Below the pieces are notes generated by a model, which saw nothing but the letters and a program-made list of their open reading frames with translations, had not been told where the DNA came from and did not search any database. DNA of 64,000 bases from Oscillospiraceae bacterium (lineage in GTDB: Bacteria > Bacillota > Clostridia > Oscillospirales > Ruminococcaceae): positions 124,001-188,000 of the forward strand of contig JAJQHJ010000003.1 of assembly GCA_021199795.1 (NCBI GenBank), given 5' to 3'. Positions 1 to 64,000 of this stretch are shown here, piece after piece. The position numbers and the translations under genes are program-made. Positions within the stretch are counted from its first letter, which is position 1. Every line of letters begins with the position of its first letter.

Positions 1-443
1 GACTCAAGGGCTTGAAAGGCAAGGCTCTTAAAGAAGAGACCGAAAGAGTTCTTGAGATTACGAATTTATCGCATGTCAGAAACAAAGCTGTAGGCGGCTT
101 TTCCGGAGGAATGAGACAGAGGGTTCTGCTCGCCCAGGCAGTCTTAGGCGACCCGAAAATACTTATCTTAGACGAGCCGACAGCAGGTTTAGACCCGAAA
201 GAGCGAATCAGGATCCGAAATTTCATAAGCGAGCTTGCCCGTGACAGGATAGTTCTTCTCTGCACCCATATAGTCTCTGATATAGAGTCTGTCGCAGATA
301 AAGTTCTGCTCATGAAAAAGGGCAAGCTCTTAATGTGTGACAGTCCAGCAGGACTTATTGAATCTTTGCCCGATGACTATGTCCCTGTCAACCACTATCC
401 GAGCCTTGAGGACGTCTATCTTTACTACTTAGGTGGTGAATGA
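1..443 (+). CDS. ABC transporter ATP-binding protein (C-terminal part, cut by window edge)
   Basis: The reading frame is open from the first bases, so the start and the Walker A motif lie upstream of the window. The visible part holds an ABC signature of the form FSGGM, Walker B ILILDEP with its catalytic Glu, the D-loop GLDPKER and the H-switch CTHIVSD. It is a close paralogue of the complete ATPase at 3698-4426 and aligns with it almost without gaps. It should energise the permease that starts at 445; the stop codon lies one base before that start. The transported substrate is unknown. The short, partly hydrophobic partner suggests an ABC-2-like exporter or a bacitracin/antimicrobial-resistance type system, but nothing here proves it. 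Confidence 0.9.
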   Translation, partial: LKGLKGKALKEETERVLEITNLSHVRNKAVGGFSGGMRQRVLLAQAVLGDPKILILDEPTAGLDPKERIRIRNFISELARDRIVLLCTHIVSDIESVADKVLLMKKGKLLMCDSPAGLIESLPDDYVPVNHYPSLEDVYLYYLGGE

Positions 444-444
444 T

Positions 445-2481
445 ATGGGCGAGATAAAAAGAGTGCTTCTCTCGAGGAGCCGGATTGCAATTATTCTCGT
501 CATGCTTTTTGCCATGCTCTGCATTTTTATGTATGATTTTTTGGGAGGAATCCGCTCAGGCATAATCTCAGACAACATAGAAGCCAATGAATATATTCAG
601 AATATCATGGAGAACTGCGAGGGCAAAAGCCTTGAAGAAATAGATGAATACTTAGATGAAGAGAAAATGAGCCTTTTATATAGCACGGTTGACAGTCAGC
701 TTAGATCTATTTTGCAGACAAGGCTTTATTTTCTCGCAGATGAGGTTGAATATCAGCTCGGCTACTATGATTACTTGGAAAACGTCCAGGCACAGGCGGA
801 GCTTCTCAGCAAGACAAGCATATTTTCCTCAGCCAACACATTTTCTGGCAGAAATATTACAAAGACGGCTGATGATTTCAGCAACCTCGACGGCGTAGCT
901 CTCGAATTCGGCGACAGCTACGGCATAACAAAATGGCTTGGGTTCACTCTTGCCGATTACTTCTTCCTTGCAGCACTGGTGGTTATAGTCATCGGCTTTT
1001 TGGAAGAGAGAAAAGTCGGACTCTGGTCAGTCATCCGTACAACGAAACACGGCAGAAGCAGGCTCTGTATGCAAAGAATCGCTACTTTAGGGATAGCAAG
1101 CGTAGACCTGACCTTGCTTTTCTATCTGCTGCCACTTTGCCTGAGCCTCGGCTTCACAAACAGCTTCGGAACGCTTGGGAGGTCTCTCCAGTCTCTTGAA
1201 TACTTTTCACGCTGTACACTAAATCTGACGATTGCGCAGTGGCTGGGGCAGTATCTCCTCATGAAAGTGCTCTGCGGAGTGCTTTTAGGGCTGTTCATCT
1301 GGGCAGTAATGTCCACCGTGGCGAACGTACAGTTCTCTTTAGGGGTTATAGGAGCAGTTCTCGCAGTCGAATATCTTCTCAACACACTTCTTCCGGTTCA
1401 GAGCTTTGCAAACGTTCTGAAGTACCTGAACATCTTTTCATACGTCAACCTCACTGCGCTCTACAGCAATTATCTGAATGTCAATATTCTCGGCTATCCA
1501 GTCGGAATCAGAGCGATGATGTTCGTAGTCCTGCCGGTGGCGTTGGTGCTGTTTGCTATTCTTTGTTTAAAGTCTTCAACACGTTATCCCGACGGGCAGA
1601 GAGATATTCTGTCGGCTATCTGGCTGAAGCTCAATTTTATTCTCGACAAGCTGAGAGTTCACTTGGGAGCATTCGGCTGGGAGCTCTATAAGGTGCTCAT
1701 ATACTCTTTCGGAGTGGTTGTGATTATCGCCGCATTTCTTGTCGGAGGAGCACTTGCCTACGACGTCGCCATCTATGAGAGTGACCAGTGGTACCAGCTG
1801 TATCTTTCCGACATCGAGGGAGAGATAACCGAGGAAACAGAAGAATACTTTGAAATAGCAAGAGCCAATGCTGAAAGCTCCAGCTACTCCGGCGATCTTA
1901 CAATTGCACTTTACCGCCTTGAGCTTGAGATAAGCGAGGCTACAGCCCGTGCAGAAGAGGGCGGCTATACTCCCTATATCCTAGATTCAAAGCCATTCCG
2001 CTCAGTTTACGGCACTGAGGCTAAGGACACTCGGAGGCTGAACATGGCAGTTGCGATGCTGTTCGTCTGCCTCGGCTGCGCAGGAATTATGGTTTATGAG
2101 AAGAAATCGGGAGTGGTTCCGCTTCTTAAGAGCCTCAAGCACGGAAGAGGCTATCTTCTCGGCATGAAAATCCTCACTTGCCTCTTGATGGCAGCAGCGG
2201 TCTGGGCTTGCGTTTATATGCAGGAGCTTAAATATTTCCTGACGGAATACTCCACTCCGCTTCTGGCACCGGTTCAGAATTTAGAGATTCTTGCCGACTT
2301 TCCACTGCAAATATCCATAGGAGGGTTGTTAGCACTTATATACGCATTGCGCCTGTTGTTCCTGATGGGAGTTTCACTGATCGTTCTTCTGATAAGCAGC
2401 CGCTCAAAAACGATGGTCGGGGCATATGTAGCATCGATTGGAATCCTGGCGTTTGTCGTAGCGACACTAACATCCTTTTAA
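445..2481 (+). CDS. ABC-2-like transporter permease
   Basis: A 678-residue integral membrane protein. It has an N-terminal membrane helix (about residues 14-33), a polar extracytoplasmic stretch to about 160, a cluster of helices (about 165-375), another helix near 420-445, a second soluble stretch, and a final helical bundle from about 545 to the end. This two-half layout is typical of large ABC-2-like permeases coded next to their ATPase. I chose ATG 445 over GTG 433 because AGGTGG at 431-436 is correctly spaced for 445. It is similar in layout and C-terminal sequence to the permease at 4426-6321, so the two ATPase/permease sets look like a tandem duplication. The substrate is unknown. Confidence 0.85.
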   Translation: MGEIKRVLLSRSRIAIILVMLFAMLCIFMYDFLGGIRSGIISDNIEANEYIQNIMENCEGKSLEEIDEYLDEEKMSLLYSTVDSQLRSILQTRLYFLADEVEYQLGYYDYLENVQAQAELLSKTSIFSSANTFSGRNITKTADDFSNLDGVALEFGDSYGITKWLGFTLADYFFLAALVVIVIGFLEERKVGLWSVIRTTKHGRSRLCMQRIATLGIASVDLTLLFYLLPLCLSLGFTNSFGTLGRSLQSLEYFSRCTLNLTIAQWLGQYLLMKVLCGVLLGLFIWAVMSTVANVQFSLGVIGAVLAVEYLLNTLLPVQSFANVLKYLNIFSYVNLTALYSNYLNVNILGYPVGIRAMMFVVLPVALVLFAILCLKSSTRYPDGQRDILSAIWLKLNFILDKLRVHLGAFGWELYKVLIYSFGVVVIIAAFLVGGALAYDVAIYESDQWYQLYLSDIEGEITEETEEYFEIARANAESSSYSGDLTIALYRLELEISEATARAEEGGYTPYILDSKPFRSVYGTEAKDTRRLNMAVAMLFVCLGCAGIMVYEKKSGVVPLLKSLKHGRGYLLGMKILTCLLMAAAVWACVYMQELKYFLTEYSTPLLAPVQNLEILADFPLQISIGGLLALIYALRLLFLMGVSLIVLLISSRSKTMVGAYVASIGILAFVVATLTSF

Positions 2482-2533
2482 TCCAGGTTCGCATAAAAAT
2501 CATCACAATTCTGCACCCAAATTTCCGCCAGAA

Positions 2534-2558
2534 GTGTCTGTTAATATAGAACAGACAC
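2534..2558. repeat. Perfect 9-bp inverted repeat in operon gap
   Basis: GTGTCTGTT (2534-2542) and AACAGACAC (2550-2558) are perfectly complementary around a 7-base AT-rich loop. They lie between the first permease and the lipoprotein gene, just upstream of the ribosome binding site GGAGGG. There is no T-run after it, so it is not an obvious terminator. It could be an operator or an mRNA processing or stabilising hairpin. Confidence 0.55.
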
Positions 2559-2582
2559 CGAAAGAATGGAGGGCAAATAATT

Positions 2583-3701
2583 GTGATTAAAATTTTAGCG
2601 GTATTATTGGCGGTGCTGATGTTTACCTCCTGCGGGAGCAGGATTACAACGGAGACTCTTGATGGATATGAGGAGTCGTCGGCGGTTTATGTTTTCTCGA
2701 ATCTGTATAACAACGGCGAGTTTTACGAGGACGGTGAGAAGCTTGCTTATATTGACTTTACAACCATGGCATACACCTATATCTGCTCGAAGCCGAATTG
2801 CATTCATAATGACCCGGACGAATGCACCGCCTATGGCATTGTCAACCATCCCGTAGCGGTGAACGGTGGACTTTACTATTTCGTGCAGGAGACCATTACA
2901 AACAGCGACGGCTTGCCGCAGAATAATCTTGTCGCCTATTCAGCTTCCATAGACGGCTCCAACCGCAGAAAAGTCACAACTGCCGAGAATATCGAGCTTT
3001 ACCATTCGGAAAAGGCACTTCTGGTCGGAACCAGCCTCTATTTTGTCGGCACGGAATCGGAGTTTGATGCTGTCAACTTCATCACCACCGGAAACGAGAC
3101 TTTCTGGCTCTATCGGTTTGACTATTCCACCGAGAGCTTCTATTGCTTGGGAGAGCTCGGCTCCGGCTATGACGGCGGGGCGACAATCTACGGCGAATAT
3201 AACGGCAAAATCTACCTGACTGAAAACACACTTGATGAGCCTTGGGATGAGAAATGGGAAGACTTTGACTATATGATGGAGCACTGGGACGAGTTCACGG
3301 CTCTTTATGAGAATCACTACAATTGCTACGACATCACCTCGGAAAGCTTTGCAGACTGGGATATGCCCGGCTCCGATGACAGCTATGACAACTTCGTTGT
3401 TGACATCGACTATTTCATCGCAATATCCGGCACCACCGTGACCGTTTTCGACTCCAAGGGCAACGAGAGCATTTACGAAAACTTCACCCCTCTTGAAATG
3501 TCAAGCTATAGCGTGGTGAACGACATGCTTTTCTCCGGCGGCACTGATCGTGAGTGCATCAACCTCAAGACTGGCAGGAGATACAATGTAAGCAACTATG
3601 ACGGTTGGGTCGTTTGGTACCTTGACGGAAGCTATATCATCAGGCAGGATGATGGATATATCAAGATTACGGAAAGCGAACTTATAGGGGGCGAAATATG
3701 A
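2583..3701 (+). CDS. Lipoprotein of unknown function (beta-propeller-like)
   Basis: A 372-residue exported lipoprotein. A hydrophobic signal peptide ends in the lipobox FTSC, with lipidated Cys17. The body carries repeated short aromatic/Gly segments such as NGGLYYFVQ and GGTDRECINLKTG, spaced as in beta-propeller proteins, and a Cys motif (CSKPNCIHNDPDEC). It starts at GTG 2583 after GGAGGG and overlaps the next ATPase gene by four bases, so it is translationally coupled to the ABC transporter. It may act as an extracytoplasmic sensor or accessory lipoprotein for the two ABC systems. A second lipoprotein with the same general look is at 16385-17389. The assignment to a named family is by impression only. 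Confidence 0.75.
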   Translation: MIKILAVLLAVLMFTSCGSRITTETLDGYEESSAVYVFSNLYNNGEFYEDGEKLAYIDFTTMAYTYICSKPNCIHNDPDECTAYGIVNHPVAVNGGLYYFVQETITNSDGLPQNNLVAYSASIDGSNRRKVTTAENIELYHSEKALLVGTSLYFVGTESEFDAVNFITTGNETFWLYRFDYSTESFYCLGELGSGYDGGATIYGEYNGKIYLTENTLDEPWDEKWEDFDYMMEHWDEFTALYENHYNCYDITSESFADWDMPGSDDSYDNFVVDIDYFIAISGTTVTVFDSKGNESIYENFTPLEMSSYSVVNDMLFSGGTDRECINLKTGRRYNVSNYDGWVVWYLDGSYIIRQDDGYIKITESELIGGEI

Positions 3702-4426
3702 ACACCCTGAAAATTTCAACCCTCAATAAGCACTACGGCACAAAGCACGCTTTGAAAGGCTTCTCATTCGACTTCTCTGATGGCATCTATGGTCTTCTGG
3801 GACCGAACGGTGCGGGAAAGTCAACTCTTATGAACATCCTGACTCAGAATCTTGACCCCGACAAAGGCTCGGAAATTCTCTGGAACGGCGAAAATGTTTG
3901 TAATCTCGGCTCGAAATATCGCTCCGAAATCGGCTTCATGCCGCAACAGCAGGAGCTGTACCCGTCGTTCACCCTGAAACGCTTCATGGGTTACATAGCG
4001 GCACTCAAGGGAATCGAAAAGTCTGAGATTGACGGCGAAATCACAAGGGTTTTAGAGCTTGTCGAGCTTTCGGATGTCGCCAACAAGAAAATAGGAGGCT
4101 TTTCCGGCGGAATGAAACAGCGTGCGCTGATTGCCCAGTCGCTTCTCGGAAGCCCGCATCTTCTCATCTTGGATGAGCCGACAGCCGGTCTTGACCCAAA
4201 GCAGAGGGTTCTGACTAGAAACCTTATCTCATCACTCTCGAAAGACATGATTGTCATCATTTCGACCCACATAGTTTCAGACATTGAGACCATCGCCGAC
4301 TACATTCTGCTCCTGAAATCCGGCGAACTCATCGACAGCGGAACGGTGGACGAGCTGACGGCACAGGTCACAGACGGCGAGAAAACCCTTGAAGGGCTGT
4401 ATATGCAGTTGTACGGTGATATGTGA
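3698..4426 (+). CDS. ABC transporter ATP-binding protein
   Basis: A complete 242-residue nucleotide-binding subunit. Walker A GPNGAGKST sits near residue 37, a Q-loop follows (FMPQQQE), the ABC signature is FSGGM, Walker B is LLILDEP, the D-loop is GLDP and the H-switch is STHIVSD. It hydrolyses ATP to drive the adjacent permease. The start ATG overlaps the lipoprotein stop (ATGA), and its own TGA overlaps the following ATG, a tightly coupled operon. It is very close to the partial ATPase at the left edge. The signature with Met in place of Gln occurs in both copies and looks like a trait of this subfamily. Confidence 0.92.
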   Translation: MNTLKISTLNKHYGTKHALKGFSFDFSDGIYGLLGPNGAGKSTLMNILTQNLDPDKGSEILWNGENVCNLGSKYRSEIGFMPQQQELYPSFTLKRFMGYIAALKGIEKSEIDGEITRVLELVELSDVANKKIGGFSGGMKQRALIAQSLLGSPHLLILDEPTAGLDPKQRVLTRNLISSLSKDMIVIISTHIVSDIETIADYILLLKSGELIDSGTVDELTAQVTDGEKTLEGLYMQLYGDM

Positions 4427-6321
4427 TGAGAATATTTCAAAACGAACTTTACAAGCTCTTTCACAACAAGGCTTTCCTCTTAGTGACTGTGGCGGCAATC
4501 ATGCTGAACGTGTATATCGCCTCGACAAAAAGCTTTGGCAACTTCTCGGATGCTGAGTATAAAGCCTACTTGGAAGACGTAAGCGGCATGACTGCCGAGG
4601 AAGCTCTCGAATATGACGAAGAACTCTACGAGACCGTCCGGCAGACTGGCGAGCCGGTATATTGCGAATACTACTGGCAGGATATGTCCATCCTGAGCGG
4701 CGAGATTTCGAGGCTTGAGGAAATACTCGGCTATCAGGACTACCTCGCTGAAATCAACACTACTGCCGAGACGATGACATCGGTCTCAATCTTTGCAGGC
4801 ACTGACAGCTTTTCTTATCGGAATATCGTAAAAACTCCATCGGCATATGAAGCCGTGCAAGACGTCACACCGACCTATGCGCCATCTGACGGCGTTCTTC
4901 TGGCGACCGACAACGTGGCTACCGACATACTCGTGATGTTCTCGCTTCTTGCCTGCGTTACAGCCGTCTTCTACAAAGACAGAGAATCAGGCGTCGTGGC
5001 TCTCATAAAGCCTCTGAAATACGGCAGAGCAAGGCTTGCTCTCGCAAAGTCGGCGGTTATCTTCGCAGTATGCTTTGTAACCTTCGGCGTCATGTTTCTG
5101 AGCGACCTGGTTGTAGGTGCATATCGTTGCGGACTGGGAGATCTGAGCCGTGCGGTGCAGTCCCTCGAAGGCTACTTGGGCTGTAATCTCGCCATAACCG
5201 TCGGAGACTTGCTGATTTACAGCTTCATAATAAAGCTTCTTGCCCTGACCCTCTGCGCCCTGATAGTCTCCGCTCTGTTCATAAGGCTTTCAAACATCAT
5301 GGCATACCTCGTGACGATTGCGATTGCCGCAGTCGAGACGGCTCTCTATGCCCTCATTTCCGGCAACTCGATTTTCTCCCCGCTGAAATATATAAACTTG
5401 GTCGCACTCACTCAGCCGAGAAACTTCTTCAAAACCTACACAAACATCAACTTCTTCGGCTATCCCGTGAACCTGTTTGCCTGCACTGTTGCTTGCATTG
5501 CAATTGGACTTGTAGTTGCAATAGTCGTAGTTTGCCATCTTTATTCCTCAATCAGCATTTCGGAGATTAAGAGAAGCTCCGTCTCGGCATTCTCAAAGCG
5601 AGTCCCCAAAAGCCTTTTCAGCTATACTGCCTATAAGGCTCTCGTCATGCACAAGGGCGCAGTGATAGTGGCGGCAGTCCTCGCAATTCAGCTCTATACG
5701 GCGTTCAACTACTCCAAAACTTATAATCCTGATGACAACTACTATCTCTACTACTGCACCCAAATTTCCGAGATGACCGATGAGGAAGCAACGGAGTTTA
5801 TAGCCACTGAACCCGCAAATTTCGATTCCGATTATGCCGAAAGAGGCTTCGAGAAGGCGAAAAGTCAGTATGAGTATCTCGTCTCTATAGGGAAGGGAAC
5901 CGACGACATGTTCTACCAGACCGGCTATAGGCTCATTTTCGGACTTGATACCCTCCGGCAGGACTACATTCTCGGGCTGATTGCCATTGTCGCACTCTGC
6001 CTGATGCTTTCTCCGATTGTAGCCTATGACAACCGCTGTCGGATTGGCTATGTTTTCTACACGACAAAAGCCGGCAGAAGAACTTACTACCGGCATAACC
6101 GAATTATGGCAATAATCCTCGCCGTCATCGTGAGCCTCGGAGTGAATATCCCATACTTTGCCCAGATTCTTTCGGCATACGGCTTGGGCGGCATCACGTC
6201 AGGTGTAAACTGCATAAGCGACATGTTCGCCCTCGGAGAACTCCCCATCTGTGGCTACCTTGTGATACTCCTTACTTACAGAACGGCAGTGCTGATTCTA
6301 TTCTCACTTCTCCTACTCTGA
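4426..6321 (+). CDS. ABC-2-like transporter permease, C-terminus removed by in-frame TGA
   Basis: A 631-residue membrane protein with the same arrangement as the permease at 445: N-terminal helix, soluble part with repeated acidic DEE/AEEAL segments, central helix cluster, second soluble part (about 440-500) and terminal helices. I chose ATG 4426, where TGATG couples it to the ATPase stop. The TGA at 6319-6321 falls inside what would be the last membrane segments: the same frame continues with ISSK..., matching ISSRSKT near the end of the paralogue, and runs on to 6486. The gene is therefore a shortened version or relies on readthrough. The substrate is unknown. Confidence 0.8.
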   Translation: MRIFQNELYKLFHNKAFLLVTVAAIMLNVYIASTKSFGNFSDAEYKAYLEDVSGMTAEEALEYDEELYETVRQTGEPVYCEYYWQDMSILSGEISRLEEILGYQDYLAEINTTAETMTSVSIFAGTDSFSYRNIVKTPSAYEAVQDVTPTYAPSDGVLLATDNVATDILVMFSLLACVTAVFYKDRESGVVALIKPLKYGRARLALAKSAVIFAVCFVTFGVMFLSDLVVGAYRCGLGDLSRAVQSLEGYLGCNLAITVGDLLIYSFIIKLLALTLCALIVSALFIRLSNIMAYLVTIAIAAVETALYALISGNSIFSPLKYINLVALTQPRNFFKTYTNINFFGYPVNLFACTVACIAIGLVVAIVVVCHLYSSISISEIKRSSVSAFSKRVPKSLFSYTAYKALVMHKGAVIVAAVLAIQLYTAFNYSKTYNPDDNYYLYYCTQISEMTDEEATEFIATEPANFDSDYAERGFEKAKSQYEYLVSIGKGTDDMFYQTGYRLIFGLDTLRQDYILGLIAIVALCLMLSPIVAYDNRCRIGYVFYTTKAGRRTYYRHNRIMAIILAVIVSLGVNIPYFAQILSAYGLGGITSGVNCISDMFALGELPICGYLVILLTYRTAVLILFSLLLL

Positions 6322-6486
6322 ATTTCGTCAAAGTGCCAGAGTCCTACAACGGCAATGGTCGTCACCCTCGCCCTTTTCTGCCTGCCGATAGTAATCTATC
6401 TTGCAGGTGCTGATGCGGCACAGTATCTTTGTCTGCCGATAAGCGGGAACAGGGAGACCATGTGGCTTGCGGAACTCCTCAACTGA
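6322..6486 (+). pseudogene. Orphaned C-terminal segment of the preceding permease
   Basis: After the TGA at 6319-6321 the same frame stays open for 54 codons, to a TGA at 6484-6486. It codes for ISSKCQSPTTAM, a clear membrane helix (VVTLALFCLPIVIYLAG) and a polar tail ending in WLAELLN. The beginning matches the end of the paralogous permease at 445-2481. It has no ribosome binding site or separate start that I can support, so it is best read as the severed end of the upstream gene. Sequencing error, nonsense mutation or stop readthrough would all give this pattern. Confidence 0.65.
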
Positions 6487-6514
6487 AAGTTGAATCTTTG
6501 CAAAATTACCTCCG

Positions 6515-6543
6515 TTGAACTCAACTGCCTTTTGTGATATAAT
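6515..6543 (+). promoter_or_regulatory. Sigma-A-type promoter of the XRE regulator gene
   Basis: TTGAAC (6515-6520) and TATAAT (6538-6543) are separated by 17 bp. Transcription would start near 6550, about 30 bases before the chosen ATG. Confidence 0.75.
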
Positions 6544-6578
6544 ACAACCATCACGTGAAAAGAAAGGCGGAAGCGTAC

Positions 6579-7454
6579 ATGTACACAATAGGCGAAAGAA
6601 TTTCGGAACTCCGTAAGAACAGGGGACTCACTCAGGAACAGCTCGGCGACGCTGTCGGCGTTTCGGCACAGGCTGTGAGCAAGTGGGAGAACGGCGGCAC
6701 GCCCGACGTCATGCTCCTGCCGATTCTGGCAGACAAGCTCGGAGTAACAATAGATGAGCTATTCGGCAGGAGTGCACACGACTCAAAGCCTATGTCGGAC
6801 ACGGTAAGGAACTATCTTCTGAGCATTCCCGCCGACAAACGTCTATATGAACTGTTCGCCCTTTCTCCGGCAATGGTTTCTGGGCTTGAGCCGATGGCAA
6901 GTCTCATAAACGATGCCGACAAAACCGTTTTCCAGATCCGTCCGTCTGCATACGCTCATGTGCGGCTCGGAGACGAAATCTCCTGGCTCCGCACAATAGT
7001 TTCTGACGACAACGGTCTCATGCTGTCCGTCTTTGCGGAGGATTGCCCGATGACTATTATTCTTCCGGAACCGGAGTGTGGCTACAAGTCAAATCTTGCT
7101 TCGGAAGAGGAATACGCCAGGCTCTTTGCGGCTCTTGGTAAAAAGAACGCCATGAAAGTGGTTCTCTGGCTCGCCTCTGGCAACTCAGCCAATGACACCT
7201 ATATCCACGCTTCGGCTGTCTCTCAGGGAGTAGGAATCCCCCATGATGAAGCCGAGGAGATTCTTTCAGACCTGGAATCCGCCGGTCTACTAGGTGCAAT
7301 GAGCCTTGAATATGAGTCGAAGACTATCCGGGCGTATTCCCTGAACGATGACTGCGGACTGGTGCCGTTTCTTTACCTTGCCCGCTGGATTTTACTCAGA
7401 AACAGCGACATGTTCTGCGCCGCCTACAACCGCAAAAAGCCTTATCTGAAATAA
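6579..7454 (+). CDS. XRE-family transcriptional regulator
   Basis: A 291-residue cytoplasmic regulator. Residues about 4-60 form a Cro/CI-type helix-turn-helix (RGLTQEQLGDAVGVSAQAVS, then KWENG and a short helix ending DELFG). The rest is an uncharacterised alpha/beta region that may sense a ligand; it includes a second possible winged-helix-like stretch near residue 215-250. ATG 6579 was chosen because GGCGG lies eight bases upstream and the promoter at 6515-6543 leaves too short a leader for the GTG at 6555. The gene has its own promoter and sits between two transporter units, so it probably controls one or both of them. Confidence 0.85.
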   Translation: MYTIGERISELRKNRGLTQEQLGDAVGVSAQAVSKWENGGTPDVMLLPILADKLGVTIDELFGRSAHDSKPMSDTVRNYLLSIPADKRLYELFALSPAMVSGLEPMASLINDADKTVFQIRPSAYAHVRLGDEISWLRTIVSDDNGLMLSVFAEDCPMTIILPEPECGYKSNLASEEEYARLFAALGKKNAMKVVLWLASGNSANDTYIHASAVSQGVGIPHDEAEEILSDLESAGLLGAMSLEYESKTIRAYSLNDDCGLVPFLYLARWILLRNSDMFCAAYNRKKPYLK

Positions 7455-7467
7455 TTTAAAACACCTA

Positions 7468-7496
7468 TTGACATCGAAACAGAGATAGTATATAAT
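7468..7496 (+). promoter_or_regulatory. Consensus sigma-A promoter of the ABC exporter
   Basis: TTGACA (7468-7473) and TATAAT (7491-7496) with a 17-bp spacer, a perfect match to both hexamers. The predicted start, near 7503, falls inside the palindrome at 7500-7517. Confidence 0.85.
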
Positions 7497-7499
7497 CAT

Positions 7500-7517
7500 A
7501 GTTAGCACAAGCTAACT
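7500..7517. promoter_or_regulatory. Palindromic operator-like element over the transcription start
   Basis: AGTTAGC and GCTAACT are perfect inverted repeats around ACAA. The element begins three bases after the -10 box of a perfect promoter, where a bound repressor would block initiation. It fits a dimeric repressor such as a TetR- or MarR-type protein, or the neighbouring XRE protein. As RNA it would also make a 5'-terminal hairpin. Confidence 0.6.
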
Positions 7518-7538
7518 AAAATCTCGGGAGGAATTATC

Positions 7539-9254
7539 ATGAAAAATAAAACAGCCCCAAAGAGCAAAGACTACTTTCGCTCGTTCTACAAGGGAAACAA
7601 ATTACTGTTCGTCGCAATTCTGTTGATAACGCCATTTCTGACTGCCGCATATCTCTCTATTACAGTACTCATAGGACAGCTCTTGGACATAATCACTGAC
7701 GGAACCGAAGCCCAGCTTCTGAGGGTAGCACTTCTGATTCTTGTTGCAATAGCAGCTTACTTCATCCTTGGTGTTCTAGAGGGAAGACTGAAAGCCCGAT
7801 TTATTCAGAAAGCCGTCAGGAATTATCGCAATTTCTGCTACGGAAAGCTCACCGCAAAAGCAATTTCGGCATTTTCAAAAGAAAACACCGGCAGATATTT
7901 GTCCGTTCTTACAAACGACGTAACCGCAATCGAAGACAAATATCTTGCCAATATCTTCGATGTCGTCTTTGATCTGTTTCTATTTGTGGCAACGCTTTGC
8001 CTGCTGATGTACTATAGCCCTGTTCTGACGGTGGTTTCTATTGTTCTTTGCATACTGCCTTTGGTAGTCGCAATCTCGATGGGTGGGAAGATGGCTGAAA
8101 ACGAAAAAGCCGTCAGTGAGCAGAACGAGAAGTTTGTCGGCTCGCTTCAGGACTTGCTCCGTGGTTTCTCTGTCATCAAGAGCTTCAAGGCTGAATCAAG
8201 GGTGAAGACCGTATTTTCAGACGAGAACGAACAGCTTGAAGATAAGAAATTCTCCCGCCGCTGGTATCAGAGACTTATGTATGTCTCTGCATCTGCCGCA
8301 TCGCTTTTCATGCAGTTGGGACTTTTTGCAGTTGCAACTTTTCTGGCACTCAGAGGCAACATCACCGTCGGTACGGTTCTCATATTCGCAAACGGTGCAA
8401 ACTACCTCGTCAGCCCGATCCGTGAGCTCCCTCAGCTTTTCGCTGGAATCAAATCTGCCAAAGCCTTGGTTGTCAAGATGTCCGAGGTAGCGGAAGAGAA
8501 TGTTCGCAATGACGGCTTCAAAATTGATGGTGAGCTTAAGAACGAAATCGCTCTCAAAGATGTATCTTTCTGCTACGGCGAGGACACGATTCTCAACGGC
8601 ATCAACTTTGGTCTCAAAAAGGGCGGCAGATACGCCATTGTCGGAATGTCTGGAAGCGGCAAGTCGACTCTCCTGAATCTCCTGATGGGTGCAAATTCGA
8701 CCTACTCAGGCTCCATCACCATCGACGGCACCGAGCTCAGGGATATAAATGCCGACAGCCTCTATGATGTCATGAGCCTAATCGGTCAGGACGTCTTCTG
8801 TTTCAATGACACCATTAAAAACAACATCACCATGTTCGGCGATTTCCCAGAAAATGAAGTCAGAACAGCCGCCGAGCGTGCCGGTCTTGACAAGCTGATT
8901 TCGGAAAAGGGCTATGACTATATCTGTGGCGAAAACGGCAACGGTCTTTCCGGCGGCGAACGCCAGAGAATCTCTATAGCAAGATGTCTCCTCAAGGGCA
9001 CACCGGTTCTTTTGGTAGATGAAGCCACCGCCGCCTTGGATGCTGAAACCGCCAAGAGCGTCAACGAGTCAATCCTCAATCTCGATGACGTTACCAGTGT
9101 GACAGTTACTCATAGACTTGAAGAAAGCATCCTCAAGCTCTACGATGAAATCTTTGTCTTAAGAGAGGGCAAGATAGAAGAACAGGGCGATTTCGCCTCC
9201 CTCATGCAGGAAAACGGACTGTTTTATTCTTTGTATACTCTTTCAAATACATAA
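7539..9254 (+). CDS. ABC exporter half-transporter (fused membrane and ATPase domains)
   Basis: A 571-residue protein with an N-terminal six-helix membrane domain (about residues 20-310) and a C-terminal ATPase domain. The latter has Walker A GMSGSGKST, signature LSGGERQR, Walker B VLLVDEATAALD and an H-loop THRLEES. All catalytic residues are present, so it could work as a homodimer. It belongs to the MdlB/MsbA-like exporter group. It is a single gene with its own promoter and operator and a terminator behind it, arranged like an inducible drug or peptide exporter. The substrate cannot be told. Confidence 0.9.
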   Translation: MKNKTAPKSKDYFRSFYKGNKLLFVAILLITPFLTAAYLSITVLIGQLLDIITDGTEAQLLRVALLILVAIAAYFILGVLEGRLKARFIQKAVRNYRNFCYGKLTAKAISAFSKENTGRYLSVLTNDVTAIEDKYLANIFDVVFDLFLFVATLCLLMYYSPVLTVVSIVLCILPLVVAISMGGKMAENEKAVSEQNEKFVGSLQDLLRGFSVIKSFKAESRVKTVFSDENEQLEDKKFSRRWYQRLMYVSASAASLFMQLGLFAVATFLALRGNITVGTVLIFANGANYLVSPIRELPQLFAGIKSAKALVVKMSEVAEENVRNDGFKIDGELKNEIALKDVSFCYGEDTILNGINFGLKKGGRYAIVGMSGSGKSTLLNLLMGANSTYSGSITIDGTELRDINADSLYDVMSLIGQDVFCFNDTIKNNITMFGDFPENEVRTAAERAGLDKLISEKGYDYICGENGNGLSGGERQRISIARCLLKGTPVLLVDEATAALDAETAKSVNESILNLDDVTSVTVTHRLEESILKLYDEIFVLREGKIEEQGDFASLMQENGLFYSLYTLSNT

Positions 9255-9269
9255 ATGATAATTCGGTAG

Positions 9270-9302
9270 CAAAAAGCCCTTGCATGAAAATGCAGGGGCT
9301 TT
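9270..9302 (+). terminator. Intrinsic terminator after the ABC exporter
   Basis: AAAGCCCTTGCAT and ATGCAGGGGCTTT pair (one G-T) around a short GAAA-containing loop. The T-run is short, but the stem is long and symmetrical, so it may work on both strands. Confidence 0.7.
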
Positions 9303-9349
9303 ATAAATGCGCTAATTCTTAATTTTTCATTAAGATTTCCCGTCTTCCG

Positions 9350-9377
9350 TTGACAAATTGTTTTATATAGGTATAAT
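9350..9377 (+). promoter_or_regulatory. Sigma-A promoter of the 9410 gene
   Basis: TTGACA (9350-9355) and TATAAT (9372-9377), 16-bp spacer; start expected near 9384, followed by AAAGGGGAG and ATG 9410. Confidence 0.8.
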
Positions 9378-9409
9378 ATCAATTATAGACTGATTAAAGG
9401 GGAGATAAT

Positions 9410-9964
9410 ATGTCAAATGTCAAGAAACTGATAGCTATAGGAGTAGTTTTTGTGGTGATTCTTATAGCGGCTATAGCCGTCTTTTCCTATGACAGAATTG
9501 AGAAAGTGGGAGAACCCACGCAGGTTGTCGACGGCGTAGATTATCTTCTGTCATCAGAAACGGTCATGAAAAGCGGCAAGAGCACAGAACTCTTATGCAG
9601 CTACAGCCTTGAGCCTCTTTCAGATGATGTTTATATTCTGAAAATATCGCTGTACCAGAGCGAGACGGATGATTCCTATGTCCTGAAGAATGTGCAGGCA
9701 GGTGTTCAGCTTCCCGAGAATGTTATCTGCCGCATGGCAAGCTGTTCGAGCGGAGAGGAACATTCTGTGCCCTCAATCAGCTATAACGAAAACGGCGCAA
9801 TCATAAGCTGTGTCGGTGGCGACCGCCTTGAAGCAGAAATACTGTTGACCGGAGAAATCGCACCTCAGATTACAGTCGAAGCAACCTATGATATCTCCGG
9901 CAAAATTTTCAGCTTGTTCCCGAGATTCTTAGATGAAAGCGTGACGTTTGGATTGACGTTCTAA
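9410..9964 (+). CDS. Membrane-anchored protein of unknown function
   Basis: A 184-residue protein I do not recognise. One N-terminal hydrophobic segment (about residues 8-26, rich in Ile/Val) would act as an uncleaved signal anchor, leaving a 155-residue domain outside the membrane. That domain is predicted to be mainly beta strand and contains no lipobox or sorting signal. It has a strong promoter and good ribosome binding site and is transcribed alone. No function can be suggested. Confidence 0.7.
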   Translation: MSNVKKLIAIGVVFVVILIAAIAVFSYDRIEKVGEPTQVVDGVDYLLSSETVMKSGKSTELLCSYSLEPLSDDVYILKISLYQSETDDSYVLKNVQAGVQLPENVICRMASCSSGEEHSVPSISYNENGAIISCVGGDRLEAEILLTGEIAPQITVEATYDISGKIFSLFPRFLDESVTFGLTF

Positions 9965-10017
9965 CATACTTGTTCTATAATGCTTATCATAGGCGTTCCT
10001 TTTTAACTAAGTGATTG

Positions 10018-11169
10018 CTATTTAACCTGAACCCTCTTTGCCGAATTATCATTGAATTCAAGAACCCAGCCGTCTTGCCAGTCTTCATATAGACGAGTAA
10101 ATTTTGGATCTTGGTTTAAAATAACGGCAGTTCCGCTATAAATTTCTCTTGGTTCTATAATGACTTCACGGTTAGTTTCTGACAATGTTTCGTCAAACAA
10201 AACAAAACTTGAAATAATTCTATGACCGCTTGCAGGAATAAACCAACGTTCAACCTTTTCAGAGATGATTTCTTTAATTCTTTGACGTTGAGCATCAGAC
10301 GTTCTGGCTCCCAATACAATTCCTACAACTTGTGTGGAATCGATATGGAATAGTCTTTGATATGTAGATAACCTTAACTCTTTTCCAGCAATCCATTGTA
10401 ATCCGCTCGAAAGGACAACTCTCACTTCTTGTTCATAATCCCAAACTTTATGCTTTTGAAAGTAACAGTTAGAACGTAATGTAAGTGCTTCTTTAATTTC
10501 CTGTGCGGAACGATTATTGCCAGTTACGCTTTCGGGAAAGCACATAAATGCATCTGAATATTTTGGAGTTGAAATATATTCAACGTCACACATTTCAAAC
10601 GATTCAGGAATTTCAAAAGATACTTTTGGCTCGCTGTGTGGCAGGACAATTCGGTTGTTCTTCCAGCTTGGGTTTTGCTTTAATTTGCCGTCAATTGTCC
10701 TATAAATAAGGCAAAAGCCACTATGATTGTTGGCGTAGTGTGACCATAACAAGAAATTGTCATTTGTCTTTGAAAACGAGGCAAAATATCGCTCTTCCGG
10801 ACAGTAACACATAACGTAGTTTTGAATTTCATTAAGTGCGATCGTTAGTTTATATTTCTCCAGTTGATTCTGACCGATATCTGTAAATTCCTCTCTAGAT
10901 AATCGAAGTATACTCTCCATCTGCATCGGCGATTTGTCTACAAAATAGTGAATAATTTTTGCTTTTAAATTTTCATCAAAAGAGATTTTATGGACTCCCA
11001 ATGCAACGTTTATTAATTTGTTCCATAAACCCTCATCAGCTGAAAAAGTAGCGAATGTCCTACCTTCATAAGGGTCATTGCACTCTTCACGAGAAGCGAA
11101 ATACAACTCATCGTAAATGAGCTCTTTTATTGATAATTCGTTCCCCGAACGATACCTATAATATAACAA
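10018..11169 (-). CDS. DUF2971-family protein
   Basis: A 383-residue soluble protein. The N-terminal pattern LYYRYRSGNELSIKEL, ELYFASREECNDPYEG and the central LLWSHYANNHSGFCLIY are the recognisable marks of the DUF2971 family, whose biochemical role is not settled and which is often scattered by horizontal transfer. It starts at a TTG codon and follows the cysteine desulfurase gene by 46 bases on the same strand. Its codon choice is more AT-rich and less biased than that of its neighbours, which fits recent acquisition. The neighbours do not show its role. Confidence 0.75.
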   Translation of the reverse strand: MLYYRYRSGNELSIKELIYDELYFASREECNDPYEGRTFATFSADEGLWNKLINVALGVHKISFDENLKAKIIHYFVDKSPMQMESILRLSREEFTDIGQNQLEKYKLTIALNEIQNYVMCYCPEERYFASFSKTNDNFLLWSHYANNHSGFCLIYRTIDGKLKQNPSWKNNRIVLPHSEPKVSFEIPESFEMCDVEYISTPKYSDAFMCFPESVTGNNRSAQEIKEALTLRSNCYFQKHKVWDYEQEVRVVLSSGLQWIAGKELRLSTYQRLFHIDSTQVVGIVLGARTSDAQRQRIKEIISEKVERWFIPASGHRIISSFVLFDETLSETNREVIIEPREIYSGTAVILNQDPKFTRLYEDWQDGWVLEFNDNSAKRVQVK

Positions 11170-11215
11170 TTTAAATCACCATTCCTAAGGCTGTAAAATA
11201 AACGTCTTTCATTAG

Positions 11216-12385
11216 CTAATTACTAGTTGCTTTCTTCCACAGCGTACTCGACTCCCTCAGCTTCCCGACAATCTCTGTAATCATTTCGATGATATAGTCA
11301 ACGTCGCTAGCGGTGTTGTCTTCCGAGAGAGTAACCCTCAGTGCACCTTTCGCCCATTCGTCCGTAAGCCCGATAGCCTTGAGGACGTGTGACGGCTCGG
11401 TATCTCCTGTAGTGCAGGCAGAACCGGAGGAGACGCAGATTCCTTTCATGTCAAGCAGCAGCGCAAGGCTTTCTCCCTCAATTCCATAGAATGAGATATT
11501 TGCATTACCTGAAAGCCGGTCAGTCCTGTCGCCATTGAGCCTAGTCATTTCTATTCTGAGAAGCCCATCGATCAGCTTTTCTCTGAGTGATAAAACATAC
11601 TCCGACCGCTTTTCTATATCCGTAGTCGCATCCAAGATAGCTTGCCGAAGCCCCATTATGTAGGGGACATTCTCCGTCCCGGCACGTCTGCCGGCTTCCT
11701 GCTTTCCGCCATGGATAAATGGTGGCAGGTTGATGCCTTTTCTGACCAGAAGTGCCCCGATGCCCTTTGGAGCATGAATCTTATGTCCCGAAAGTGAGAG
11801 CATATCGACTCTCAGAGCTTTGAAATCAACGGAAATATTTCCGACTGCCTGCACGGCATCTGTGTGCATGAGCACGCCATATTCATGGCACATTTCAGCC
11901 ATTTCCGAAACCCTCTGGATTGTACCAATCTCATTATTCGCAAGCATCACGCTTACAACCGCAACGTCGTTCCCGATTGCCTTTTTCAGGTCTTCCGGAT
12001 CAATAATTCCACTCTCGGAGCAGGGCAGATAGGTAATCTCGAAGCCCTTTGTTTTCAAGTATTCACAGGTCTTCAACACAGCATGATGTTCAAGCCTGGA
12101 AGTGATAATTCTTTTCTTTCCCGTCAGTAGGGCTGCCGACTTGATCGCCCAGTTGTCCGCCTCAGTTCCGCAGGAGGTGAAGAACACTTCGCCAGGCTCA
12201 GCGTTAAGGCATTTTGCAATGTCCGCCCTTGCCTGTCTTATGGCTTTTGCCGCCGAGGTGGCAGGGGAGTAGAGCCCCGACGGATTCGCAAAGTTATCCT
12301 GAAACCATGGCATCATCGCACTCATAACGCTGTCCGAAACCCTCGTTGTAGCTGCATTGTCGGCATAAATATATCGCTTATCCAT
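11216..12385 (-). CDS. Cysteine desulfurase (NifS/IscS-like)
   Basis: A 389-residue PLP enzyme that removes sulfur from cysteine to form an enzyme persulfide used for Fe-S clusters or thiolated tRNA. Visible marks are the N-terminal YADNAATT, the PLP-binding lysine in [10 protein letters not shown], the RAGTEN segment and the catalytic Cys loop SSGSACTTG. The length is normal for the family. It overlaps rnhA by eight bases, so the two are co-transcribed from the promoter at 12857-12885. No scaffold protein or thiouridylase is adjacent, so its acceptor is not shown by context. Confidence 0.92.
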
Positions 12386-12833
12386 TTTTGAGTCCCTCTT
12401 TCAGCTTGGTATAGGCTCCGACTGCCAGCCGGTCGCACCGTTCATTTTCCGGATGCCCGGCATGACCCTTGACCCAGACGAACTTTATATCGTGAATCTC
12501 ATCCAGCTCAAGAAGCCTGTCCCACAGGTCGGAATTGAGAGCCGGCTTTTTGTCAGACTTTACCCAGCCGTTACGTTTCCACGATTTCGCCCAGCCCTTG
12601 GTCATGCCATTGACCAGATACTGTGAATCGGTTGTGAGAATCACTTTGCAGGGCTCATTCAGGGCTTCAAGAGCATAAACTGCCGCAGAAAGCTCCATCC
12701 GGTTATTAGTAGTTGATGCCTCAGCTCCACTCAATTCTTTTTTGAATCCCTTATATTCAAGTATCGCACCCCAACCGCCGGCTCCCGGGTTTCCCGAACA
12801 AGCTCCGTCAGTGTATATATTAACAGTTTTCAA
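12378..12833 (-). CDS. rnhA: Ribonuclease HI
   Basis: A 151-residue cytoplasmic enzyme that cuts RNA in RNA-DNA hybrids. The acidic active site is visible: Asp in [11 protein letters not shown], Glu in NNRMELSA, Asp in [10 protein letters not shown] and the C-terminal Asp in ENERCDRLA. The [11 protein letters not shown] loop with its conserved His is present. The start is TTG, preceded by AGGTGG at suitable spacing. It is the first gene of a small operon with the cysteine desulfurase. Confidence 0.95.
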
Positions 12834-12856
12834 ATCTTCACCACCTAATAGAGCTA

Positions 12857-12885
12857 ATTGTATACCAAATCGCGCCCAACTTCAA
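12857..12885 (-). promoter_or_regulatory. Sigma-A promoter of rnhA operon
   Basis: On the minus strand TTGAAG (12880-12885) and TACAAT (12857-12862) are 17 bp apart. Confidence 0.7.
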
Positions 12886-12904
12886 GTCTTTCGTGAGAAT
12901 TTCA

Positions 12905-12933
12905 TTGACACGACGCCTCAGCGGGTATATAAT
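12905..12933 (+). promoter_or_regulatory. Consensus sigma-A promoter of the serine hydrolase gene
   Basis: TTGACA (12905-12910) and TATAAT (12928-12933), 17-bp spacer. It is divergent from the rnhA promoter with about 20 bp between the -35 boxes. Confidence 0.85.
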
Positions 12934-12967
12934 TGAATCAGCTTAAATACTTCCGGGAGGTCATAGA

Positions 12968-14146
12968 ATGAATAATTATAAAGAAATAATGCGGCAGGAG
13001 TGCGAAGACAATCGCTTCACTGCCGGAGTGAATATGCTTGTCCTGCAAAATGGCAAAGAGCTTATCTATGAGGATTTCGGCTACAGGGACATGGAGAACA
13101 AGGTTCCATTCTCCCGTGACACCATTATGAGGCTCTACTCTATGAGCAAGCCGATTACGGCTGCCGCAGTCATGATTCTTGCTGACAGGGGACTTCTGGA
13201 TATTTCCAACTGCCTCTGCTGGTTCTTCCCTGGCTTCAAGCCGGCTTATACCTATAAGGACGGCAAGCGTATCAAGACTCAGAACGAAATAATGGTCAAG
13301 GATCTCCTCAATATGACTTCCGGAATTCCATATCCCGGCGAGGGTATCGCTGAACAGCAGGTCTCAACCGTCTTCTGGGAGCTTCAGCAAAGACTTACCG
13401 GCGACAATCCAATGACCACTATGGAATTTGCAAGTAGAATCGCTGAGTGCGACCTTAGCTTTGATCCCGGCGAGAAGTTCATGTACGGCTCCTCTGCGGA
13501 TATTTTGGGAGCAGTGGTTGAGCTGGTTTCTGGGATGAAATTTGGCGAATTCCTCAAAAAAGAGATTTTCGAGCCCCTCGGCATGACCGACACAGGCTTC
13601 TGGGTTCCTCCGGAGAAGCAGTCAAGGCTTTCAAAAATATATCGCACTAACTATGAGAAATGGTGCATAGAGGAAGAGGACAAGGACAGAAATCACCTCG
13701 GCATCAGATATTCGATGGTGAAGCCGCCTGAGTTCGAGTCTGGCGGAGCGGGACTTTGCTCAACTCTCGATGATTACGCCAAGTTTGCGACAATGCTCCA
13801 GAACGGCGGCGAGTATAACGGACATAGAATCCTCTCGAAATCAGCAGTCAAATACATGACCTCCCCAAGCCTCATGCCATGGCAGCAGAAAGACTTGAGC
13901 GAACACTGGGGCGGACTCAGAGGCTTCAGCTACGGCAACCTCATGCGAAACTGCATCGACCCTGGTCAGGCGGTCATCTATGCCGAAAAAGGTGAATACG
14001 GCTGGGACGGCTGGCTCGGACCCTACTTCTCGAACAGCCCCGAAAGCGGTCTTACCATCCTCATCGGTATGCAAAGAGTCGACTGCGGCACCTGCGGCAT
14101 GACCCGGAAGCTCGTCAACGCTGTCAGAAGCGATTTAGACCTGTAA
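12968..14146 (+). CDS. Beta-lactamase-family serine hydrolase
   Basis: A 392-residue protein of the class C beta-lactamase/esterase fold (Pfam Beta-lactamase). The nucleophile motif SxxK is SMSK near residue 60, and the Tyr motif is YGS in KFMYGSSAD. No signal peptide is seen, so it acts in the cytoplasm and is more likely an esterase or peptidase than a wall-directed beta-lactamase. It is monocistronic: own promoter, GGGAGG ribosome binding site and a terminator 15 bases after the stop. The substrate cannot be told. Confidence 0.88.
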   Translation: MNNYKEIMRQECEDNRFTAGVNMLVLQNGKELIYEDFGYRDMENKVPFSRDTIMRLYSMSKPITAAAVMILADRGLLDISNCLCWFFPGFKPAYTYKDGKRIKTQNEIMVKDLLNMTSGIPYPGEGIAEQQVSTVFWELQQRLTGDNPMTTMEFASRIAECDLSFDPGEKFMYGSSADILGAVVELVSGMKFGEFLKKEIFEPLGMTDTGFWVPPEKQSRLSKIYRTNYEKWCIEEEDKDRNHLGIRYSMVKPPEFESGGAGLCSTLDDYAKFATMLQNGGEYNGHRILSKSAVKYMTSPSLMPWQQKDLSEHWGGLRGFSYGNLMRNCIDPGQAVIYAEKGEYGWDGWLGPYFSNSPESGLTILIGMQRVDCGTCGMTRKLVNAVRSDLDL

Positions 14147-14156
14147 TATAAAGCAA

Positions 14157-14200
14157 TAAAAAAAGCACGGCGAGAATTTCTCAGCCGTGCTTTTTAATTT
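14157..14200. terminator. Bidirectional intrinsic terminator
   Basis: AAAAAGCACGGC and GCCGTGCTTTTT form a 12-bp stem, flanked by an A-run and a T-run. It serves the serine hydrolase gene and the convergent surface protein gene. Confidence 0.85.
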
Positions 14201-14207
14201 TTAGGTA

Positions 14208-14975
14208 CTACTTTCGTTTTGAAGTGACAGCCGTTCCAAATGCAAAGACAATAATTGAAAATGGAATTATGACACCAGTCTTAGGATTTTCATCAGAAGC
14301 AACGCTTGAATTCTCTTCAGAATTTTCGCTGTTCTCATCAGTATCAGCATAACCTGTGTCTAACTCACCATCTGAGGGTGTGCTTGCCTCTATTCCGTCA
14401 GGAAAGTAGTTGTAAACTGTGTCTATGCCGTCAGATGTGGTTGCTATGGTAAGAGCATCAAGAATTCTGTCATAAGTGCCATCCGAGAGTTGACATCCCA
14501 TCCCTGTTTCCCAAATAATTAGATATGAGTCTCCTTCATCCGTCTCATATACAAAAAGTCGGGGAACATTGCTATCGGACGAAACTATGTGAATTCTTTT
14601 CTGATTCCAAATTCCGCAATTATAGGTGCACTGATCATACCCTATACCATATTCGTCTCTTTGCAGGACGTCTTCAAGGATTATATCTGAATCCTCAAGC
14701 AAAATTTCAAGTACACCGCTAAGGCTTTCAATGCTGTAGTAGGTTCCACAGAAATTATAGCTTGTTGATGATGGATCATAATTACCATCGGGTATATAGA
14801 AGTTCTGACAATAACTGAAATCAGCATCTATGCTATAGTCGTATTCTTCTAAAAACTCACCAAGAGGCTGATTTTCTGCGGCAAATGTGCAGACTGTAGC
14901 AAGCATAATTGTCGTTGCAATAAGGAATACAACAGTTATTACTGATAAAATAATATGATTCCTAATTTTTGCCAT
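14208..14975 (-). CDS. Small cell-surface protein with NPKTG sorting-like tail
   Basis: A 255-residue exported protein that I do not recognise. Residues 5-33 form a signal peptide ending near TFAAE. The middle has six or more Cys/Tyr-rich segments and acidic loops. The last third is a low-complexity Ser/Asp/Glu linker, followed by ENPKTG, a hydrophobic helix and SKRK. That is the architecture of a sortase substrate with NPxTG instead of LPxTG. Three other proteins in the window end the same way. It has a consensus promoter and a long hairpin at the 5' end of its mRNA. The function is unknown; wall attachment is inferred. Confidence 0.78.
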   Translation of the reverse strand: MAKIRNHIILSVITVVFLIATTIMLATVCTFAAENQPLGEFLEEYDYSIDADFSYCQNFYIPDGNYDPSSTSYNFCGTYYSIESLSGVLEILLEDSDIILEDVLQRDEYGIGYDQCTYNCGIWNQKRIHIVSSDSNVPRLFVYETDEGDSYLIIWETGMGCQLSDGTYDRILDALTIATTSDGIDTVYNYFPDGIEASTPSDGELDTGYADTDENSENSEENSSVASDENPKTGVIIPFSIIVFAFGTAVTSKRK

Positions 14976-15008
14976 TTGATTTTCCTCCTATAGTATCATA
15001 ATACAAAC

Positions 15009-15059
15009 GAATGCTAAATAAAAGCAAAACCGTGCTTACGGTGGCTATATTTAGCATTC
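15009..15059 (-). promoter_or_regulatory. Long 5'-leader hairpin of the NPKTG gene
   Basis: GAATGCTAAATA (15009-15020) and TATTTAGCATTC (15048-15059) are a perfect 12-bp inverted repeat. Inside lies a second perfect hairpin, ACCGT/ACGGT around GCTT (15029-15042). The predicted transcription start is near 15065, so the mRNA begins with this structure. It could stabilise the message or be a regulatory element. Confidence 0.65.
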
Positions 15060-15071
15060 ATGTACATAGCA

Positions 15072-15100
15072 ATTATAGAGGAAAAGGTCATAAATGTCAA
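15072..15100 (-). promoter_or_regulatory. Consensus sigma-A promoter of the NPKTG gene
   Basis: On the minus strand TTGACA (15095-15100) and TATAAT (15072-15077) are 17 bp apart, a perfect match. Confidence 0.85.
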
Positions 15101-15166
15101 GCCTAAATTCAATATTTAATAAGGACTTAACATACAAGTAACACGGAAATTGTTTTTCAAACTTAT

Positions 15167-16285
15167 TTATTTTTCCAGTGTCCCATTCGACAGTGCCTTG
15201 AGATAAGCGTTTATAAACCCATCCAGCTCGCCATCCATGACAGCCTGAACGTTTCCGTTTTCGTATCCTGTGCGGTGGTCTTTGACCAGGGTATAGGGCA
15301 TGAAGACGTAGGATCTTATCTGGGAGCCCCAGGCTATTTCTTTCTGGACGCCCTTGATATCCTCAATCTTTGCCAGGTGCTCACGTTCCTTTATCTCAAC
15401 CAGCTTCGCAATCAGCATCTTCATGGCGTAGTCGCGGTTCTGAACCTGGCTTCTCTGGGTCTGGCAAGAGGTGACGATGCCTGTAGGAATGTGCGTCAGT
15501 CTGACGGCGGAGCTCGTCTTGTTGATGTGCTGACCGCCTGCGCCGCTTGAGCGGAAAACATCCATCTTGATGTCCTCCGGTCTTATCTCAACGCTCATGT
15601 CGTCGTTGATTTCCGGCATGACCTCAACAGCCGAGAATGAAGTGTGCCTTGCGCCTGCCGCATCAAATGGAGAGATTCTTACAAGACGATGAACCCCCGC
15701 CTCACTCTTGAGGTATCCATAGGCGTTTTCGCCCTCAATGATGACCGACGCACTCTTGATTCCCGCATCTGTGCCGTCCAATACATCGAGAACTGACACC
15801 TTATATCCGTGAGCCTCGCCCCAACGAGTGTACATTCTAAGGAGCATTTCTGTCCAGTCCTGAGCCTCGGTTCCGCCTGCTCCTGCATGGAAATTGAGGA
15901 TTGCATTCGAGTGGTCGTATTCACCGGTCAGCAGGGTAGAGAGCATCAGCTGGTCTATCTTACTCGAAAACTCATCGAGCTCAGATTCTATCTCAGTAAG
16001 AAGCTCTTCATCGCCGTCCTCGGCGTACATTTCAATCATTGTCTCTATGTCGTCCGCCTGAGAGAATAGCTTGCGGTCATTCTCGACAGCATTTTCAAGC
16101 GACTTTGTTCTCTGCAGAATTTTCTGCGATTTCTCCATGTCGTCCCAGAAGCCGGGTTCAGCTGCCTTGTTGTGGAGCTGTTCAATTTCCTCCTTTGCCG
16201 ACTCGATGTTGAGAGCCTTGTGAAGTTCATTCAGTTTCGGACGGTATTCGTTCAGCCTGCGGCTTAATTCATCTATTAAAAGCAT
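15167..16285 (-). CDS. prfB: Peptide chain release factor 2
   Basis: A 372-residue class I release factor that recognises UGA and UAA stop codons and triggers peptide release. The catalytic GGQ loop SSGAGGQHINK and the SPF codon-recognition tripeptide (RISPFDAAG) are both visible; SPF separates RF2 from RF1. I chose the ATG at 16285 because the upstream ATG at 16297 contains the GGAGG that serves as its ribosome binding site. The frame is continuous through the N-terminal region where many RF2 genes carry a programmed +1 frameshift, so this copy lacks that autoregulation. A promoter lies at 16326-16354. Confidence 0.95.
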   Translation of the reverse strand: MLLIDELSRRLNEYRPKLNELHKALNIESAKEEIEQLHNKAAEPGFWDDMEKSQKILQRTKSLENAVENDRKLFSQADDIETMIEMYAEDGDEELLTEIESELDEFSSKIDQLMLSTLLTGEYDHSNAILNFHAGAGGTEAQDWTEMLLRMYTRWGEAHGYKVSVLDVLDGTDAGIKSASVIIEGENAYGYLKSEAGVHRLVRISPFDAAGARHTSFSAVEVMPEINDDMSVEIRPEDIKMDVFRSSGAGGQHINKTSSAVRLTHIPTGIVTSCQTQRSQVQNRDYAMKMLIAKLVEIKEREHLAKIEDIKGVQKEIAWGSQIRSYVFMPYTLVKDHRTGYENGNVQAVMDGELDGFINAYLKALSNGTLEK

Positions 16286-16325
16286 ATTTTCCTCCATGGT
16301 AATTGTAATTATTATTCCGTGCGAT

Positions 16326-16354
16326 ATTGTATCATATATTTCCCTCTATTTCAA
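16326..16354 (-). promoter_or_regulatory. Sigma-A promoter of prfB
   Basis: Minus strand TTGAAA (16349-16354) and TACAAT (16326-16331), 17-bp spacer. Confidence 0.7.
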
Positions 16355-16384
16355 GGGATATTTCAACATTTCCCGCCGGCGCGG

Positions 16385-17389
16385 TTACCACAAGGTCTCA
16401 AATTCGCCATTGAGATAGTTCACAGCGATGACAGAGCTGTCGCTTGAACCGGTATTAACCCAGACAAACACTCTCTGACTGTCGTTTCCACAGATAACGG
16501 CTTCTATCTCGCCCGAAAGCGCGATGTCTGTGATAATTTTGTCGTTTCCATAAATGTCTTTTACATACAGGTGATACCCGCTTTCGTCGCTGTAACCGGC
16601 AAAAACGTAGTATTCAACAATACCACCTACCTCATAGTCCGTTGTTTCATCAGAGTTGAAGTCAAACGACATCGAAATTGCGCCTGATGAAACGTCATAG
16701 ACATAAACAGCACCGCCCTCACTCATGTAAGCCGCCTCAACGCTCACTCTGAAGAACGGATCGGTGAATACGCAGTCTTCGGAGCTATAGAGTACACTCG
16801 TTTCGCCGGAGTCGAGATCATATCCGCAAAGTTCTGCAGTTTCAGAATTGCCAGATAGTATATACAAAACATCCGAATAGGGGCAAAGTCTGACATAGTC
16901 CGCTTCCGGAAGCTCATAGACCGCTTCGCACTCTCCCGAATCAAGAGAATATCTCATGACTTCTGCTGTTCCATCCTCGGAAAGCCCACTGATAAGGAAC
17001 CATCCCGAATGCATTACAAATTGCTTTTTGCTGAGATTTTCGGCTTCCGGCAATTCAAACTGCTTCACCTTGATGTTCTTTGATACAGAATAGAGCACGT
17101 TATCGCTGACGGTATAAACCCCGCCGTTGTAGTAACCCAAGTAGTGAATGCTTCCGAATCCGGAGCAATAAACCGCTGTATCGCCGGTGTCATTGTCATA
17201 GGCGTAAATATCAGTACCGCTGACGTAGTAATAGGCGTCGTCGCCCTCTGCAATCTGAGGATATCCCTCGCCATACTGGTCAAAATTCATATTTGAATCA
17301 GTGCTCAGGTCACTGGTCATTGAGCACCCACACAGCGACAGTCCTAAGACTGTCACCGTAATTATGATAAGTATATTTTTAATTTTCAT
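16385..17389 (-). CDS. Lipoprotein of unknown function (beta-propeller-like)
   Basis: A 334-residue lipoprotein with a signal peptide ending in LCGC, lipidated Cys22. The mature part is made of repeated strands such as DDAYYYVSGTDIYAYD and GDTAVYCSGFGSIHYLG, typical of DUF5050-like or other propeller domains that bind a partner on the cell surface. It is monocistronic, transcribed from a promoter whose -35 box abuts that of holA. The general look resembles the lipoprotein at 2583-3701, but sequence identity is not obvious. The function is unknown. Confidence 0.75.
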   Translation of the reverse strand: MKIKNILIIITVTVLGLSLCGCSMTSDLSTDSNMNFDQYGEGYPQIAEGDDAYYYVSGTDIYAYDNDTGDTAVYCSGFGSIHYLGYYNGGVYTVSDNVLYSVSKNIKVKQFELPEAENLSKKQFVMHSGWFLISGLSEDGTAEVMRYSLDSGECEAVYELPEADYVRLCPYSDVLYILSGNSETAELCGYDLDSGETSVLYSSEDCVFTDPFFRVSVEAAYMSEGGAVYVYDVSSGAISMSFDFNSDETTDYEVGGIVEYYVFAGYSDESGYHLYVKDIYGNDKIITDIALSGEIEAVICGNDSQRVFVWVNTGSSDSSVIAVNYLNGEFETLW

Positions 17390-17431
17390 TGTGGTTTCAG
17401 ATCCTTACTGTAAAAATGTGCGTTGTATATT

Positions 17432-17460
17432 ATTATAGTCCGCTTTTGCAATAAAGTCAA
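17432..17460 (-). promoter_or_regulatory. Sigma-A promoter of the 17389 lipoprotein gene
   Basis: Minus strand TTGACT (17455-17460) and TATAAT (17432-17437), 17-bp spacer. It lies back to back with the holA promoter, one base between the two -35 boxes. Confidence 0.75.
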
Positions 17461-17461
17461 C

Positions 17462-17490
17462 TTGCAAAACGGGGGATAATGTATTATAAT
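17462..17490 (+). promoter_or_regulatory. Sigma-A promoter of holA operon
   Basis: TTGCAA (17462-17467) and TATAAT (17485-17490), 17-bp spacer; start near 17497. Confidence 0.75.
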
Positions 17491-17519
17491 GGTTGCATCA
17501 AGTGATTGGAGGCGACCTC

Positions 17520-18572
17520 ATGCCCTATATGTCAGATACAGAACTAATAAAGTCAATAAGAAAGGGAGACATACGCCCGGTGTATTTTTTCTGGGGAAAG
17601 GATGTCGCCTCGACTGAGAATATCGCAAAAAAGCTCCGGGACAAGCTTCTTCCGAATGACCAGAGAGACCTTAATTATCACTTTATAACCGGTTCCGACT
17701 TCTCAGCCTCTGAGCTTTCCGATATTGCCGAGGCTCTTCCGATTTTCGCTGACAGAACCGTCACTCTCATAAACGATCTTAATGCCGACAACCTGAAAAA
17801 AGACGAGCAGAACACACTTTTCAAAGCAATCTCAGATCTCGATCCCGAGACAACCACATTTATATTCTATACAACCGGCGTCGACCTTGCCGGGGGCAAA
17901 AAAGCACTCACTCCGAAGAATAAGAAGCTATGCGATCATATCTCAAAGTGCGGCGGCATAGTCACTGAATTCCCGCAGAAAAAGCCGAATGAGCTTGTAA
18001 ACCACATTAATTCAAAACTTACTCCCGCTGGCTGTTTTATGTCACCTAAGAATGCTGAATACCTCGCCAGCCTCCAGAATTGTAGCATACTCATGATAGA
18101 TAACGAGCTTGACAAGCTCTCTTCGTATGCAGGTTCTGGCGAAATAACAAGGGAAATGATCGACCTCCTGGTCTCCGACCAGCTCGAAACCGACGCCTAT
18201 AAGCTTTCCCGGGCAGTCCTTTCCGGAAAAGGCGGCGAAGCGTTCAAAACCTTAGATAAGCTCTATTCAAGGCAGGCTGAGCCTATAGTTCTCCTGTCAG
18301 TGATTTCCGGCTCATTTATGGATTTATATCGTGCCAAAACCGCAGTGATAGGTGGCTATCATCAAGACGACGTCGTAAGAGATTTCGCATATCGCGGTAG
18401 GGAATTTGCCGTCAAAAACGCTTTCCGGGATTGCATGAGTATACCTCTTGAGAAGCTTCGCTATGGCTTGGGAATTCTTTCCCAGTGCGACATCGACATG
18501 AAATCAAAGCACACCGACCCGAAGATACTTCTTGAAGAAGCCATCAGCAAAATTCTCTTCTACAGGAGGTAG
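17520..18572 (+). CDS. holA: DNA polymerase III subunit delta
   Basis: A 350-residue clamp-loader subunit that opens the beta clamp and loads it on DNA. The N-terminal domain has the typical PVYFFWGKD start and the ALPIFADRTVTLINDL segment used for clamp contact. The middle carries the TTFIFYTTG strand and a degenerate AAA+ fold without a Walker A. The C-terminal collar includes LGILSQCDIDMKS. I chose ATG 17520, preceded by TTGGAGGCG, over an upstream TTG that is too close to the promoter. The RNase M5 gene follows by three bases. Confidence 0.9.
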   Translation: MPYMSDTELIKSIRKGDIRPVYFFWGKDVASTENIAKKLRDKLLPNDQRDLNYHFITGSDFSASELSDIAEALPIFADRTVTLINDLNADNLKKDEQNTLFKAISDLDPETTTFIFYTTGVDLAGGKKALTPKNKKLCDHISKCGGIVTEFPQKKPNELVNHINSKLTPAGCFMSPKNAEYLASLQNCSILMIDNELDKLSSYAGSGEITREMIDLLVSDQLETDAYKLSRAVLSGKGGEAFKTLDKLYSRQAEPIVLLSVISGSFMDLYRAKTAVIGGYHQDDVVRDFAYRGREFAVKNAFRDCMSIPLEKLRYGLGILSQCDIDMKSKHTDPKILLEEAISKILFYRR

Positions 18573-18575
18573 CCC

Positions 18576-19172
18576 ATGCAACAGCTAAAGCTGCATATAA
18601 ACGGCGCAATAGTGGTCGAGGGCAAATATGACAAGGCTAAAGTCTCCCGTCTCGTAGATTGCCCGATAGTGGTTGTGAACGGCTTCGGTGTGTTCAAGGA
18701 TAACGAAACCGTAAAACTCCTCAGATATTATTCCGAAAACGGCGGCATCATAATCCTTACAGACAGCGACTCTGCCGGATTCCGGATCCGTGGTCACATA
18801 AAGGGCATAATTCCGAACGGCAACGTCCGTTGCGCATATATTCCGGACATCTACGGCAAAGAAAAGCGCAAGCCTGCACCATCAGCTGAGGGAAAGCTCG
18901 GAGTTGAGGGAATGCCGGACAGCGTCCTCCTCGAAGTCCTGAAGCCTTTTTCGGAAGAGCAGGAAATGACAGATAGCCGCCTTGTCACCAGAATGGATTT
19001 CTATGAAGACGGCTTCACCGGTCGACCTGATTCATCATCCCGTCGGGATAAGCTCAAGCGTAGGTTGGGTTTGCCCGAAAGGCTCAATCCGAATGGACTT
19101 TTGGAAGCTATCAACCGTACAGTTGGCTACGAAAAATACCGCGAGGTCGCGGATGAAATAAACAAAGGATAA
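18576..19172 (+). CDS. rnmV: Ribonuclease M5-like TOPRIM nuclease
   Basis: A 198-residue protein with an N-terminal TOPRIM fold: the catalytic Glu in AIVVEGKYDK and the acidic pair in IILTDSDSAGFRIR. RNase M5 matures 5S rRNA in Firmicutes. The length is normal, and the family usually starts with this motif. It sits three bases after holA and nine bases before the MBOAT gene, so all are probably read together. No 5S gene is nearby. A more general TOPRIM-nuclease role cannot be excluded, but the similarity to RNase M5 is convincing. Confidence 0.85.
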   Translation: MQQLKLHINGAIVVEGKYDKAKVSRLVDCPIVVVNGFGVFKDNETVKLLRYYSENGGIIILTDSDSAGFRIRGHIKGIIPNGNVRCAYIPDIYGKEKRKPAPSAEGKLGVEGMPDSVLLEVLKPFSEEQEMTDSRLVTRMDFYEDGFTGRPDSSSRRDKLKRRLGLPERLNPNGLLEAINRTVGYEKYREVADEINKG

Positions 19173-19180
19173 CATAAAAA

Positions 19181-20575
19181 ATGGTCTTTTCAAGCGTAGA
19201 ATTTCTTTTCTATTTTCTGCCGATAGCCCTGATTCTCTGCTGTGCCGTCCCTATGAAGTTCAAAAACCCCATGCTGGCACTGACAGGGCTTGTTTTCTAT
19301 GCCTGGGGAGAACCGATATATGTCGTAGTCCTCATCATAACTGCGATAATCAACTATGTCGCAGGCATTCTGATGTTGAAATCTGAGAACAGGCGCAAGC
19401 TGGTTCTCATACTCTCAATCATACTCAACCTTGCGATTCTCTTTATATTCAAGTACACCTCATTCGCAGTCACAACGATAAATTCAATCTTCAATATCTC
19501 GATACCCGATCCCGGTCTGCAACTGCCAATAGGCATTTCGTTCTTCACATTCCAGAGTATGTCCTACACAATCGACGTGTACAGAGGAACCAGCAAGCCG
19601 CAACGCAACTTCGTCAACTTCTTTGCCTATATCGCCATGTTCCCGCAGATAGTGGCGGGACCAATTGTCAAGTATCAGGATGTAGAGGAACAGTTAAATC
19701 AGCGCACAGTATCTCTCTCAAAATTCTCCGAGGGTGTGACAATATTCGTTTTCGGTCTTGCCAAGAAGGTCCTCCTCGCCAACAACATCGGCACCATCTG
19801 GACTGAAATAAAGGCTATGGACTATTCTGAAATGCCAGCCCTGACCGCCTGGATCGGCATAATCTCGTTCACATTCCAGATTTATTTTGACTTCTCCGGC
19901 TATTCTGACATTGCAATTGGCTTGGGCAAGATGCTAGGCTTTGATTTTATGGAGAACTTCAACCTCCCATACCTCTCAAAGTCAGTTTCTGAATTCTGGC
20001 GACGCTGGCACATCAGCCTCGGCTCCTGGTTCAGGGAGTACGTCTATTTTCCCCTTGGAGGGAGCAGGGAGGGGAAACTCAAAACCGTCCGCAATCTCCT
20101 CATAGTTTGGCTTTTAACAGGTCTCTGGCATGGCGCAAGCTGGAATTTCGTCCTCTGGGGCTTGTGGTTCGGAATCCTCATAGTAATCGAACACCTTGGC
20201 TTCTCAAAAGTCTTGAAGAAGCTCCCGAAACCCATTTCCTGGCTCTACACCATGCTTGCAGTAGTAATCGGCTGGGTGTTCTTTGATACAGATTCGCTCT
20301 CCCTCGGAGTTCAATACCTTGGCGCAATGTTCGGAGCAGGCGGAAGCTTCCTGAATTCCCAGAGCTCAGCCCTCCTTGCGGAAGCGGCGATCCCTCTGGC
20401 ACTATGCCTCTTCTTCTCATCAGGAGCTACTGGCAACTATATCTCCCGACTTGGAGGCAAGGACTCCAAGGTCGTTATGGCTATAACCCCCATTGCCACA
20501 GCTGCACTCCTCATAGCCTGCACGGCTTATCTCGTCAACTCAAGCTACAATCCGTTCCTATACTTCAATTTCTAA
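19181..20575 (+). CDS. MBOAT-family O-acyltransferase (AlgI-like)
   Basis: A 464-residue polytopic membrane enzyme. The MBOAT/AlgI marks are the FWRRWHISLGSW motif with its conserved Trp/His, the FREYVYFPLGGSR loop, and the catalytic His in LTGLWHGASWNF. Such proteins pass acetyl groups across the membrane to a surface polysaccharide or other wall polymer. The gene downstream codes for a DHHW/AlgX-like periplasmic-type esterase partner, the usual pairing for polymer O-acetylation. It is probably the third gene after holA and rnmV. The polymer acetylated is not shown by context. Confidence 0.92.
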   Translation: MVFSSVEFLFYFLPIALILCCAVPMKFKNPMLALTGLVFYAWGEPIYVVVLIITAIINYVAGILMLKSENRRKLVLILSIILNLAILFIFKYTSFAVTTINSIFNISIPDPGLQLPIGISFFTFQSMSYTIDVYRGTSKPQRNFVNFFAYIAMFPQIVAGPIVKYQDVEEQLNQRTVSLSKFSEGVTIFVFGLAKKVLLANNIGTIWTEIKAMDYSEMPALTAWIGIISFTFQIYFDFSGYSDIAIGLGKMLGFDFMENFNLPYLSKSVSEFWRRWHISLGSWFREYVYFPLGGSREGKLKTVRNLLIVWLLTGLWHGASWNFVLWGLWFGILIVIEHLGFSKVLKKLPKPISWLYTMLAVVIGWVFFDTDSLSLGVQYLGAMFGAGGSFLNSQSSALLAEAAIPLALCLFFSSGATGNYISRLGGKDSKVVMAITPIATAALLIACTAYLVNSSYNPFLYFNF

Positions 20576-20594
20576 AGAAAGGCAGGACATAACG

Positions 20595-21731
20595 ATGAAA
20601 AAAGTAGTCCAGATTCTCAATATCGTCGTTTTCCTCGGCTTTCTTGTTGTGCTCGCCGTGGTCTCTTTAGTTGTGCCCGAGGACGACTTCTCAGAAACTG
20701 AGAACCGCTATCTGGCAGAAATGCCCGACTTCACTGTCTCCGATTGGTTTTCAGGGAATTATGCCGAAGACCTGACCTCCTGGCTCGACGACCATTTCGC
20801 CATGCGCTCGAACTGGATAATGCTTCACACCAGCCTTGAGCTCCTCCAGGGCAGAAACGAGGTCAACGATATCTATATCGCCGGGGATCGTCTTCTTGAG
20901 CTCACCGACGAAATCGACTATTCAGTTGTGGACAGTTCCCTTGAAGCAATTTCGTATCTCAGCAGCCTCACCGACACCCCGGTTTACGTCATGCTTGTCC
21001 CGACTGCCGCGGAAATCTATTCCGACGAGGTCTCCTACACTCAGAAGAAAGTCAGCCAGCGTGAACTCATCACCTATGCCTACGACTACATTTCTGAGAA
21101 TTCTTCCGCCCTGACGATAGACGTCTACAGCACGCTCTACTCCAGCCGTGATGAGTATATCTACTACCGCACCGACCATCACTGGACCTCGAAAGGTGCC
21201 TATCTTGCCTATTTTGCAGCTGCCGATACCATGGGCTATACCGCCTCAACTCTTGACAAGTTTGACGTAAGATATGCCTCCCACAGCTTCTATGGCTCGC
21301 TTCACTCAAGCGTCCTCTACAGCGGCATCGAAGCTGACACCATTGAGTTCTACCTGAGCAACACCCGCACGGTTTCCAAAATCTCAACTGACGAAGATGG
21401 GAACACCGTTTATTCAAGCGTCTTCGATGAGAGCTATCTTTCAAGGAAAGACAAATACCTCTGCTACCTCGGTGAGAACGTCGGAAAGACAGAGGTCGTC
21501 TCCGACTCGACCGGCGGCAAGCTCTTAGTCATCAAGGACTCCTACGCCAACTGCTTCATCCCGTTCCTTGCAGAAAACTATTCCGACATCACTGTCCTTG
21601 ACCTGAGATATCTCACGAACCCCACCACCGCTATAGGCAACCTTTCAGAATACGACGCCGTCCTCATCCTCTACAATGCCTCAAATTTCTCCGAGGACAC
21701 CAATCTCCCGAAGCTGAAGCTCATAAAATGA
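20595..21731 (+). CDS. DHHW-family (AlgX/AlgJ-like) exported protein
   Basis: A 378-residue protein with one N-terminal membrane anchor (about residues 5-27) and an extracytoplasmic SGNH-like domain. The family motif is TDHHWTSKGAYLAY, and a late KDSYANCF segment probably supplies the serine nucleophile region. It is 19 bases behind the MBOAT gene. Together they should transfer acetyl groups to a surface polysaccharide, with MBOAT bringing the acetyl group out and this protein attaching it. The substrate is unknown. Confidence 0.88.
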   Translation: MKKVVQILNIVVFLGFLVVLAVVSLVVPEDDFSETENRYLAEMPDFTVSDWFSGNYAEDLTSWLDDHFAMRSNWIMLHTSLELLQGRNEVNDIYIAGDRLLELTDEIDYSVVDSSLEAISYLSSLTDTPVYVMLVPTAAEIYSDEVSYTQKKVSQRELITYAYDYISENSSALTIDVYSTLYSSRDEYIYYRTDHHWTSKGAYLAYFAAADTMGYTASTLDKFDVRYASHSFYGSLHSSVLYSGIEADTIEFYLSNTRTVSKISTDEDGNTVYSSVFDESYLSRKDKYLCYLGENVGKTEVVSDSTGGKLLVIKDSYANCFIPFLAENYSDITVLDLRYLTNPTTAIGNLSEYDAVLILYNASNFSEDTNLPKLKLIK

Positions 21732-21770
21732 CCCTTTTGAAAATATTTTTCTAAATCCCTCGAATGTCTA

Positions 21771-21800
21771 TTGACAAAGAGGGATGTTTTATGTTATAAT
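21771..21800 (+). promoter_or_regulatory. Sigma-A promoter of the ubiquitin-domain gene
   Basis: TTGACA (21771-21776) and TATAAT (21795-21800), perfect hexamers, 18-bp spacer; start near 21807. The strength suggests substantial expression. Confidence 0.8.
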
Positions 21801-21807
21801 TAGATGA

Positions 21808-21840
21808 GAGAATTAAAATAAGTGAGTACTTATTATTCTC
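21808..21840 (+). promoter_or_regulatory. 5'-terminal hairpin of the ubiquitin-domain mRNA
   Basis: AATAAGT (21817-21823) pairs perfectly with ACTTATT (21828-21834) around a GAGT loop. The outer GAGAAT (21808-21813) pairs with ATTCTC (21835-21840) across a three-base bulge. It starts at the predicted +1. It could protect the mRNA from 5' decay. Confidence 0.55.
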
Positions 21841-21867
21841 AAGACCAATCATAAGGAGGCGCATTTT

Positions 21868-23397
21868 ATGAGGAAAAAGGTTTTGGCTATTATTTTGAGC
21901 GTATGTGTGGCGGTGTGTTTACTTACAGTAAATGTAATGGCTATGCAGATTTTTGTGAAAACACTGTCAGGCAAGACAATAACTTTAGATGTTGAACCGG
22001 CAAATACTATTGAAAACGTTAAACAAAAGATTCAGGATAAAGAGGGCTATTTGCCGGAAACGCAACGGTTAATTTATGCTGGCAAAGAATTAGAAGATGG
22101 CAAAACTCTTGCAGATTACAATATACAAAAGGAATCAACTATCCATCTTGTGCTGCGTATTGCTGACTATGTTAATGTAGTATCAGCAACGCTTTATGAC
22201 GGTCAGTACACCACTGACGGTATTTCCTCCGTAACAGTTACTGAAAGTACGCCACTTCCCACAACCGGGGGATATGCCTATTATAGTGATGGTGTGCTAT
22301 ACCTCAATAATTTTGAACTAAGCTTTGAATTCACCCAATCAGGTGCACTGATTGACTTAGGTGATAACGATGTAACCATAGATTTGTGCAATTCTGCCTC
22401 TTCTATTCTGGGAACGCAGGTTGCAATCACCACCGGAGGAAGTGTAACTATCAAAAATGGCAGTTTGTCCATAGGTGCATCTGATTATCAACTGAGTTCG
22501 GCGATTTATGCCACGGAAGATATCACTCTTGAGAATGTCACTTTTGTCTCATATAGCACCGGTAGCGCAATACATTCTTATGGCGGTAATATAACTTTAA
22601 CTAACAGCTCTGTTACAACAAATGAAGTAATCGACGCCGGCAACAATGTTGTGATTACAGACAGCGTAGTATCTGCAACTGCAACCAGATCCACATACGC
22701 AATAGCCGGCTACGGCGAAGTAACAATCAGTGGCAATGTTGACGTTACCGTTAACGGTGGCATTTTTGCGGCTGATGGCACAAGGGTCACTGCGCCAAGT
22801 GATAATTCTTTAGAAATTCACATGGGTGAATCGGCAGAAAACAACATGACTGTAACGCTTTTACCGGATGCTTCCTTGCAGGACAATCACGGAGTGTTTG
22901 AGGACTACGAATATATAACAATCAAATCTGCTGGCACACACTTCCATTCCTACACATCAACAGTCACAACAGAAGCCACATGTACCACAGATGGAGTTAT
23001 GACATATACATGTTCGTGTGGTGACAGCTATACCGAGGTTATTCCGGCAACCGGACATAGTTATGTGGTAACAGACTTCACCTGGGCTAGCGATTATAAG
23101 TCCGCAATGGTCAGGGTCGTTTGTACTGAATGTGGAGAAGAGCATGTGGAAACGGTAGATGAAGATATTTCGGAGTACATATCAGCGCAAACCGCAACTG
23201 AAACCACTGAGGAAGAAACCACCGAAGAAGTCGTAATCGATGAACCAGTCGAAGACACCGACACCGAAACCGAGCCGGATGAAGAGCCGGAAGAGACTGA
23301 AACTCCGGCGGAGACCAATCCGACAACCGGCATTGTGCTGGCAATGCTTCCGATGGCAATAGCACTTGCGGCAACTATGGCAGGGAAGAAAAAGTGA
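21868..23397 (+). CDS. Secreted, wall-anchored protein with an N-terminal eukaryote-like ubiquitin domain
   Basis: A 509-residue protein. Residues 1-25 are a signal peptide ending VMA. Residues 26-97 match ubiquitin positions 1-72; compared with human ubiquitin from memory I count 58 of 72 identical. All seven ubiquitin lysines, Leu8, Ile44, His68 and Val70 are kept, but the RLRGG tail is replaced by RIADY, so normal conjugation is impossible. Residues about 105-340 are beta-rich with regular strand turns, like a parallel beta-helix. Then come two Cys-pair segments ([21 protein letters not shown]), an acidic Thr/Glu linker, and NPTTG-hydrophobic-GKKK, a sorting-like tail. The codons are more AT-rich than in neighbouring genes. 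A host-directed role, such as binding host ubiquitin-binding proteins, is inference. Confidence 0.92.
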
Positions 23398-23415
23398 AAA
23401 AATATCAAAAAACAC

Positions 23416-23444
23416 TTGCAATCCCTCAAAACACGTGATATAAT
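23416..23444 (+). promoter_or_regulatory. Sigma-A promoter of rpsB-tsf
   Basis: TTGCAA (23416-23421) and TATAAT (23439-23444), 17-bp spacer. It begins 19 bases after the ubiquitin-domain gene stops, with no terminator visible between them. Confidence 0.8.
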
Positions 23445-23456
23445 ATTACCGCAATT

Positions 23457-23518
23457 CGCACGCATGGGTTTTGCTGTGGTTCCCGGGAGTCCCGGGTGAA
23501 AGCAAGGTAACCTGTGCG
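23457..23518 (+). promoter_or_regulatory. Structured rpsB leader RNA
   Basis: Nested pairings fold the leader: CGCAC (23457-23461) with GTGCG (23514-23518), GGTT (23467-23470) with AACC (23509-23512), TTGCT (23471-23475) with AGCAA (23501-23505), and an apical CCCGGG/CCCGGG hairpin (23482-23496). It lies at the start of the transcript, where an autoregulatory site for protein S2 would be expected. I do not recognise it as a named RNA family. Confidence 0.65.
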
Positions 23519-23556
23519 GAGGATTAAAATTAAAAACCAAATTAGGAGGAACTACA

Positions 23557-24324
23557 ATGTCAGTAGTATCAATGAAACAGCTTCTTGAAGCTGGTGTACA
23601 TTTCGGTCACCAGACAAGAAGATGGAACCCGAAGATGGCTCCCTACATCTTCACAGAAAGAAACGGAATCTATATCATCGATCTTCAGAAGACCGTGAAG
23701 AAGCTTGACGAAGCTTACATGTTCTTAAGAGACGTTTCCGCTAACGGCGGCGAGGTTCTCTTTGTCGGAACCAAGAAGCAGGCTGGCGACTCGATCAAGG
23801 AAGAGGCAACAAGAGCCGGTGCTCATTATGTAAATGCCCGTTGGCTCGGCGGTATGATGACCAACTTCGAGACCATCAAGACAAGAATCGCACGTCTTGA
23901 GCAGCTCCACAAGATGGAGTCTGACGGCACATTCGAACTTCTCCCGAAGAAAGAAGTTGCAAAGCTCACCCTCGAAATCGAGAAGCTTGAGAAGTATCTC
24001 GGCGGTATCAAGACCATGGAGAAGCTTCCCGCTGCACTCTTCATCGTTGACCCGAAGCGCGAGAAGATCGCTGTTTCTGAAGCAAGAAAATTAGGTATTC
24101 CGATAGTTGCTATCGTAGATACCAACTGCGACCCCGACGAGGTTGATTATGTAATCCCCGGTAACGATGACGCTATAAGAGCTGTCAAGCTCATTTCCAG
24201 CGCAATGGCTGATGCCATCATCGAGGGCAGACAGGGCGAGGCTAACGCTGCAGCTGAAGAGAATGATGCTGACGCATCTGGTGAAGAAGCAGCTCCCGCA
24301 GAAGAGGCTCCTGTAGAAGAGTAA
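23557..24324 (+). CDS. rpsB: 30S ribosomal protein S2
   Basis: A 255-residue ribosomal protein of the small subunit. The start [22 protein letters not shown] and the later [14 protein letters not shown] and [21 protein letters not shown] are the S2 hallmarks. The C-terminus has an Ala/Glu-rich acidic tail from about residue 228, common in Clostridia. AGGAGGA sits eight bases before the ATG. It is followed by tsf in the usual bacterial order. The folded leader suggests feedback control. Confidence 0.98.
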
Positions 24325-24360
24325 TTTAGATATAACGATAGCAAGAAAGGAATCTTTACT

Positions 24361-25272
24361 ATGGCTAATATAACCGCAAAGGACGTTGCAACTCTCAGAG
24401 AGAGAACCGGCGTCGGCATGATGGATTGCAAGAAGGCTCTCGTAGAGGCTGACGGCGATTTCGAGCAGGCAATAGTTATTTTAAGAGAAAAGGGTCTCGC
24501 ATCCCAGGCTAAGAAAGCAGGAAGAGTTTCCGCTGAGGGCTTGGTTGAGGCTTTCGTAGAGAATGGCGTTGGCGTAGTTGTTGAGGTTAACTCCGAGACC
24601 GACTTCGTCGCTAATACAGACCAGTTCAAGGCTTTCGTCAAGACTGTTGCAAAGACAATAGTCGCTGAGAACCCTGCAGGTGTCGAAGCACTCAAGGCTT
24701 GCAAGGCTGTAGGCTCTGAAATGACCGTTCAGGAAGAGCTCCAGGAGCTGTTCTTAAAGATCAGAGAGAACATCCAGATCAGACGCTTCACCCGTCTCGA
24801 GGGCGACCTCGTTTCATATGTCCATGGCGAGGGCAGAATCGGCGTTTTGGTTCAGCTCGACACCGACCTCGGCGACAAGGCTTATGCTTGCGGTAAGGAC
24901 TGCGCTTTGCAGATCGCTGCTATGAGCCCGGCTTACCTTGATAGAGCTTCCGTTCCCGCTGACGTTCTCGAGGGCGAAAAGAAGATCGTCATGGCTCAGA
25001 TGGCTGAGGATCCCAAGATGGCTAACAAGCCCGAGGCTGTTCTTGCAAAGATCGCAGAGGGTAAGCTTGGTAAGTATTACACCGAAAACTGCCTCCTCGA
25101 GCAGGAATTCGTCAAGGATGGCGACTACACTGTCGGCAAGTATGTTGAGAAGTGCGCCAAGGATCTCGGCGGCAAGATTGCAGTCAAGCAGTTTGTCCGC
25201 TATGAGAGAGGCGAGGGAATCGCCAAGAAAGAAGAGAACTTCGCTGAAGAGATCGCTTCTATGATCAAGTAA
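24361..25272 (+). CDS. tsf: Elongation factor Ts
   Basis: A 303-residue nucleotide exchange factor that releases GDP from EF-Tu. The N-terminal UBA-like domain includes LRERTGVGMMDCKKAL and the core has NSETDFVANTDQF, which contacts EF-Tu. The length and order after rpsB are standard. AAGAAAGGA precedes the start, and a strong terminator lies 14 bases after the stop. Confidence 0.98.
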   Translation: MANITAKDVATLRERTGVGMMDCKKALVEADGDFEQAIVILREKGLASQAKKAGRVSAEGLVEAFVENGVGVVVEVNSETDFVANTDQFKAFVKTVAKTIVAENPAGVEALKACKAVGSEMTVQEELQELFLKIRENIQIRRFTRLEGDLVSYVHGEGRIGVLVQLDTDLGDKAYACGKDCALQIAAMSPAYLDRASVPADVLEGEKKIVMAQMAEDPKMANKPEAVLAKIAEGKLGKYYTENCLLEQEFVKDGDYTVGKYVEKCAKDLGGKIAVKQFVRYERGEGIAKKEENFAEEIASMIK

Positions 25273-25285
25273 TCAAAACCATTAT

Positions 25286-25317
25286 AAAGAGCTTGCCACC
25301 CTGGCAGGCTCTTTTTT
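25286..25317 (+). terminator. Intrinsic terminator of rpsB-tsf
   Basis: AAAGAGCTTGCCA and TGGCAGGCTCTTT form a 13-bp stem (one G-T pair) around CCC, followed by six Ts. Confidence 0.9.
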
Positions 25318-25323
25318 ATTATG

Positions 25324-25352
25324 TTGACTTTTAAGCCTGGGTGTTATAAAAT
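25324..25352 (+). promoter_or_regulatory. Sigma-A promoter of the two-component operon
   Basis: TTGACT (25324-25329) and TAAAAT (25347-25352), 17-bp spacer; followed by GGGGAGG before ATG 25384. Confidence 0.7.
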
Positions 25353-25383
25353 GTATATAGATTATAAAAGGGGAGGCATCGGT

Positions 25384-26088
25384 ATGTATAAGATAGCAAT
25401 CTGCGATGATTCTCAGGATATGACTACTCTGGTTCATGATCTTACCCGGAAGTGGGCGACAGCCAGAGATATCACAGCCGAGATAGATGTTTTTGATTCC
25501 GCAGAAGCTTTCCTTTTCTCATATCCCGAGACAAAAGACTATGATATCCTGCTCCTTGACATAGAAATGGGCGGCATGGACGGAGTCAGCCTCGCAAAGA
25601 AGCTGAGGACTGATAACCGCTACGTTCAGATAGTCTTCATCACCGGCTACTCCGATTATATAGCCGATGGCTACGATGTCGACGCCCTGAATTATCTCAT
25701 GAAGCCCCTGAAAGAAGAAAAGCTTTTTGAAGTTTTAGACAAAGCAGTAGTTAAGATTGCAAGAAGTGAGCGTATGCTGACTCTCGAACTTGCTGATGAG
25801 ACCGTCAAAGTGCCACTTATAGAAATAAAATATCTCGAAGTCATCAAAAACTACGTCACCGTCCATGCTGACGAAGATTATACGGTAAAAAAGACTTTAG
25901 GCGAGTTTGAAAGCTTACTGGATGAGAACTTCTACCGCACAGGACGATCTTATATAGTAAATCTCCGCTATGTCCGCAAGGTCACCAGGACAGAAATCCA
26001 TTTGAAAGACAATATAGTAATCCCGTTGCCGCGTGGACAGTATGAGCCGCTGAACAGGGCGTTAATTCATAGAGTAGGTAAGGAGTGA
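25384..26088 (+). CDS. LytTR-family response regulator
   Basis: A 234-residue regulator of the AgrA/LytR type. The receiver domain (1-120) has the acidic pair in ICDDSQ, the phosphoacceptor Asp59 in LLLDIEMGGMDG and the conserved Lys in LMKPLKEEK. The C-terminal LytTR DNA-binding domain (about 132-230) shows YLEVIKNYVTVHA and FYRTGRSYIVNLRYV. I chose ATG 25384 because GGGGAGG precedes it. It overlaps the histidine kinase start region. Its likely targets are the ABC exporter genes downstream, where direct repeats of the right geometry occur. Confidence 0.9.
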   Translation: MYKIAICDDSQDMTTLVHDLTRKWATARDITAEIDVFDSAEAFLFSYPETKDYDILLLDIEMGGMDGVSLAKKLRTDNRYVQIVFITGYSDYIADGYDVDALNYLMKPLKEEKLFEVLDKAVVKIARSERMLTLELADETVKVPLIEIKYLEVIKNYVTVHADEDYTVKKTLGEFESLLDENFYRTGRSYIVNLRYVRKVTRTEIHLKDNIVIPLPRGQYEPLNRALIHRVGKE

Positions 26089-26093
26089 GACAT

Positions 26094-26741
26094 TTGCCCA
26101 GGCTTTCAAAGAAAATGAACAAGAAAATAGACGCCTATCAGCAGGAGCTCCTGAAGACCCACTATGCCGAGGTTGACAACATGTACAGGCAAATCCGGGG
26201 CTGGCGGCACGACTACCGCAATCACATCCAGATTCTCAAAACCCGTGTCATGTCCGGCGACATGGATTCCGTCATGGCATACTTAAACGAGCTCGAAACC
26301 GACCTCAACACCGTCGACACCGTCATCCATTCTGGCAACGCCATGTGCGACGCTATCCTCAACAGCAAGATTTCCCTCGCCAAGGCGGCAAATATCCCAG
26401 TCAAAGCAGATGCCGAAATCCCAGTCAAGCTATCAGTTTCCGATATAGATCTCTGTTCAATAGTCGGAAACCTCTTTGACAATGCCATCGAAGCGTCAAA
26501 GAAACTCCCCGAAGACAAGCGCATGATTCGTGTCTATATGGCAATCCGCGACAGTCAGTTCTATATATCTTTTACCAACTTCACCGCCGACAAAAAGCGT
26601 TTTGCTTTCGATTCCACCAAAGGCGAGGGTCACGGTCTTGGGCTTGCCCGTATTGATTCTCTTGTCAAGAAATATGGCGGCTATGTCTCCCGCAACAGTG
26701 AGGACGGAGCTTTTTCGACCGAAATTCTCCTCCCGCAATAG
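26094..26741 (+). CDS. Soluble GHKL-type sensor histidine kinase
   Basis: A 215-residue kinase of the AgrC/GHKL group without any membrane segment. The phosphoacceptor region is WRHDYRNHIQILKT, the N box is IVGNLFDNAIEA and the G box is GEGHGLGLARID. Most relatives carry an N-terminal membrane sensor of 150-200 residues, so this is either a cytoplasmic kinase or a shortened one. I chose TTG 26094 because AAGGAG at 26080-26085 fits it and not GTG 26085. It is translated together with the preceding response regulator. Confidence 0.85.
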   Translation: MPRLSKKMNKKIDAYQQELLKTHYAEVDNMYRQIRGWRHDYRNHIQILKTRVMSGDMDSVMAYLNELETDLNTVDTVIHSGNAMCDAILNSKISLAKAANIPVKADAEIPVKLSVSDIDLCSIVGNLFDNAIEASKKLPEDKRMIRVYMAIRDSQFYISFTNFTADKKRFAFDSTKGEGHGLGLARIDSLVKKYGGYVSRNSEDGAFSTEILLPQ

Positions 26742-26754
26742 CTGAAATTTGCAA

Positions 26755-26784
26755 TTCGTCCCCCACAGAGAGCGTTTCGTCCCC
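26755..26784 (+). promoter_or_regulatory. Putative LytTR binding site (two 9-bp direct repeats)
   Basis: TTCGTCCCC occurs at 26755-26763 and again at 26776-26784, 21 bp or two helical turns apart. LytTR regulators typically bind two 9-bp direct repeats with about 12 bp between them next to a weak -35 box. Here the second repeat ends four bases before a poor -35 (CGTGCG, 26789-26794), and a perfect TATAAT follows at 26812. Confidence 0.65.
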
Positions 26785-26788
26785 AAAA

Positions 26789-26817
26789 CGTGCGCTCTTT
26801 AAAATTTCCGCTATAAT
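26789..26817 (+). promoter_or_regulatory. Activator-dependent promoter of ABC exporter pair
   Basis: TATAAT at 26812-26817 has only CGTGCG in the -35 place 17 bp upstream. A good -10 with a poor -35 next to direct repeats fits control by the LytTR protein. Confidence 0.6.
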
Positions 26818-26841
26818 AGAATCATGAAAGGCGGTGCCAAT

Positions 26842-28677
26842 ATGACAATTACCAAAGAAAAGACAAAAGAAAAACCAAAGTACGGCATCATAAGCTGTGT
26901 CTGGTTCATGATTAAATGCGCGTGGACTAACGGCGAGAAAAAGGTTGTAATCCTGGGACTTCTCTTCTCGCTAGTGGTAACGGGTCAGAGTGTTGCGGGA
27001 CTTTATATCTCGCCCTCGATAATTGCAGTGCTCGAGCGAAACGGAACTGTTTCCGAGCTCCTCATCACAATAATCGGCTTCACGCTGATTTTAGTTTTCC
27101 TCGCAATGGCAAGGCAATACATTGACACTAATATCCTCTACGGCAGGATAACAACCCGTTCGGAAATCATGAACCTTATCAACACAAAGTGTGCCGAAAC
27201 CTCCTACCCGAATTTGGGCAATGAAAAATTCCAGACGATTCTCCAAAAAGCCCTGCCAACCACATACTCTAACTCTGCGGCTTGCGAGGCTATCTGGAAA
27301 ACGATTTGCTCGTTCCTGAGTAACCTGTTGGGACTTATCATCTATGCCTCAATACTTTCGACGGCAAACGTCTGGATTCTCCTTCTTGTGACAGTGACCG
27401 CTCTCGTCGGCTATTTCGTCACGAATAAGCTCAACAGCTACGGCTATAATCATCGTGAGGAAGAAGCTAAGATTAATAAGACACTGAGCTATGTCCGCGA
27501 AACAGCCTCCGAAACGAGCTTTGCAAAGGATGTTCGAATCTTCGGCATCAAGAGCTGGTTCACCGAGCTTTACGACAAACAGTGCCTTCTCCTCGAAGCC
27601 TTCCACCGCAAATGCGAGAACGTCTATATCTGGGGCAGAGTTGCCGACCTCGTTCTGAGTTTCTTAAGAAACGCTGTAGCCTATGCCTATTTCATAGCGC
27701 TCGTTCTTGACGGCTCAATCGACGTCTCTATGTTCATCCTCTATTTCTCAACTGTTGGCGGATTCACCGACTGGGTAACAGGAGTTTTGGGAGACCTCAC
27801 AACCATGCACCGTCAGTGCCTGGAGCTTTCAAACGTCATCGAAATTATCAACTACCCAGAGCAGTTCAAGTTCGAGGATGGTTCCGATGTCCCTGCTCCC
27901 GCTGACGGCAGGTATGAGATAGTTCTTGACCACGTCTGGTTCAAGTATCCTTCATCTGATAGCTATACTCTTGAGGACATCAACCTGACACTTCACGCAG
28001 GAGAGAAGCTTGCTGTGGTGGGACTTAACGGCGCAGGAAAGACTACCCTCGTCAAACTCATCACCGGCATGGAAGACCCGACTAAAGGGAGAGTACTCCT
28101 CAACGGCGTTGACGTTCGTGAATTTAACCGCCGTGAATACTACAAAGTCTTCTCGGCAGTATTCCAGAACTGCATCCTTTGGGCAGGCTCGGTCGCCGAA
28201 AACGTCGCCCAAACCGACCACGACATCGACCATAATAAGGTGAATTCATGCATAGAGAAAGCAGGGCTTACCGAAATGGTCAAAGGCTTCAAGGACGGTC
28301 TTGAGGAAAAGTTAAACCGTGAAGTCTATGAGGACGCCGTCAATCTTTCAGGCGGTCAGACCCAGAGGCTGATGCTTGCAAGAGCCTTGTATAAAGACGC
28401 TCCCGTAATTGTTCTTGACGAGCCGACTGCGGCTTTAGACCCGATTGCCGAAGCCGACCTCTACAACAAGTATAACGACATGACCGCAGGACGTTCCTCC
28501 GTTTATATCTCCCATCGTCTCGCCTCGACCCGATTCTGCGACAGAATCATCCTGATAGGCGACCACAAGATACTGGAAGAGGGAACCCACGAGCAACTGC
28601 TTAAACAAGGCGGAAAATACGCCGAACTCTTCGAAGTTCAGAGCAAATACTACAGGGAGGGTGACATCAATGAGTAA
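26842..28677 (+). CDS. ABC exporter half-transporter, subunit 1 of first pair
   Basis: A 611-residue protein with an N-terminal membrane domain (about residues 20-310) and a C-terminal ATPase. Walker A is GLNGAGKTT, the signature is LSGGQTQR, Walker B is VIVLDEPTAALD and the H-loop is SHRLAST. I chose ATG 26842 because GGCGG precedes it and the upstream ATG lies at the predicted transcription start. It overlaps the next half-transporter by eight bases, so the two are expected to form a heterodimer. Its position after the LytTR pair suggests export of a peptide or antimicrobial. Confidence 0.9.
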   Translation: MTITKEKTKEKPKYGIISCVWFMIKCAWTNGEKKVVILGLLFSLVVTGQSVAGLYISPSIIAVLERNGTVSELLITIIGFTLILVFLAMARQYIDTNILYGRITTRSEIMNLINTKCAETSYPNLGNEKFQTILQKALPTTYSNSAACEAIWKTICSFLSNLLGLIIYASILSTANVWILLLVTVTALVGYFVTNKLNSYGYNHREEEAKINKTLSYVRETASETSFAKDVRIFGIKSWFTELYDKQCLLLEAFHRKCENVYIWGRVADLVLSFLRNAVAYAYFIALVLDGSIDVSMFILYFSTVGGFTDWVTGVLGDLTTMHRQCLELSNVIEIINYPEQFKFEDGSDVPAPADGRYEIVLDHVWFKYPSSDSYTLEDINLTLHAGEKLAVVGLNGAGKTTLVKLITGMEDPTKGRVLLNGVDVREFNRREYYKVFSAVFQNCILWAGSVAENVAQTDHDIDHNKVNSCIEKAGLTEMVKGFKDGLEEKLNREVYEDAVNLSGGQTQRLMLARALYKDAPVIVLDEPTAALDPIAEADLYNKYNDMTAGRSSVYISHRLASTRFCDRIILIGDHKILEEGTHEQLLKQGGKYAELFEVQSKYYREGDINE

Positions 28678-30553
28678 GAACAAGGACAAAATCACCTATC
28701 GCCGGATGGCATCCAAGACAATTCAGGGTCTCAAAATCCTCTATAAAAACAGTCCCCACATGGTTATCTCGACAATACTTAATTCTGTCTGGACTGCTCT
28801 TAGTCCCTATATCGGAATCTATATGTCGGCTCTCATCATAACAGAGCTATCAGGCAACAGGGATAGAGACCGTCTCACAATGCTTGTTCTAGTAACGCTT
28901 GCTCTGGCAGCAGCAGTTGCGCTCATAAGCGGACTTCTGAACAAGTACAAAAACACCTACGGCGGCATGGCAAACTTCTTCAGAGGAATGGGCAACTATA
29001 CCAAGAAACAGCTAGACATGGATTTTGCCGATGCCGACAGCCAGAAGACAAAGGATACCTATTCTACAATTACTCAGAATGTCAACAGCGCAGGTTGGGG
29101 ACTTGTGTATCTGCTCAGCAGGGTAGAAGACCTCATCAAAGGCGTTTTCACAATCATAGGCGGTGTTGCGCTGACTGTAACTCTCTTTACAACGAGAGTT
29201 CCTGACGGCTCATCTCTTACGTTTCTCAATAACCCCATCTGCATAATTCTTGTAGTTGCAGTAATGATAGGCGTTACACTTTTAGCACCGATGTGTTCCA
29301 ACAAGGCTTCAAGCTATTGGTCGAAATATATCGGTGACCACAACTTAGCCAACAGACTCGCCGCTTTCCACTCATTCTTAGGAACCGAAGAAAAATATTC
29401 TCTCGACGTGAGAATGTACAATCAGCACAAGATGAGTGAGAAATACAACTGTGACAAATCGGGGATATTCATGTCAGAAGGCATGTTTGCTCACTTTGCA
29501 CGAAGAGGAATGGGAGCCTTCAGTTCACTTGGAAGCGGAATTGGAACCTTGTTCTCAGGACTTGCATATGTTTATGTCTGCCTGAAAGCTCTTGGCGGTG
29601 CATTCGGAATCGGCTATGTCACCCAGTACGTCGCCGCAATCACCAGTGTTTCAGGTGGTCTCACCCAGACCCTCTCAACCCTCGGTCAGCTCAAAGCCAA
29701 CACTCCGTTCCTTGAAATGTCCCTTGAATACCTCGAAATTCCGCACAGCATGTACAAGGGCTCCCTGACGGTTGAAAAGAGGCTTGACAGAGATTATGAA
29801 ATAGAATTCCGTGACGTATCTTTCAGGTACCCCGGAAGTGAAAACTACGCTCTTCGTCACGTCAACGTCAAGTTCAAAGTAGGTGAACGCCTAGCGGTTG
29901 TCGGCGAGAACGGCTCCGGCAAGACCACTTTCATACTGCTTCTTTGCAGACTTTACGATCCCACCGAGGGCGGAATCCTCCTCAACGGCATCAACATAAC
30001 GAAGTATAACTACCGCGAATACCTCGACGTCTTCTCGGTCGTATTTCAGGACTTCAAGCTCCCTGCATTTAAATTGGGCGAGGTCGTCGCTTCGAGTATG
30101 AAATATGATGGCGATAAAGCCACCGATTGCCTTGTGAAAACCGGCTTCGGCGACAGATTAAGGCAGCTCCCAAGCGGTCTCGAAACCACTCTTTATACCG
30201 AAGTCGACCAGAACGGCGTGAACGTCTCCGGCGGCGAGGCTCAGAAGATAGCACTTGCAAGAGCTTTGTATAAAGATTCTCCGTTCATAGTTCTTGATGA
30301 ACCGACAGCAGCGTTAGATCCTATGGCGGAAGCGGAAATATACTCAAATTTCAACGATATAGTAGGGGACAAGACCGCCATTTACATCAGCCACAGGCTT
30401 TCAAGCTGCCGCTTCTGCGATGAAATCGCCGTCTTCGACCACGGTTCAATCGTCCAGAAAGGGAGTCACGACGAACTGATTGAGCAAACAGGCAAGTACT
30501 CAGAACTCTGGAACGCCCAGGCTCAGTATTACATGGAAGAACAACAGGCATAA
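28670..30553 (+). CDS. ABC exporter half-transporter, subunit 2 of first pair
   Basis: A 627-residue partner with six predicted helices in the first 320 residues and an ATPase domain with Walker A GENGSGKTT, signature VSGGEAQ, Walker B FIVLDEPTAALD and H-loop SHRLSSC. Both subunits of this pair keep the catalytic Glu. The start is ATG 28670, after GGGAGGG. A terminator follows at 30557. The ATPase domain is closely similar to that of its neighbour, consistent with duplication and heterodimer formation. Confidence 0.9.
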   Translation: MSKNKDKITYRRMASKTIQGLKILYKNSPHMVISTILNSVWTALSPYIGIYMSALIITELSGNRDRDRLTMLVLVTLALAAAVALISGLLNKYKNTYGGMANFFRGMGNYTKKQLDMDFADADSQKTKDTYSTITQNVNSAGWGLVYLLSRVEDLIKGVFTIIGGVALTVTLFTTRVPDGSSLTFLNNPICIILVVAVMIGVTLLAPMCSNKASSYWSKYIGDHNLANRLAAFHSFLGTEEKYSLDVRMYNQHKMSEKYNCDKSGIFMSEGMFAHFARRGMGAFSSLGSGIGTLFSGLAYVYVCLKALGGAFGIGYVTQYVAAITSVSGGLTQTLSTLGQLKANTPFLEMSLEYLEIPHSMYKGSLTVEKRLDRDYEIEFRDVSFRYPGSENYALRHVNVKFKVGERLAVVGENGSGKTTFILLLCRLYDPTEGGILLNGINITKYNYREYLDVFSVVFQDFKLPAFKLGEVVASSMKYDGDKATDCLVKTGFGDRLRQLPSGLETTLYTEVDQNGVNVSGGEAQKIALARALYKDSPFIVLDEPTAALDPMAEAEIYSNFNDIVGDKTAIYISHRLSSCRFCDEIAVFDHGSIVQKGSHDELIEQTGKYSELWNAQAQYYMEEQQA

Positions 30554-30556
30554 ACA

Positions 30557-30590
30557 AAGCCCCGGAATTTCCCCGGGGCTTAAATATTGT
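30557..30590 (+). terminator. Intrinsic terminator after the first exporter pair
   Basis: AAGCCCCGG and CCGGGGCTT make a 9-bp GC-rich stem, followed by AAATATTGT, only weakly T-rich. Confidence 0.65.
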
Positions 30591-30624
30591 CTTTCTGTGA
30601 AATACAATATTGCAAAATTGCCTC

Positions 30625-30653
30625 TTGATTTAAGACTTACAATGTGCTATAAT
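30625..30653 (+). promoter_or_regulatory. Sigma-A promoter of second exporter pair
   Basis: TTGATT (30625-30630) and TATAAT (30648-30653), 17-bp spacer. Confidence 0.75.
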
Positions 30654-30687
30654 CGCCTTTGAATTTGCTTTTTTAGGGGGCATTATA

Positions 30688-32466
30688 TTGCTTTTTGGAA
30701 AACACATAAACCGCTATTACATAAGGTATGCTTATCTTCTTATAATCGGAATTGCCGCATTGATTCTTGTTGACTATCTCCAACTCATCATCCCTGAGTT
30801 ATATAGAAACGTCATAAACGGCTTGAATCTTGGATATGTCACTCTTGACGCCGGAACCACAGCGGCATTTGACATGGACTATCTTCTTGACGAAGTCTGC
30901 CTGCCGATGATAGGAATCATCGTTGGAATAGTCACAGGAAGATTCCTCTGGCGCGTCTGCTTCAACGGAAGCGGAAACAAGGTTGCGGCAGATTTGAGAT
31001 ATCGCATGTTCGACCACTGCAAGGATTTGTCGCAGCAGTACTATCAGAAAAACAAGGTCGGCAACCTGATGTCGCTCTTCACAAACGACCTCGAAACCAT
31101 CCGCGACTGCTACTCAAACGGAATCCTCATGACCTGCGACGCCGCATTCCTCGGCATCCTCTCGTTCATAAAGATGCTCCGCATGAATGTACTGATGTCT
31201 CTTCTCTGCATGATCCCAATAGTTCTTCTATTCGGCGTTGGATTAACACTCATGCAGTACATGGAGAAAAAGTGGGAAGTCAGACAGGAGGCGTTCTCGA
31301 AGCTCTCCGACTTCTCCCAGGAAAGCTTCTCGGGAATTGCCGTAATCAAGGCATTCGTAAAAGAGAGCAAAGAGCTCATGGCTTTCCGCAAGCTCAATAA
31401 AGAAAATGAGGACGCAAACGTCGAATACACCCGCCTGTCAACCCTGATGACCATATTCGTAACACTGCTTGTAGAATCGGTAATCTGCGTAATCTTAGGA
31501 TATGGAAGCTTCCTCGTCTACAAGGGAACCTTTAATGCAGGACAGCTTGTTGAGTTCATCGGCTATTTCAACTCAATCGTCTGGCCTGTAATGGCAGTAG
31601 CCGAGCTCGTCAATATGCACTCCCAGGGCACAGCTTCTCTCAAGAGAATCAGCGAGCTTCTCGATGCCGAGGTCGACGTAAAGGACAGGGAAGACGCTAT
31701 TGATATCGAAGACGTCAAGGGTGATATCGAGTTCAGAGACCTCACTTTCCGCTATCCTGACGGCGAGTATGATGTCTTAAAGAACGCATCGTTCAAAATT
31801 AACGCCGGTGAAAGCGTCGGCGTAATCGGCAGAACGGGAGCAGGCAAAACCACCCTTGCCGACCTGATTCTAAGGATCTACAACGTTCCCGATGGAAAGA
31901 TATTCGTCGACGGCAAAGACGTAAACTCAATCACAATAGCTTCATTAAGAAAGTCTTGCGCCTATGTCCCTCAGGATAACTTCCTCTTCAGCGACACTAT
32001 TGAAAATAATATAGAGTTCGCAACTGATGATGTATCTCACGAAAAGGCGGTTGAAGCCGCCAGGCTTTCAGCAGTCGACGACAATATATCCGAATTCGCT
32101 GATGGATATGAAACAGTCCTGGGCGAACGCGGAGTGACCGTCTCCGGCGGACAGAAGCAGAGAATTTCGATAGCCAGAGCTCTTATGAAAGACGCTTCTA
32201 TTCTTATCCTGGATGACTCCGTCTCGGCTGTTGATATCGAAACCGAGAAAGAAATTCTTTCCGGTCTCAAAACGTCCCGCAAGGGCAAGACAACTATCCT
32301 GATCGCCCACAGAGTCACAACCATCGAACATATGGATAAGATCATCTTCATTGACGATGGAAATATCCTTGCAGTCGGAAACCATGAAGAGCTTTATGCA
32401 AGCTGTCCGCAGTATAAGCTGACGGTTGACTTGCAGCGTCTTGAAAACGAAAGGGGGTGCTTCTAA
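30688..32466 (+). CDS. Heterodimeric ABC exporter subunit with degenerate ATPase site
   Basis: A 592-residue half-transporter with a membrane domain (about 15-310) and ATPase domain: Walker A GRTGAGKTT, a canonical signature VSGGQKQR, and Walker B LILDDS, where Asp replaces the catalytic Glu. That substitution marks the degenerate half of heterodimeric exporters such as LmrCD, BmrCD and TM287/288. It starts at TTG 30688, with AGGGGG seven bases upstream. Its stop overlaps the start of the partner gene (TAATG). It is likely a multidrug or lipid exporter; the substrate is unknown. Confidence 0.9.
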   Translation: MLFGKHINRYYIRYAYLLIIGIAALILVDYLQLIIPELYRNVINGLNLGYVTLDAGTTAAFDMDYLLDEVCLPMIGIIVGIVTGRFLWRVCFNGSGNKVAADLRYRMFDHCKDLSQQYYQKNKVGNLMSLFTNDLETIRDCYSNGILMTCDAAFLGILSFIKMLRMNVLMSLLCMIPIVLLFGVGLTLMQYMEKKWEVRQEAFSKLSDFSQESFSGIAVIKAFVKESKELMAFRKLNKENEDANVEYTRLSTLMTIFVTLLVESVICVILGYGSFLVYKGTFNAGQLVEFIGYFNSIVWPVMAVAELVNMHSQGTASLKRISELLDAEVDVKDREDAIDIEDVKGDIEFRDLTFRYPDGEYDVLKNASFKINAGESVGVIGRTGAGKTTLADLILRIYNVPDGKIFVDGKDVNSITIASLRKSCAYVPQDNFLFSDTIENNIEFATDDVSHEKAVEAARLSAVDDNISEFADGYETVLGERGVTVSGGQKQRISIARALMKDASILILDDSVSAVDIETEKEILSGLKTSRKGKTTILIAHRVTTIEHMDKIIFIDDGNILAVGNHEELYASCPQYKLTVDLQRLENERGCF

Positions 32467-34355
32467 TGCGTGAATTCTATCCTCTTTTGGCTGTAGGCGC
32501 AGTTATAGGCGTCGTTTCAATCGTCTTCATAGTAGCTTATCTTTCCGTCAAGGAAAGAAAAGAAGCCATGGGCTTTGATCGCAACATGTCCGATGGCGAA
32601 ATCCTCAAGAGACTTCTCAAGTATGCCAGACCCTATGTCGGACAGTTCATTTTTGTCCTTTTCGTAATGCTTCTATCCGTAGCATACGACATAATTTCTC
32701 CGCTTATCATCGGTGATATCGAGGATATGATCGTCGGCGACTTTGAAATGCGTGAGATTTTCGCCTACATAGCAGTCTACGCAAGTATACTCATCATTTC
32801 GATGGTATGCACCTATGTCCAGGCAATAGTTCTTCAGAAGATAGGTCAGAAGATTCTCTCTGCACTTCGTGAAGACCTCATGAAGCATATCGAGAGCCTG
32901 TCTCATGCCCAGCTGAATAATATTCCTGTCGGAAAGCTCGTCACAAGAGTAACAAACGACACCAACGCAATTTCTGTTATGTTCACAAATATCCTCGTGA
33001 ACCTCATAAAGAACTTCTTCGTAATCGTCGGAGTACTTGTTGCGATGCTCGCACTTAACTACCAGCTCACACTGATGGTTCTCTGCTTTGTGCCTTTTAT
33101 ACTCCTGTTCACAGTCATTTTCAGAAAGTTCTCCCGCCGTGCCTACAGGCGTGTCAAGGATGGCACAACTGATATAAACACATTCACATCCGAGCACCTT
33201 TCCGGAATGAAAATAATCCAGATTTTCAACCGTGAGGACAGAAAGCTTAAAGAGTTCCAGGAGAGAAACAAGAAGCTTGAGCGTGCTCAGACCCAGCAGA
33301 TATTCACATTTGCAGTCTTCCGCCCGCTTGTTTATATGCTCTATGTCTCGTCAATACTTTGCCTCTTCTACTTGGGCGGCAGGGGATACATAAAGGACAC
33401 CGTTTTCCTCGGTCAGGTTGTCACGAGCGGTACTGTGGTATCATTCTACATGTATATCTCGAAATTCTACAACCCGATCCAGAACCTCACTGAGCAGTTC
33501 AACTGGCTCCAGTCTGCATTTGCATCTGCCGAGAAGATATTCACCATCTTCGACATGGTTCCTGAGATTCAGGATGAGCCGGATGCTATTGACCTCGAGA
33601 CCTGCAAGGGCGATATAGAGTTCAAAAATGTCTGGTTCGCCTATAACGAGGGCGAGTGGGTATTGAAAGATGTCTCTTTCAAGGTAAATGCAGGAGAGAC
33701 CGTTGCATTCGTAGGAGCAACCGGCTCCGGCAAGACGACAATACTCTCACTCATCTGCCGCAACTACGATATCCAGAAAGGTCAGATTCTTATCGATGGC
33801 GTCGACATCAAGCATTATACCGTTTCAAGTCTTCGTAAGCACTTCGGTCAGATGCTCCAGGACGTCTTCCTCTTCTCCGGAACGATAAGAAGCAACATAG
33901 TTCTCAGAGAAGACAGCTTCACCGACGATGAGATAATGTCCGTCTGCCGCTATGTCAATGCCGATAAGATTATAGATAAGCTCGACAAGGGTCTTGATGA
34001 AGAGGTCAGAGAGCGTGGCAACAACTTCTCCGCCGGTCAGAGACAGCTTCTCTCATTCGCCAGAACCATCATCCACAAGCCGGAAGTCATGATTCTTGAC
34101 GAAGCAACAGCCAATATCGACACCGAAACCGAAATTCTCATCCAGGATTCTCTTGAAAAGATGATGAATATTGGAACACTTCTCATAGTTGCCCATAGAC
34201 TCTCAACAATCCGAAAAGCAGACAGGATTATCTATCTCTCACATGGTGAGATTCTGGAGAGCGGAACCCATGAAGAGCTCATCGCACTCAAGGGTCACTA
34301 CTACGAGCTTTATATGTTGCAGTTTGAAAAGGAAAATCTCCTGCAAAATAATTGA
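32466..34355 (+). CDS. Heterodimeric ABC exporter subunit with consensus ATPase site
   Basis: A 629-residue half-transporter. It has an extra N-terminal helix (about residues 4-22), then the six-helix membrane domain and ATPase domain: Walker A GATGSGKTT, noncanonical signature FSAGQRQ, Walker B VMILDEATANID with the catalytic Glu and H-loop AHRLSTI. An altered signature here together with an altered Walker B in the partner is exactly what heterodimeric exporters show: one working ATP site and one degenerate site. Start ATG 32466 follows AAAGGGGGTG. Confidence 0.92.
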   Translation: MREFYPLLAVGAVIGVVSIVFIVAYLSVKERKEAMGFDRNMSDGEILKRLLKYARPYVGQFIFVLFVMLLSVAYDIISPLIIGDIEDMIVGDFEMREIFAYIAVYASILIISMVCTYVQAIVLQKIGQKILSALREDLMKHIESLSHAQLNNIPVGKLVTRVTNDTNAISVMFTNILVNLIKNFFVIVGVLVAMLALNYQLTLMVLCFVPFILLFTVIFRKFSRRAYRRVKDGTTDINTFTSEHLSGMKIIQIFNREDRKLKEFQERNKKLERAQTQQIFTFAVFRPLVYMLYVSSILCLFYLGGRGYIKDTVFLGQVVTSGTVVSFYMYISKFYNPIQNLTEQFNWLQSAFASAEKIFTIFDMVPEIQDEPDAIDLETCKGDIEFKNVWFAYNEGEWVLKDVSFKVNAGETVAFVGATGSGKTTILSLICRNYDIQKGQILIDGVDIKHYTVSSLRKHFGQMLQDVFLFSGTIRSNIVLREDSFTDDEIMSVCRYVNADKIIDKLDKGLDEEVRERGNNFSAGQRQLLSFARTIIHKPEVMILDEATANIDTETEILIQDSLEKMMNIGTLLIVAHRLSTIRKADRIIYLSHGEILESGTHEELIALKGHYYELYMLQFEKENLLQNN

Positions 34356-34380
34356 CGTGAGCGATGTAATGTGGTATAAT
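34352..34380 (+). promoter_or_regulatory. Sigma-A promoter of the 34434 gene
   Basis: TTGACG (34352-34357) overlaps the stop of the preceding gene; TATAAT at 34375-34380; spacer 17 bp. Confidence 0.75.
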
Positions 34381-34433
34381 TCCTGATAGCAGTTGGCAAT
34401 ATGCCGCAGAACCCTTGTCATGGAGGACACAAA

Positions 34434-35219
34434 ATGAGTATTTTAGACGGAAATAACGAAACCTACGAAGTCAAAGAAGAGTTTGCTCCAACCGAGGACA
34501 CCAAGCTGAAAAGGTTCCTCACAGGCAAGACTATCTATATACTTCTGATTGCGGCTATTATATGCCTTGTGGCATTCCTGCCGACGGTTGCTACCATCGC
34601 AACAATCTACAAAAATGTCGATAAAGCTGAAAACGTAATTGAGCTTTCGGATGTGACGCTGACCTACGACCTTACTGATCAATATGTCACCGGCAGTGCC
34701 TACAAGTTCCTGGCTCAGATTGGTTATATCGCTGCCACTGAGGATGCCGCTAATTACTATTATTATGTAATGTATCTCGACATCAACGGCGAACAGGTTG
34801 CAACGCTGGTTGAAGCCGACAAGCGTGGAGACGACGAGATTCAGGAGGTTATAGACGCTTATCTTGAATACGCTTCTGACCCGAACGCCGGCTATCAGGG
34901 AAGCATAGTTGAAATAACCGGTCGCTTCAAGACTATGACTTCATCCGAAGAAGAGCTATTCACTGAGGGTCTTTCCGCAATGGGTCTTAGCGGCACAGCT
35001 CTTGGCTATACTCTTAAGATTCAGGCACTTCCCGAGGCCTCTGACACCATTCCTTACTGGTGCGTAGCAGTTCCGGCAGGAATCGGGCTTGTAGTTTTCA
35101 CAGTCCTCACAGTTTACGGTTTCATCCTTGAGGATAAGCGCGAAAAGGCACAGATGAGCCCATATCCTTATCAGAACCAGAAAAAGAAGAAGCCAAAGAA
35201 AGACAAGAAAAAGAAATAA
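34434..35219 (+). CDS. Two-helix membrane protein of unknown function
   Basis: A 261-residue protein I do not recognise. It has a short acidic N-terminus, a membrane helix at about residues 33-55, an extracytoplasmic domain of about 150 residues with Tyr-rich segments, a second helix at about 205-230, and a very basic Lys-rich cytoplasmic tail. I chose ATG 34434, after TGGAGGA. It has its own promoter and a good terminator, so it is not clearly tied to the ABC exporter upstream. The layout resembles ESX/E-set-like or DUF3592-like proteins, but I cannot assign it. Confidence 0.75.
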   Translation: MSILDGNNETYEVKEEFAPTEDTKLKRFLTGKTIYILLIAAIICLVAFLPTVATIATIYKNVDKAENVIELSDVTLTYDLTDQYVTGSAYKFLAQIGYIAATEDAANYYYYVMYLDINGEQVATLVEADKRGDDEIQEVIDAYLEYASDPNAGYQGSIVEITGRFKTMTSSEEELFTEGLSAMGLSGTALGYTLKIQALPEASDTIPYWCVAVPAGIGLVVFTVLTVYGFILEDKREKAQMSPYPYQNQKKKKPKKDKKKK

Positions 35220-35224
35220 AAAAA

Positions 35225-35260
35225 TGAGGCATCGTATCAGCGATGCCTCAATTATTTTTA
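35225..35260. terminator. Intrinsic terminator between convergent genes
   Basis: TGAGGCATCG and CGATGCCTCA form a perfect 10-bp stem around TATCAG, followed by ATTATTTTT; the A-run on the other side lets it serve the GH43 gene as well. Confidence 0.85.
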
Positions 35261-35268
35261 CCTGGTTT

Positions 35269-36843
35269 TCATTCATTTTCTATATACGCAAACTGCCATT
35301 CGTCAAAGACGAAGCTTCCGCCGAATACGAAATAGAGATCGTGCGTTCCCGAAACCGTCTTATCAAGTGTGCAGACTATAGTCTCAAAGTCGCTTCCGGT
35401 GTTGAACTGGATATTTCCGACAACTGTTCCATCGGCAGAGTCAAGCCTTATTTCAATGATGCCTTTTCCTCTGACTGTAGCCGCAAAAGCATTAGCTCCG
35501 TTTCCGAAATCAACTGACGAAACAGCTGACCAGTCGCCATCTGAAATGCTGGTTATAAACGTCCTGTCTTCGCTGGTAAAGTAAGTGATTCCGGCAGTAG
35601 TAACTGCTGTTTCAGCCTGATTTACAGAGAACGCATCCAGGTCTTTAATCTGCTCAACGCCCTCCCTGGTCATAGTAGCGGGGGATATTGTGACTGTGTC
35701 CTCGTCGACTTCGATGACGTCAACTCCGATGCTTCTGTATCCGCTTGCGCTTGATCCCATATTGTCAAGAAGCATTACTGTCTGATATAGAATATAGTAG
35801 TTGTCCCCGAACTTCTGCAGGTGCGAATGGTTGTTACTGAATGAGAAGCCATACCTTGACGGATTCGAGAGATATTCTCCTCCGTAAACCCAGCTGTCAG
35901 GGTCGAGTGGATCAGTCGAAGTCATATAGACCATCGAGCATGTTGTGGGTGACTCTTCATCTGAATCATATGAATCCCATTTGTATCTGTCCTCATAGTT
36001 TGAGCAATATGTCAGGACATAGGTGCCGTTTATGTAGTTGAGCTCATTTGCCTCGAAGTGGTAAACGGCTGGTATCTTTATAATTTCGCTGTCAAGAGAA
36101 ATCATGTCGCTGCCAAGCTTAACCAGCCGACAGTTACCGGTGTACATTCCATCCTCGTCATCGTGCACAGCACTTCCTCCGCCGAAAACGAGCCATCCCA
36201 CTCCGTCATCATCGATGACAACGCCGGGGTCAAAGCACCAGTAAACCGGGTCGTTAGCAAGCTCGGCAGTGGAATTAGTTATAAGTGCCTCGCCAAGAGG
36301 ATCTGTCCATGGACCGGTAGGGGAGTCAGATGTGAGAACTCCTATGCCTCCGGAGCTATTTGCAAAGTAGAGGAAAAATTCAGTCTTTCCGTTTGACTTC
36401 TCTCTTGAGACGATTGACGGTGCCCAGCTGCAACCAGCCCAGGTCGCAATGTCGGTAACCTCAATTGTGCACTCGTAAGTCCAGTTCACCATGTCGTCAG
36501 TAGAATAGCAGACAAGTGAGCCTATAGACCCGTAGGTATTTTCATCTGTTCCGGTTCCGGCATCATACTGTTCGCTGTCGTTCGTACCATAGACATACAG
36601 CCTGCCATTGTACTCAACCGAAGTCGGGTCGGCAAAGAATGTTACCGACGAAATCGGGTTGTTTTCGCCGATATATTTGTTTGATTCCGTCATAGTGTCA
36701 GAGGGGACGCTGTAGCCAAGCTCCTGAGTGTCGACCAAGTCCTTTGAAATAGTGAAGTCTGATGCTTCTGCGTTGCCACAGCCAGTAAGAGTTGCGCCAA
36801 TCATTGTTGCAATTGTCATGAGGCAAATTATCCTTTTCTTCAT
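35269..36843 (-). CDS. Glycoside hydrolase family 43 lipoprotein
   Basis: A 524-residue surface lipoprotein with lipobox TLTGC, Cys22. Residues about 55-385 form a five-bladed GH43 domain: the catalytic base Asp in FFADPTSVEYNG, the pKa-modulating Asp in CFDPGVVIDDDG and the acid Glu in YHFEANELNYING. The last 130 residues look like a beta-sandwich carbohydrate-binding module (FGNGANAFAATVRGKG onward), as in CBM6. GH43 enzymes mostly release arabinose or xylose from plant polysaccharides. It has its own promoter at 36877-36905 and sits next to the initiator tRNA gene. Confidence 0.88.
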   Translation of the reverse strand: MKKRIICLMTIATMIGATLTGCGNAEASDFTISKDLVDTQELGYSVPSDTMTESNKYIGENNPISSVTFFADPTSVEYNGRLYVYGTNDSEQYDAGTGTDENTYGSIGSLVCYSTDDMVNWTYECTIEVTDIATWAGCSWAPSIVSREKSNGKTEFFLYFANSSGGIGVLTSDSPTGPWTDPLGEALITNSTAELANDPVYWCFDPGVVIDDDGVGWLVFGGGSAVHDDEDGMYTGNCRLVKLGSDMISLDSEIIKIPAVYHFEANELNYINGTYVLTYCSNYEDRYKWDSYDSDEESPTTCSMVYMTSTDPLDPDSWVYGGEYLSNPSRYGFSFSNNHSHLQKFGDNYYILYQTVMLLDNMGSSASGYRSIGVDVIEVDEDTVTISPATMTREGVEQIKDLDAFSVNQAETAVTTAGITYFTSEDRTFITSISDGDWSAVSSVDFGNGANAFAATVRGKGIIEIRLDSADGTVVGNIQFNTGSDFETIVCTLDKTVSGTHDLYFVFGGSFVFDEWQFAYIENE

Positions 36844-36876
36844 AATATGATGTTCCTTTCAAGGAGAGATATATTC

Positions 36877-36905
36877 ATTATACAATAGTATAGCAGAAAT
36901 TTCAA
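36877..36905 (-). promoter_or_regulatory. Sigma-A promoter of GH43 gene
   Basis: Minus strand TTGAAA (36900-36905) and TATAAT (36877-36882), 17-bp spacer. Confidence 0.75.
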
Positions 36906-36952
36906 TGACCGATACCGAGACAGATATTGACTTTTTCTGAGATTTAGGGTAA

Positions 36953-36986
36953 TAAAAAAATCCCGAACCGGAAACCGATTCGGAAT
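36953..36986 (-). terminator. Intrinsic terminator of the initiator tRNA gene
   Basis: On the minus strand ATTCCGAATCGG pairs with CCGGTTCGGGAT (two G-T pairs) around TTT and is followed by a run of seven Ts. Confidence 0.85.
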
Positions 36987-36992
36987 CTTTTC

Positions 36993-37068
<76 letters not shown>

Positions 37069-37106
37069 ATATATCGTAAGGGGTTCTCACCCCGAACGTG
37101 TTACTT

Positions 37107-37135
37107 ATAATAGCACAACTCATAGACTTTGTCAA
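37107..37135 (-). promoter_or_regulatory. Sigma-A promoter of the initiator tRNA
   Basis: Minus strand TTGACA (37130-37135) and TATTAT (37107-37112), 17-bp spacer. Confidence 0.8.
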
Positions 37136-37153
37136 GCCTTTTTTGAAAAACTC

Positions 37154-37173
37154 TTTGAAAAAATTTTTTCAAA
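37154..37173. repeat. 20-bp perfect A/T-rich palindrome
   Basis: TTTGAAAAAA and TTTTTTCAAA form a perfect palindrome in the divergent promoter region between the tRNA and rpsO. A-tracts in this arrangement bend DNA and may raise promoter activity (UP-element-like). Confidence 0.45.
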
Positions 37174-37190
37174 ATCCAGTCAGAAACCCC

Positions 37191-37219
37191 TTTACAAAAC
37201 GCAAAATTTGTGGTAACAT
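37191..37219 (+). promoter_or_regulatory. Promoter of rpsO
   Basis: TTTACA (37191-37196) and TAACAT (37214-37219), 17-bp spacer; start near 37226, at the first base pair of the leader structure. Confidence 0.6.
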
Positions 37220-37224
37220 ATATC

Positions 37225-37313
37225 AGTCTGCGCAGAGCATATTCGACCTGCCATGACAATACCGCAGACTCGGGTAGCGGATTCAGCCCCAAAGGGGAGA
37301 AATACCCGCCGCT
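37225..37313 (+). promoter_or_regulatory. Structured rpsO leader, possible S15-binding pseudoknot
   Basis: AGTCTGCG (37225-37232) pairs perfectly with CGCAGACT (37263-37270). Next, CGGGTA (37271-37276) pairs with TACCCG (37303-37308), enclosing a CCCC/GGGG hairpin (37287-37297). AGCGG (37276-37280) can pair with CCGCT (37309-37313) across that stem, giving a pseudoknot or an alternative fold. Autoregulation of rpsO by S15 through leader RNA is known in several bacteria with unrelated structures; this one I do not recognise. Confidence 0.6.
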
Positions 37314-37353
37314 GTCCATGCTGACGGAAGTAATTTTGAAAGAGGTATTACAA

Positions 37354-37620
37354 ATGCTCAGAAAAGAAGAAAAAGCCGCAATTATTGAGGCTAACAGACT
37401 GTCCGAGACAGACACCGGCTCACCTGAAGTTCAGATTGCTATTCTCACCAAGAGAATTGCTGACCTCACCGAGCATCTCAAGGCGAACAAGAACGACCAT
37501 CATTCAAGAAGAGGACTTCTCAAGATGGTAGGTAAAAGACGTAATCTTCTCAACTATCTCAAGAAGAAAGACGTCAACCGCTACCGCGAAATCGTTGAAA
37601 AGCTCGGCTTGAGAAAGTAA
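37354..37620 (+). CDS. rpsO: 30S ribosomal protein S15
   Basis: An 88-residue primary rRNA-binding protein of the small subunit. The hallmarks are [17 protein letters not shown], the [18 protein letters not shown] segment and the terminal LGLRK. I chose ATG 37354, preceded by GAAAGAGG; an in-frame extension to 37210 would run through the leader structure and adds nothing family-like. The pnp gene follows, as in many bacteria. Confidence 0.97.
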
Positions 37621-37631
37621 ATCAGTCTCTT

Positions 37632-37672
37632 AGGGCAGTAGCGGCTTTCTCAAGCGGCTTACTGCCCTTTGC
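37632..37672 (+). terminator. Partial terminator hairpin after rpsO
   Basis: AGGGCAGTA (37632-37640) pairs with TACTGCCCT (37660-37668), and the loop has a small GCTT/AAGC hairpin. The T-run is weak, so some transcription may continue into pnp. Confidence 0.55.
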
Positions 37673-37702
37673 TTAAGTCTCAGAACACAAAAACTGTATT
37701 TA

Positions 37703-37787
37703 CAAGCGATGTTTTTTAGTAATAAGTTAAGGCTTTTTCAGAAAGCATTGCGAAAAAGCCTTAGCTTATTGCTAAAACATCCGCTTG
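37703..37787 (+). promoter_or_regulatory. Very long hairpin in the pnp leader
   Basis: The left arm 37703-37739 and right arm 37752-37787 are complementary over about 34 pairs, with only a one-base bulge, a two-base bulge and two G-U pairs. The loop is 12 bases. Such a long double-stranded RNA is a typical RNase III substrate. In E. coli, a leader stem-loop cut by RNase III is the basis of pnp autoregulation; the same position and logic are seen here, though homology is not claimed. Confidence 0.7.
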
Positions 37788-37825
37788 AAAATATAAGAAC
37801 CTATTTTTAAGGAGGATATTACACT

Positions 37826-39967
37826 ATGGCAATGTCAGAACTCAAGAAGTTTGACAAGTACAGAAAGTACGAAACCACATTCGCCGGACGTCCTCTCACC
37901 GTTGAAACCGGTAAGACCAGTGAGCTCGCAAACGGCTCCTGCTGGGTCACCTATGGTGAGACTGTCGTTATGGCTAACGTTACCGCCTCGGTTAAGCCGA
38001 GAGACGGCATCGACTTCTTCCCGCTTTCCGTTGATTACGAGGAGAAGCTCTATTCAGTAGGAAGAATCCCCGGTTCATTCACTAAGCGCGAGGGCAAGCC
38101 CTCCGACAAGGCTATTCTCACCTCGAGAATGGTCGACCGTCCGATCCGTCCTTTGTTCCCCAAGGATATGCGTAACGACGTAACAGTTGTAATGACAGTT
38201 ATGTCAGCTGATCCCGATTGCTCACCTGAGATAACCGGTATGCTCGCAACCTCAATCGCTCTCTCCATTTCGGATATTCCGTGGGCAGGACCGATTGCAG
38301 GTATCAGCGTTGGTTTGGTTGACGGTGAAATCGTTTTGAACCCGACACTTGAGCAGCGTTCAAGAAATCATCTTAACCTCACAGTTGCTGGAACCATGGA
38401 GAAGATCGTCATGATCGAAGCTGGTGCTGACGAAGTTGACGATGAGACCATGCTCAACGCTATCAAGACCGGACACAAGGAAATCCAGAAGATGGTCGCA
38501 TTTATCAACGACATCAAGGCTGAAATTGGCAAGCCTAAGTTTGAATTCGAGTCTATGGAAGTAGATCATGACCTCTTTGACGCCATCGAAGAAATGGCTG
38601 CTGAGGATGTCAAGGTTGCTCTTGATACCGACGACAAGAATGTCCGTGAAGCAAGACTCCAGCCCATCAAGGATGCTATTCACGCCAAGTATGACGAGCA
38701 GTATCCTGAGCAGATTGCAATGATCGATGAGTGCATCTATAAGCTCCAGAAGAAGATTGTCCGCAACTGGCTCTATGAAGGCAAGCGTGTTGACGGAAGA
38801 AGCCTCGACCAGATCCGTCCTCTTGCTGCAGAAGTAGGACTTCTCCCAAGAGTTCACGGCTCAGGACTCTTTACCCGTGGACAGACCCAGGTTCTCTCAA
38901 TCGCAACCCTGGCTCCTGTAAGCGAGTGCCAGAAGCTCGACGGTCTTGATGAAGAGACCGAGAAGAGATATATGCACCAGTATAACTTCCCGTCCTATTC
39001 AGTAGGCGAGACCAAGGCTTCCCGCGGACCCGGACGCCGTGAAATCGGTCATGGCGCATTGGCTGAAAAGGCACTTGTTCCTGTTCTTCCCTCAGTTGAA
39101 GAATTCCCGTATGCTATAAGAGTTGTTTCCGAGGTTCTTTCCTCCAACGGCTCCACTTCACAGGGCTCCATCTGCGGCTCAACTCTCGCACTTATGGATG
39201 CCGGTGTTCCGATAAAGGCTCCTGTAGCCGGAATCTCCTGCGGTCTTATCACCAAGGAAGACGGTTCATTCGCAACAATGGTCGATATCCAGGGTCTTGA
39301 GGACTTCTTCGGCGATATGGACTTCAAGGTCGGCGGTACCCATAAGGGAATCACTGCTATCCAGGTAGATATCAAGGTTGACGGTCTTACTTACGAGATC
39401 ATCGAGGAAGCATTCGCCAAGACTCATAAGGCTAGAGACTACATCCTTGATGAGATTATGGCTAAGGCTATCGATGCTCCGAGACCTCAGGTATCTAAGT
39501 ATGCACCCAAGATGCTCACCACCAAGGTTCCTGTTGATAAGATCCGTGAAGTCATCGGCTCCGGTGGAAAGGTCATCCAGAAGATTTCTGCTGATTACGA
39601 CGTCAAGGTCGACATCAATGATGACGGTAACGTATTCGTATCCGGTCTTGACCTTGAAAAGGCTAAGGCTGCTATCTCCGTCATCAATACCATCGCTTTT
39701 GATCCTGAAATCGGTGCCATCTACAAGGGCAAGGTTGTAAGAATCATGAACTTCGGTGCGTTCGTCGAGATTGCTCCCGGCAAGGACGGCTTGGTTCATA
39801 TCTCCAAGCTCGACATGCAGAGAGTCAATAAGGTCGAGGACGTTGTGTCCATCGGCGACGAAATCCTGGTAAAGGTTATCGAAATCGACGATCAGGGCAG
39901 ACTCAACCTCAGCCGCAAGGATGCTTTGGTTGAACTTGCCGCCAAGAGAGCTCAGAAGAAAGACTGA
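37826..39967 (+). CDS. pnp: Polyribonucleotide nucleotidyltransferase (PNPase)
   Basis: A 713-residue phosphorolytic 3'-to-5' exoribonuclease. The first RNase PH domain opens with ETGKTSELANGSCWVTYGET and SFTKREGKPSD, then the helical linker, the second, catalytic RNase PH domain (SSNGSTSQGSICGSTLALMDAG, with active-site Asp region GLEDFFGDMDFKVGG), a KH domain (VIGSGGKVIQKI) and an S1 domain (GAIYKGKVVRIMNFGAFVEI). All parts are present and the length is normal. AAGGAGG precedes ATG 37826, and a terminator follows. Confidence 0.98.
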   Translation: MAMSELKKFDKYRKYETTFAGRPLTVETGKTSELANGSCWVTYGETVVMANVTASVKPRDGIDFFPLSVDYEEKLYSVGRIPGSFTKREGKPSDKAILTSRMVDRPIRPLFPKDMRNDVTVVMTVMSADPDCSPEITGMLATSIALSISDIPWAGPIAGISVGLVDGEIVLNPTLEQRSRNHLNLTVAGTMEKIVMIEAGADEVDDETMLNAIKTGHKEIQKMVAFINDIKAEIGKPKFEFESMEVDHDLFDAIEEMAAEDVKVALDTDDKNVREARLQPIKDAIHAKYDEQYPEQIAMIDECIYKLQKKIVRNWLYEGKRVDGRSLDQIRPLAAEVGLLPRVHGSGLFTRGQTQVLSIATLAPVSECQKLDGLDEETEKRYMHQYNFPSYSVGETKASRGPGRREIGHGALAEKALVPVLPSVEEFPYAIRVVSEVLSSNGSTSQGSICGSTLALMDAGVPIKAPVAGISCGLITKEDGSFATMVDIQGLEDFFGDMDFKVGGTHKGITAIQVDIKVDGLTYEIIEEAFAKTHKARDYILDEIMAKAIDAPRPQVSKYAPKMLTTKVPVDKIREVIGSGGKVIQKISADYDVKVDINDDGNVFVSGLDLEKAKAAISVINTIAFDPEIGAIYKGKVVRIMNFGAFVEIAPGKDGLVHISKLDMQRVNKVEDVVSIGDEILVKVIEIDDQGRLNLSRKDALVELAAKRAQKKD

Positions 39968-39977
39968 TATTAAAATT

Positions 39978-40015
39978 ATGCACAGTACTTGACCTCAAGT
40001 GCTGTGCATTTTTCT
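39978..40015 (+). terminator. Intrinsic terminator of pnp
   Basis: ATGCACAGTACTT and AAGTGCTGTGCAT form a 13-bp stem (one T-G) around GACCTC, followed by TTTTTCTT. Confidence 0.9.
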
Positions 40016-40049
40016 TATTTTCCACGAAAAATCGAATTTTAAAATTTAA

Positions 40050-40118
40050 TGACGTTTCGGTGGTTGACAAGTGAAGAAATAAGGGATATAATATACCTAT
40101 TGAGTCACCGAACTGACA
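40050..40118. repeat. Inverted operator-like sites flanking a promoter
   Basis: AATGACGTTTCGGTGG on the plus strand (about 40048-40063) and AATGTCAGTTCGGTGA on the minus strand (about 40104-40119) share 12 of 16 positions, including TTCGGTG. One lies upstream of the -35 box and the other just after the start, the layout of paired operators that a looping or cooperative regulator would use. Confidence 0.45.
40064..40092 (+). promoter_or_regulatory. Consensus sigma-A promoter upstream of sugar ABC operon (distal)
   Basis: TTGACA (40064-40069) and TATAAT (40087-40092), 17-bp spacer. Confidence 0.8.
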
Positions 40119-40258
40119 TTTAAATTTCACCATAGCCTGAAAGTGTCTTATTTAAAGTATCTTTCGTGCCGATATATATCATCAGAAGAATAAGAGTTTG
40201 TTGTGGAAGCGGTCTCTGAGCTTTCGTTCGATTTAACATAACCTTAACCGGACAACAG

Positions 40259-40287
40259 TTGAGACTTAACCCTCGAAATAGTATTAT
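40259..40287 (+). promoter_or_regulatory. Second promoter upstream of sugar ABC operon (proximal)
   Basis: TTGAGA (40259-40264) and TATTAT (40282-40287), 17-bp spacer; leader about 55 bases. Confidence 0.6.
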
Positions 40288-40350
40288 TATTGTGTCAATG
40301 ACCGGTTTCCGGCATATGATAAAATTCAGCGGTGTATAAGAGGTGCTTGA

Positions 40351-41415
40351 ATGAAAATTTCAATCCAAGGTCTAACCAAAAAGTACGGTGACTTTAAAGC
40401 TGTTGACAGTCTCACTCTTGATATTGAGAGTGGCGAGCTGGTTGGTCTTCTGGGACCATCCGGTTGCGGAAAGTCAACAACACTGTTTATGCTCTCCGGT
40501 CTTACCGACCCTACGGAGGGTACTATCCTGTTTGGCGATACTGATGTCACGAGAATTCCTCCCGAGGACAGAGAAATCGGTCTCGTCTTCCAGAACTACG
40601 CTCTTTATCCACATATGAGCGTGCTTGACAACATAATGTTCCCCCTAATCAACCGAAAGGTTCCTAAGAAAGAAGCAAAGGAACGTGCAGAGGCAATGGC
40701 TGAAATAGTCCACCTTGAGGGTCTTCTTCAGAGAAAGCCAAAGGCTCTTTCCGGCGGTCAGCAGCAAAGAGTTGCGATTGCTCGTGCTTTGGTCAAGGAG
40801 CCCCAGGTTCTTTTATTGGACGAACCTTTGTCAAACCTTGATGCCAAGCTGAGAGTGGAAACCCGTGAGGAAATCCGCCGTATTCAGCAGGAGGTCAAGA
40901 TCACAACCATCTTCGTAACCCACGACCAGGAAGAAGCAATGAGTATTTCTGATAGAATCGCGGTTATGGATGCAGGTGTGTTGCAGCAGTTTGAAAAGCC
41001 TCAGGATATGTATCTGAATCCTGTCAATACATTTGTTGCCAACTTCCTCGGTACTCCCCAGATCAATATGCTTAATGGCGAAGTCACTGACGAGGGTGTG
41101 TTCCTTGGCAGCAACCTGCTGAGAGCAAGAGCTGACTTTGCGGACAAGCAGACTGATATCCCGAATGGTACATATAAGATGGGCATTCGTCCCGAGCACT
41201 TTGAGCTGGTTGATGACGGCGTTCCCGCTGAAGCAGACAGAGTTCTGATGACTGGTCGTGAGCTTCAGGTATTCTTCCATATGGGAGAGACTCCTTTCAG
41301 ACTTCTCACTCACTCTGACCAAAGGCTCTATGAGGGAAGTAAGTTCTGCTTAAGAGTAAGAAAATCCCAGTTAATGATTTTCGGCGAGGACAGCTTAACA
41401 CTCGCCAAGGTTTGA
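40351..41415 (+). CDS. Sugar ABC transporter ATP-binding protein (UgpC/MsmK-like)
   Basis: A 354-residue ATPase of the carbohydrate uptake transporter-1 group. Walker A is GPSGCGKST, the signature LSGGQQQR, Walker B VLLLDEP, the D-loop SNLDAKLR and the H-loop THDQEEA. The C-terminal third (from about residue 240) is the TOBE regulatory domain (NFLGTPQINML onward). It powers the two permeases and solute-binding lipoprotein that follow. In this type one ATPase may serve several sugar permeases. The ATG follows AAGAGGTG. Confidence 0.93.
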   Translation: MKISIQGLTKKYGDFKAVDSLTLDIESGELVGLLGPSGCGKSTTLFMLSGLTDPTEGTILFGDTDVTRIPPEDREIGLVFQNYALYPHMSVLDNIMFPLINRKVPKKEAKERAEAMAEIVHLEGLLQRKPKALSGGQQQRVAIARALVKEPQVLLLDEPLSNLDAKLRVETREEIRRIQQEVKITTIFVTHDQEEAMSISDRIAVMDAGVLQQFEKPQDMYLNPVNTFVANFLGTPQINMLNGEVTDEGVFLGSNLLRARADFADKQTDIPNGTYKMGIRPEHFELVDDGVPAEADRVLMTGRELQVFFHMGETPFRLLTHSDQRLYEGSKFCLRVRKSQLMIFGEDSLTLAKV

Positions 41416-41430
41416 TAGGGGAGGGGTAAT

Positions 41431-42354
41431 ATGAAAGATTATTCGTCTCCCGTCTATACAGTAAGAAGAAAACTGAGACCATTCAAAGGCTTCCTGTATC
41501 TTCTTCCGTCAATTATTGTATTGTGCGTGTTCACAATCTATCCGCTCATAAAGACATTTATAATGAGTTTTATGGAGGATTATAACCTTGTAAAGGGCAC
41601 GTATACTGCGATAAATCTTGCGAACTATAAGGAGCTCTTCTCAGACGCTACATTCCTGGCAGCTCTCAAGAACACCGGTATCTACGTTATATTCGTGGTT
41701 CCGATTTCAGTTGTTCTTTCGCTTATAATCGCAGTCTTCATCAACGACGTAGTAAGAGGAAAGGCTATCTTCCAGACTCTTTACTTCCTGCCTTATGTAA
41801 CGAGTGTAATCGCTATAGGTTTGGTATGGAGATGGATGTTCAACTCCAACTATGGTCTTATCAATAGTATTCTCAATATTTTCGGAATAGAATCAATTGA
41901 GTGGCTGAATTTGCCAAAATACGCCATGCCGGCTCTGATAATATTCAGTGTATGGAAGAGCCTTGCGTTCAATATCCTGATCTTCCTTTCGGGACTTCAG
42001 ACAATTCCGCAGGATATCTATCGTGCGGCAAGAGTGGATTCAACTCCGAAGATGCGTGTATTCTTTAAGCTCACTGTTCCTCAGATGAAGCCGATTATCG
42101 TATACACATTCATGATGGGCTTTATAAGCGCGTTCAAGGTCTACAATGAGGTCTACTCTCTGTTCGGAGGAACCCGTGCAGGACCGGCAAACAGCGCAAT
42201 CACGGTTGTTTACTACATCTACGCCAAGTTCTACAACAGTTATCGATATGGTCTTGCGGCGGCCGCAGCTGTCGTGCTGTTCGTGATAATCTTTGTCTTT
42301 ACTATGATTGAAAGATATGTCACGAGAGATAGGGATAAGGTGAAGAGCAAATGA
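41431..42354 (+). CDS. Sugar ABC transporter permease (MalF/UgpA-like)
   Basis: A 307-residue membrane protein with six predicted helices. The EAA loop that contacts the ATPase is visible near residue 195 (YRAARVDSTPKMRVFFKLTVP). It follows the ATPase by 15 bases with GGGGAGGGG as ribosome binding site and overlaps the next permease by four bases. Together the two permeases form the heterodimeric channel of a CUT1-type importer. The sugar is unknown; the genes around it do not include an obvious matching glycosidase. Confidence 0.93.
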   Translation: MKDYSSPVYTVRRKLRPFKGFLYLLPSIIVLCVFTIYPLIKTFIMSFMEDYNLVKGTYTAINLANYKELFSDATFLAALKNTGIYVIFVVPISVVLSLIIAVFINDVVRGKAIFQTLYFLPYVTSVIAIGLVWRWMFNSNYGLINSILNIFGIESIEWLNLPKYAMPALIIFSVWKSLAFNILIFLSGLQTIPQDIYRAARVDSTPKMRVFFKLTVPQMKPIIVYTFMMGFISAFKVYNEVYSLFGGTRAGPANSAITVVYYIYAKFYNSYRYGLAAAAAVVLFVIIFVFTMIERYVTRDRDKVKSK

Positions 42355-43226
42355 CAATGACTAAAGCCACTAAGAAAAATCATTCACAGCATATCAAGAT
42401 GAAGCCATCGGCTGTGATAACAAAGATTATAGAGTATGTTGTGCTCATCTTGGGAGCCGCAATGACACTGCTTCCGTTTTTGTACATGATACTCTCAAGT
42501 CTCAAGACTTATCAGGAGCTCAATGCAATTCCGCCGGTATTCTTCCCATCGATTCCGCAGTGGTCAAATTACGTTGATGCGTGGAATTCGGCACCGTTCG
42601 CAAGATATCTTCTGAACACAATCATAGTTGCGGTTTGCACAACAATCGGAGTTCTTATCACTTCAACACTTTCCGCGTTTGCATTCTCAAGACTGAATTT
42701 CCCTGGAAAGAATCTCGTGTTCTCCATCTTCATGGCAACACTTATGATTCCCGGTGAAATGCTCGTAATTACCAACTACCAGACGGTAAGTAATTTGGGA
42801 TGGATAGACTCCTACGCTTCCATGATTGTTCCTTATATATCCAGCGTATTTTACATCTATCTTTTAAGCCAGTTCTTTGAGCAGGTTCCGAATGAACTTT
42901 ACCTTGCGGCAAAGGTTGATAAGTGTAGCGATTTTAAGTTCATGACCAGGATAATGGTTCCGATGAACAAGAGCTGTTTGGCTTCCATCGCAATACTGAA
43001 CTTCATCAGTTCGTGGAACGCTTTTCTCTGGCCCTTGCTTGTCACGAACGACCCGAATATGCGTGTCCTTTCAATCGGACTCGTAAGATTCCAGACCGAA
43101 TCCGGTGCGGATTATCAGCTGACAATGGCGGCATCCTGTATGCTCGTTATGCCTGTTGTAATTCTCTTCCTGGTTCTTCGTAAGTACGTTCTCGAGGGTG
43201 TTGCTTTCAGCGGCGTTAAAGGCTGA
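42351..43226 (+). CDS. Sugar ABC transporter permease (MalG/UgpE-like)
   Basis: A 291-residue membrane protein with six helices and the EAA loop near residue 185 (YLAAKVDKCSDFKFMTRIMVP). It ends with LEGVAFSGVKG, typical of MalG-type permeases. The start overlaps the preceding stop (ATGA), indicating translational coupling. It pairs with the permease at 41431 to form the translocation pore. Confidence 0.93.
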   Translation: MTMTKATKKNHSQHIKMKPSAVITKIIEYVVLILGAAMTLLPFLYMILSSLKTYQELNAIPPVFFPSIPQWSNYVDAWNSAPFARYLLNTIIVAVCTTIGVLITSTLSAFAFSRLNFPGKNLVFSIFMATLMIPGEMLVITNYQTVSNLGWIDSYASMIVPYISSVFYIYLLSQFFEQVPNELYLAAKVDKCSDFKFMTRIMVPMNKSCLASIAILNFISSWNAFLWPLLVTNDPNMRVLSIGLVRFQTESGADYQLTMAASCMLVMPVVILFLVLRKYVLEGVAFSGVKG

Positions 43227-43316
43227 TTGTAAAACCTCGTCTACGATATAAACCGATGCTCCCGGAATCCTAAACCGTGGGCAGGAAAAATTCTTTAAGT
43301 TAGGAGAAAAAATCAC

Positions 43317-44612
43317 ATGAAAATGAAAAGAATTCTTTGCGTGCTTCTCTCTGCTATGATGCTTCTCAGCGTATTCACCGCTTGTGGTAGCACATCTAAC
43401 GATGACGACAGTAGCGGCACCACCACTCCGACAGCTGATCAGATCATTGATAGCGCAGATATTGAAGCTTGCGAAATCGTCTTCTGGCACGCAATGTCGA
43501 ACAAGCAGGAAGAAGCTCTCACTGCCATCACCGATGAGTTCAATGCAACCAACGAGTGGGGAATCACGGTTACCCTTGTAAACCAGGGCGCATACACTGA
43601 CCTTTCCACAAAGCTCACCGCAAGCGCAGCATCCGATACTCTTCCCGATCTCTCACAGGCTTATAACAACTACGTCACATCTTATCTTGACAAGCTTGTT
43701 CATCTTGATGCATATGTTGAGAGAGACTATGATGAGATGGATTATGAGGATATCCTTGAATCCTATCGTGATGAAAACAGCGAGTTCGGCTTCGTCAGCG
43801 GTATGCCGTTCAACAAGTCCACCTACCTTTACTTCTACAACAAGACACTCTTCGATCAGCTCGGACTTTCCGCTCCTGAGACCTGGGACGACCTTATCAC
43901 TATCGGTGAGACTTTCCAGAGCGAGCTCGGAATGGTTTCCCTCGGTTACGATGACCTTGCTGGTCTTATCGAAGCAACCCTTCTCCAGAACGGTGCTGAG
44001 TACATCAGCGAAGATGGTGCAGAGTTCGATACTGAAGAAGGACTCGAAGCTATCACTTACCTCATGGATATGTACAACAATGGTTATGCACGTCTCGTAG
44101 GTGAGGATCTCTACTTCTCCGGACCTCTCGGCAACTGTCTCGTTGGTGCTTATGTCGGCTCTTCCACTGGTGTATCCTATATCACCATGAACGAAGGCTA
44201 TGAGCTCGGCGTTTCCACTCTCCCTGGCAACACCACCAAGGCTGCTAACACTGCTGGTACCAACGTAATGATGTTCACCACTGACCTTAACAAGCAGGCT
44301 GCTGCTTGGGAATACCTCAAGTTCCTTACCAACACCGAGAACACTGTTTACTGGGCTATGCAGACCGGTTACATGCCTATCCGTACTTCAGGCTTCGAGT
44401 CTGATGAGTATCAGGAATACATGGCTTCAAGCGAGGCAGCTCAGGCTTGCTACGCTCAGCAGGAAGCTTACTTCTCGTCACTCAATTTCGATGGAAGCTA
44501 CGATGTCCGTAACGACATCGGTTCCAAGTTCGAGGAATTGGTTCTTGCAGGTGCTGACGGACAGACTGCTCTTGATGAACTTGCAGCTCTCGTAAACGGC
44601 ATTTTGCAGTAA
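43317..44612 (+). CDS. Sugar ABC transporter solute-binding lipoprotein
   Basis: A 431-residue lipoprotein with lipobox FTAC, Cys23, followed by a Ser/Asp/Thr linker. The mature part has the family-1 extracellular solute-binding fold: IVFWHAMSNKQEEAL at the N-terminus, AYNNYVTSYLDKLVHLD, and the late QAAAWEYLKFLTN hinge region. It binds the sugar outside the cell and delivers it to the permeases. It is 90 bases behind the permease with its own TTAGGAGA ribosome binding site. The codon bias is very strong, in line with high expression. A terminator follows. Confidence 0.94.
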   Translation: MKMKRILCVLLSAMMLLSVFTACGSTSNDDDSSGTTTPTADQIIDSADIEACEIVFWHAMSNKQEEALTAITDEFNATNEWGITVTLVNQGAYTDLSTKLTASAASDTLPDLSQAYNNYVTSYLDKLVHLDAYVERDYDEMDYEDILESYRDENSEFGFVSGMPFNKSTYLYFYNKTLFDQLGLSAPETWDDLITIGETFQSELGMVSLGYDDLAGLIEATLLQNGAEYISEDGAEFDTEEGLEAITYLMDMYNNGYARLVGEDLYFSGPLGNCLVGAYVGSSTGVSYITMNEGYELGVSTLPGNTTKAANTAGTNVMMFTTDLNKQAAAWEYLKFLTNTENTVYWAMQTGYMPIRTSGFESDEYQEYMASSEAAQACYAQQEAYFSSLNFDGSYDVRNDIGSKFEELVLAGADGQTALDELAALVNGILQ

Positions 44613-44645
44613 CTCTGTAATCGTCTACAGTAATCATTAGTACGA

Positions 44646-44680
44646 AAAAGGGACTTGCCGCAAAAGGCGAGTCCCTTTTG
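44646..44680 (+). terminator. Intrinsic terminator of sugar ABC operon
   Basis: AAAAGGGACT (44646-44655) and AGTCCCTTTT (44670-44679) with a further TGCC/GGCG partial pairing; T-run at the end of the stem. Confidence 0.85.
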
Positions 44681-44710
44681 AACCCTATTAAAATCGAAAG
44701 ATATTTTACT

Positions 44711-46045
44711 ATGACTAAGATAACATTTTATAAAGGACTAAATGTAATAGGCGGCACATTCATTAAGGTAGAGACCGAAAAAGCTGTACTCATGTTTGAT
44801 TTCGGCTTTACTGTCATGCGCGATATTGATTCAAATGTCAGACTTCGTGAGGGACACATCCCGGAGGACTATGTCAGAATCGGTCGTCTTCCAGCCGCTG
44901 ATGGAATATATGAAGAGGCAGTTGCCGAAAAAATCGGTTGCATACCCTATGGTAAAACTGAAAAGCCTCATTTCTTTATTATTTCTCATATGCATATCGA
45001 CCACATGGGCGGGCTCGACATGCTCGACCCGGACATCCCGGTCTATATGAGTGAGGATTCATTGAGATTATATCGTAAGCTCTGTAATCAAGGCGAATTT
45101 ACATACCGTGCCCATAAAAACTGCATAGGAATCCCTTATGGTGATAGCTTTACAGTGGAAGATATCAGAATAAACGTCTTCCCGATTGATCACGATTGCA
45201 CAGGTGCAACCGGATTCATAATTGAAACTCCCGACGGCAATATCGCCTACACCGGCGACTATCGCTTCCACGGTCTACATCCAGAACAGACAGAGGGCTT
45301 TGGTGAAACCTGCTACGATGCCGGAATTGATATAATGATAACAGAGGGCACTAATGCAAGCTGGGAAGAGTTTGATATGCTGACTCTTGTAAAGCCTGAC
45401 AATGAAGTGAGAACCGAATATACACTTATTTCTGAGGTTGACGAGATTCTCGATGGCTCAAGCAGACTGATTATAATAAATCCATATGAAAGAAACGTCG
45501 CGAGAATACATAATCTCTATAATCTCTGCCTGAGGCATGACAGGAAGCTTGTCCTTGATAATGCGCAAGCCGACTATTTAAGCGAATTCTACCCCGAGGA
45601 TAAGCTTTATGTCTATTCGGAAACCGTCGATGGAAGACCTGTTCCCGGTGGAGCTGAGCTTGTTTCAAGAGACGAAATTCTTTCAAATCCAGGTGGCTAT
45701 ATGCTCCAGATTCCGTATCGTAACTCCTATGAGCTTCTTGATATCGGAGAGGCAGCCGAGGCTTATCTGCATATGGACGGCTATCCTCTCGGGGATTATG
45801 ACCCGTCCTACCCGAAAATGCAGTCTCTTCTTGAAAAAGCCGGCATTAATTATGTAAAACTAGGCTTGGGCGGTCATGCCAGCCCCTACTGCCTTAAGCA
45901 CATGATTGACACCGTTTCGCCTAAGTGCCTGATACCCATCCACAGCCAGCGACCTGAGAATGTCAATGCCGAGAATATCGGCTTCCGCATACTTCCCACA
46001 GAGGGACAAACTATCTTTCTTGACAAAAAGGAGATTCATCTATAA
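44711..46045 (+). CDS. MBL-fold metallo-hydrolase (RNase J-like)
   Basis: A 444-residue cytoplasmic protein of the metallo-beta-lactamase fold. The metal site is SHMHIDHMGG (HxHxDH), with a further His in FPIDHDCTGATG, Asp in AYTGDYRFHG and a late His in IHSQRP. The domain order matches RNase J and related beta-CASP-like proteins, but it is shorter (RNase J is about 555) and lacks the C-terminal domain. ATG 44711 was chosen because the upstream TTG lies in the terminator. The stop overlaps surE (TAATG). The role may be RNA processing or another phosphodiester hydrolysis. Confidence 0.85.
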   Translation: MTKITFYKGLNVIGGTFIKVETEKAVLMFDFGFTVMRDIDSNVRLREGHIPEDYVRIGRLPAADGIYEEAVAEKIGCIPYGKTEKPHFFIISHMHIDHMGGLDMLDPDIPVYMSEDSLRLYRKLCNQGEFTYRAHKNCIGIPYGDSFTVEDIRINVFPIDHDCTGATGFIIETPDGNIAYTGDYRFHGLHPEQTEGFGETCYDAGIDIMITEGTNASWEEFDMLTLVKPDNEVRTEYTLISEVDEILDGSSRLIIINPYERNVARIHNLYNLCLRHDRKLVLDNAQADYLSEFYPEDKLYVYSETVDGRPVPGGAELVSRDEILSNPGGYMLQIPYRNSYELLDIGEAAEAYLHMDGYPLGDYDPSYPKMQSLLEKAGINYVKLGLGGHASPYCLKHMIDTVSPKCLIPIHSQRPENVNAENIGFRILPTEGQTIFLDKKEIHL

Positions 46046-46779
46046 TGAGAATTCTAGTTACAAATGATGACGGAATCAGTTCCGCCGGACTTATTGAACT
46101 TGCACGTGCCGCCAAAGAGCTCGGGGAGGTATGGGTTGTAGCCCCAGCAACCCAGTGCTCTGCCATGTCCCAGAGAATCAGCGTATTCGGAGAAATGATT
46201 CTGAAGCATGAAACCAACTTTCCGGTTGAGGGAGTCAATGCCTACTCTGTTACAGGCACGCCTGCCGACTGCGTAAAGGTCGCACTCATGAACGTCATGC
46301 CCGAGGCTCCCAATGTTGTATTTTCCGGAATCAACAATGGCTATAACGTCGGCATTGACATCATGTACTCCGGCACTATAGGAGCCGCAAAGGAAGCTTT
46401 GATAAGAGGAATCCCTGCAATTGCATTTTCAAACACCATGAACGGTGCATTTGAAATCATCCATGAAAAGCTCGTTCCTATTGCAAAGGATCTCCTTTCC
46501 CGCCCGATAGGGAAGTATGAGCTCTGGAATGTCAATTTCCCCGGATGCACTCTCGAGGAATGCAAAGGTATCCTGGAGGACAGACGCCCCGAGGGCAAGT
46601 CATACTACACCACTGAATTTATCCCGACAGAAAATCCCGACGGAACTATAACCCTTACGGTTACTGGTGACCCCTGCCTTGAAGCAGGAGAGGGAAGCGA
46701 TACCTTGGCAGTTGTCAATAACTATATCTCTATCGGCAAGGTTCGCTCCGGAGTTTTAGAGGACGGCGTTTTTGAATGA
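46045..46779 (+). CDS. surE: 5'/3'-nucleotidase SurE
   Basis: A 244-residue metal-dependent nucleotidase. The N-terminal ILVTNDDGISSAG holds the metal-binding Asp pair, and SGINNGYNVGIDIMYSGTIGAA is the conserved core. It dephosphorylates nucleoside monophosphates and helps survival in stationary phase. The length is normal. Its start overlaps the MBL gene stop, and its last bases overlap queH, so the three form one translationally coupled operon. Confidence 0.95.
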   Translation: MRILVTNDDGISSAGLIELARAAKELGEVWVVAPATQCSAMSQRISVFGEMILKHETNFPVEGVNAYSVTGTPADCVKVALMNVMPEAPNVVFSGINNGYNVGIDIMYSGTIGAAKEALIRGIPAIAFSNTMNGAFEIIHEKLVPIAKDLLSRPIGKYELWNVNFPGCTLEECKGILEDRRPEGKSYYTTEFIPTENPDGTITLTVTGDPCLEAGEGSDTLAVVNNYISIGKVRSGVLEDGVFE

Positions 46780-47336
46780 ACACGCAGCGTTTTCCAAGAA
46801 ACACGCTTCTTCACATCTGCTGTGCACCATGTTCACTTATGTGCATTGAGACTCTTAGGGAAGAGAACATCGACGTCACCGGCTTCTGGTATAACCCGAA
46901 TATTCATCCGTATACTGAATATAAAGCAAGGCGTGACACCTTGATTTTACATGCACAGAACGTCAACATGCCACTGGTGACCATTGACGACTACGGTCTA
47001 CGCGAATTCGTCCGTCTTGTTTATCCCGATTTGGAGGACAGGTGCGAGAAATGCTATGACATCCGTCTCGACCGTGCAGCTAAATATGCTTCCGATAACG
47101 GTTTTGACAGCTTCTCAACTTCGCTTCTCATCAGTCCATATCAGAAGCATGACCTCATCCGTGAGGTCGCCGAAAGGAAAGCAGAGAAGTATAATGTAAG
47201 CTTCCTTTATCGCGACTTCCGCCCATATTTCCGTGAGGGTCAGAAGCGTGCCCGCGAAGCCGGCTACTACATGCAGAAATACTGCGGCTGTATCTTCAGC
47301 GAAGAGGAACGGTACCTAAGCAAAAAGAAGAAATAA
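46776..47336 (+). CDS. queH: Epoxyqueuosine reductase QueH
   Basis: A 186-residue Fe-S protein that reduces epoxyqueuosine to queuosine in tRNA, the cobalamin-independent alternative to QueG. The Cys pairs are in LLHICCAPCS near the N-terminus, DRCEKCYDIRLDRAA in the middle and KYCGCIFS near the end. The length and pattern match the former DUF208 family. It is the last gene of the surE operon, with a terminator five bases behind the stop. Confidence 0.95.
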   Translation: MNTQRFPRNTLLHICCAPCSLMCIETLREENIDVTGFWYNPNIHPYTEYKARRDTLILHAQNVNMPLVTIDDYGLREFVRLVYPDLEDRCEKCYDIRLDRAAKYASDNGFDSFSTSLLISPYQKHDLIREVAERKAEKYNVSFLYRDFRPYFREGQKRAREAGYYMQKYCGCIFSEEERYLSKKKK

Positions 47337-47340
47337 CAAG

Positions 47341-47365
47341 AGCCCGATGCGAGTCGGGCTTTTTT
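47341..47365 (+). terminator. Intrinsic terminator after queH
   Basis: AGCCCGA and TCGGGCT form a 7-bp stem around TGCGAG, followed by five Ts. Confidence 0.9.
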
Positions 47366-47371
47366 CGCGCC

Positions 47372-47400
47372 TTGCAGATGGCGAGGGGAAGTGGTATAAT
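47372..47400 (+). promoter_or_regulatory. Sigma-A promoter of the XRE/TPR regulator
   Basis: TTGCAG (47372-47377) and TATAAT (47395-47400), 17-bp spacer. Confidence 0.7.
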
Positions 47401-47431
47401 AGAAGTGAAAGGATTCAAGGAGGGTGAAACC

Positions 47432-48346
47432 ATGGATAAAAAAGACGTTGGCAAATTAATAAAAGACCGCCGCAAAGAACAAAATATAACTCAGGAAGAA
47501 CTTTGCGAGGGAATATGTACGGCATCTACTCTTTCGAGAATTGAGTCAGGCAAGTTCAACAGTAACACAAGCGTGCTGACAAGACTTCTTGAAAGGCTTG
47601 GCTTGTCTGCGGATTTTCTGAGGGAAGCAACAAACGACGAGGATTATATTGTGCGTCAGAAAATTCGCGATATAAACCACCTCAATATAAGCGACGATAG
47701 AGAAAAAGCCCATTCAATGCTTGATGAACTCGGAAAGGATTATGAAACCTTTTCCATAGAAAACAAACAACGATATGACGTTATAGAAACAAAAATAATG
47801 TATGAAGATGGCTTGATCAGTGCTGAAACTCAGCTTGATCATCTTGAAGATACACTTCGCCTGACAATTCCGAATTACCATGAGAGTGAGTTGCCAAAGT
47901 ATATGACAAACATGGAAGCTCAGATTCTCCGAGATATTGCAAATAGTTATGGCTTGATGGAGGATTACGAACCAGCAATCGACATACTTATGCACATAAA
48001 ATCTAATATCGAGAGACATGCAGTCGACAAGGATTTTTCATCCAAGAAGCTTATAAGCATATGCTACAGCCTTTCTAAATACCTAGGCTTGGTGGGAAGG
48101 TATGACGAAAGCATTCAAGCTGCAAGGGGTGGTATGAGTTACTGTGAGTACGTTGGTGATTCCCGTATGCTCCCAAGTTGTATGTATAATTGTGCTTGGT
48201 CTTTATCTCGCCAGAATTATTATGGAGATAAAGAAGAAGCGAAAAAGCTCGCCAATGAAGCTCTTTCGCTATGTACATCAAGGGCATGGAATTCAGAAGA
48301 ATTGACTGAGTGCATAAATCGCCTTAAAAAAGAAATTGAAATTTAG
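47432..48346 (+). CDS. XRE-family regulator with TPR-like C-terminal domain (RRNPP-like)
   Basis: A 304-residue regulator. Residues about 5-60 are a Cro/CI helix-turn-helix (NITQEELCEGICTASTLSRI, then ESGKFNSN). The rest is all helical, with paired helices spaced like tetratricopeptide repeats (YGLMEDYEPAIDILMHIKSN, YLGLVGRYDESIQAARGG, YGDKEEAKKLANEALSLC). This layout is that of Rgg/PlcR/PrgX-type regulators, which bind small imported peptides. ATG 47432 follows AGGAGGGTG. Its 3' end overlaps by four bases the convergent gene for a small secreted protein. Peptide binding is inferred, not shown. Confidence 0.85.
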   Translation: MDKKDVGKLIKDRRKEQNITQEELCEGICTASTLSRIESGKFNSNTSVLTRLLERLGLSADFLREATNDEDYIVRQKIRDINHLNISDDREKAHSMLDELGKDYETFSIENKQRYDVIETKIMYEDGLISAETQLDHLEDTLRLTIPNYHESELPKYMTNMEAQILRDIANSYGLMEDYEPAIDILMHIKSNIERHAVDKDFSSKKLISICYSLSKYLGLVGRYDESIQAARGGMSYCEYVGDSRMLPSCMYNCAWSLSRQNYYGDKEEAKKLANEALSLCTSRAWNSEELTECINRLKKEIEI

Positions 48347-48564
48347 TAGTCTGTGTAATCATCTAGCGGAATTCCAGCTTCGCAATTTGGTTTACATTCA
48401 GGCTCGTTGTCATGTTCTTTGTTTTCATAAGGTTCTGAATAAGATACGTTTGCATCAGTTTCTGGCAAAGTTTCAGAAACGGATGACACATCCTCTGCTG
48501 CAACTGATACTGCCATTGTGAGCGTTGCGAGTATTGCCAAGAGCATTGTAAGTGATTTTTTCAT
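48343..48564 (-). CDS. Small secreted peptide (73 residues)
   Basis: A short gene with a clear signal peptide: MKKS, a hydrophobic core to about residue 18 and a likely cleavage site near SVAAED. The mature part is about 49 residues, acidic and Tyr/Pro/Glu-rich, with a pair of Cys (ECKPNCEAG) and the end LDDYTDY. I chose the ATG at 48564 because AGAGG lies upstream; a longer frame to 48597 adds no meaningful sequence. It has a promoter at 48618-48646. I do not know its family. It could be a signalling propeptide for the adjoining TPR regulator or a small antimicrobial. Confidence 0.65.
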   Translation of the reverse strand: MKKSLTMLLAILATLTMAVSVAAEDVSSVSETLPETDANVSYSEPYENKEHDNEPECKPNCEAGIPLDDYTDY

Positions 48565-48617
48565 TATAATTACCTCTTTCAAATTAATGTTAGCCACTGT
48601 ATGCTAGCTACAATTTT

Positions 48618-48646
48618 ATTGTATCACTGAATCGAATAGTTGTCCA
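48618..48646 (-). promoter_or_regulatory. Promoter of the small secreted peptide gene
   Basis: Minus strand TGGACA (48641-48646) and TACAAT (48618-48623), 17-bp spacer; divergent from the peptidase promoter. Confidence 0.65.
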
Positions 48647-48652
48647 GATTTT

Positions 48653-48685
48653 TCAACTTGCACGATCGGAAAGTTCGGAAGTTGA
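48653..48685. promoter_or_regulatory. Inverted repeat between the divergent promoters
   Basis: TCAACTT (48653-48659) and AAGTTGA (48679-48685) are perfect inverted repeats; TCGGAA occurs twice between them (48666 and 48675). The site overlaps the -35 box of the peptidase promoter and abuts that of the peptide gene, so one bound regulator could control both directions. Confidence 0.45.
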
Positions 48686-48710
48686 CAAACTATTTTTGGT
48701 CTGATACTAT
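48682..48710 (+). promoter_or_regulatory. Sigma-A promoter of the secreted peptidase locus
   Basis: TTGACA (48682-48687) and TACTAT (48705-48710), 17-bp spacer; start near 48717. Confidence 0.75.
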
Positions 48711-48717
48711 GAGTTTA

Positions 48718-48776
48718 CAGCCCACTTGCGAGACTTCCCGCTGTCGGCGCGCAGATTAGCGGGATGGGTCGGGCTG
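48718..48776 (+). promoter_or_regulatory. GC-rich structured leader of the peptidase locus
   Basis: The outer stem CAGCCC (48718-48723) pairs with GGGCTG (48771-48776); the inner stem TCCCGCT (48736-48742) pairs with AGCGGGA (48758-48764). It begins at the predicted start of transcription and is much richer in GC than the AT-rich gene behind it. I do not recognise it as a known RNA family. Confidence 0.55.
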
Positions 48777-48805
48777 GCTGAAAAATAAATTTAGGAGGAA
48801 GATAA

Positions 48806-48886
48806 ATGAATAAGAAGATAGTATCATTGTTATCACTTGTAATTGCATTAACAGTGTTTACGCAGTGTGTTTGCAAGTGGTGTTAA
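48806..48886 (+). pseudogene. Orphaned signal-peptide segment of the cysteine peptidase
   Basis: ATG 48806, preceded by TTAGGAGGA, opens a frame that reads MNKKIVSLLSLVIALTVF, a normal signal peptide, then TQCVCKWC and stop. The peptidase frame (VFASGVNVDD) starts one base later in phase. Removing one base near 48866 would join them as ...TQVFASG with a normal cleavage site. The authentic gene was therefore 48806-49784 with a single-base insertion. Confidence 0.75.
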
Positions 48887-49784
48887 TGTTGACGATTTAG
48901 AAACGATTGAGTCAGCGGAAGAGGAGAACATGGAGGATGTTCTTCCAGATACAGACTCCAAGGTTACGCTAATCAGCGAGGAAATAGGCAATGGTTATAC
49001 AATTTCTAGGTATTCTGTTACAAGTACAATACCGGCAGGCAAGTATGTTACTGGAGAAACACAATTTAATCTTGCAGTAAATGATTACATTCGTGTTGAC
49101 CTTAGTTTTTCTCCGACTCCAACCGGTACAATTAAAGTTGGCGGATACAATTTAACGGATGGCTTGTTCTATTGTGCATCTACCACTTCTTCATCATATA
49201 CGAAGAATTTAAGAATCAAGGTAGATGGTACTTATTTATTTAGAGTTTATAACACATCATCGGATAGCATAGAAATGACTGGTACATTTGAGCTTTTGAG
49301 CTTTAGTGGCGGTGTAAGCCTTGATATTACACCTATTGAAGCAGATGGCGATAATTGGTGTTGGGCGGCTTGTATCCAGATGTTTGCGAAGTATCTGGGA
49401 TATGATGTGACTCAGTCGGCTATTGTTACTAAAGTGAAAGGTGGTATTGTTTACGACGGAGGAGACGCTGATGATTATCTTAATGGAATGTTGTTCGCAA
49501 CAAACTATACATACGAAGCGATAAGAGAAGATAACACGTTAACTATATCAGAAATTAAAGATATCTTATCCTCGGATCTTCCTCTTGGAATAAGTCTTAA
49601 ATATGAAAGAGACGGAGAAACGATATCCCACGGGGTTGTGGTTACAGCAGTTAGTAGCAGTAACACTTATATACGTATTAATGATCCCAATAGTAATACT
49701 CCAGTTGTATATAAATTTAGCTCTATAACTTCATCATCTGCAGAAAAAAAGTATTCAGCTACAACAAAGATTCAAAAAATATAA
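48867..49784 (+). CDS. Secreted papain-like cysteine peptidase (frameshifted away from its signal peptide)
   Basis: The frame of about 305 residues starts at GTG 48867 with no ribosome binding site of its own. The N-terminal 145 residues look like a beta-rich pre-domain (GKYVTGETQFNLAVNDYI, GTFELLSFSG). The C-terminal half is a C39-like or AvrRpt2-like papain fold: the catalytic Cys is in DNWCWAACIQMFAKYLG, His in ISHGVVVTAVSS and the Asn/Asp in RINDPNSNTP. Without the signal peptide at 48806 it would not be exported, so it is inactive or phase-switched unless the frameshift is an assembly error. It is followed 15 bases later by a surface-protein gene. Confidence 0.75.
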   Translation: MFASGVNVDDLETIESAEEENMEDVLPDTDSKVTLISEEIGNGYTISRYSVTSTIPAGKYVTGETQFNLAVNDYIRVDLSFSPTPTGTIKVGGYNLTDGLFYCASTTSSSYTKNLRIKVDGTYLFRVYNTSSDSIEMTGTFELLSFSGGVSLDITPIEADGDNWCWAACIQMFAKYLGYDVTQSAIVTKVKGGIVYDGGDADDYLNGMLFATNYTYEAIREDNTLTISEIKDILSSDLPLGISLKYERDGETISHGVVVTAVSSSNTYIRINDPNSNTPVVYKFSSITSSSAEKKYSATTKIQKI

Positions 49785-49799
49785 AAAGGAGGAATTAAA

Positions 49800-50615
49800 A
49801 TGAAAAAATACATATGCATATTCACTGCTTTCATGCTCATTTTAACTATGGCTGTAGTTAGCTTTGCCGAAGAGATAGTTCGAGAGGAAGAGATGATTAT
49901 ATCTTCTGACGATGACATGATCGAAATGGCTGAGATTGAGGTGGTTGATACTGATGAGTTTGATTATATCTTTTTGTTTGGAACAACTGATGTGAATTTC
50001 TTGAACGAGTATACTTTGCAGTATCGTATTTATACTTATGATACTGAATACACATCATTGAGCGATCTTTATGAGGCTGATGGAGATTATCTTGTTCCAG
50101 TTGTAGATGATTCAGGGAGTTTCTTAGGGTATGTCGAGGGCAATATGAATGAAGATGGTTCTTGGGAAATTGAAAGTGTTTATCAAGGAATTACTCATGA
50201 GCTTCTTTATGAGCTTATTGTGTCAGAAAATATATGTGATGGTTATTTGAACGCATTTATAGGCGGAGCCCCGTTCAATAACAACTTGGGAATCATTCTC
50301 TCAGCAGAAAATTACGATGTTTATTTTGATGTTGTTTCCTACATACAAGATATGGAAACATCCTCGCTGAGGATGGATTCAATGCAATTATCTGACTACT
50401 TCGTAAATGCAGATATAGCCGCAAATAATATTGCAGAAATGTTTGAAAATGTAGCAGAGGACAGCTCAGATTCCACTGATACCAGTAGTAAAACCACCAG
50501 TGTTGTTAAAGCAACAAATTCTAGAGACTACAATCCCGCTACAGGAGCATTTCTAGCACTTACAATACTTTCTATAGCTCTTGGCACAACTGTATTCTCT
50601 AAAAAGCACAATTAA
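49800..50615 (+). CDS. Surface protein with NPATG sorting-like tail
   Basis: A 271-residue exported protein that I do not recognise. Residues 1-24 are a signal peptide ending SFAEE. The mature domain is acidic and Tyr-rich with predicted mixed alpha/beta structure; near the end come a Ser/Asp/Thr linker (DSSDSTDTSSKTTS), NPATG, a hydrophobic helix and SKKHN. It has AAGGAGGA and follows the peptidase gene by 15 bases, so both belong to one transcript. The tail places it with the other NPxTG proteins in the window. It may be an inhibitor or partner of the peptidase, but this is a guess. Confidence 0.75.
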   Translation: MKKYICIFTAFMLILTMAVVSFAEEIVREEEMIISSDDDMIEMAEIEVVDTDEFDYIFLFGTTDVNFLNEYTLQYRIYTYDTEYTSLSDLYEADGDYLVPVVDDSGSFLGYVEGNMNEDGSWEIESVYQGITHELLYELIVSENICDGYLNAFIGGAPFNNNLGIILSAENYDVYFDVVSYIQDMETSSLRMDSMQLSDYFVNADIAANNIAEMFENVAEDSSDSTDTSSKTTSVVKATNSRDYNPATGAFLALTILSIALGTTVFSKKHN

Positions 50616-50631
50616 TAAAAAATAATAGACC

Positions 50632-50664
50632 TTGCCCTCCGGAATCTATTACCCCGGAGGGCAA
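50632..50664. terminator. GC-rich hairpin after the NPATG gene
   Basis: TTGCCCTCCGG and CCGGAGGGCAA form a perfect 11-bp stem. What follows is A-rich rather than T-rich on the plus strand, so termination without a U-tract, or mRNA 3'-end protection, is more likely than a textbook terminator. Confidence 0.55.
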
Positions 50665-50766
50665 AAAATATCAAAAAAATTTTTCACCCCAATGCAATAA
50701 TCCGCCATCTTAAAGTGTATTACTAGTATCAAGCAATTTTTATTGCAAAATTAAGGAGGAAATCAT

Positions 50767-51666
50767 ATGAAAAGATTACTAGCAATGCTTCTGGCAGGGC
50801 TTTTGCTCATCACTTCGATGTCGGTAATAGCTTGGGCGGACGATGATGAGAGTGACACCAACGTGGACGAACTGTATGACGACGGGATAGACCCGGGACC
50901 AAGATTTTATTCAGTAGGTGAAATCGTTGAGTATCGCAACTATTTGAGAGAAACCGATGACTATCATGGCGTCTATACAGAGGTCTATGATTGTCTTGAG
51001 AATCTTGAGGGCTTGTATCTTCCCGAGGGATTAACTTTTGACGACATCACCGAGTTCATGGCTGGCACGTATTTTTACTATGTCTATTTCAAGCTTGACG
51101 GTATAACGCTTGAGTTTACCTATTATTATGATACCGAAGCAGCTGAACGGATTGTCGTAGACACGCCGATAATGTATGCAAAAGCAGGAATATATTCCGG
51201 CAAAGTGCTTGAATCAGCTAACGGAACCACAGTATACTACAACAATCCTGCCTCAACCTACAAGAATAGAGTCAGCGAGAATCCGGAGTACTTGTGGTAT
51301 CAGGACGGATATTATTATAGACTGAGACTCATGGGCTATCGCGACACAAGTGAAACCAGTTACGAAGAGCTCTATGGCGATGAGCTTTTAGCGATGTGCA
51401 ACGCAGTTTATCATCCTTTCAGCGACTCCTACAGCCTCGCCGCCGAAACAACTGACAGCAAGGTAAAACTTACCTGGGACGAAATAGTCGAGGATTCAAC
51501 CTACACCGTTTACTGGAAACGTTCGAGTTCCGATGAGTGGAAAGTCGCAGGAACAACCACCAAACACAAAGTCAACATCACCGGTCTCAAATCAGGCGTC
51601 AGCTATGATTTCAAGATAGAAGCAAGCGACATTGAATCGGAAACAGTTACAGTTACGGCTGAATAG
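50767..51666 (+). CDS. Secreted protein with C-terminal fibronectin type III domain
   Basis: A 299-residue exported protein. Residues 1-22 are a signal peptide (cleavage near VIAWADD). The central part (about 35-210) is Tyr/Glu-rich and unassigned. The last 85 residues form a fibronectin type III domain: VKLTWDEIVEDSTYTVYWKR, VAGTTTKHKVNITGLKSG and YDFKIEASD. There is no sorting signal, so it is released or held by another means. AAGGAGGAAA precedes the ATG. No promoter can be assigned with confidence. Confidence 0.78.
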   Translation: MKRLLAMLLAGLLLITSMSVIAWADDDESDTNVDELYDDGIDPGPRFYSVGEIVEYRNYLRETDDYHGVYTEVYDCLENLEGLYLPEGLTFDDITEFMAGTYFYYVYFKLDGITLEFTYYYDTEAAERIVVDTPIMYAKAGIYSGKVLESANGTTVYYNNPASTYKNRVSENPEYLWYQDGYYYRLRLMGYRDTSETSYEELYGDELLAMCNAVYHPFSDSYSLAAETTDSKVKLTWDEIVEDSTYTVYWKRSSSDEWKVAGTTTKHKVNITGLKSGVSYDFKIEASDIESETVTVTAE

Positions 51667-51686
51667 GCAAGAAAAAAGGAGATCAA

Positions 51687-51716
51687 AAATCCCGCCCAAC
51701 CTTGGACGGGATTTTC
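51687..51716. terminator. Bidirectional terminator between convergent genes
   Basis: AAAATCCCG and CGGGATTTT pair with a short inner CC/GG extension; A- and T-runs flank both sides. Confidence 0.8.
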
Positions 51717-51719
51717 ATA

Positions 51720-52979
51720 TCAGTTCAGCCTGACCAGCTTAACTCCATGCGGATTGACAACTCCGGAAACGATATCGTCTATATCCTCAGTCGTCTTCTC
51801 CCAGATGTCATAAGCCTTTTCGGCACTTATGCCGAGCTCTTCAAGAGTAACGCTGATATCTACAGGCTTCTCACCTGCATTGAACAGGGCGAGGTAATAT
51901 CCGTTTCCATCAACTCTTGGAGCAAACCAGGTGATGGTTTCGCAGCCGTCAACTTCTTTTCTTTCGAGCATATGGGCACAGAAGCTTGTCTTCTCGATTT
52001 CAAGGAGTTCCTTGTTTGTGACAAGCGACAGCGTGAACTCATCAAATCCGTTCATTTCGCCGCCAATCATCAGTGGAGAGCGAACCATGCACCATAGCGA
52101 CATCATCGTCTTCTGCTCATCACGGGTGAAATTGGTGCGGTTGTCCTTTGAATAGACCTGATTTATAGGACCAATCGGCAGCATGTCGCAGTCGGGAAAG
52201 TGCCCGGGTCCTGCATGGCTGCACCAGGCTTCAGCACGCTCAAACATCGCATAAAGAAGCTCCCACTTATCCCAGAAATCATCCGTAATCCGCCACATGT
52301 TGGCGTATTTCTTGAGGAACTCCGCCTGCGAAACCTTAGCCGGTCCCGGAGAAAGGCTCAAGACCATTTCTCTGCCGCTATTTTTGATAGCGTCCGCAAT
52401 CAGCATAATCTCGCCCTCATTGTCGTTATTCCGGCAGATGTCGTCCACCTTGACGAAATCGACGCCCCATTCGGCATAGAGCCCGAAAATGCTGTTGTAG
52501 TAGTCCGCGGCACCCTTGCAATTGTAATTCAGCCCATACATGTCCGGATTCCACTCGCAGACGTCGTTATATTCGGCAACCTGTCTTGCGGTGAACTCGC
52601 TCCCTAAGACCTGGCAATCCTCCTGAACCGCCTGCCTTGGGATTCCTCTCATAATATGGATTCCGAACTTAAGCCCCAGACTATGGACATATTCCGCCAG
52701 CGGCGCAAAGCCCTTTCCGCCTTTTGCAGACGGGAACCGATTCTCCGCCGGCATAAGTCTGCCATATTCATCCATAATGAGCTCCGCAAACGGCATATAT
52801 TCATGCGTCTTAACCGTCGGCTGATACCATTCAATATCGACCACGACATACTCCCAGCCGAAATCCTTAAGGTTTTTCGCCATATAATCCGCATTCGCCT
52901 TGACCGTCTTCTCATCCACCGCCGCACCATAGCAGTCCCAACTGTTCCAGCCCATCGGCGGGTATTTAGCTGTAATCAT
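51720..52979 (-). CDS. Glycoside hydrolase family 27 (alpha-galactosidase-like)
   Basis: A 419-residue cytoplasmic enzyme with no signal peptide. The N-terminus PPMGWNSWDCYG, the nucleophile Asp in WGVDFVKVDD and the acid Asp in MWRITDDFWDKW belong to the clan D (beta/alpha)8 barrel of GH27. The C-terminal 80 residues form the usual antiparallel beta domain (NGYYLALFNAGE). Likely it hydrolyses alpha-galactosides or related alpha-N-acetylgalactosaminides after import. It is monocistronic. Some relatives act on other alpha-linked sugars, so the substrate is not certain. Confidence 0.9.
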   Translation of the reverse strand: MITAKYPPMGWNSWDCYGAAVDEKTVKANADYMAKNLKDFGWEYVVVDIEWYQPTVKTHEYMPFAELIMDEYGRLMPAENRFPSAKGGKGFAPLAEYVHSLGLKFGIHIMRGIPRQAVQEDCQVLGSEFTARQVAEYNDVCEWNPDMYGLNYNCKGAADYYNSIFGLYAEWGVDFVKVDDICRNNDNEGEIMLIADAIKNSGREMVLSLSPGPAKVSQAEFLKKYANMWRITDDFWDKWELLYAMFERAEAWCSHAGPGHFPDCDMLPIGPINQVYSKDNRTNFTRDEQKTMMSLWCMVRSPLMIGGEMNGFDEFTLSLVTNKELLEIEKTSFCAHMLERKEVDGCETITWFAPRVDGNGYYLALFNAGEKPVDISVTLEELGISAEKAYDIWEKTTEDIDDIVSGVVNPHGVKLVRLN

Positions 52980-53079
52980 AAAATGCCTCCAAGAAAATAA
53001 ATTCTTAGGACATTATAAACGATTTCCGGGTGCATTGCAATACATCGAAAGAAAAATTAAAATATATCATAAAAACCTC

Positions 53080-53108
53080 TTGACAACGGCTTTTCTGTAT
53101 GATACAAT
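53080..53108 (+). promoter_or_regulatory. Consensus sigma-A promoter of the LRR-lipase gene
   Basis: TTGACA (53080-53085) and TACAAT (53103-53108), 17-bp spacer; start near 53115, about 160 bases before the gene. Confidence 0.8.
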
Positions 53109-53128
53109 TTCAACATAAGGTGAGCGGC

Positions 53129-53143
53129 ATGATGGTTGCTTAA
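53129..53143 (+). other. Possible four-residue leader peptide
   Basis: AAGGTGAG (53117-53124) precedes ATG ATG GTT GCT TAA, which would code for MMVA. It sits at the beginning of a leader that has a terminator. It is very short and may be chance. Confidence 0.2.
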
Positions 53144-53154
53144 CTTAAAAATCT

Positions 53155-53230
53155 GTGTGGGGGGGTAACGCCTCCGGCGTACCCAATTTCAACCTCCAAC
53201 ACTAAGTAATAGTGCTTTGGGGGATTTTTT
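53155..53230 (+). promoter_or_regulatory. Attenuator-like leader of the LRR-lipase gene
   Basis: Terminator form: CCTCCAACACTA (53193-53204) pairs with TAGTG and TTGGGGG (53210-53214, 53217-53223), followed by ATTTTTT. Competing form: GTGTGGGG (53155-53162) pairs with CC-T-CC-ACAC (53194-53202), enclosing a hairpin GGGTAACGCC/GGCGTACCC (53163-53184). The two forms share bases and exclude each other, the classic design of transcription attenuation. No known riboswitch aptamer is recognised. Confidence 0.6.
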
Positions 53231-53244
53231 AATATTATCAACTT

Positions 53245-53270
53245 TTCCTCCTTGGCAATACAGGGAGGAA
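53245..53270 (+). promoter_or_regulatory. Hairpin covering the ribosome binding site of the LRR-lipase gene
   Basis: TTCCTCC (53245-53251) is perfectly complementary to GGAGGAA (53264-53270), which is the ribosome binding site of GTG 53276. The stem would hide it and lower translation. Confidence 0.6.
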
Positions 53271-53275
53271 TTTTT

Positions 53276-56200
53276 GTGTTAAAACTTAAGAAGCTTCTGG
53301 CGATTATAGTTGCTCTGGCACTTTCGTTTAATATGCTGAGCGTGGTGTCGGTGGCGGATACTACGGTTGTAGATTATGGAACTTGTGGCGCTAATCTTAC
53401 TTATGTGCTTGATAGCGACGGTGTTCTGACGATAAGTGGAACGGGTGACATGGGGAATTATGGGGCTCCTGGTAGTACGGTTAAATCACCATTCTATAGT
53501 AGTAGATCCTCAATAACGTCTGTTGTGATTGAATCAGGCGTGACGAGTATCGGAAGTTATACATTCTATGGATGTACTAATTTGGAAAGCGTAGTTATTC
53601 CCGATGGAATTACAAGTATCGGCTATTGTGCATTTAAGCTTTGCACTAGTTTGACAAGCGTGGTTATTCCTGATGGCATTACGAGTATCGGCGATGAGGC
53701 ATTTTTCCAGTGTACCAGTTTGACAAGTGTTACTATAGGCAGAGGAATTACAAGTATAGGCGATAGTACATTTAGGGTTTGCACTAGTTTGGAAAGCATA
53801 GTCATTCCTGATGGCGTGACGAGTATCGGCAGTTATGCATTTTATAAGTGTGCCAGTTTGACAAGCATAAACATTCCTGACAGCGTTACAAGCATAGGAG
53901 ATTTTGCATTTAGCGGTTGTAGCAGTTTAACAAGTGTAGACATTCCTAATGGAGTTACAAGCATAGAAAATTCTACATTTTCCTATTGCACTAGTTTGGA
54001 AAGTATAATCATTCCCGACAGCGTTACAAGTATAGGCAGTAATGCATTTTACGAGTGTACCAGTTTGATAAGCATAAACATTCCTGATGGTGTTACAAGT
54101 ATAAGCGATTATACATTTTCCAATTGCACCAGTTTGACAAGCATAAACATTCCTGACAGCGTTACAAGCATAGGAGATCGTGTATTTTATTACTGCACCA
54201 GTTTGACAAGCATAAACATTCCTGATAGTGTTACAAGCATAGGAGATCTTGCGTTTTTCTATTGTACCAGCTTGGAAAGCATAATTATTCCCGACGGAGT
54301 TACGAGCATAGGAAGTAATGCATTTAACCATTGTACCAGCTTGACAAGCGTAGACATTCCCGAAAGTGTTACAAGCATAGGCGAAAGTGCATTTTTCTAT
54401 TGCACCAGTTTGGGAAGCATAGTTATTCCCGATGGCGTTACAAGCATAGGAGGTTCTGCATTTTACAAATGCACCAGTTTGGAAAGCATAGTTATTCATG
54501 ACGGCGTTACAAGTATCAGCAATTCTGCATTTTACGATTGCACCAGTTTGTCAGATGTATACTACTATGGTACAGAAGATGAATGGAATGAAATAGAAAT
54601 AGGTTCAAACAATAACCCGTTATTAAATGCAACTATCCATTTTCTTGGAAGCGATGACGATGATGACGAACAACCGGATGATGATGACAAAGATATTACT
54701 TTGCCTGCTTCTGGAACTTGTGGTGAAAATCTAACTTGGTATATCGGTACTGATGGCGTTCTAACTATTTCGGGAAACGGCGATATGTATGATTACTATC
54801 TGAACACAAGTATCCCATGGTATAAATATACAGATGTTATCACAGAAATAGTTGTTGAAGAGGGAGTAACTTCTATCGGCGAGCTTGCTTTCTGCTTCTG
54901 TGATAATGTTACAATTGTTACTATTGCAGATACCGTTGATACAATCGGCGGTTCGGCTTTCTATGAATGCTCAGGAATTACTGATGTGTACTATGAGGGT
55001 ACTTATGTTGAATGGAATGACATTGATATGGGTACCTATAATGACTATTTGTTGAACGCTGATATTCATTACCTGGGCGGTTATGGTTATGATGCAGACT
55101 ATATTATTGCTGACGTTGATTTCTCTACAGGCATTGACGATATAGTTGTAAGTGTATCAACTACATGGGACGACACTTGGTTCGCAACTGACGCAACAAC
55201 ATATCAGCATGATATGGCTACAACGGCGATGGCTTTGGCTGGTGCAACATATGTGGCAGATTCGTCAGGCAATCTGAGTAGCGAAAGCATAACAGAAGCT
55301 TTGACAGCTTTCAATTTCACCAACGTTGAGCCGCATAACTATGACTATTCTTTATCTGAGGATGATAACGATGTAGTTGCATATACATTTGCATACAAGA
55401 CCATGTATCTTGATGGCGAATACACAGAGGTTGTGATGATCGCCATCAAAGGAACGAGTTCAAACGAAGAATGGTATAGTAATTTTAATCTTGGATTTAG
55501 TGGAAACCATAAGGGCTTTAACAAAGCTTCTAATGAGTTGTTAGCTTCTTTGAAGACATATCTAAAGGATTTGTCTGTAGGCAGTGATGTTAAGTTCTTT
55601 GTGACAGGTCATAGCCGAGGTGCAGCTGTTGCTAATCTTGTGGCAAAAGACTTGACAGATTCGTATGGCTCTGGCGATGTTTATGCTTATACATTTGCTT
55701 GCCCGTCAACATCTGTCAGTGCGACATCAACTGGATACGAAAACATTGTCAATATCTGTAGTGGTGAAGACTTTATTACAACGTTGCCCCTCGAAGATTG
55801 GGGCTTTGGAAGATACGGAATAACTCTCAATTTGCCCAGTAGAAGTTACTTCAGTTCCGCATTTTATGATGAATACCTATCGTCGATGTCAAGCACATTT
55901 GAATACATCACCGGTGAGGAATTTTCAACTTATTCCAATGGCACTCAGCAAGTCGATGAAATATGCTCGTACGTTTACTCACTGGCAAACTCAAGGAATA
56001 ATTATTACAATGCTTTATACTGGATAGGCGTTGACGGTCAGTATATGTCGATGAGTGAGTACTTTAATGAAGTAGCAGCACTTCTGATAAATGGATTGAG
56101 TGAACTGTTAAGCGTCGGTAATAGTTCTGTCGGTGCTTACTATAAAATTACAAAGTTCTTTTTAGTCAACTACATGCTTAATCCGAACGTAGCAATGAAC

Positions 56201-57358
56201 CATTGCATGGCTTCTTACTACAGTTGGATGTCTACATTAAGTTCAGACCAGCTCTTTGGCAATTTGAATACTGACTCTAAGTCATCTTACAAACGAATGA
56301 CTGTTGCTTGCCCTGTAGATGTATACGTCTACAATGAAAATGATGAGTTAGTTGCGGCAGTTGTCAATGGGGAAATCACAGTCGATACCTTAGCAGTTAC
56401 TGTGGAAGATGACGTAAAGACAATAGATTTGCCTTGCGATCAGGAGTACCGGATTGTTATAACAGCATACGATGAGGGAACCGTAGATTACACTGTTTCT
56501 CTCATGGGCACTACTTCTTCAATCCCATCTTACATAGCGGAATTTTCAAACATAGAAGTTGTTTCTGGTGATGAGTTATCGGGAACTATAGTTGTTGCAC
56601 AAAGCACAACTGATTCTGACTACGATCTGACTAAAAACCAGACAGAAACGCTTCAAGCTACTGTCAGCGAGTATGTTTACGAGGGCTATGCCTATACTGT
56701 TCAGGATATAACGGATATATTAGGATCAATAGATTGGACGGTTACACAGTCGTATGTCGATGAGTATAGCACAGGAAGCACTGAAGAGTCTATCGAGGCG
56801 ATGATAGCTGATTTGATAAGCAATCTCGGCTTAGACAACTATGTTGTTGCAAACGTCTATAGTGTTATTGATTCTGTTGCCGGTGATTCAAGCAATGTAG
56901 CCGGAACCGACGGAAGCTATTCGGTGACTTTTACGATTACAATTGGTAGTGATTCCGATACGTTAGATATTACTGGTGTGATAACTGCAACGGCGTATAA
57001 ATCAACCTCCGTTTGCACCCATACCACCACTAAAGCCGTCAAAGAGAATATCACTGAGGCAACGGCGACAACTGATGGCTCATATGACTTGGTAATCTAT
57101 TGCACAGAATGTGGCTTGGAGTTAAGTCGTTCACACGTTACTGTTGAGGCTACTGGTGAAGATAGTGATGACACCATATCCGAAGAAGTCACCATCGTCG
57201 ACCCCATCGAAGACACCGACACCAGTACTGAGGAAGATGAGCCTGAATCCGAGCCGGAGGTTTCTGAAAGTGAAACCAACCCGACAACCGGAATTGCAAT
57301 CTCACTTCTCCCGATGGCAATCGCCGCTCTCGTAGTGATTTCTTCAAAGAGAAGATAA
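53276..57358 (+). CDS. Giant surface protein: BspA-type leucine-rich repeats fused to a class 3 lipase, with NPTTG tail
   Basis: A 1360-residue exported protein. GTG 53276 follows AGGGAGGAA; the signal peptide ends near VVSVADT. Fifteen 23-residue BspA/LRR_5 repeats of the type SLTSINIPDSVTSIGD fill about residues 80-430, then an acidic linker and two more repeats (to about 600). Next is an alpha/beta-hydrolase of the fungal lipase 3 type: oxyanion strand AIKGTSSNEEW, nucleophile Ser780 in TGHSRGAA, Asp in GEDFITTLP and His in MNHCMASYY. Two further beta-rich regions, a Cys-pair segment, an acidic Glu/Asp/Thr linker and NPTTG-hydrophobic-SKRR follow. It probably binds and degrades a lipid or ester on host or plant material. 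Confidence 0.9.
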   Translation: MLKLKKLLAIIVALALSFNMLSVVSVADTTVVDYGTCGANLTYVLDSDGVLTISGTGDMGNYGAPGSTVKSPFYSSRSSITSVVIESGVTSIGSYTFYGCTNLESVVIPDGITSIGYCAFKLCTSLTSVVIPDGITSIGDEAFFQCTSLTSVTIGRGITSIGDSTFRVCTSLESIVIPDGVTSIGSYAFYKCASLTSINIPDSVTSIGDFAFSGCSSLTSVDIPNGVTSIENSTFSYCTSLESIIIPDSVTSIGSNAFYECTSLISINIPDGVTSISDYTFSNCTSLTSINIPDSVTSIGDRVFYYCTSLTSINIPDSVTSIGDLAFFYCTSLESIIIPDGVTSIGSNAFNHCTSLTSVDIPESVTSIGESAFFYCTSLGSIVIPDGVTSIGGSAFYKCTSLESIVIHDGVTSISNSAFYDCTSLSDVYYYGTEDEWNEIEIGSNNNPLLNATIHFLGSDDDDDEQPDDDDKDITLPASGTCGENLTWYIGTDGVLTISGNGDMYDYYLNTSIPWYKYTDVITEIVVEEGVTSIGELAFCFCDNVTIVTIADTVDTIGGSAFYECSGITDVYYEGTYVEWNDIDMGTYNDYLLNADIHYLGGYGYDADYIIADVDFSTGIDDIVVSVSTTWDDTWFATDATTYQHDMATTAMALAGATYVADSSGNLSSESITEALTAFNFTNVEPHNYDYSLSEDDNDVVAYTFAYKTMYLDGEYTEVVMIAIKGTSSNEEWYSNFNLGFSGNHKGFNKASNELLASLKTYLKDLSVGSDVKFFVTGHSRGAAVANLVAKDLTDSYGSGDVYAYTFACPSTSVSATSTGYENIVNICSGEDFITTLPLEDWGFGRYGITLNLPSRSYFSSAFYDEYLSSMSSTFEYITGEEFSTYSNGTQQVDEICSYVYSLANSRNNYYNALYWIGVDGQYMSMSEYFNEVAALLINGLSELLSVGNSSVGAYYKITKFFLVNYMLNPNVAMNHCMASYYSWMSTLSSDQLFGNLNTDSKSSYKRMTVACPVDVYVYNENDELVAAVVNGEITVDTLAVTVEDDVKTIDLPCDQEYRIVITAYDEGTVDYTVSLMGTTSSIPSYIAEFSNIEVVSGDELSGTIVVAQSTTDSDYDLTKNQTETLQATVSEYVYEGYAYTVQDITDILGSIDWTVTQSYVDEYSTGSTEESIEAMIADLISNLGLDNYVVANVYSVIDSVAGDSSNVAGTDGSYSVTFTITIGSDSDTLDITGVITATAYKSTSVCTHTTTKAVKENITEATATTDGSYDLVIYCTECGLELSRSHVTVEATGEDSDDTISEEVTIVDPIEDTDTSTEEDEPESEPEVSESETNPTTGIAISLLPMAIAALVVISSKRR
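53540..54560 (+). repeat. 69-bp coding tandem repeats (LRR array)
   Basis: Fifteen copies of a 69-bp unit code for the LRR_5 repeats. Neighbouring units near 54130-54270 are nearly identical at DNA level over more than 50 bases, so copy number may change by recombination or slippage. The high order also keeps a long open frame on the opposite strand, which is not a gene. Confidence 0.85.
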
Positions 57359-57395
57359 CGCGCTGAAAAGTGGAAGCCTAAATCAATAACCCGAG

Positions 57396-57423
57396 ATCCC
57401 CGCTGTACAACCGCAGCGGGGAT
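57396..57423. terminator. Terminator-like hairpin after the LRR-lipase gene
   Basis: ATCCCCGCTG (57396-57405) and CAGCGGGGAT (57414-57423) form a perfect 10-bp stem around TACAACCG. The T-run after it is weak (TAATCATGT). Confidence 0.65.
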
Positions 57424-57473
57424 TAATCATGTCTGAATATAACATTAATTCCACGACAACTCGACAATTTTCG

Positions 57474-57502
57474 TTGACAAGTCCTAGAATTTGTAGTATA
57501 CT
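57474..57502 (+). promoter_or_regulatory. Consensus sigma-A promoter of the acyltransferase/ligase pair
   Basis: TTGACA (57474-57479) and TATACT (57497-57502), 17-bp spacer. Confidence 0.8.
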
Positions 57503-57562
57503 TTATACGTTGCGTGTCGTTACTGTTGCACAGCGAATTTTTAAAAGAAAGGTCTGTGCAAA

Positions 57563-58456
57563 GTGGCAGAAGCTAAGAAAGAAAAGAAGCGCAGGGGAGA
57601 CAGAAAGGATGCCTGGCTGGTCAGAGACGTCGATTCGATGCATTTTATCATGCCTTATAATATTCCGGGCAGAACAGCAAACGAAGCCGTCCTTAATGAG
57701 ACTATTGATATCACCCCGATTGAGGAGTATCTCGCAAAGAAGAACTATGAGGGAATTGAGTTCAAATATACCTTTTTCCATGTCATTGCAGCGGCTATTG
57801 CAAAGACTATAGTTTTGCGCCCGAAGCTCAACTATTTCTTCTCCGGTCACAGACTCTGGGAGAAGAAAGAAGTGAGCATTTCTTTCGTTGCAAGAAAGAA
57901 GTTTGCGGACGATGGCGGGGAGGCTCTCATAACTGTCAAATTCGACAGAACCGGCACTATCCCCATCGAGCATGTCCACGATAAGATAGATAAGTTCGTC
58001 AATGCAGTGAGAAAAGATGGCGGCTCAAATAACGACATCGGCGACATCATGGACACCCTCCAGAAGCTCCCGAAATTTATCTTCAAGTTCATCATGTGGG
58101 CACTCAAGAAGATGGAGTATCATGGCGTTTACCCTCAGTTCCTGATGGACGGCGACCCGTACTATTCAAGCTGCTTCATAACTAACCTTGGCAGCATCAA
58201 GCTCCATGCATCCTATCATCACCTTGCCGAGTGGGGAACCAATTCCTTGTTCCTGGTAATCGGCGAGAAGAAGCCCACCGTCTTTGCTAAGGCTGACGGC
58301 ACTATGGAGGTTCATGATGGAATTGACCTCGGCGTCACTATTGACGAACGAATCGCCGACGGCTATTACTATGCACAGTCTATCAAAATTATAAGACATC
58401 TTCTGGCTCATCCCGAGCTTTTGGAGCTTCCAATTGAAACTCCGGTTGAATTTTAA
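57563..58456 (+). CDS. 2-oxoacid dehydrogenase E2-like acyltransferase domain protein with altered active site
   Basis: A 297-residue protein made of the catalytic domain of E2 acyltransferases alone, without lipoyl or E3-binding domains. The fold is recognised from TFFHVIAAAIAKTIVLRPKLN, CFITNLGSIKLHASYHH and LGVTIDERIADGYYYA. In active E2 enzymes the last motif reads DHRxxDG with His as catalytic base; here Glu262 replaces that His. The GTG start follows GAAAGG. Eleven bases separate it from an acyl-CoA ligase gene, so the two probably act together on a CoA thioester or acyl group. The reaction may differ from that of classical E2 or chloramphenicol acetyltransferase. Confidence 0.82.
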   Translation: MAEAKKEKKRRGDRKDAWLVRDVDSMHFIMPYNIPGRTANEAVLNETIDITPIEEYLAKKNYEGIEFKYTFFHVIAAAIAKTIVLRPKLNYFFSGHRLWEKKEVSISFVARKKFADDGGEALITVKFDRTGTIPIEHVHDKIDKFVNAVRKDGGSNNDIGDIMDTLQKLPKFIFKFIMWALKKMEYHGVYPQFLMDGDPYYSSCFITNLGSIKLHASYHHLAEWGTNSLFLVIGEKKPTVFAKADGTMEVHDGIDLGVTIDERIADGYYYAQSIKIIRHLLAHPELLELPIETPVEF

Positions 58457-58467
58457 GGAGGAAAAGT

Positions 58468-60213
58468 ATGGCAACAGAAGTAAAAGCACCGTGGTTGAAT
58501 AACTACGGAAACATCAATTTCCATCTCTCATACTATGAGGGCTCAATGTGGGAGATGGTTCGCGACGCATCGCACAGATATCCTGACCTTATAGCATATC
58601 AGTTCATGGGTTCAAAGGTCAAGTACCGTGACTTTGAGAAGCAAGTCTACATATGCGCAAAGGGCTTGAAAGCTATTGGAATCAAGCCTGGGCAGAGAGT
58701 AACAATCTGTATGCCCAACTGCCCTCAGGCGGTCATCATGTTCTACGCAATTAATGTTGTCGGTGCAATCTCAAACATGATTCATCCGCTTTCAAGTGAG
58801 AACGAAATCGCATTCTTTATAAGCCATTCAAAGAGTGTCTGCACCCTGACCCTTGACATGTTCTACCCTAAGTTCGAGGAGATAATGAAGCACACAGAGG
58901 TCAAGAACCTCATCCTCGCCAGCACACGTGACGCTCTTTCGTTCCCGGTAACTTTGGGATATGACCTCACTGAGGCTAAGAAGATAAAGAAGATTCCTAA
59001 AAACGCTCCCGTAATCATCTGGAACGACTTCATGAAAATGGGTAAGACCTACGTCGGCGAGTTTATCGCCCACGTCCAGAAAGAGGATCCCGCAGTAATT
59101 CTCTACAGTGGCGGAACCACTGGCACAACCAAGGGCATACTTCTTTCTAACCTCAACTTCAACGCCCTCTCAAAGCAGCTGATGGAAACCAACCCGATGG
59201 CTGAGGTGGGCGACAAGATGCTTGCAGTCATGCCAATCTTCCATGGCTTCGGCTTGGGTGTCAGCATTCACGCAATACTTTCAAATGGCTGCAACTGCAT
59301 CCTCGTTCCAAAATTCACCGCTGAAACCTATGCCAAGGACATCGTCAAGCACCGCTGCAACTTCATTGCCGGTGTTCCAACCCTCTTTGAAGCACTCTTA
59401 AGACAGCCGTCGATGGATGGTGCTGATCTTAGCTGCCTGAAAGGCGTATTCTCCGGCGGAGATTCACTCTCAGTCGAGTTAAAGAAGCGTTTTGATAAGT
59501 TCCTTGCCGACCACGGCGCAACAATCCGCATCCGTGAGGGCTACGGCACAACCGAGTGTGTAACTGCAAGCTGCCTGACTCCTGTTCATCTCTATAAAGA
59601 GGGCTCCATCGGTCAGCCTCTTCCCGATAACTACTATAAGATCGTTGATGTAGGAACCAATATTGAGGTTCCTTATGGCACCGACGGCGAAATCTGCATT
59701 TCCGGTCCCACTGTAATGCTCGGTTACCTTGACCAACCTGAGGAGACTGCAAATACCTTGAGGCTTCACGGCGACGGCAGAGTCTGGCTCCACACCGGTG
59801 ACCTCGGCTATATGGATGAAGAGGGCTTTATCTACTTCAAGCAGAGAATCAAGCGCATGATAATCACCAGTGGTTATAATGTTTATCCGTCACAGCTTGA
59901 AAACGTCCTCGATGGCTACGAAGCAGTTCAGATGAGCTGTGTTATAGGCGTTCCGGATGATTACAAGATGCAGAAAATCAAGGCTTTCATCATGCTTAAG
60001 GAGGGCTATGAGCCCAGCCAGGAGACGAAAGACAAGATAATGGCATATTGCAAGAAGAATATTGCCAAGTACGCACTTCCGTATGACATAGAGTTCAGAG
60101 AGTCACTTCCCAAGACACTTGTCGGAAAGGTAGCCTACAGAATCCTTGAGCAGGAGGAGTATGAAAAGCTCGGCATTTCAAAACCGGAGAAAAAAGAGCC
60201 GGCAAAGGTTTGA
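58468..60213 (+). CDS. AMP-forming acyl-CoA ligase
   Basis: A 581-residue adenylate-forming enzyme (ANL superfamily) that activates a carboxylic acid with ATP and joins it to CoA. The ATP-binding loop is YSGGTTGTTKG, the A5 motif GYGTTECV, the A7 motif HTGDLGYMDEEGF, the hinge KRMIITSGYNVYPSQLE and the catalytic Lys in PKTLVGKVAYR. No membrane segment or carrier protein domain. AAGGAGGAAA precedes the ATG. Pairing with an E2-like acyltransferase suggests activation and transfer of a fatty or branched acid; the substrate is unknown. Confidence 0.92.
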   Translation: MATEVKAPWLNNYGNINFHLSYYEGSMWEMVRDASHRYPDLIAYQFMGSKVKYRDFEKQVYICAKGLKAIGIKPGQRVTICMPNCPQAVIMFYAINVVGAISNMIHPLSSENEIAFFISHSKSVCTLTLDMFYPKFEEIMKHTEVKNLILASTRDALSFPVTLGYDLTEAKKIKKIPKNAPVIIWNDFMKMGKTYVGEFIAHVQKEDPAVILYSGGTTGTTKGILLSNLNFNALSKQLMETNPMAEVGDKMLAVMPIFHGFGLGVSIHAILSNGCNCILVPKFTAETYAKDIVKHRCNFIAGVPTLFEALLRQPSMDGADLSCLKGVFSGGDSLSVELKKRFDKFLADHGATIRIREGYGTTECVTASCLTPVHLYKEGSIGQPLPDNYYKIVDVGTNIEVPYGTDGEICISGPTVMLGYLDQPEETANTLRLHGDGRVWLHTGDLGYMDEEGFIYFKQRIKRMIITSGYNVYPSQLENVLDGYEAVQMSCVIGVPDDYKMQKIKAFIMLKEGYEPSQETKDKIMAYCKKNIAKYALPYDIEFRESLPKTLVGKVAYRILEQEEYEKLGISKPEKKEPAKV

Positions 60214-60225
60214 TAAAAAGCAAAG

Positions 60226-60257
60226 CGGCACAGGGTTAGGATCCTGTGCCGTTTCGC
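60226..60257 (+). terminator. Intrinsic terminator after the ligase gene
   Basis: CGGCACAGG (60226-60234) and CCTGTGCCG (60243-60251) form a 9-bp stem, followed by TTTCGCC, a short T-run. Confidence 0.75.
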
Positions 60258-60304
60258 CTGCAAAAATATCTTGAGGTGCTTGCATAATATTTTCTTCCAA
60301 GTAG

Positions 60305-60333
60305 ATGACTTTTTCTTTCATACGTATTATAAT
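60305..60333 (+). promoter_or_regulatory. Promoter of the FliB-family gene
   Basis: ATGACT (60305-60310) and TATAAT (60328-60333), 17-bp spacer. Confidence 0.6.
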
Positions 60334-60406
60334 ATGTGTAAGAGAGAAATGCAATGACGTTTCTTCAGGACTTTATTGATTTATCCTAAGATATTGAGGA
60401 ATTTAT

Positions 60407-61312
60407 ATGAAAGACACTTTTTTCACACCGTCCTATTTCAATAGCTTTCATTGCCTTATGGGAGCGTGCCCCGACAGCTGCTGCAGAGCAGGCTGGGAGA
60501 TACCGATTGATGATGACACCATAGAAAAGCTCCGTGCATACCCGTCACTTGAAATTGACAAAAATATCCGCACAGGCTCGGATAGTGATATCGTCTTGCG
60601 TGTCAATGAGAAAAGCGTTTGCCCTTATCTGACACCTGACGGCTTATGCGAAATGTATATAGAATCCGGCATGATGGGCAACGTCTGCTCAAAGCACCCG
60701 AGATTTTATGAGGAGTACTACACAGGCGACAAACTGGCATTCACAGAAGCCGGCATTTCCGTTTCCTGTCCGGAGGCGGCAAGAATAGTTCTGTCTGCGA
60801 GTATGTCTGACTACAATACTCTTGCAGAGCCCAAAACAGATGACGAATTCCTGAACTTTCTTTTGTCGGCAAGAACCAGAGCCTTTACTTTGACAGCTTC
60901 TCAGCTCATCACATATGGTGAGCTTTTGCAGGAGGAGATAGATTTCGGCACATTGGAACTTCCTGACTGTGATATAGTAGATAGTGAACCAATTGATTTA
61001 CCGAGTATCTGCAAATTTATTCTTGAAGAAACGGAAATCCTGACCCCTGAATGGAGAAAGCTTCTTGAAAACTGCAAGCAGGTAAGTCCCATACAGGATA
61101 ACCAGCAGCTATTAGACTATCTCATATTCAGATTCTTTTTGAAAGCTGTCAATTCGGAAGACATCCTAACTGAGTGCAAACTGATTGTTGCACTGTATGA
61201 GCTTTGCAAGCTGGGTGACAATTTCATTGAAACTGTTCGCCTTGTCTCGAAAGAGCTTGAACATGACGATTTTAACCTCGATTTGCTTCGGGATTTCCTT
61301 GCTGATTCTTGA
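60407..61312 (+). CDS. FliB-family protein (flagellin lysine-N-methylase-like)
   Basis: A 301-residue cytoplasmic protein. The N-terminal Cys pattern FHCLMGACPDSCCRAGWEIPID, then VCPYLTPDGLCEMY and NVCSKHPRFYEEY, matches the FliB family, which binds a metal or Fe-S centre; the founding member methylates lysines of flagellin. No flagellar genes are in the window, so the target may be another protein. ATG 60407 follows GAGGAA. It is transcribed alone or with the aldo/keto reductase, whose own promoter overlaps this stop codon. Confidence 0.85.
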   Translation: MKDTFFTPSYFNSFHCLMGACPDSCCRAGWEIPIDDDTIEKLRAYPSLEIDKNIRTGSDSDIVLRVNEKSVCPYLTPDGLCEMYIESGMMGNVCSKHPRFYEEYYTGDKLAFTEAGISVSCPEAARIVLSASMSDYNTLAEPKTDDEFLNFLLSARTRAFTLTASQLITYGELLQEEIDFGTLELPDCDIVDSEPIDLPSICKFILEETEILTPEWRKLLENCKQVSPIQDNQQLLDYLIFRFFLKAVNSEDILTECKLIVALYELCKLGDNFIETVRLVSKELEHDDFNLDLLRDFLADS

Positions 61313-61336
61313 CTTTTTCTGAAAATGCCTTATAAT
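61309..61336 (+). promoter_or_regulatory. Sigma-A promoter of the aldo/keto reductase
   Basis: TTGACT (61309-61314) overlaps the stop of the FliB-like gene; TATAAT at 61331-61336; spacer 16 bp. Confidence 0.7.
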
Positions 61337-61375
61337 TATAGGTATGAAATGCTGTATTTAAGGAGAGCGGATACA

Positions 61376-62494
61376 ATGAGTGAAAACAAGACTATTAAAA
61401 AATTAGGCTTTGGACTTATGAGACTGCCTATAGTAGGAGACGACCATTCCAATATCGATATCGAGCAGGTCAAAGCTATGGCTGATAAGTTCCTTGAGCG
61501 TGGCTTTACATACTTTGACACCGCCTATGTCTATCATGGTGGCAAGAGCGAAGTTGCATTCAGAGAGGCAGTTGTCAAGCGTCACCCAAGGGACAGCTTC
61601 ACAATAACAACAAAGCTTCCTCTTTTCTCCAAGCCGAATGAAGATGAGCGCGAGAACATCTTCAATGAGTCCATGACCCGTCTTGGAGTCGATTACCTCG
61701 ACTATTACTGGCTTCATGCCGTCAACAAGGATATCTATGAATACATTGAAAAAACTGATGCTTTCGGCTATATCCAAAGGAAGCGCGACGAGGGCAAAAT
61801 AAAACACATCGGATTTTCATTCCATGACAGCCCGGAAACTCTTGAGAAGATTTTAACAGATCATCCGGAGGTAGAATACGTCCAGCTCCAGATCAACTAC
61901 CTCGACTGGGAGGATGCTTGGGTCAGAAGCCGCCGCTGCTATGAAGTGGCAACCGCATTCGGTAAGCCCGTAATCGTTATGGAGCCTGTAAAGGGCGGAG
62001 CATTGGCAAGGCTTCCCAAGACCGCGGCTAAGATATTTGACGAGTATGACGCTACAAAGTCCTACGCTTCCTGGGCGATAAGATACTGTGCATCGCTTCC
62101 GAATGTAATGACAGTCTTAAGTGGCATGAGCGACATGCAGCAGGTCGAGGACAACACTTCATACATGCAGAACTTTGAGCCTCTTTCAGACAAGGACTAT
62201 GAAGTTATCTCTAAGGTCAGCGAAAACCTCAAGTTTGCAATTCCGTGCACAGCCTGCCGCTATTGCACCGACGGCTGCCCGATGAACATCCCGATTCCTG
62301 ATTTGTTTGCACACTACAACGAGTATAAGCGCGATATGCACAAGCTCGGAGAAGTAAAAGCCAAGTATGCCGAGACGGTTAAGAACACCGGCAAGGCTAG
62401 CGACTGCATATCCTGTCGCCAGTGCACTGAGCATTGCCCTCAGAATCTCGATATCCCGACACTCCTGAGCGAATGCGTTTCGGAACTCGAATAA
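61376..62494 (+). CDS. Aldo/keto reductase with C-terminal ferredoxin domain
   Basis: A 372-residue cytoplasmic oxidoreductase. The AKR barrel has the catalytic Tyr region FDTAYVYHGGKSE, Lys in FTITTKLPLF and His in YYWLHAVN. From about residue 285 a dicluster ferredoxin-like segment holds two Cys sets, CTACRYCTDGCP and CISCRQCTEHCP, each suited to a 4Fe-4S cluster. I chose ATG 61376, preceded by AAGGAGAG. Such fused AKRs are common in Clostridia and Bacteroides; the electron donor may be ferredoxin rather than NADPH. The substrate is unknown. Confidence 0.92.
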   Translation: MSENKTIKKLGFGLMRLPIVGDDHSNIDIEQVKAMADKFLERGFTYFDTAYVYHGGKSEVAFREAVVKRHPRDSFTITTKLPLFSKPNEDERENIFNESMTRLGVDYLDYYWLHAVNKDIYEYIEKTDAFGYIQRKRDEGKIKHIGFSFHDSPETLEKILTDHPEVEYVQLQINYLDWEDAWVRSRRCYEVATAFGKPVIVMEPVKGGALARLPKTAAKIFDEYDATKSYASWAIRYCASLPNVMTVLSGMSDMQQVEDNTSYMQNFEPLSDKDYEVISKVSENLKFAIPCTACRYCTDGCPMNIPIPDLFAHYNEYKRDMHKLGEVKAKYAETVKNTGKASDCISCRQCTEHCPQNLDIPTLLSECVSELE

Positions 62495-62503
62495 TTAACG
62501 GGG

Positions 62504-62540
62504 ACTCTCTTTCTTTTCAAAAAGGGAAGAGAGTTTTCTC
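62504..62540 (+). terminator. Intrinsic terminator after the aldo/keto reductase
   Basis: ACTCTCTTTC and GGAAGAGAGT pair over nine of ten positions, followed by TTTTCTC. Confidence 0.75.
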
Positions 62541-62587
62541 TATGCAATTTTGAAGCGAATAATATTTTATGCTTTCGTAAATTCCTA

Positions 62588-62616
62588 TTGAAATGACTAC
62601 CCGGATACTGTAAAAT
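62588..62616 (+). promoter_or_regulatory. Sigma-A promoter of the GH95 gene
   Basis: TTGAAA (62588-62593) and TAAAAT (62611-62616), 17-bp spacer; GAAGGGAG precedes ATG 62643. Confidence 0.7.
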
Positions 62617-62642
62617 GAATTCATAGAAGGGAGTGGTCATTT

Positions 62643-64000
62643 ATGACACACAAATATGAAAAAAAGCAAATCTGGCTCGACCATCCGGCACCAACCAGAG
62701 ACGAAAAGGACTACAATGGCGAGGGCTGGAATGAAGCCTATCCAATCGGCAACAGCCGTATCGGAGGAATGGTCTATGGCGACCCGGAATTCGACATCAT
62801 CCAGCTTAATGAAGAGACAATCTGGAACCGCAAGGGCGTTATTGAACGCTATAACCCCAAGTCAAAGGGCTCATACAAGAAAATCCGTGAGCTTCTTCTC
62901 GAGGGCAAAATAGGTGAGGCAACGGAGCTCGAAATATCCGACATGTATCCACATCCTCAGGATGAAAGCCACTATGACACCGCAGGCTTCCTGATGATAG
63001 AGTTCAACCATAACGGCTATTCCGATTATAAAAGGGTTCTCAACCTGGAAGAAGCTGTTTGCACAGTTACATTCAGCTCTGAAGACCACGGCTATAGTCG
63101 CGAATATTTTGTCAGCGCACCTGGCAATGTTCTCTGTATGCATGAGTCTTCAACTGACGGTGGAAAAACGTCTTTCAAGATAGATTTTTCCTGTCTTACT
63201 GCTGGAGATTATATCGATACCTCACTTGATGAAAACGGCGTATATCTCCATTACAGGGCAAATGATGATGGTTGCGACTATATAATTGCTGTCACATGCG
63301 AGAATGTCGGTGGATTGTCGAAGCTCACTGAAACCGGGCTTGAAGTCTATGATGCCGATGAGGCCACAATGTATCTGACTATCCGAACCGATTTTCACGG
63401 CGAAGACCTCAATGCCTGGTGCTCAACTGTCCTTGAAAATGCCTTAGGCTTAGGCTATCAGGCTGTAAAAGCCCGCCATATAGCAGACTACAAGACCTAT
63501 TTCGACAGAGTCAATCTCACAATTGATGACGAGGTCAACCATGACGGAACTCCAACCGACGTTCGTCTCAACGCCTGCTGGGGTGCACCCGACAACAATC
63601 TGGTCGGACTCTATTTCGATTTCGGACGGTATCTCATGATTTCCTGCTCCCGTCAGGGAACCAAGCCGGCAAACCTGCAGGGAATATGGAATAAAGACCG
63701 TTACCCTGCATGGGGCTCAAGATACACGATAAATATCAATACTGAAATGAACTATTGGTGTGCCGAGTCCTGCAACCTCTCTGACTGCCACATGGCACTC
63801 TTAGAACACCTGAAAGTCATGCTCCCTAATGGCGAGAAAGTAGCCCGTGATATGTATGGCATCGAGGGTTTTGTAGCTCATCACAATACCGACCTGTTCG
63901 GAGACTGTGCTCCTCAGGACAACTGGATTTCCGCAACCATCTGGGCTTCAGGTGCCGCATGGCTCTGCACCCATATCTGGACGCACTATGAGTTCACCCT
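62643..64000 (+). CDS. Glycoside hydrolase family 95 (alpha-L-fucosidase), N-terminal part
   Basis: The frame is open from ATG 62643 to the window edge, 452 codons, and has no signal peptide, so the enzyme acts inside the cell. The N-terminal beta-sandwich domain shows WNEAYPIGNSRIGGMVYGD and IIQLNEETIWN, as in GH95. The (alpha/alpha)6 barrel begins with LYFDFGRYLMISCSRQG, KPANLQGIWNK and NINTEMNYWCAESCNLS. GH95 enzymes remove alpha-1,2-fucose (some act on galactose) from host glycans or plant xyloglucan. The catalytic Asp/Glu further along is partly outside the window. Confidence 0.9.
   Translation, partial: MTHKYEKKQIWLDHPAPTRDEKDYNGEGWNEAYPIGNSRIGGMVYGDPEFDIIQLNEETIWNRKGVIERYNPKSKGSYKKIRELLLEGKIGEATELEISDMYPHPQDESHYDTAGFLMIEFNHNGYSDYKRVLNLEEAVCTVTFSSEDHGYSREYFVSAPGNVLCMHESSTDGGKTSFKIDFSCLTAGDYIDTSLDENGVYLHYRANDDGCDYIIAVTCENVGGLSKLTETGLEVYDADEATMYLTIRTDFHGEDLNAWCSTVLENALGLGYQAVKARHIADYKTYFDRVNLTIDDEVNHDGTPTDVRLNACWGAPDNNLVGLYFDFGRYLMISCSRQGTKPANLQGIWNKDRYPAWGSRYTININTEMNYWCAESCNLSDCHMALLEHLKVMLPNGEKVARDMYGIEGFVAHHNTDLFGDCAPQDNWISATIWASGAAWLCTHIWTHYEFT

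Follow-up and report, generated by a model that had tools for sequence, protein, structure and literature searches.

A complete open reading frame in the 64,000-nucleotide stretch of Oscillospiraceae DNA analysed here (the window) encodes a predicted wall-anchored surface protein with ubiquitin at its predicted mature N-terminus, an assignment supported by the ORF itself, by Pfam and by an AlphaFold2 model. Ubiquitin is the textbook tag protein of eukaryotes (animals, plants and protists). The gene (21868..23397, +) specifies 509 aa, referred to below as the window protein, in the order signal peptide, ubiquitin residues 1-72, beta-rich stalk and NPTTG sorting signal. Comparison with related genomes indicates that ubiquitin here is a swapped head on an existing surface-protein slot, and that the window protein is one member of a large, scattered class. 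Both points were missing from the initial annotation of this DNA, whose interpretation was to that extent incomplete.

The gene is preceded by a promoter-like TTGACA-18-TATAAT (21771..21800, +; 12/12 consensus match) and by a ribosome-binding site, AAGGAGG, read directly from the sequence (21853..21859, +). A 25-aa signal peptide (21868..21942, +), with predicted cleavage between VMA and MQIF, was recognised from the sequence and by a heuristic rule, and the N-termini of syntenic congener genes are similar. The ubiquitin domain (21943..22158, +; residues 1-72, without the LRGG tail) is defined by Pfam, PDB alignment, the identity count and the AlphaFold2 model. It is followed by a linker and a beta-strand-rich stalk (22159..22818, +), delimited by AlphaFold2 strands at residues 135-301 and by congener matches; from about residue 99 on, the protein is 33-40% identical to parts of congener proteins. 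The stalk had no Pfam match, and "beta-helix-like" is a label by inspection only. The same applies to a second beta module (HSYTSTV...EHVETV; 22945..23160, +; six strands with block pLDDT 82-89 in AlphaFold2) at about residues 362-431, which had no Pfam match and is "Ig-like" by inspection only. An acidic Thr/Glu-rich linker (23197..23316, +), identified from the sequence and with pLDDT <50, leads to the sorting signal (23317..23394, +), in which NPTTG, a hydrophobic segment and KKK form a tail like those of syntenic and paralogous proteins. The AlphaFold2 model as a whole (mean pLDDT 68.9, pTM 0.48) shows a signal helix, a confident ubiquitin, the strand-rich stalk, the six-strand module and a disordered acidic tail; by blocks of ten residues, pLDDT is 92-96 over residues 31-90, 70-94 over residues 161-300 and <50 from residue 441.

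The initial annotation had read residues 26-97 as ubiquitin 1-72, and a gap-free alignment to PDB ubiquitin sequences bears this out. Pfam PF00240 (ubiquitin) matches residues 28-97 with an E value of 4.9e-28 and 97.1 bits (cut-off 25.4), covering profile positions 1-70 of 72; the sole other Pfam match, Rad60-SLD, is a related ubiquitin-like model that overlaps the same stretch. AlphaFold2 gives residues 26-96 the beta-grasp order strand-strand-helix-strand-strand. Identity to human ubiquitin, put earlier at about 58 of 72, was counted as 58/72, and the seven lysines (6, 11, 27, 29, 33, 48 and 63) and the Leu8/Ile44/His68/Val70 patch, both said to be kept, are fully present in the translation. 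The proposed location of ubiquitin at the mature N-terminus agrees with the position of Met1 at the predicted signal-peptide cut site, and the proposed beta-rich stalk and wall anchor agree with the AlphaFold2 strands, the NPTTG tail and the presence of sortases, anchoring being predicted. The domain ends in ...LVLR-IADY, where IADY at positions 73-76 replaces LRGG; the exposed C-terminal Gly-Gly of a conjugatable modifier is absent (LVLR-IADYV). A search of the own genome for E2 enzymes (PF00179) gave no match, and control genomes were equally silent.

ThiS, MoaD and Bil/Bub-type modules are cytoplasmic, have a GG end and act with an E1-like enzyme. The window ubiquitin has the beta-grasp fold in common with them, but the window protein has a signal peptide, no GG and, as neighbours, a DHHW protein gene and rpsB, and the ThiS/MoaD alternative that had been raised for the domain fails on these points. 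Contamination by eukaryotic sequence, the other alternative raised, is unlikely, because the ORF runs uninterrupted on a contig of 386,866 bases in a genome given as 99.45% complete, because residues 360-509 have paralogues in that genome, and because promoter and leader are nearly those of a congener gene (L171).

The features of a sortase-anchored NPXTG protein were found throughout: signal peptide, NPXTG motif, hydrophobic segment, positive tail and genomic sortases, of which the own genome has five (PF04203 matches above the Pfam cut-off). None of the NCBIfam anchor models matched the window protein. From these signatures we infer Sec-type cleavage, wall anchoring and display. The own genome holds one copy of the ubiquitin gene, two paralogous proteins that are 64-68% identical over window residues 360-509, a region that includes the second beta module, and a third protein with 48% identity over residues 327-509. 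The window also encodes three further proteins with NPXTG-like tails, at 14208-14975 (-), 49800-50615 (+) and 53252-57358 (+), the last of which has BspA-type leucine-rich repeats and a class 3 lipase domain.

Two flanking genes served as synteny markers: upstream a DHHW/AlgX-like protein gene (20595..21731, +), recognised by Pfam and present in six congeners, and downstream rpsB (23557..24324, +), recognised by Pfam and congener synteny. Ubiquitin is present in one of 31 genomes (species) of the genus, and the part following it has matches in all 31. Among 18 stretches upstream of rpsB, taken from 18 of the 30 congeners, six (L165, L166, L168, L169, L171 and L172) have a surface gene that lacks ubiquitin between the DHHW gene and rpsB, and these surface genes have a signal peptide or tail similar to that of the window gene; L168 contains masked bases and two ORFs, L172 consists of two ORFs, and the L166 ORF stops short of an anchor. 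Nine stretches have other genes upstream of rpsB (L167, L174, L175, L176 and L178-L182), L170 and L177 are cut off by the end of their contigs, and in L173 the search motif used found no rpsB ORF. Pfam scans of L165, L166, L169 and L171 placed BspA-type leucine-rich repeats (LRR_5) at the head of the L166 and L169 proteins, with a weak GLUG match in L165 and no family in L171.

The syntenic genes of L166, L171 and L172 also have a promoter-like site of the TTGACA-18-TATAAT type, the L171 leader being nearly identical to that of the window gene, and a different promoter-like site is found in L165, L168 and L169. In L187, a congener protein encoded elsewhere in its genome, a signal peptide and LRR are followed by a related stalk, which shares 33% identity with the window protein starting at window residue 99, and by an NPATG tail. 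Congener synteny, the LRR heads and the related stalk of L187 together argue that ubiquitin occupies the position of other heads. The BspA-type LRR surface proteins of the genus share with the window protein the locus, similar signal peptides and tails, and related stalk modules, but their head is LRR and not ubiquitin. Within the window gene, GC content is 0.366 in ubiquitin, 0.373 in the signal peptide and 0.453 in the remainder, and the poorer GC of the first two fits a later import.

The extent of the class was estimated by scanning 84,980 species genomes, which yielded 310 confirmed ubiquitin stretches. Search patterns were derived from the query, and the 80 genome loci kept were the ones among the 310 that resemble it most, so that conservation is overstated in this set. 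The signal-peptide form was found in 68 of these best 80. Their labels span 12 named phyla, including archaea, with one locus lacking a phylum, and are most often Pseudomonadota (25) and Bacillota (18); bin labels can err, as L030, L038 and L055 are labelled otherwise yet are of the autotransporter kind of Burkholderiales loci. Across 96 non-redundant ORFs (the best 80 of 310 loci plus other searches), a signal-peptide-like stretch is present in 76 by the loose version of our rule and in 73 by the stricter version, which places ubiquitin Met1 at residue +1; the rule is a heuristic and not a trained predictor, and random positions in 1,362 neighbouring ORFs gave 8.5% and 5.1%, respectively.

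Samples drawn with the profile and not with the query, each of which counts the own genome, showed matches in 11 of the 297 family genomes (8 of the 11 with the signal-peptide form), in 5 of 391 genomes of the class above the cut-off (5/5; two more below it) and in 4 of 398 genomes of the phylum above the cut-off (2/4; one more below it). The signal-peptide form is carried by a complete Ruminococcus albus 7 plasmid and by L041, a Verrucomicrobia record whose title reads complete genome, and other loci come from records titled with strain names (e.g. L018, L028, L057 and L077). L007 (genome G186), of the same GTDB family as the window, has the same ubiquitin protein as R. albus KH2T6 (L075), which makes the source of the window a relative of Ruminococcus. 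Judging by record titles, the class probably comes from habitats (rumen, gut, lakes, sea and soil) in which protists also live.

Ubiquitins of other kinds were also encountered. L039, L066, L068 and L090 are actinobacterial ubiquitin domains with no recognised signal peptide, and L039, L066 and L090 have several neighbouring genes in common. L022, L025, L051, L067, L076 and L093 are ubiquitins without a signal peptide and with GG intact, L067 being a four-unit polyubiquitin in a Nitrospinota bin; eukaryotic or viral bin contamination is likely for some of these six.

The bodies that carry the ubiquitin head differ widely. Pfam scans of 74 ubiquitin proteins (without L003, L004, L006, L017 and duplicates, and with L028 and L078) found Autotransporter in 17, SLH in 5, IPTL-CTERM in 4, Por_Secre_tail in 3, OMP_b-brl in 3 and dockerin in 2, and many of the remaining bodies had no nameable anchor. 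These matches fit lineage-specific exported proteins (autotransporters, S-layer, IPTL-CTERM and T9SS proteins). Free secreted forms occur as well, two Dyella proteins (L044 and L062) stopping at or near the ubiquitin end. L020, L030, L038, L057, L071 and L077 form a conserved autotransporter group; in all six, the reading frame reaches N-terminally beyond the signal peptide, and this extension, which has a similar ...GI.FTSTV-like stretch, is perhaps an extended signal peptide.

When neighbouring ORFs of at least 100 aa were compared, the commonest cluster across loci reached 7 of 83. In 7 of the 83 loci (L020, L029, L030, L038, L057, L071 and L077), the gene for a ubiquitin-headed autotransporter or IPTL protein lies next to a conserved gene of about 330 aa (e.g. 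L057:7195-8193), whose product is a possible partner of the ubiquitin-headed proteins. It had no match of note in Pfam, PDB or PADLOC; identification as a SET-domain methyltransferase was dropped, the best Pfam E value being 0.093 to an unrelated family and no PDB match being credible. A link to phage or defence was also considered. PHROGs, PADLOC and the phage collection gave no match, six loci only lie on viral contigs, three of them near-copies, and virus-borne spread is not supported.

Single members of the class are already annotated in databases, for example WP_013483628.1 of R. albus 7 (RUMAL_RS21475, "ubiquitin family protein"), which is known to us from annotation only. It is like the window protein in having a signal peptide, Met1 at the predicted cut and a further body, but that body is a small domain common to other predicted secreted proteins of its cluster, with no beta stalk or sorting signal. 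This body shares about 43% identity with the RS18540 product of the same gene cluster, and a neighbour of the ubiquitin gene has a weak match, below the cut-off, to the spore coat U family. The gene stands within a run of small predicted secreted proteins (L134:5383-12273), several of which have the same C-terminal domain as the ubiquitin protein; an NPATG-type protein follows downstream, and this run possibly encodes a pilus-like surface fibre. When two R. albus strains are compared, pS is 0.37 in the ubiquitin gene (L134:9923-10663 vs. L075:5923-6651), against 0.05-0.06 in its two direct neighbours, a sequence pattern that looks as if alleles had been exchanged at this gene. Two genes further out are also more divergent than those neighbours (pS 0.23 and 0.52), so that the ubiquitin gene is not alone in its variability.

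Constraint was assessed in 77 domains, selected by the signal-peptide rule with L017, L028 and L078 added by eye; L004 was too short, and the duplicates L005, L007, L095 and L096 and the divergent L098 were excluded. Median pairwise pS is 0.89 and median pN is 0.10. GC3 of the domain tracks locus GC (r 0.92), and median identity to human ubiquitin among the signal-peptide domains analysed is 65/72. In 13 of 16 gene pairs of our own choosing, ubiquitin has a lower pN/pS than the remainder of the gene, the three exceptions being the closest pairs; many of the pS values are close to saturation. Ubiquitin identity exceeds rest-of-gene identity in 74 of 78 gene pairs, some of them without signal peptides; two of the four exceptions reflect a two-residue offset of L028, and the others are L041 against a tandem copy and L017/L092.

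Mean entropy in the 77 domains, for residue groups fixed before the entropy output and after the sequences had been seen, is 0.22 bits for the seven lysines, 0.26 for the core, 0.37 for the TEK box, 0.40 for the D58 patch, 0.41 for the Ile44 patch, 0.60 for the Ile36 patch and 0.68 for other surface. All seven lysines are kept in 64/77 domains and L8/I44/H68/V70 in 61/77, so the binding surface is not untouched. A permutation p-value for hot-spot against other surface residues was set aside, its residue list having been drawn up with the entropies already in view. Towards the C-terminus the residues kept, out of 77, are H68 in 76, V70 in 65, L71 in 69, R72 in 54, L73 in 37, R74 in 30, G75 in 20 and G76 in 8, and both glycines are present in 5/77 signal-peptide forms vs. 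8/18 domains without a signal peptide. Given the few replacements and the decay of the tail, selection seems to maintain the fold and much of the binding surface, and not conjugation, in these loci, which are biased to query-like forms.

A tree of 97 rows and 72 columns, from which L011, L039b and L051b were left out besides the duplicates and L098 named above, was mostly unresolved, with 68 of 94 inner branches open and one starred. The window domain groups with L006 of the same GTDB family (support 88), followed by L015 and L035, both labelled uncultured Ruminococcus. The ubiquitins nearest to it are bacterial signal-peptide forms, and Y36 occurs in two of the 77 domains, those of the window and L006. 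These nearest forms and the shared Y36 suggest that the last transfer step was probably from bacterium to bacterium, the ultimate source of the ubiquitin being presumably eukaryotic. Of the transfer proposed in the initial annotation, the eukaryote-type character of the ubiquitin stands; a direct step from a eukaryotic host or protozoan as the last one is not supported by the tree, in which five eukaryotic rows are scattered among bacterial rows.

The closest known protein is the secreted BfUbb (Ubb) of Bacteroides fragilis, for which the passages of PMC3352274 drawn on here describe a signal sequence, missing glycines, a C-terminal Cys and an E1 adduct, and those of PMC5705921 secretion, cleavage at ubiquitin residue 1 and antagonism; the latter paper, from 2017 and on the only bacterial case studied, counts B. 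fragilis among a few bacteria that have a protein of this kind. Like the window protein, BfUbb is a eukaryote-type ubiquitin behind a bacterial signal peptide, lacks the terminal GG and is exported (by prediction, in the window protein). BfUbb is a free, antibacterial mature protein of 76 residues with 63% human identity and a C-terminal Cys, whereas the 509 aa of the window protein form a fusion that has 58/72 identity, 412 residues after the domain and a sorting signal; the window protein has the predicted signal-peptide cut at residue 1 and no free ubiquitin-sized form. The secreted ubiquitin of Globodera rostochiensis, as presented in the passages of PMC5705921, is also comparable in its added signal peptide and its use outside the producing cell, but it is a eukaryotic effector whose 12-residue extension is cut off and which is not surface-anchored. 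The portions consulted of PMC4378268, PMC12853789 and PMC9373040 contain no further secreted bacterial ubiquitin. A search of the open-access literature, which leaves most subscription papers and bioRxiv outside, gave, among the matches listed, no title that deals with surface-anchored fusions of ubiquitin in bacteria at large.

We consider it somewhat probable that the window ubiquitin is a displayed, non-conjugatable recognition head, swapped into a surface slot, with a partner that is most likely eukaryotic. The protein would be exported by Sec and cut by signal peptidase before ubiquitin Met1; sortase would then join the NPTTG end to the wall, so that the folded ubiquitin at the outer tip of the beta stalk would offer an extracellular partner its ordinary binding surface. 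The head would have been mounted by recombination in the slot where congeners bear others, such as BspA-type leucine-rich repeats, and the partner would be derived from eukaryotes, whether grazing or symbiotic protists, host cells or debris. Because the LRGG tail is gone, the head would not be conjugatable and deubiquitinases should not release it. The architecture, the other heads in the slot, the tail loss and the surface conservation are apparent from the sequences; binding of ubiquitin-interacting proteins outside the cell would fit the conserved surface, and the similar proteins in many other bacteria suggest that the ubiquitin tip touches something outside the cell. The identity of the partner is conjectural: a protist or host protein is favoured, since the surface kept is the one read by eukaryotic ubiquitin-binding proteins, and a rival bacterium is possible. 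Against this reading stand the variation of the Ile36 patch, almost like that of other surface (0.60 vs. 0.68 bits), and the action of secreted BfUbb on bacteria (cited passages of PMC5705921). More tentatively, and with some doubt, the reading may be extended to the class: ubiquitin would be a portable prokaryotic surface head, stripped of its tail, repeatedly re-mounted on lineage scaffolds (sortase stalks, S-layer proteins, autotransporters, T9SS cargo and pilin-like subunits) and engaging protist or host ubiquitin-binding molecules.

The displayed ubiquitin could instead act as a BfUbb-type interbacterial weapon that touches or enters neighbouring bacteria and inhibits a target in their envelope, for example a peptidyl-prolyl isomerase. 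BfUbb itself has a signal peptide cut at residue 1 and no GG and antagonises some B. fragilis strains (passages of PMC5705921), its target side is indicated by Jiang et al., who tie sensitivity to a Tyr in peptidyl-prolyl isomerase (as cited in part of PMC12396204), and free secreted forms are found in our set too (the two Dyella proteins). We nevertheless regard a weapon as unlikely. The window protein is predicted to be anchored and 17/74 scanned relatives have an outer-membrane autotransporter domain, so that many members of the class are not free; the domains match human ubiquitin at a median of 65/72 residues, vs. 63% identity for BfUbb (part of PMC3352274); and no neighbour is widely common, the top cluster standing at 7/83 in a comparison of ORFs of at least 100 aa, a size below which small immunity genes would fall.

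Ubiquitin folds fast and resists proteases, properties that would suit a structural cap, that is, a stable N-terminal plug that aids folding or survival of the exported protein and whose surface has no partner. The widely differing bodies, for which one common partner is unneeded, and the variable Ile36 patch point the same way, but a mere cap should drift at its surface, and the hot spots other than the Ile36 patch vary less (Ile44 patch 0.41 and seven lysines 0.22 bits, against 0.68 for other surface and 0.26 for the core), which makes a cap quite improbable. Recent neutral capture, in which eukaryotic ubiquitin fragments come by chance to lie behind signal peptides and persist briefly, would agree with the scattered distribution (1/31 species of the genus, 11/297 family genomes) and with the GC-poor ubiquitin and signal peptide, as in a later import. 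It is hard to credit when, across the class, codon composition tracks that of the bacterial host (r 0.92) and synonymous sites approach saturation with few replacements, and when conserved gene families exist, such as the six-member autotransporter group. An assembly or contamination artefact has next to no probability: some loci that lack a signal peptide and have GG intact do look eukaryotic, including the polyubiquitin of L067, but the window gene shares its leader, type of signal peptide, stalk and anchor with the genus, and the signal-peptide form is present on the complete R. albus 7 plasmid, in the L041 complete genome record and in the strain-named records.

With a displayed recognition head as the preferred reading, the class presents ubiquitin at the predicted mature N-terminus of proteins in 12 labelled phyla, with the tagging part mostly lost and the binding part mostly retained. 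Should the head have a partner, this would pose a testable question about the role of a non-conjugatable, displayed ubiquitin in the encounters of bacteria with protists, hosts and other bacteria.
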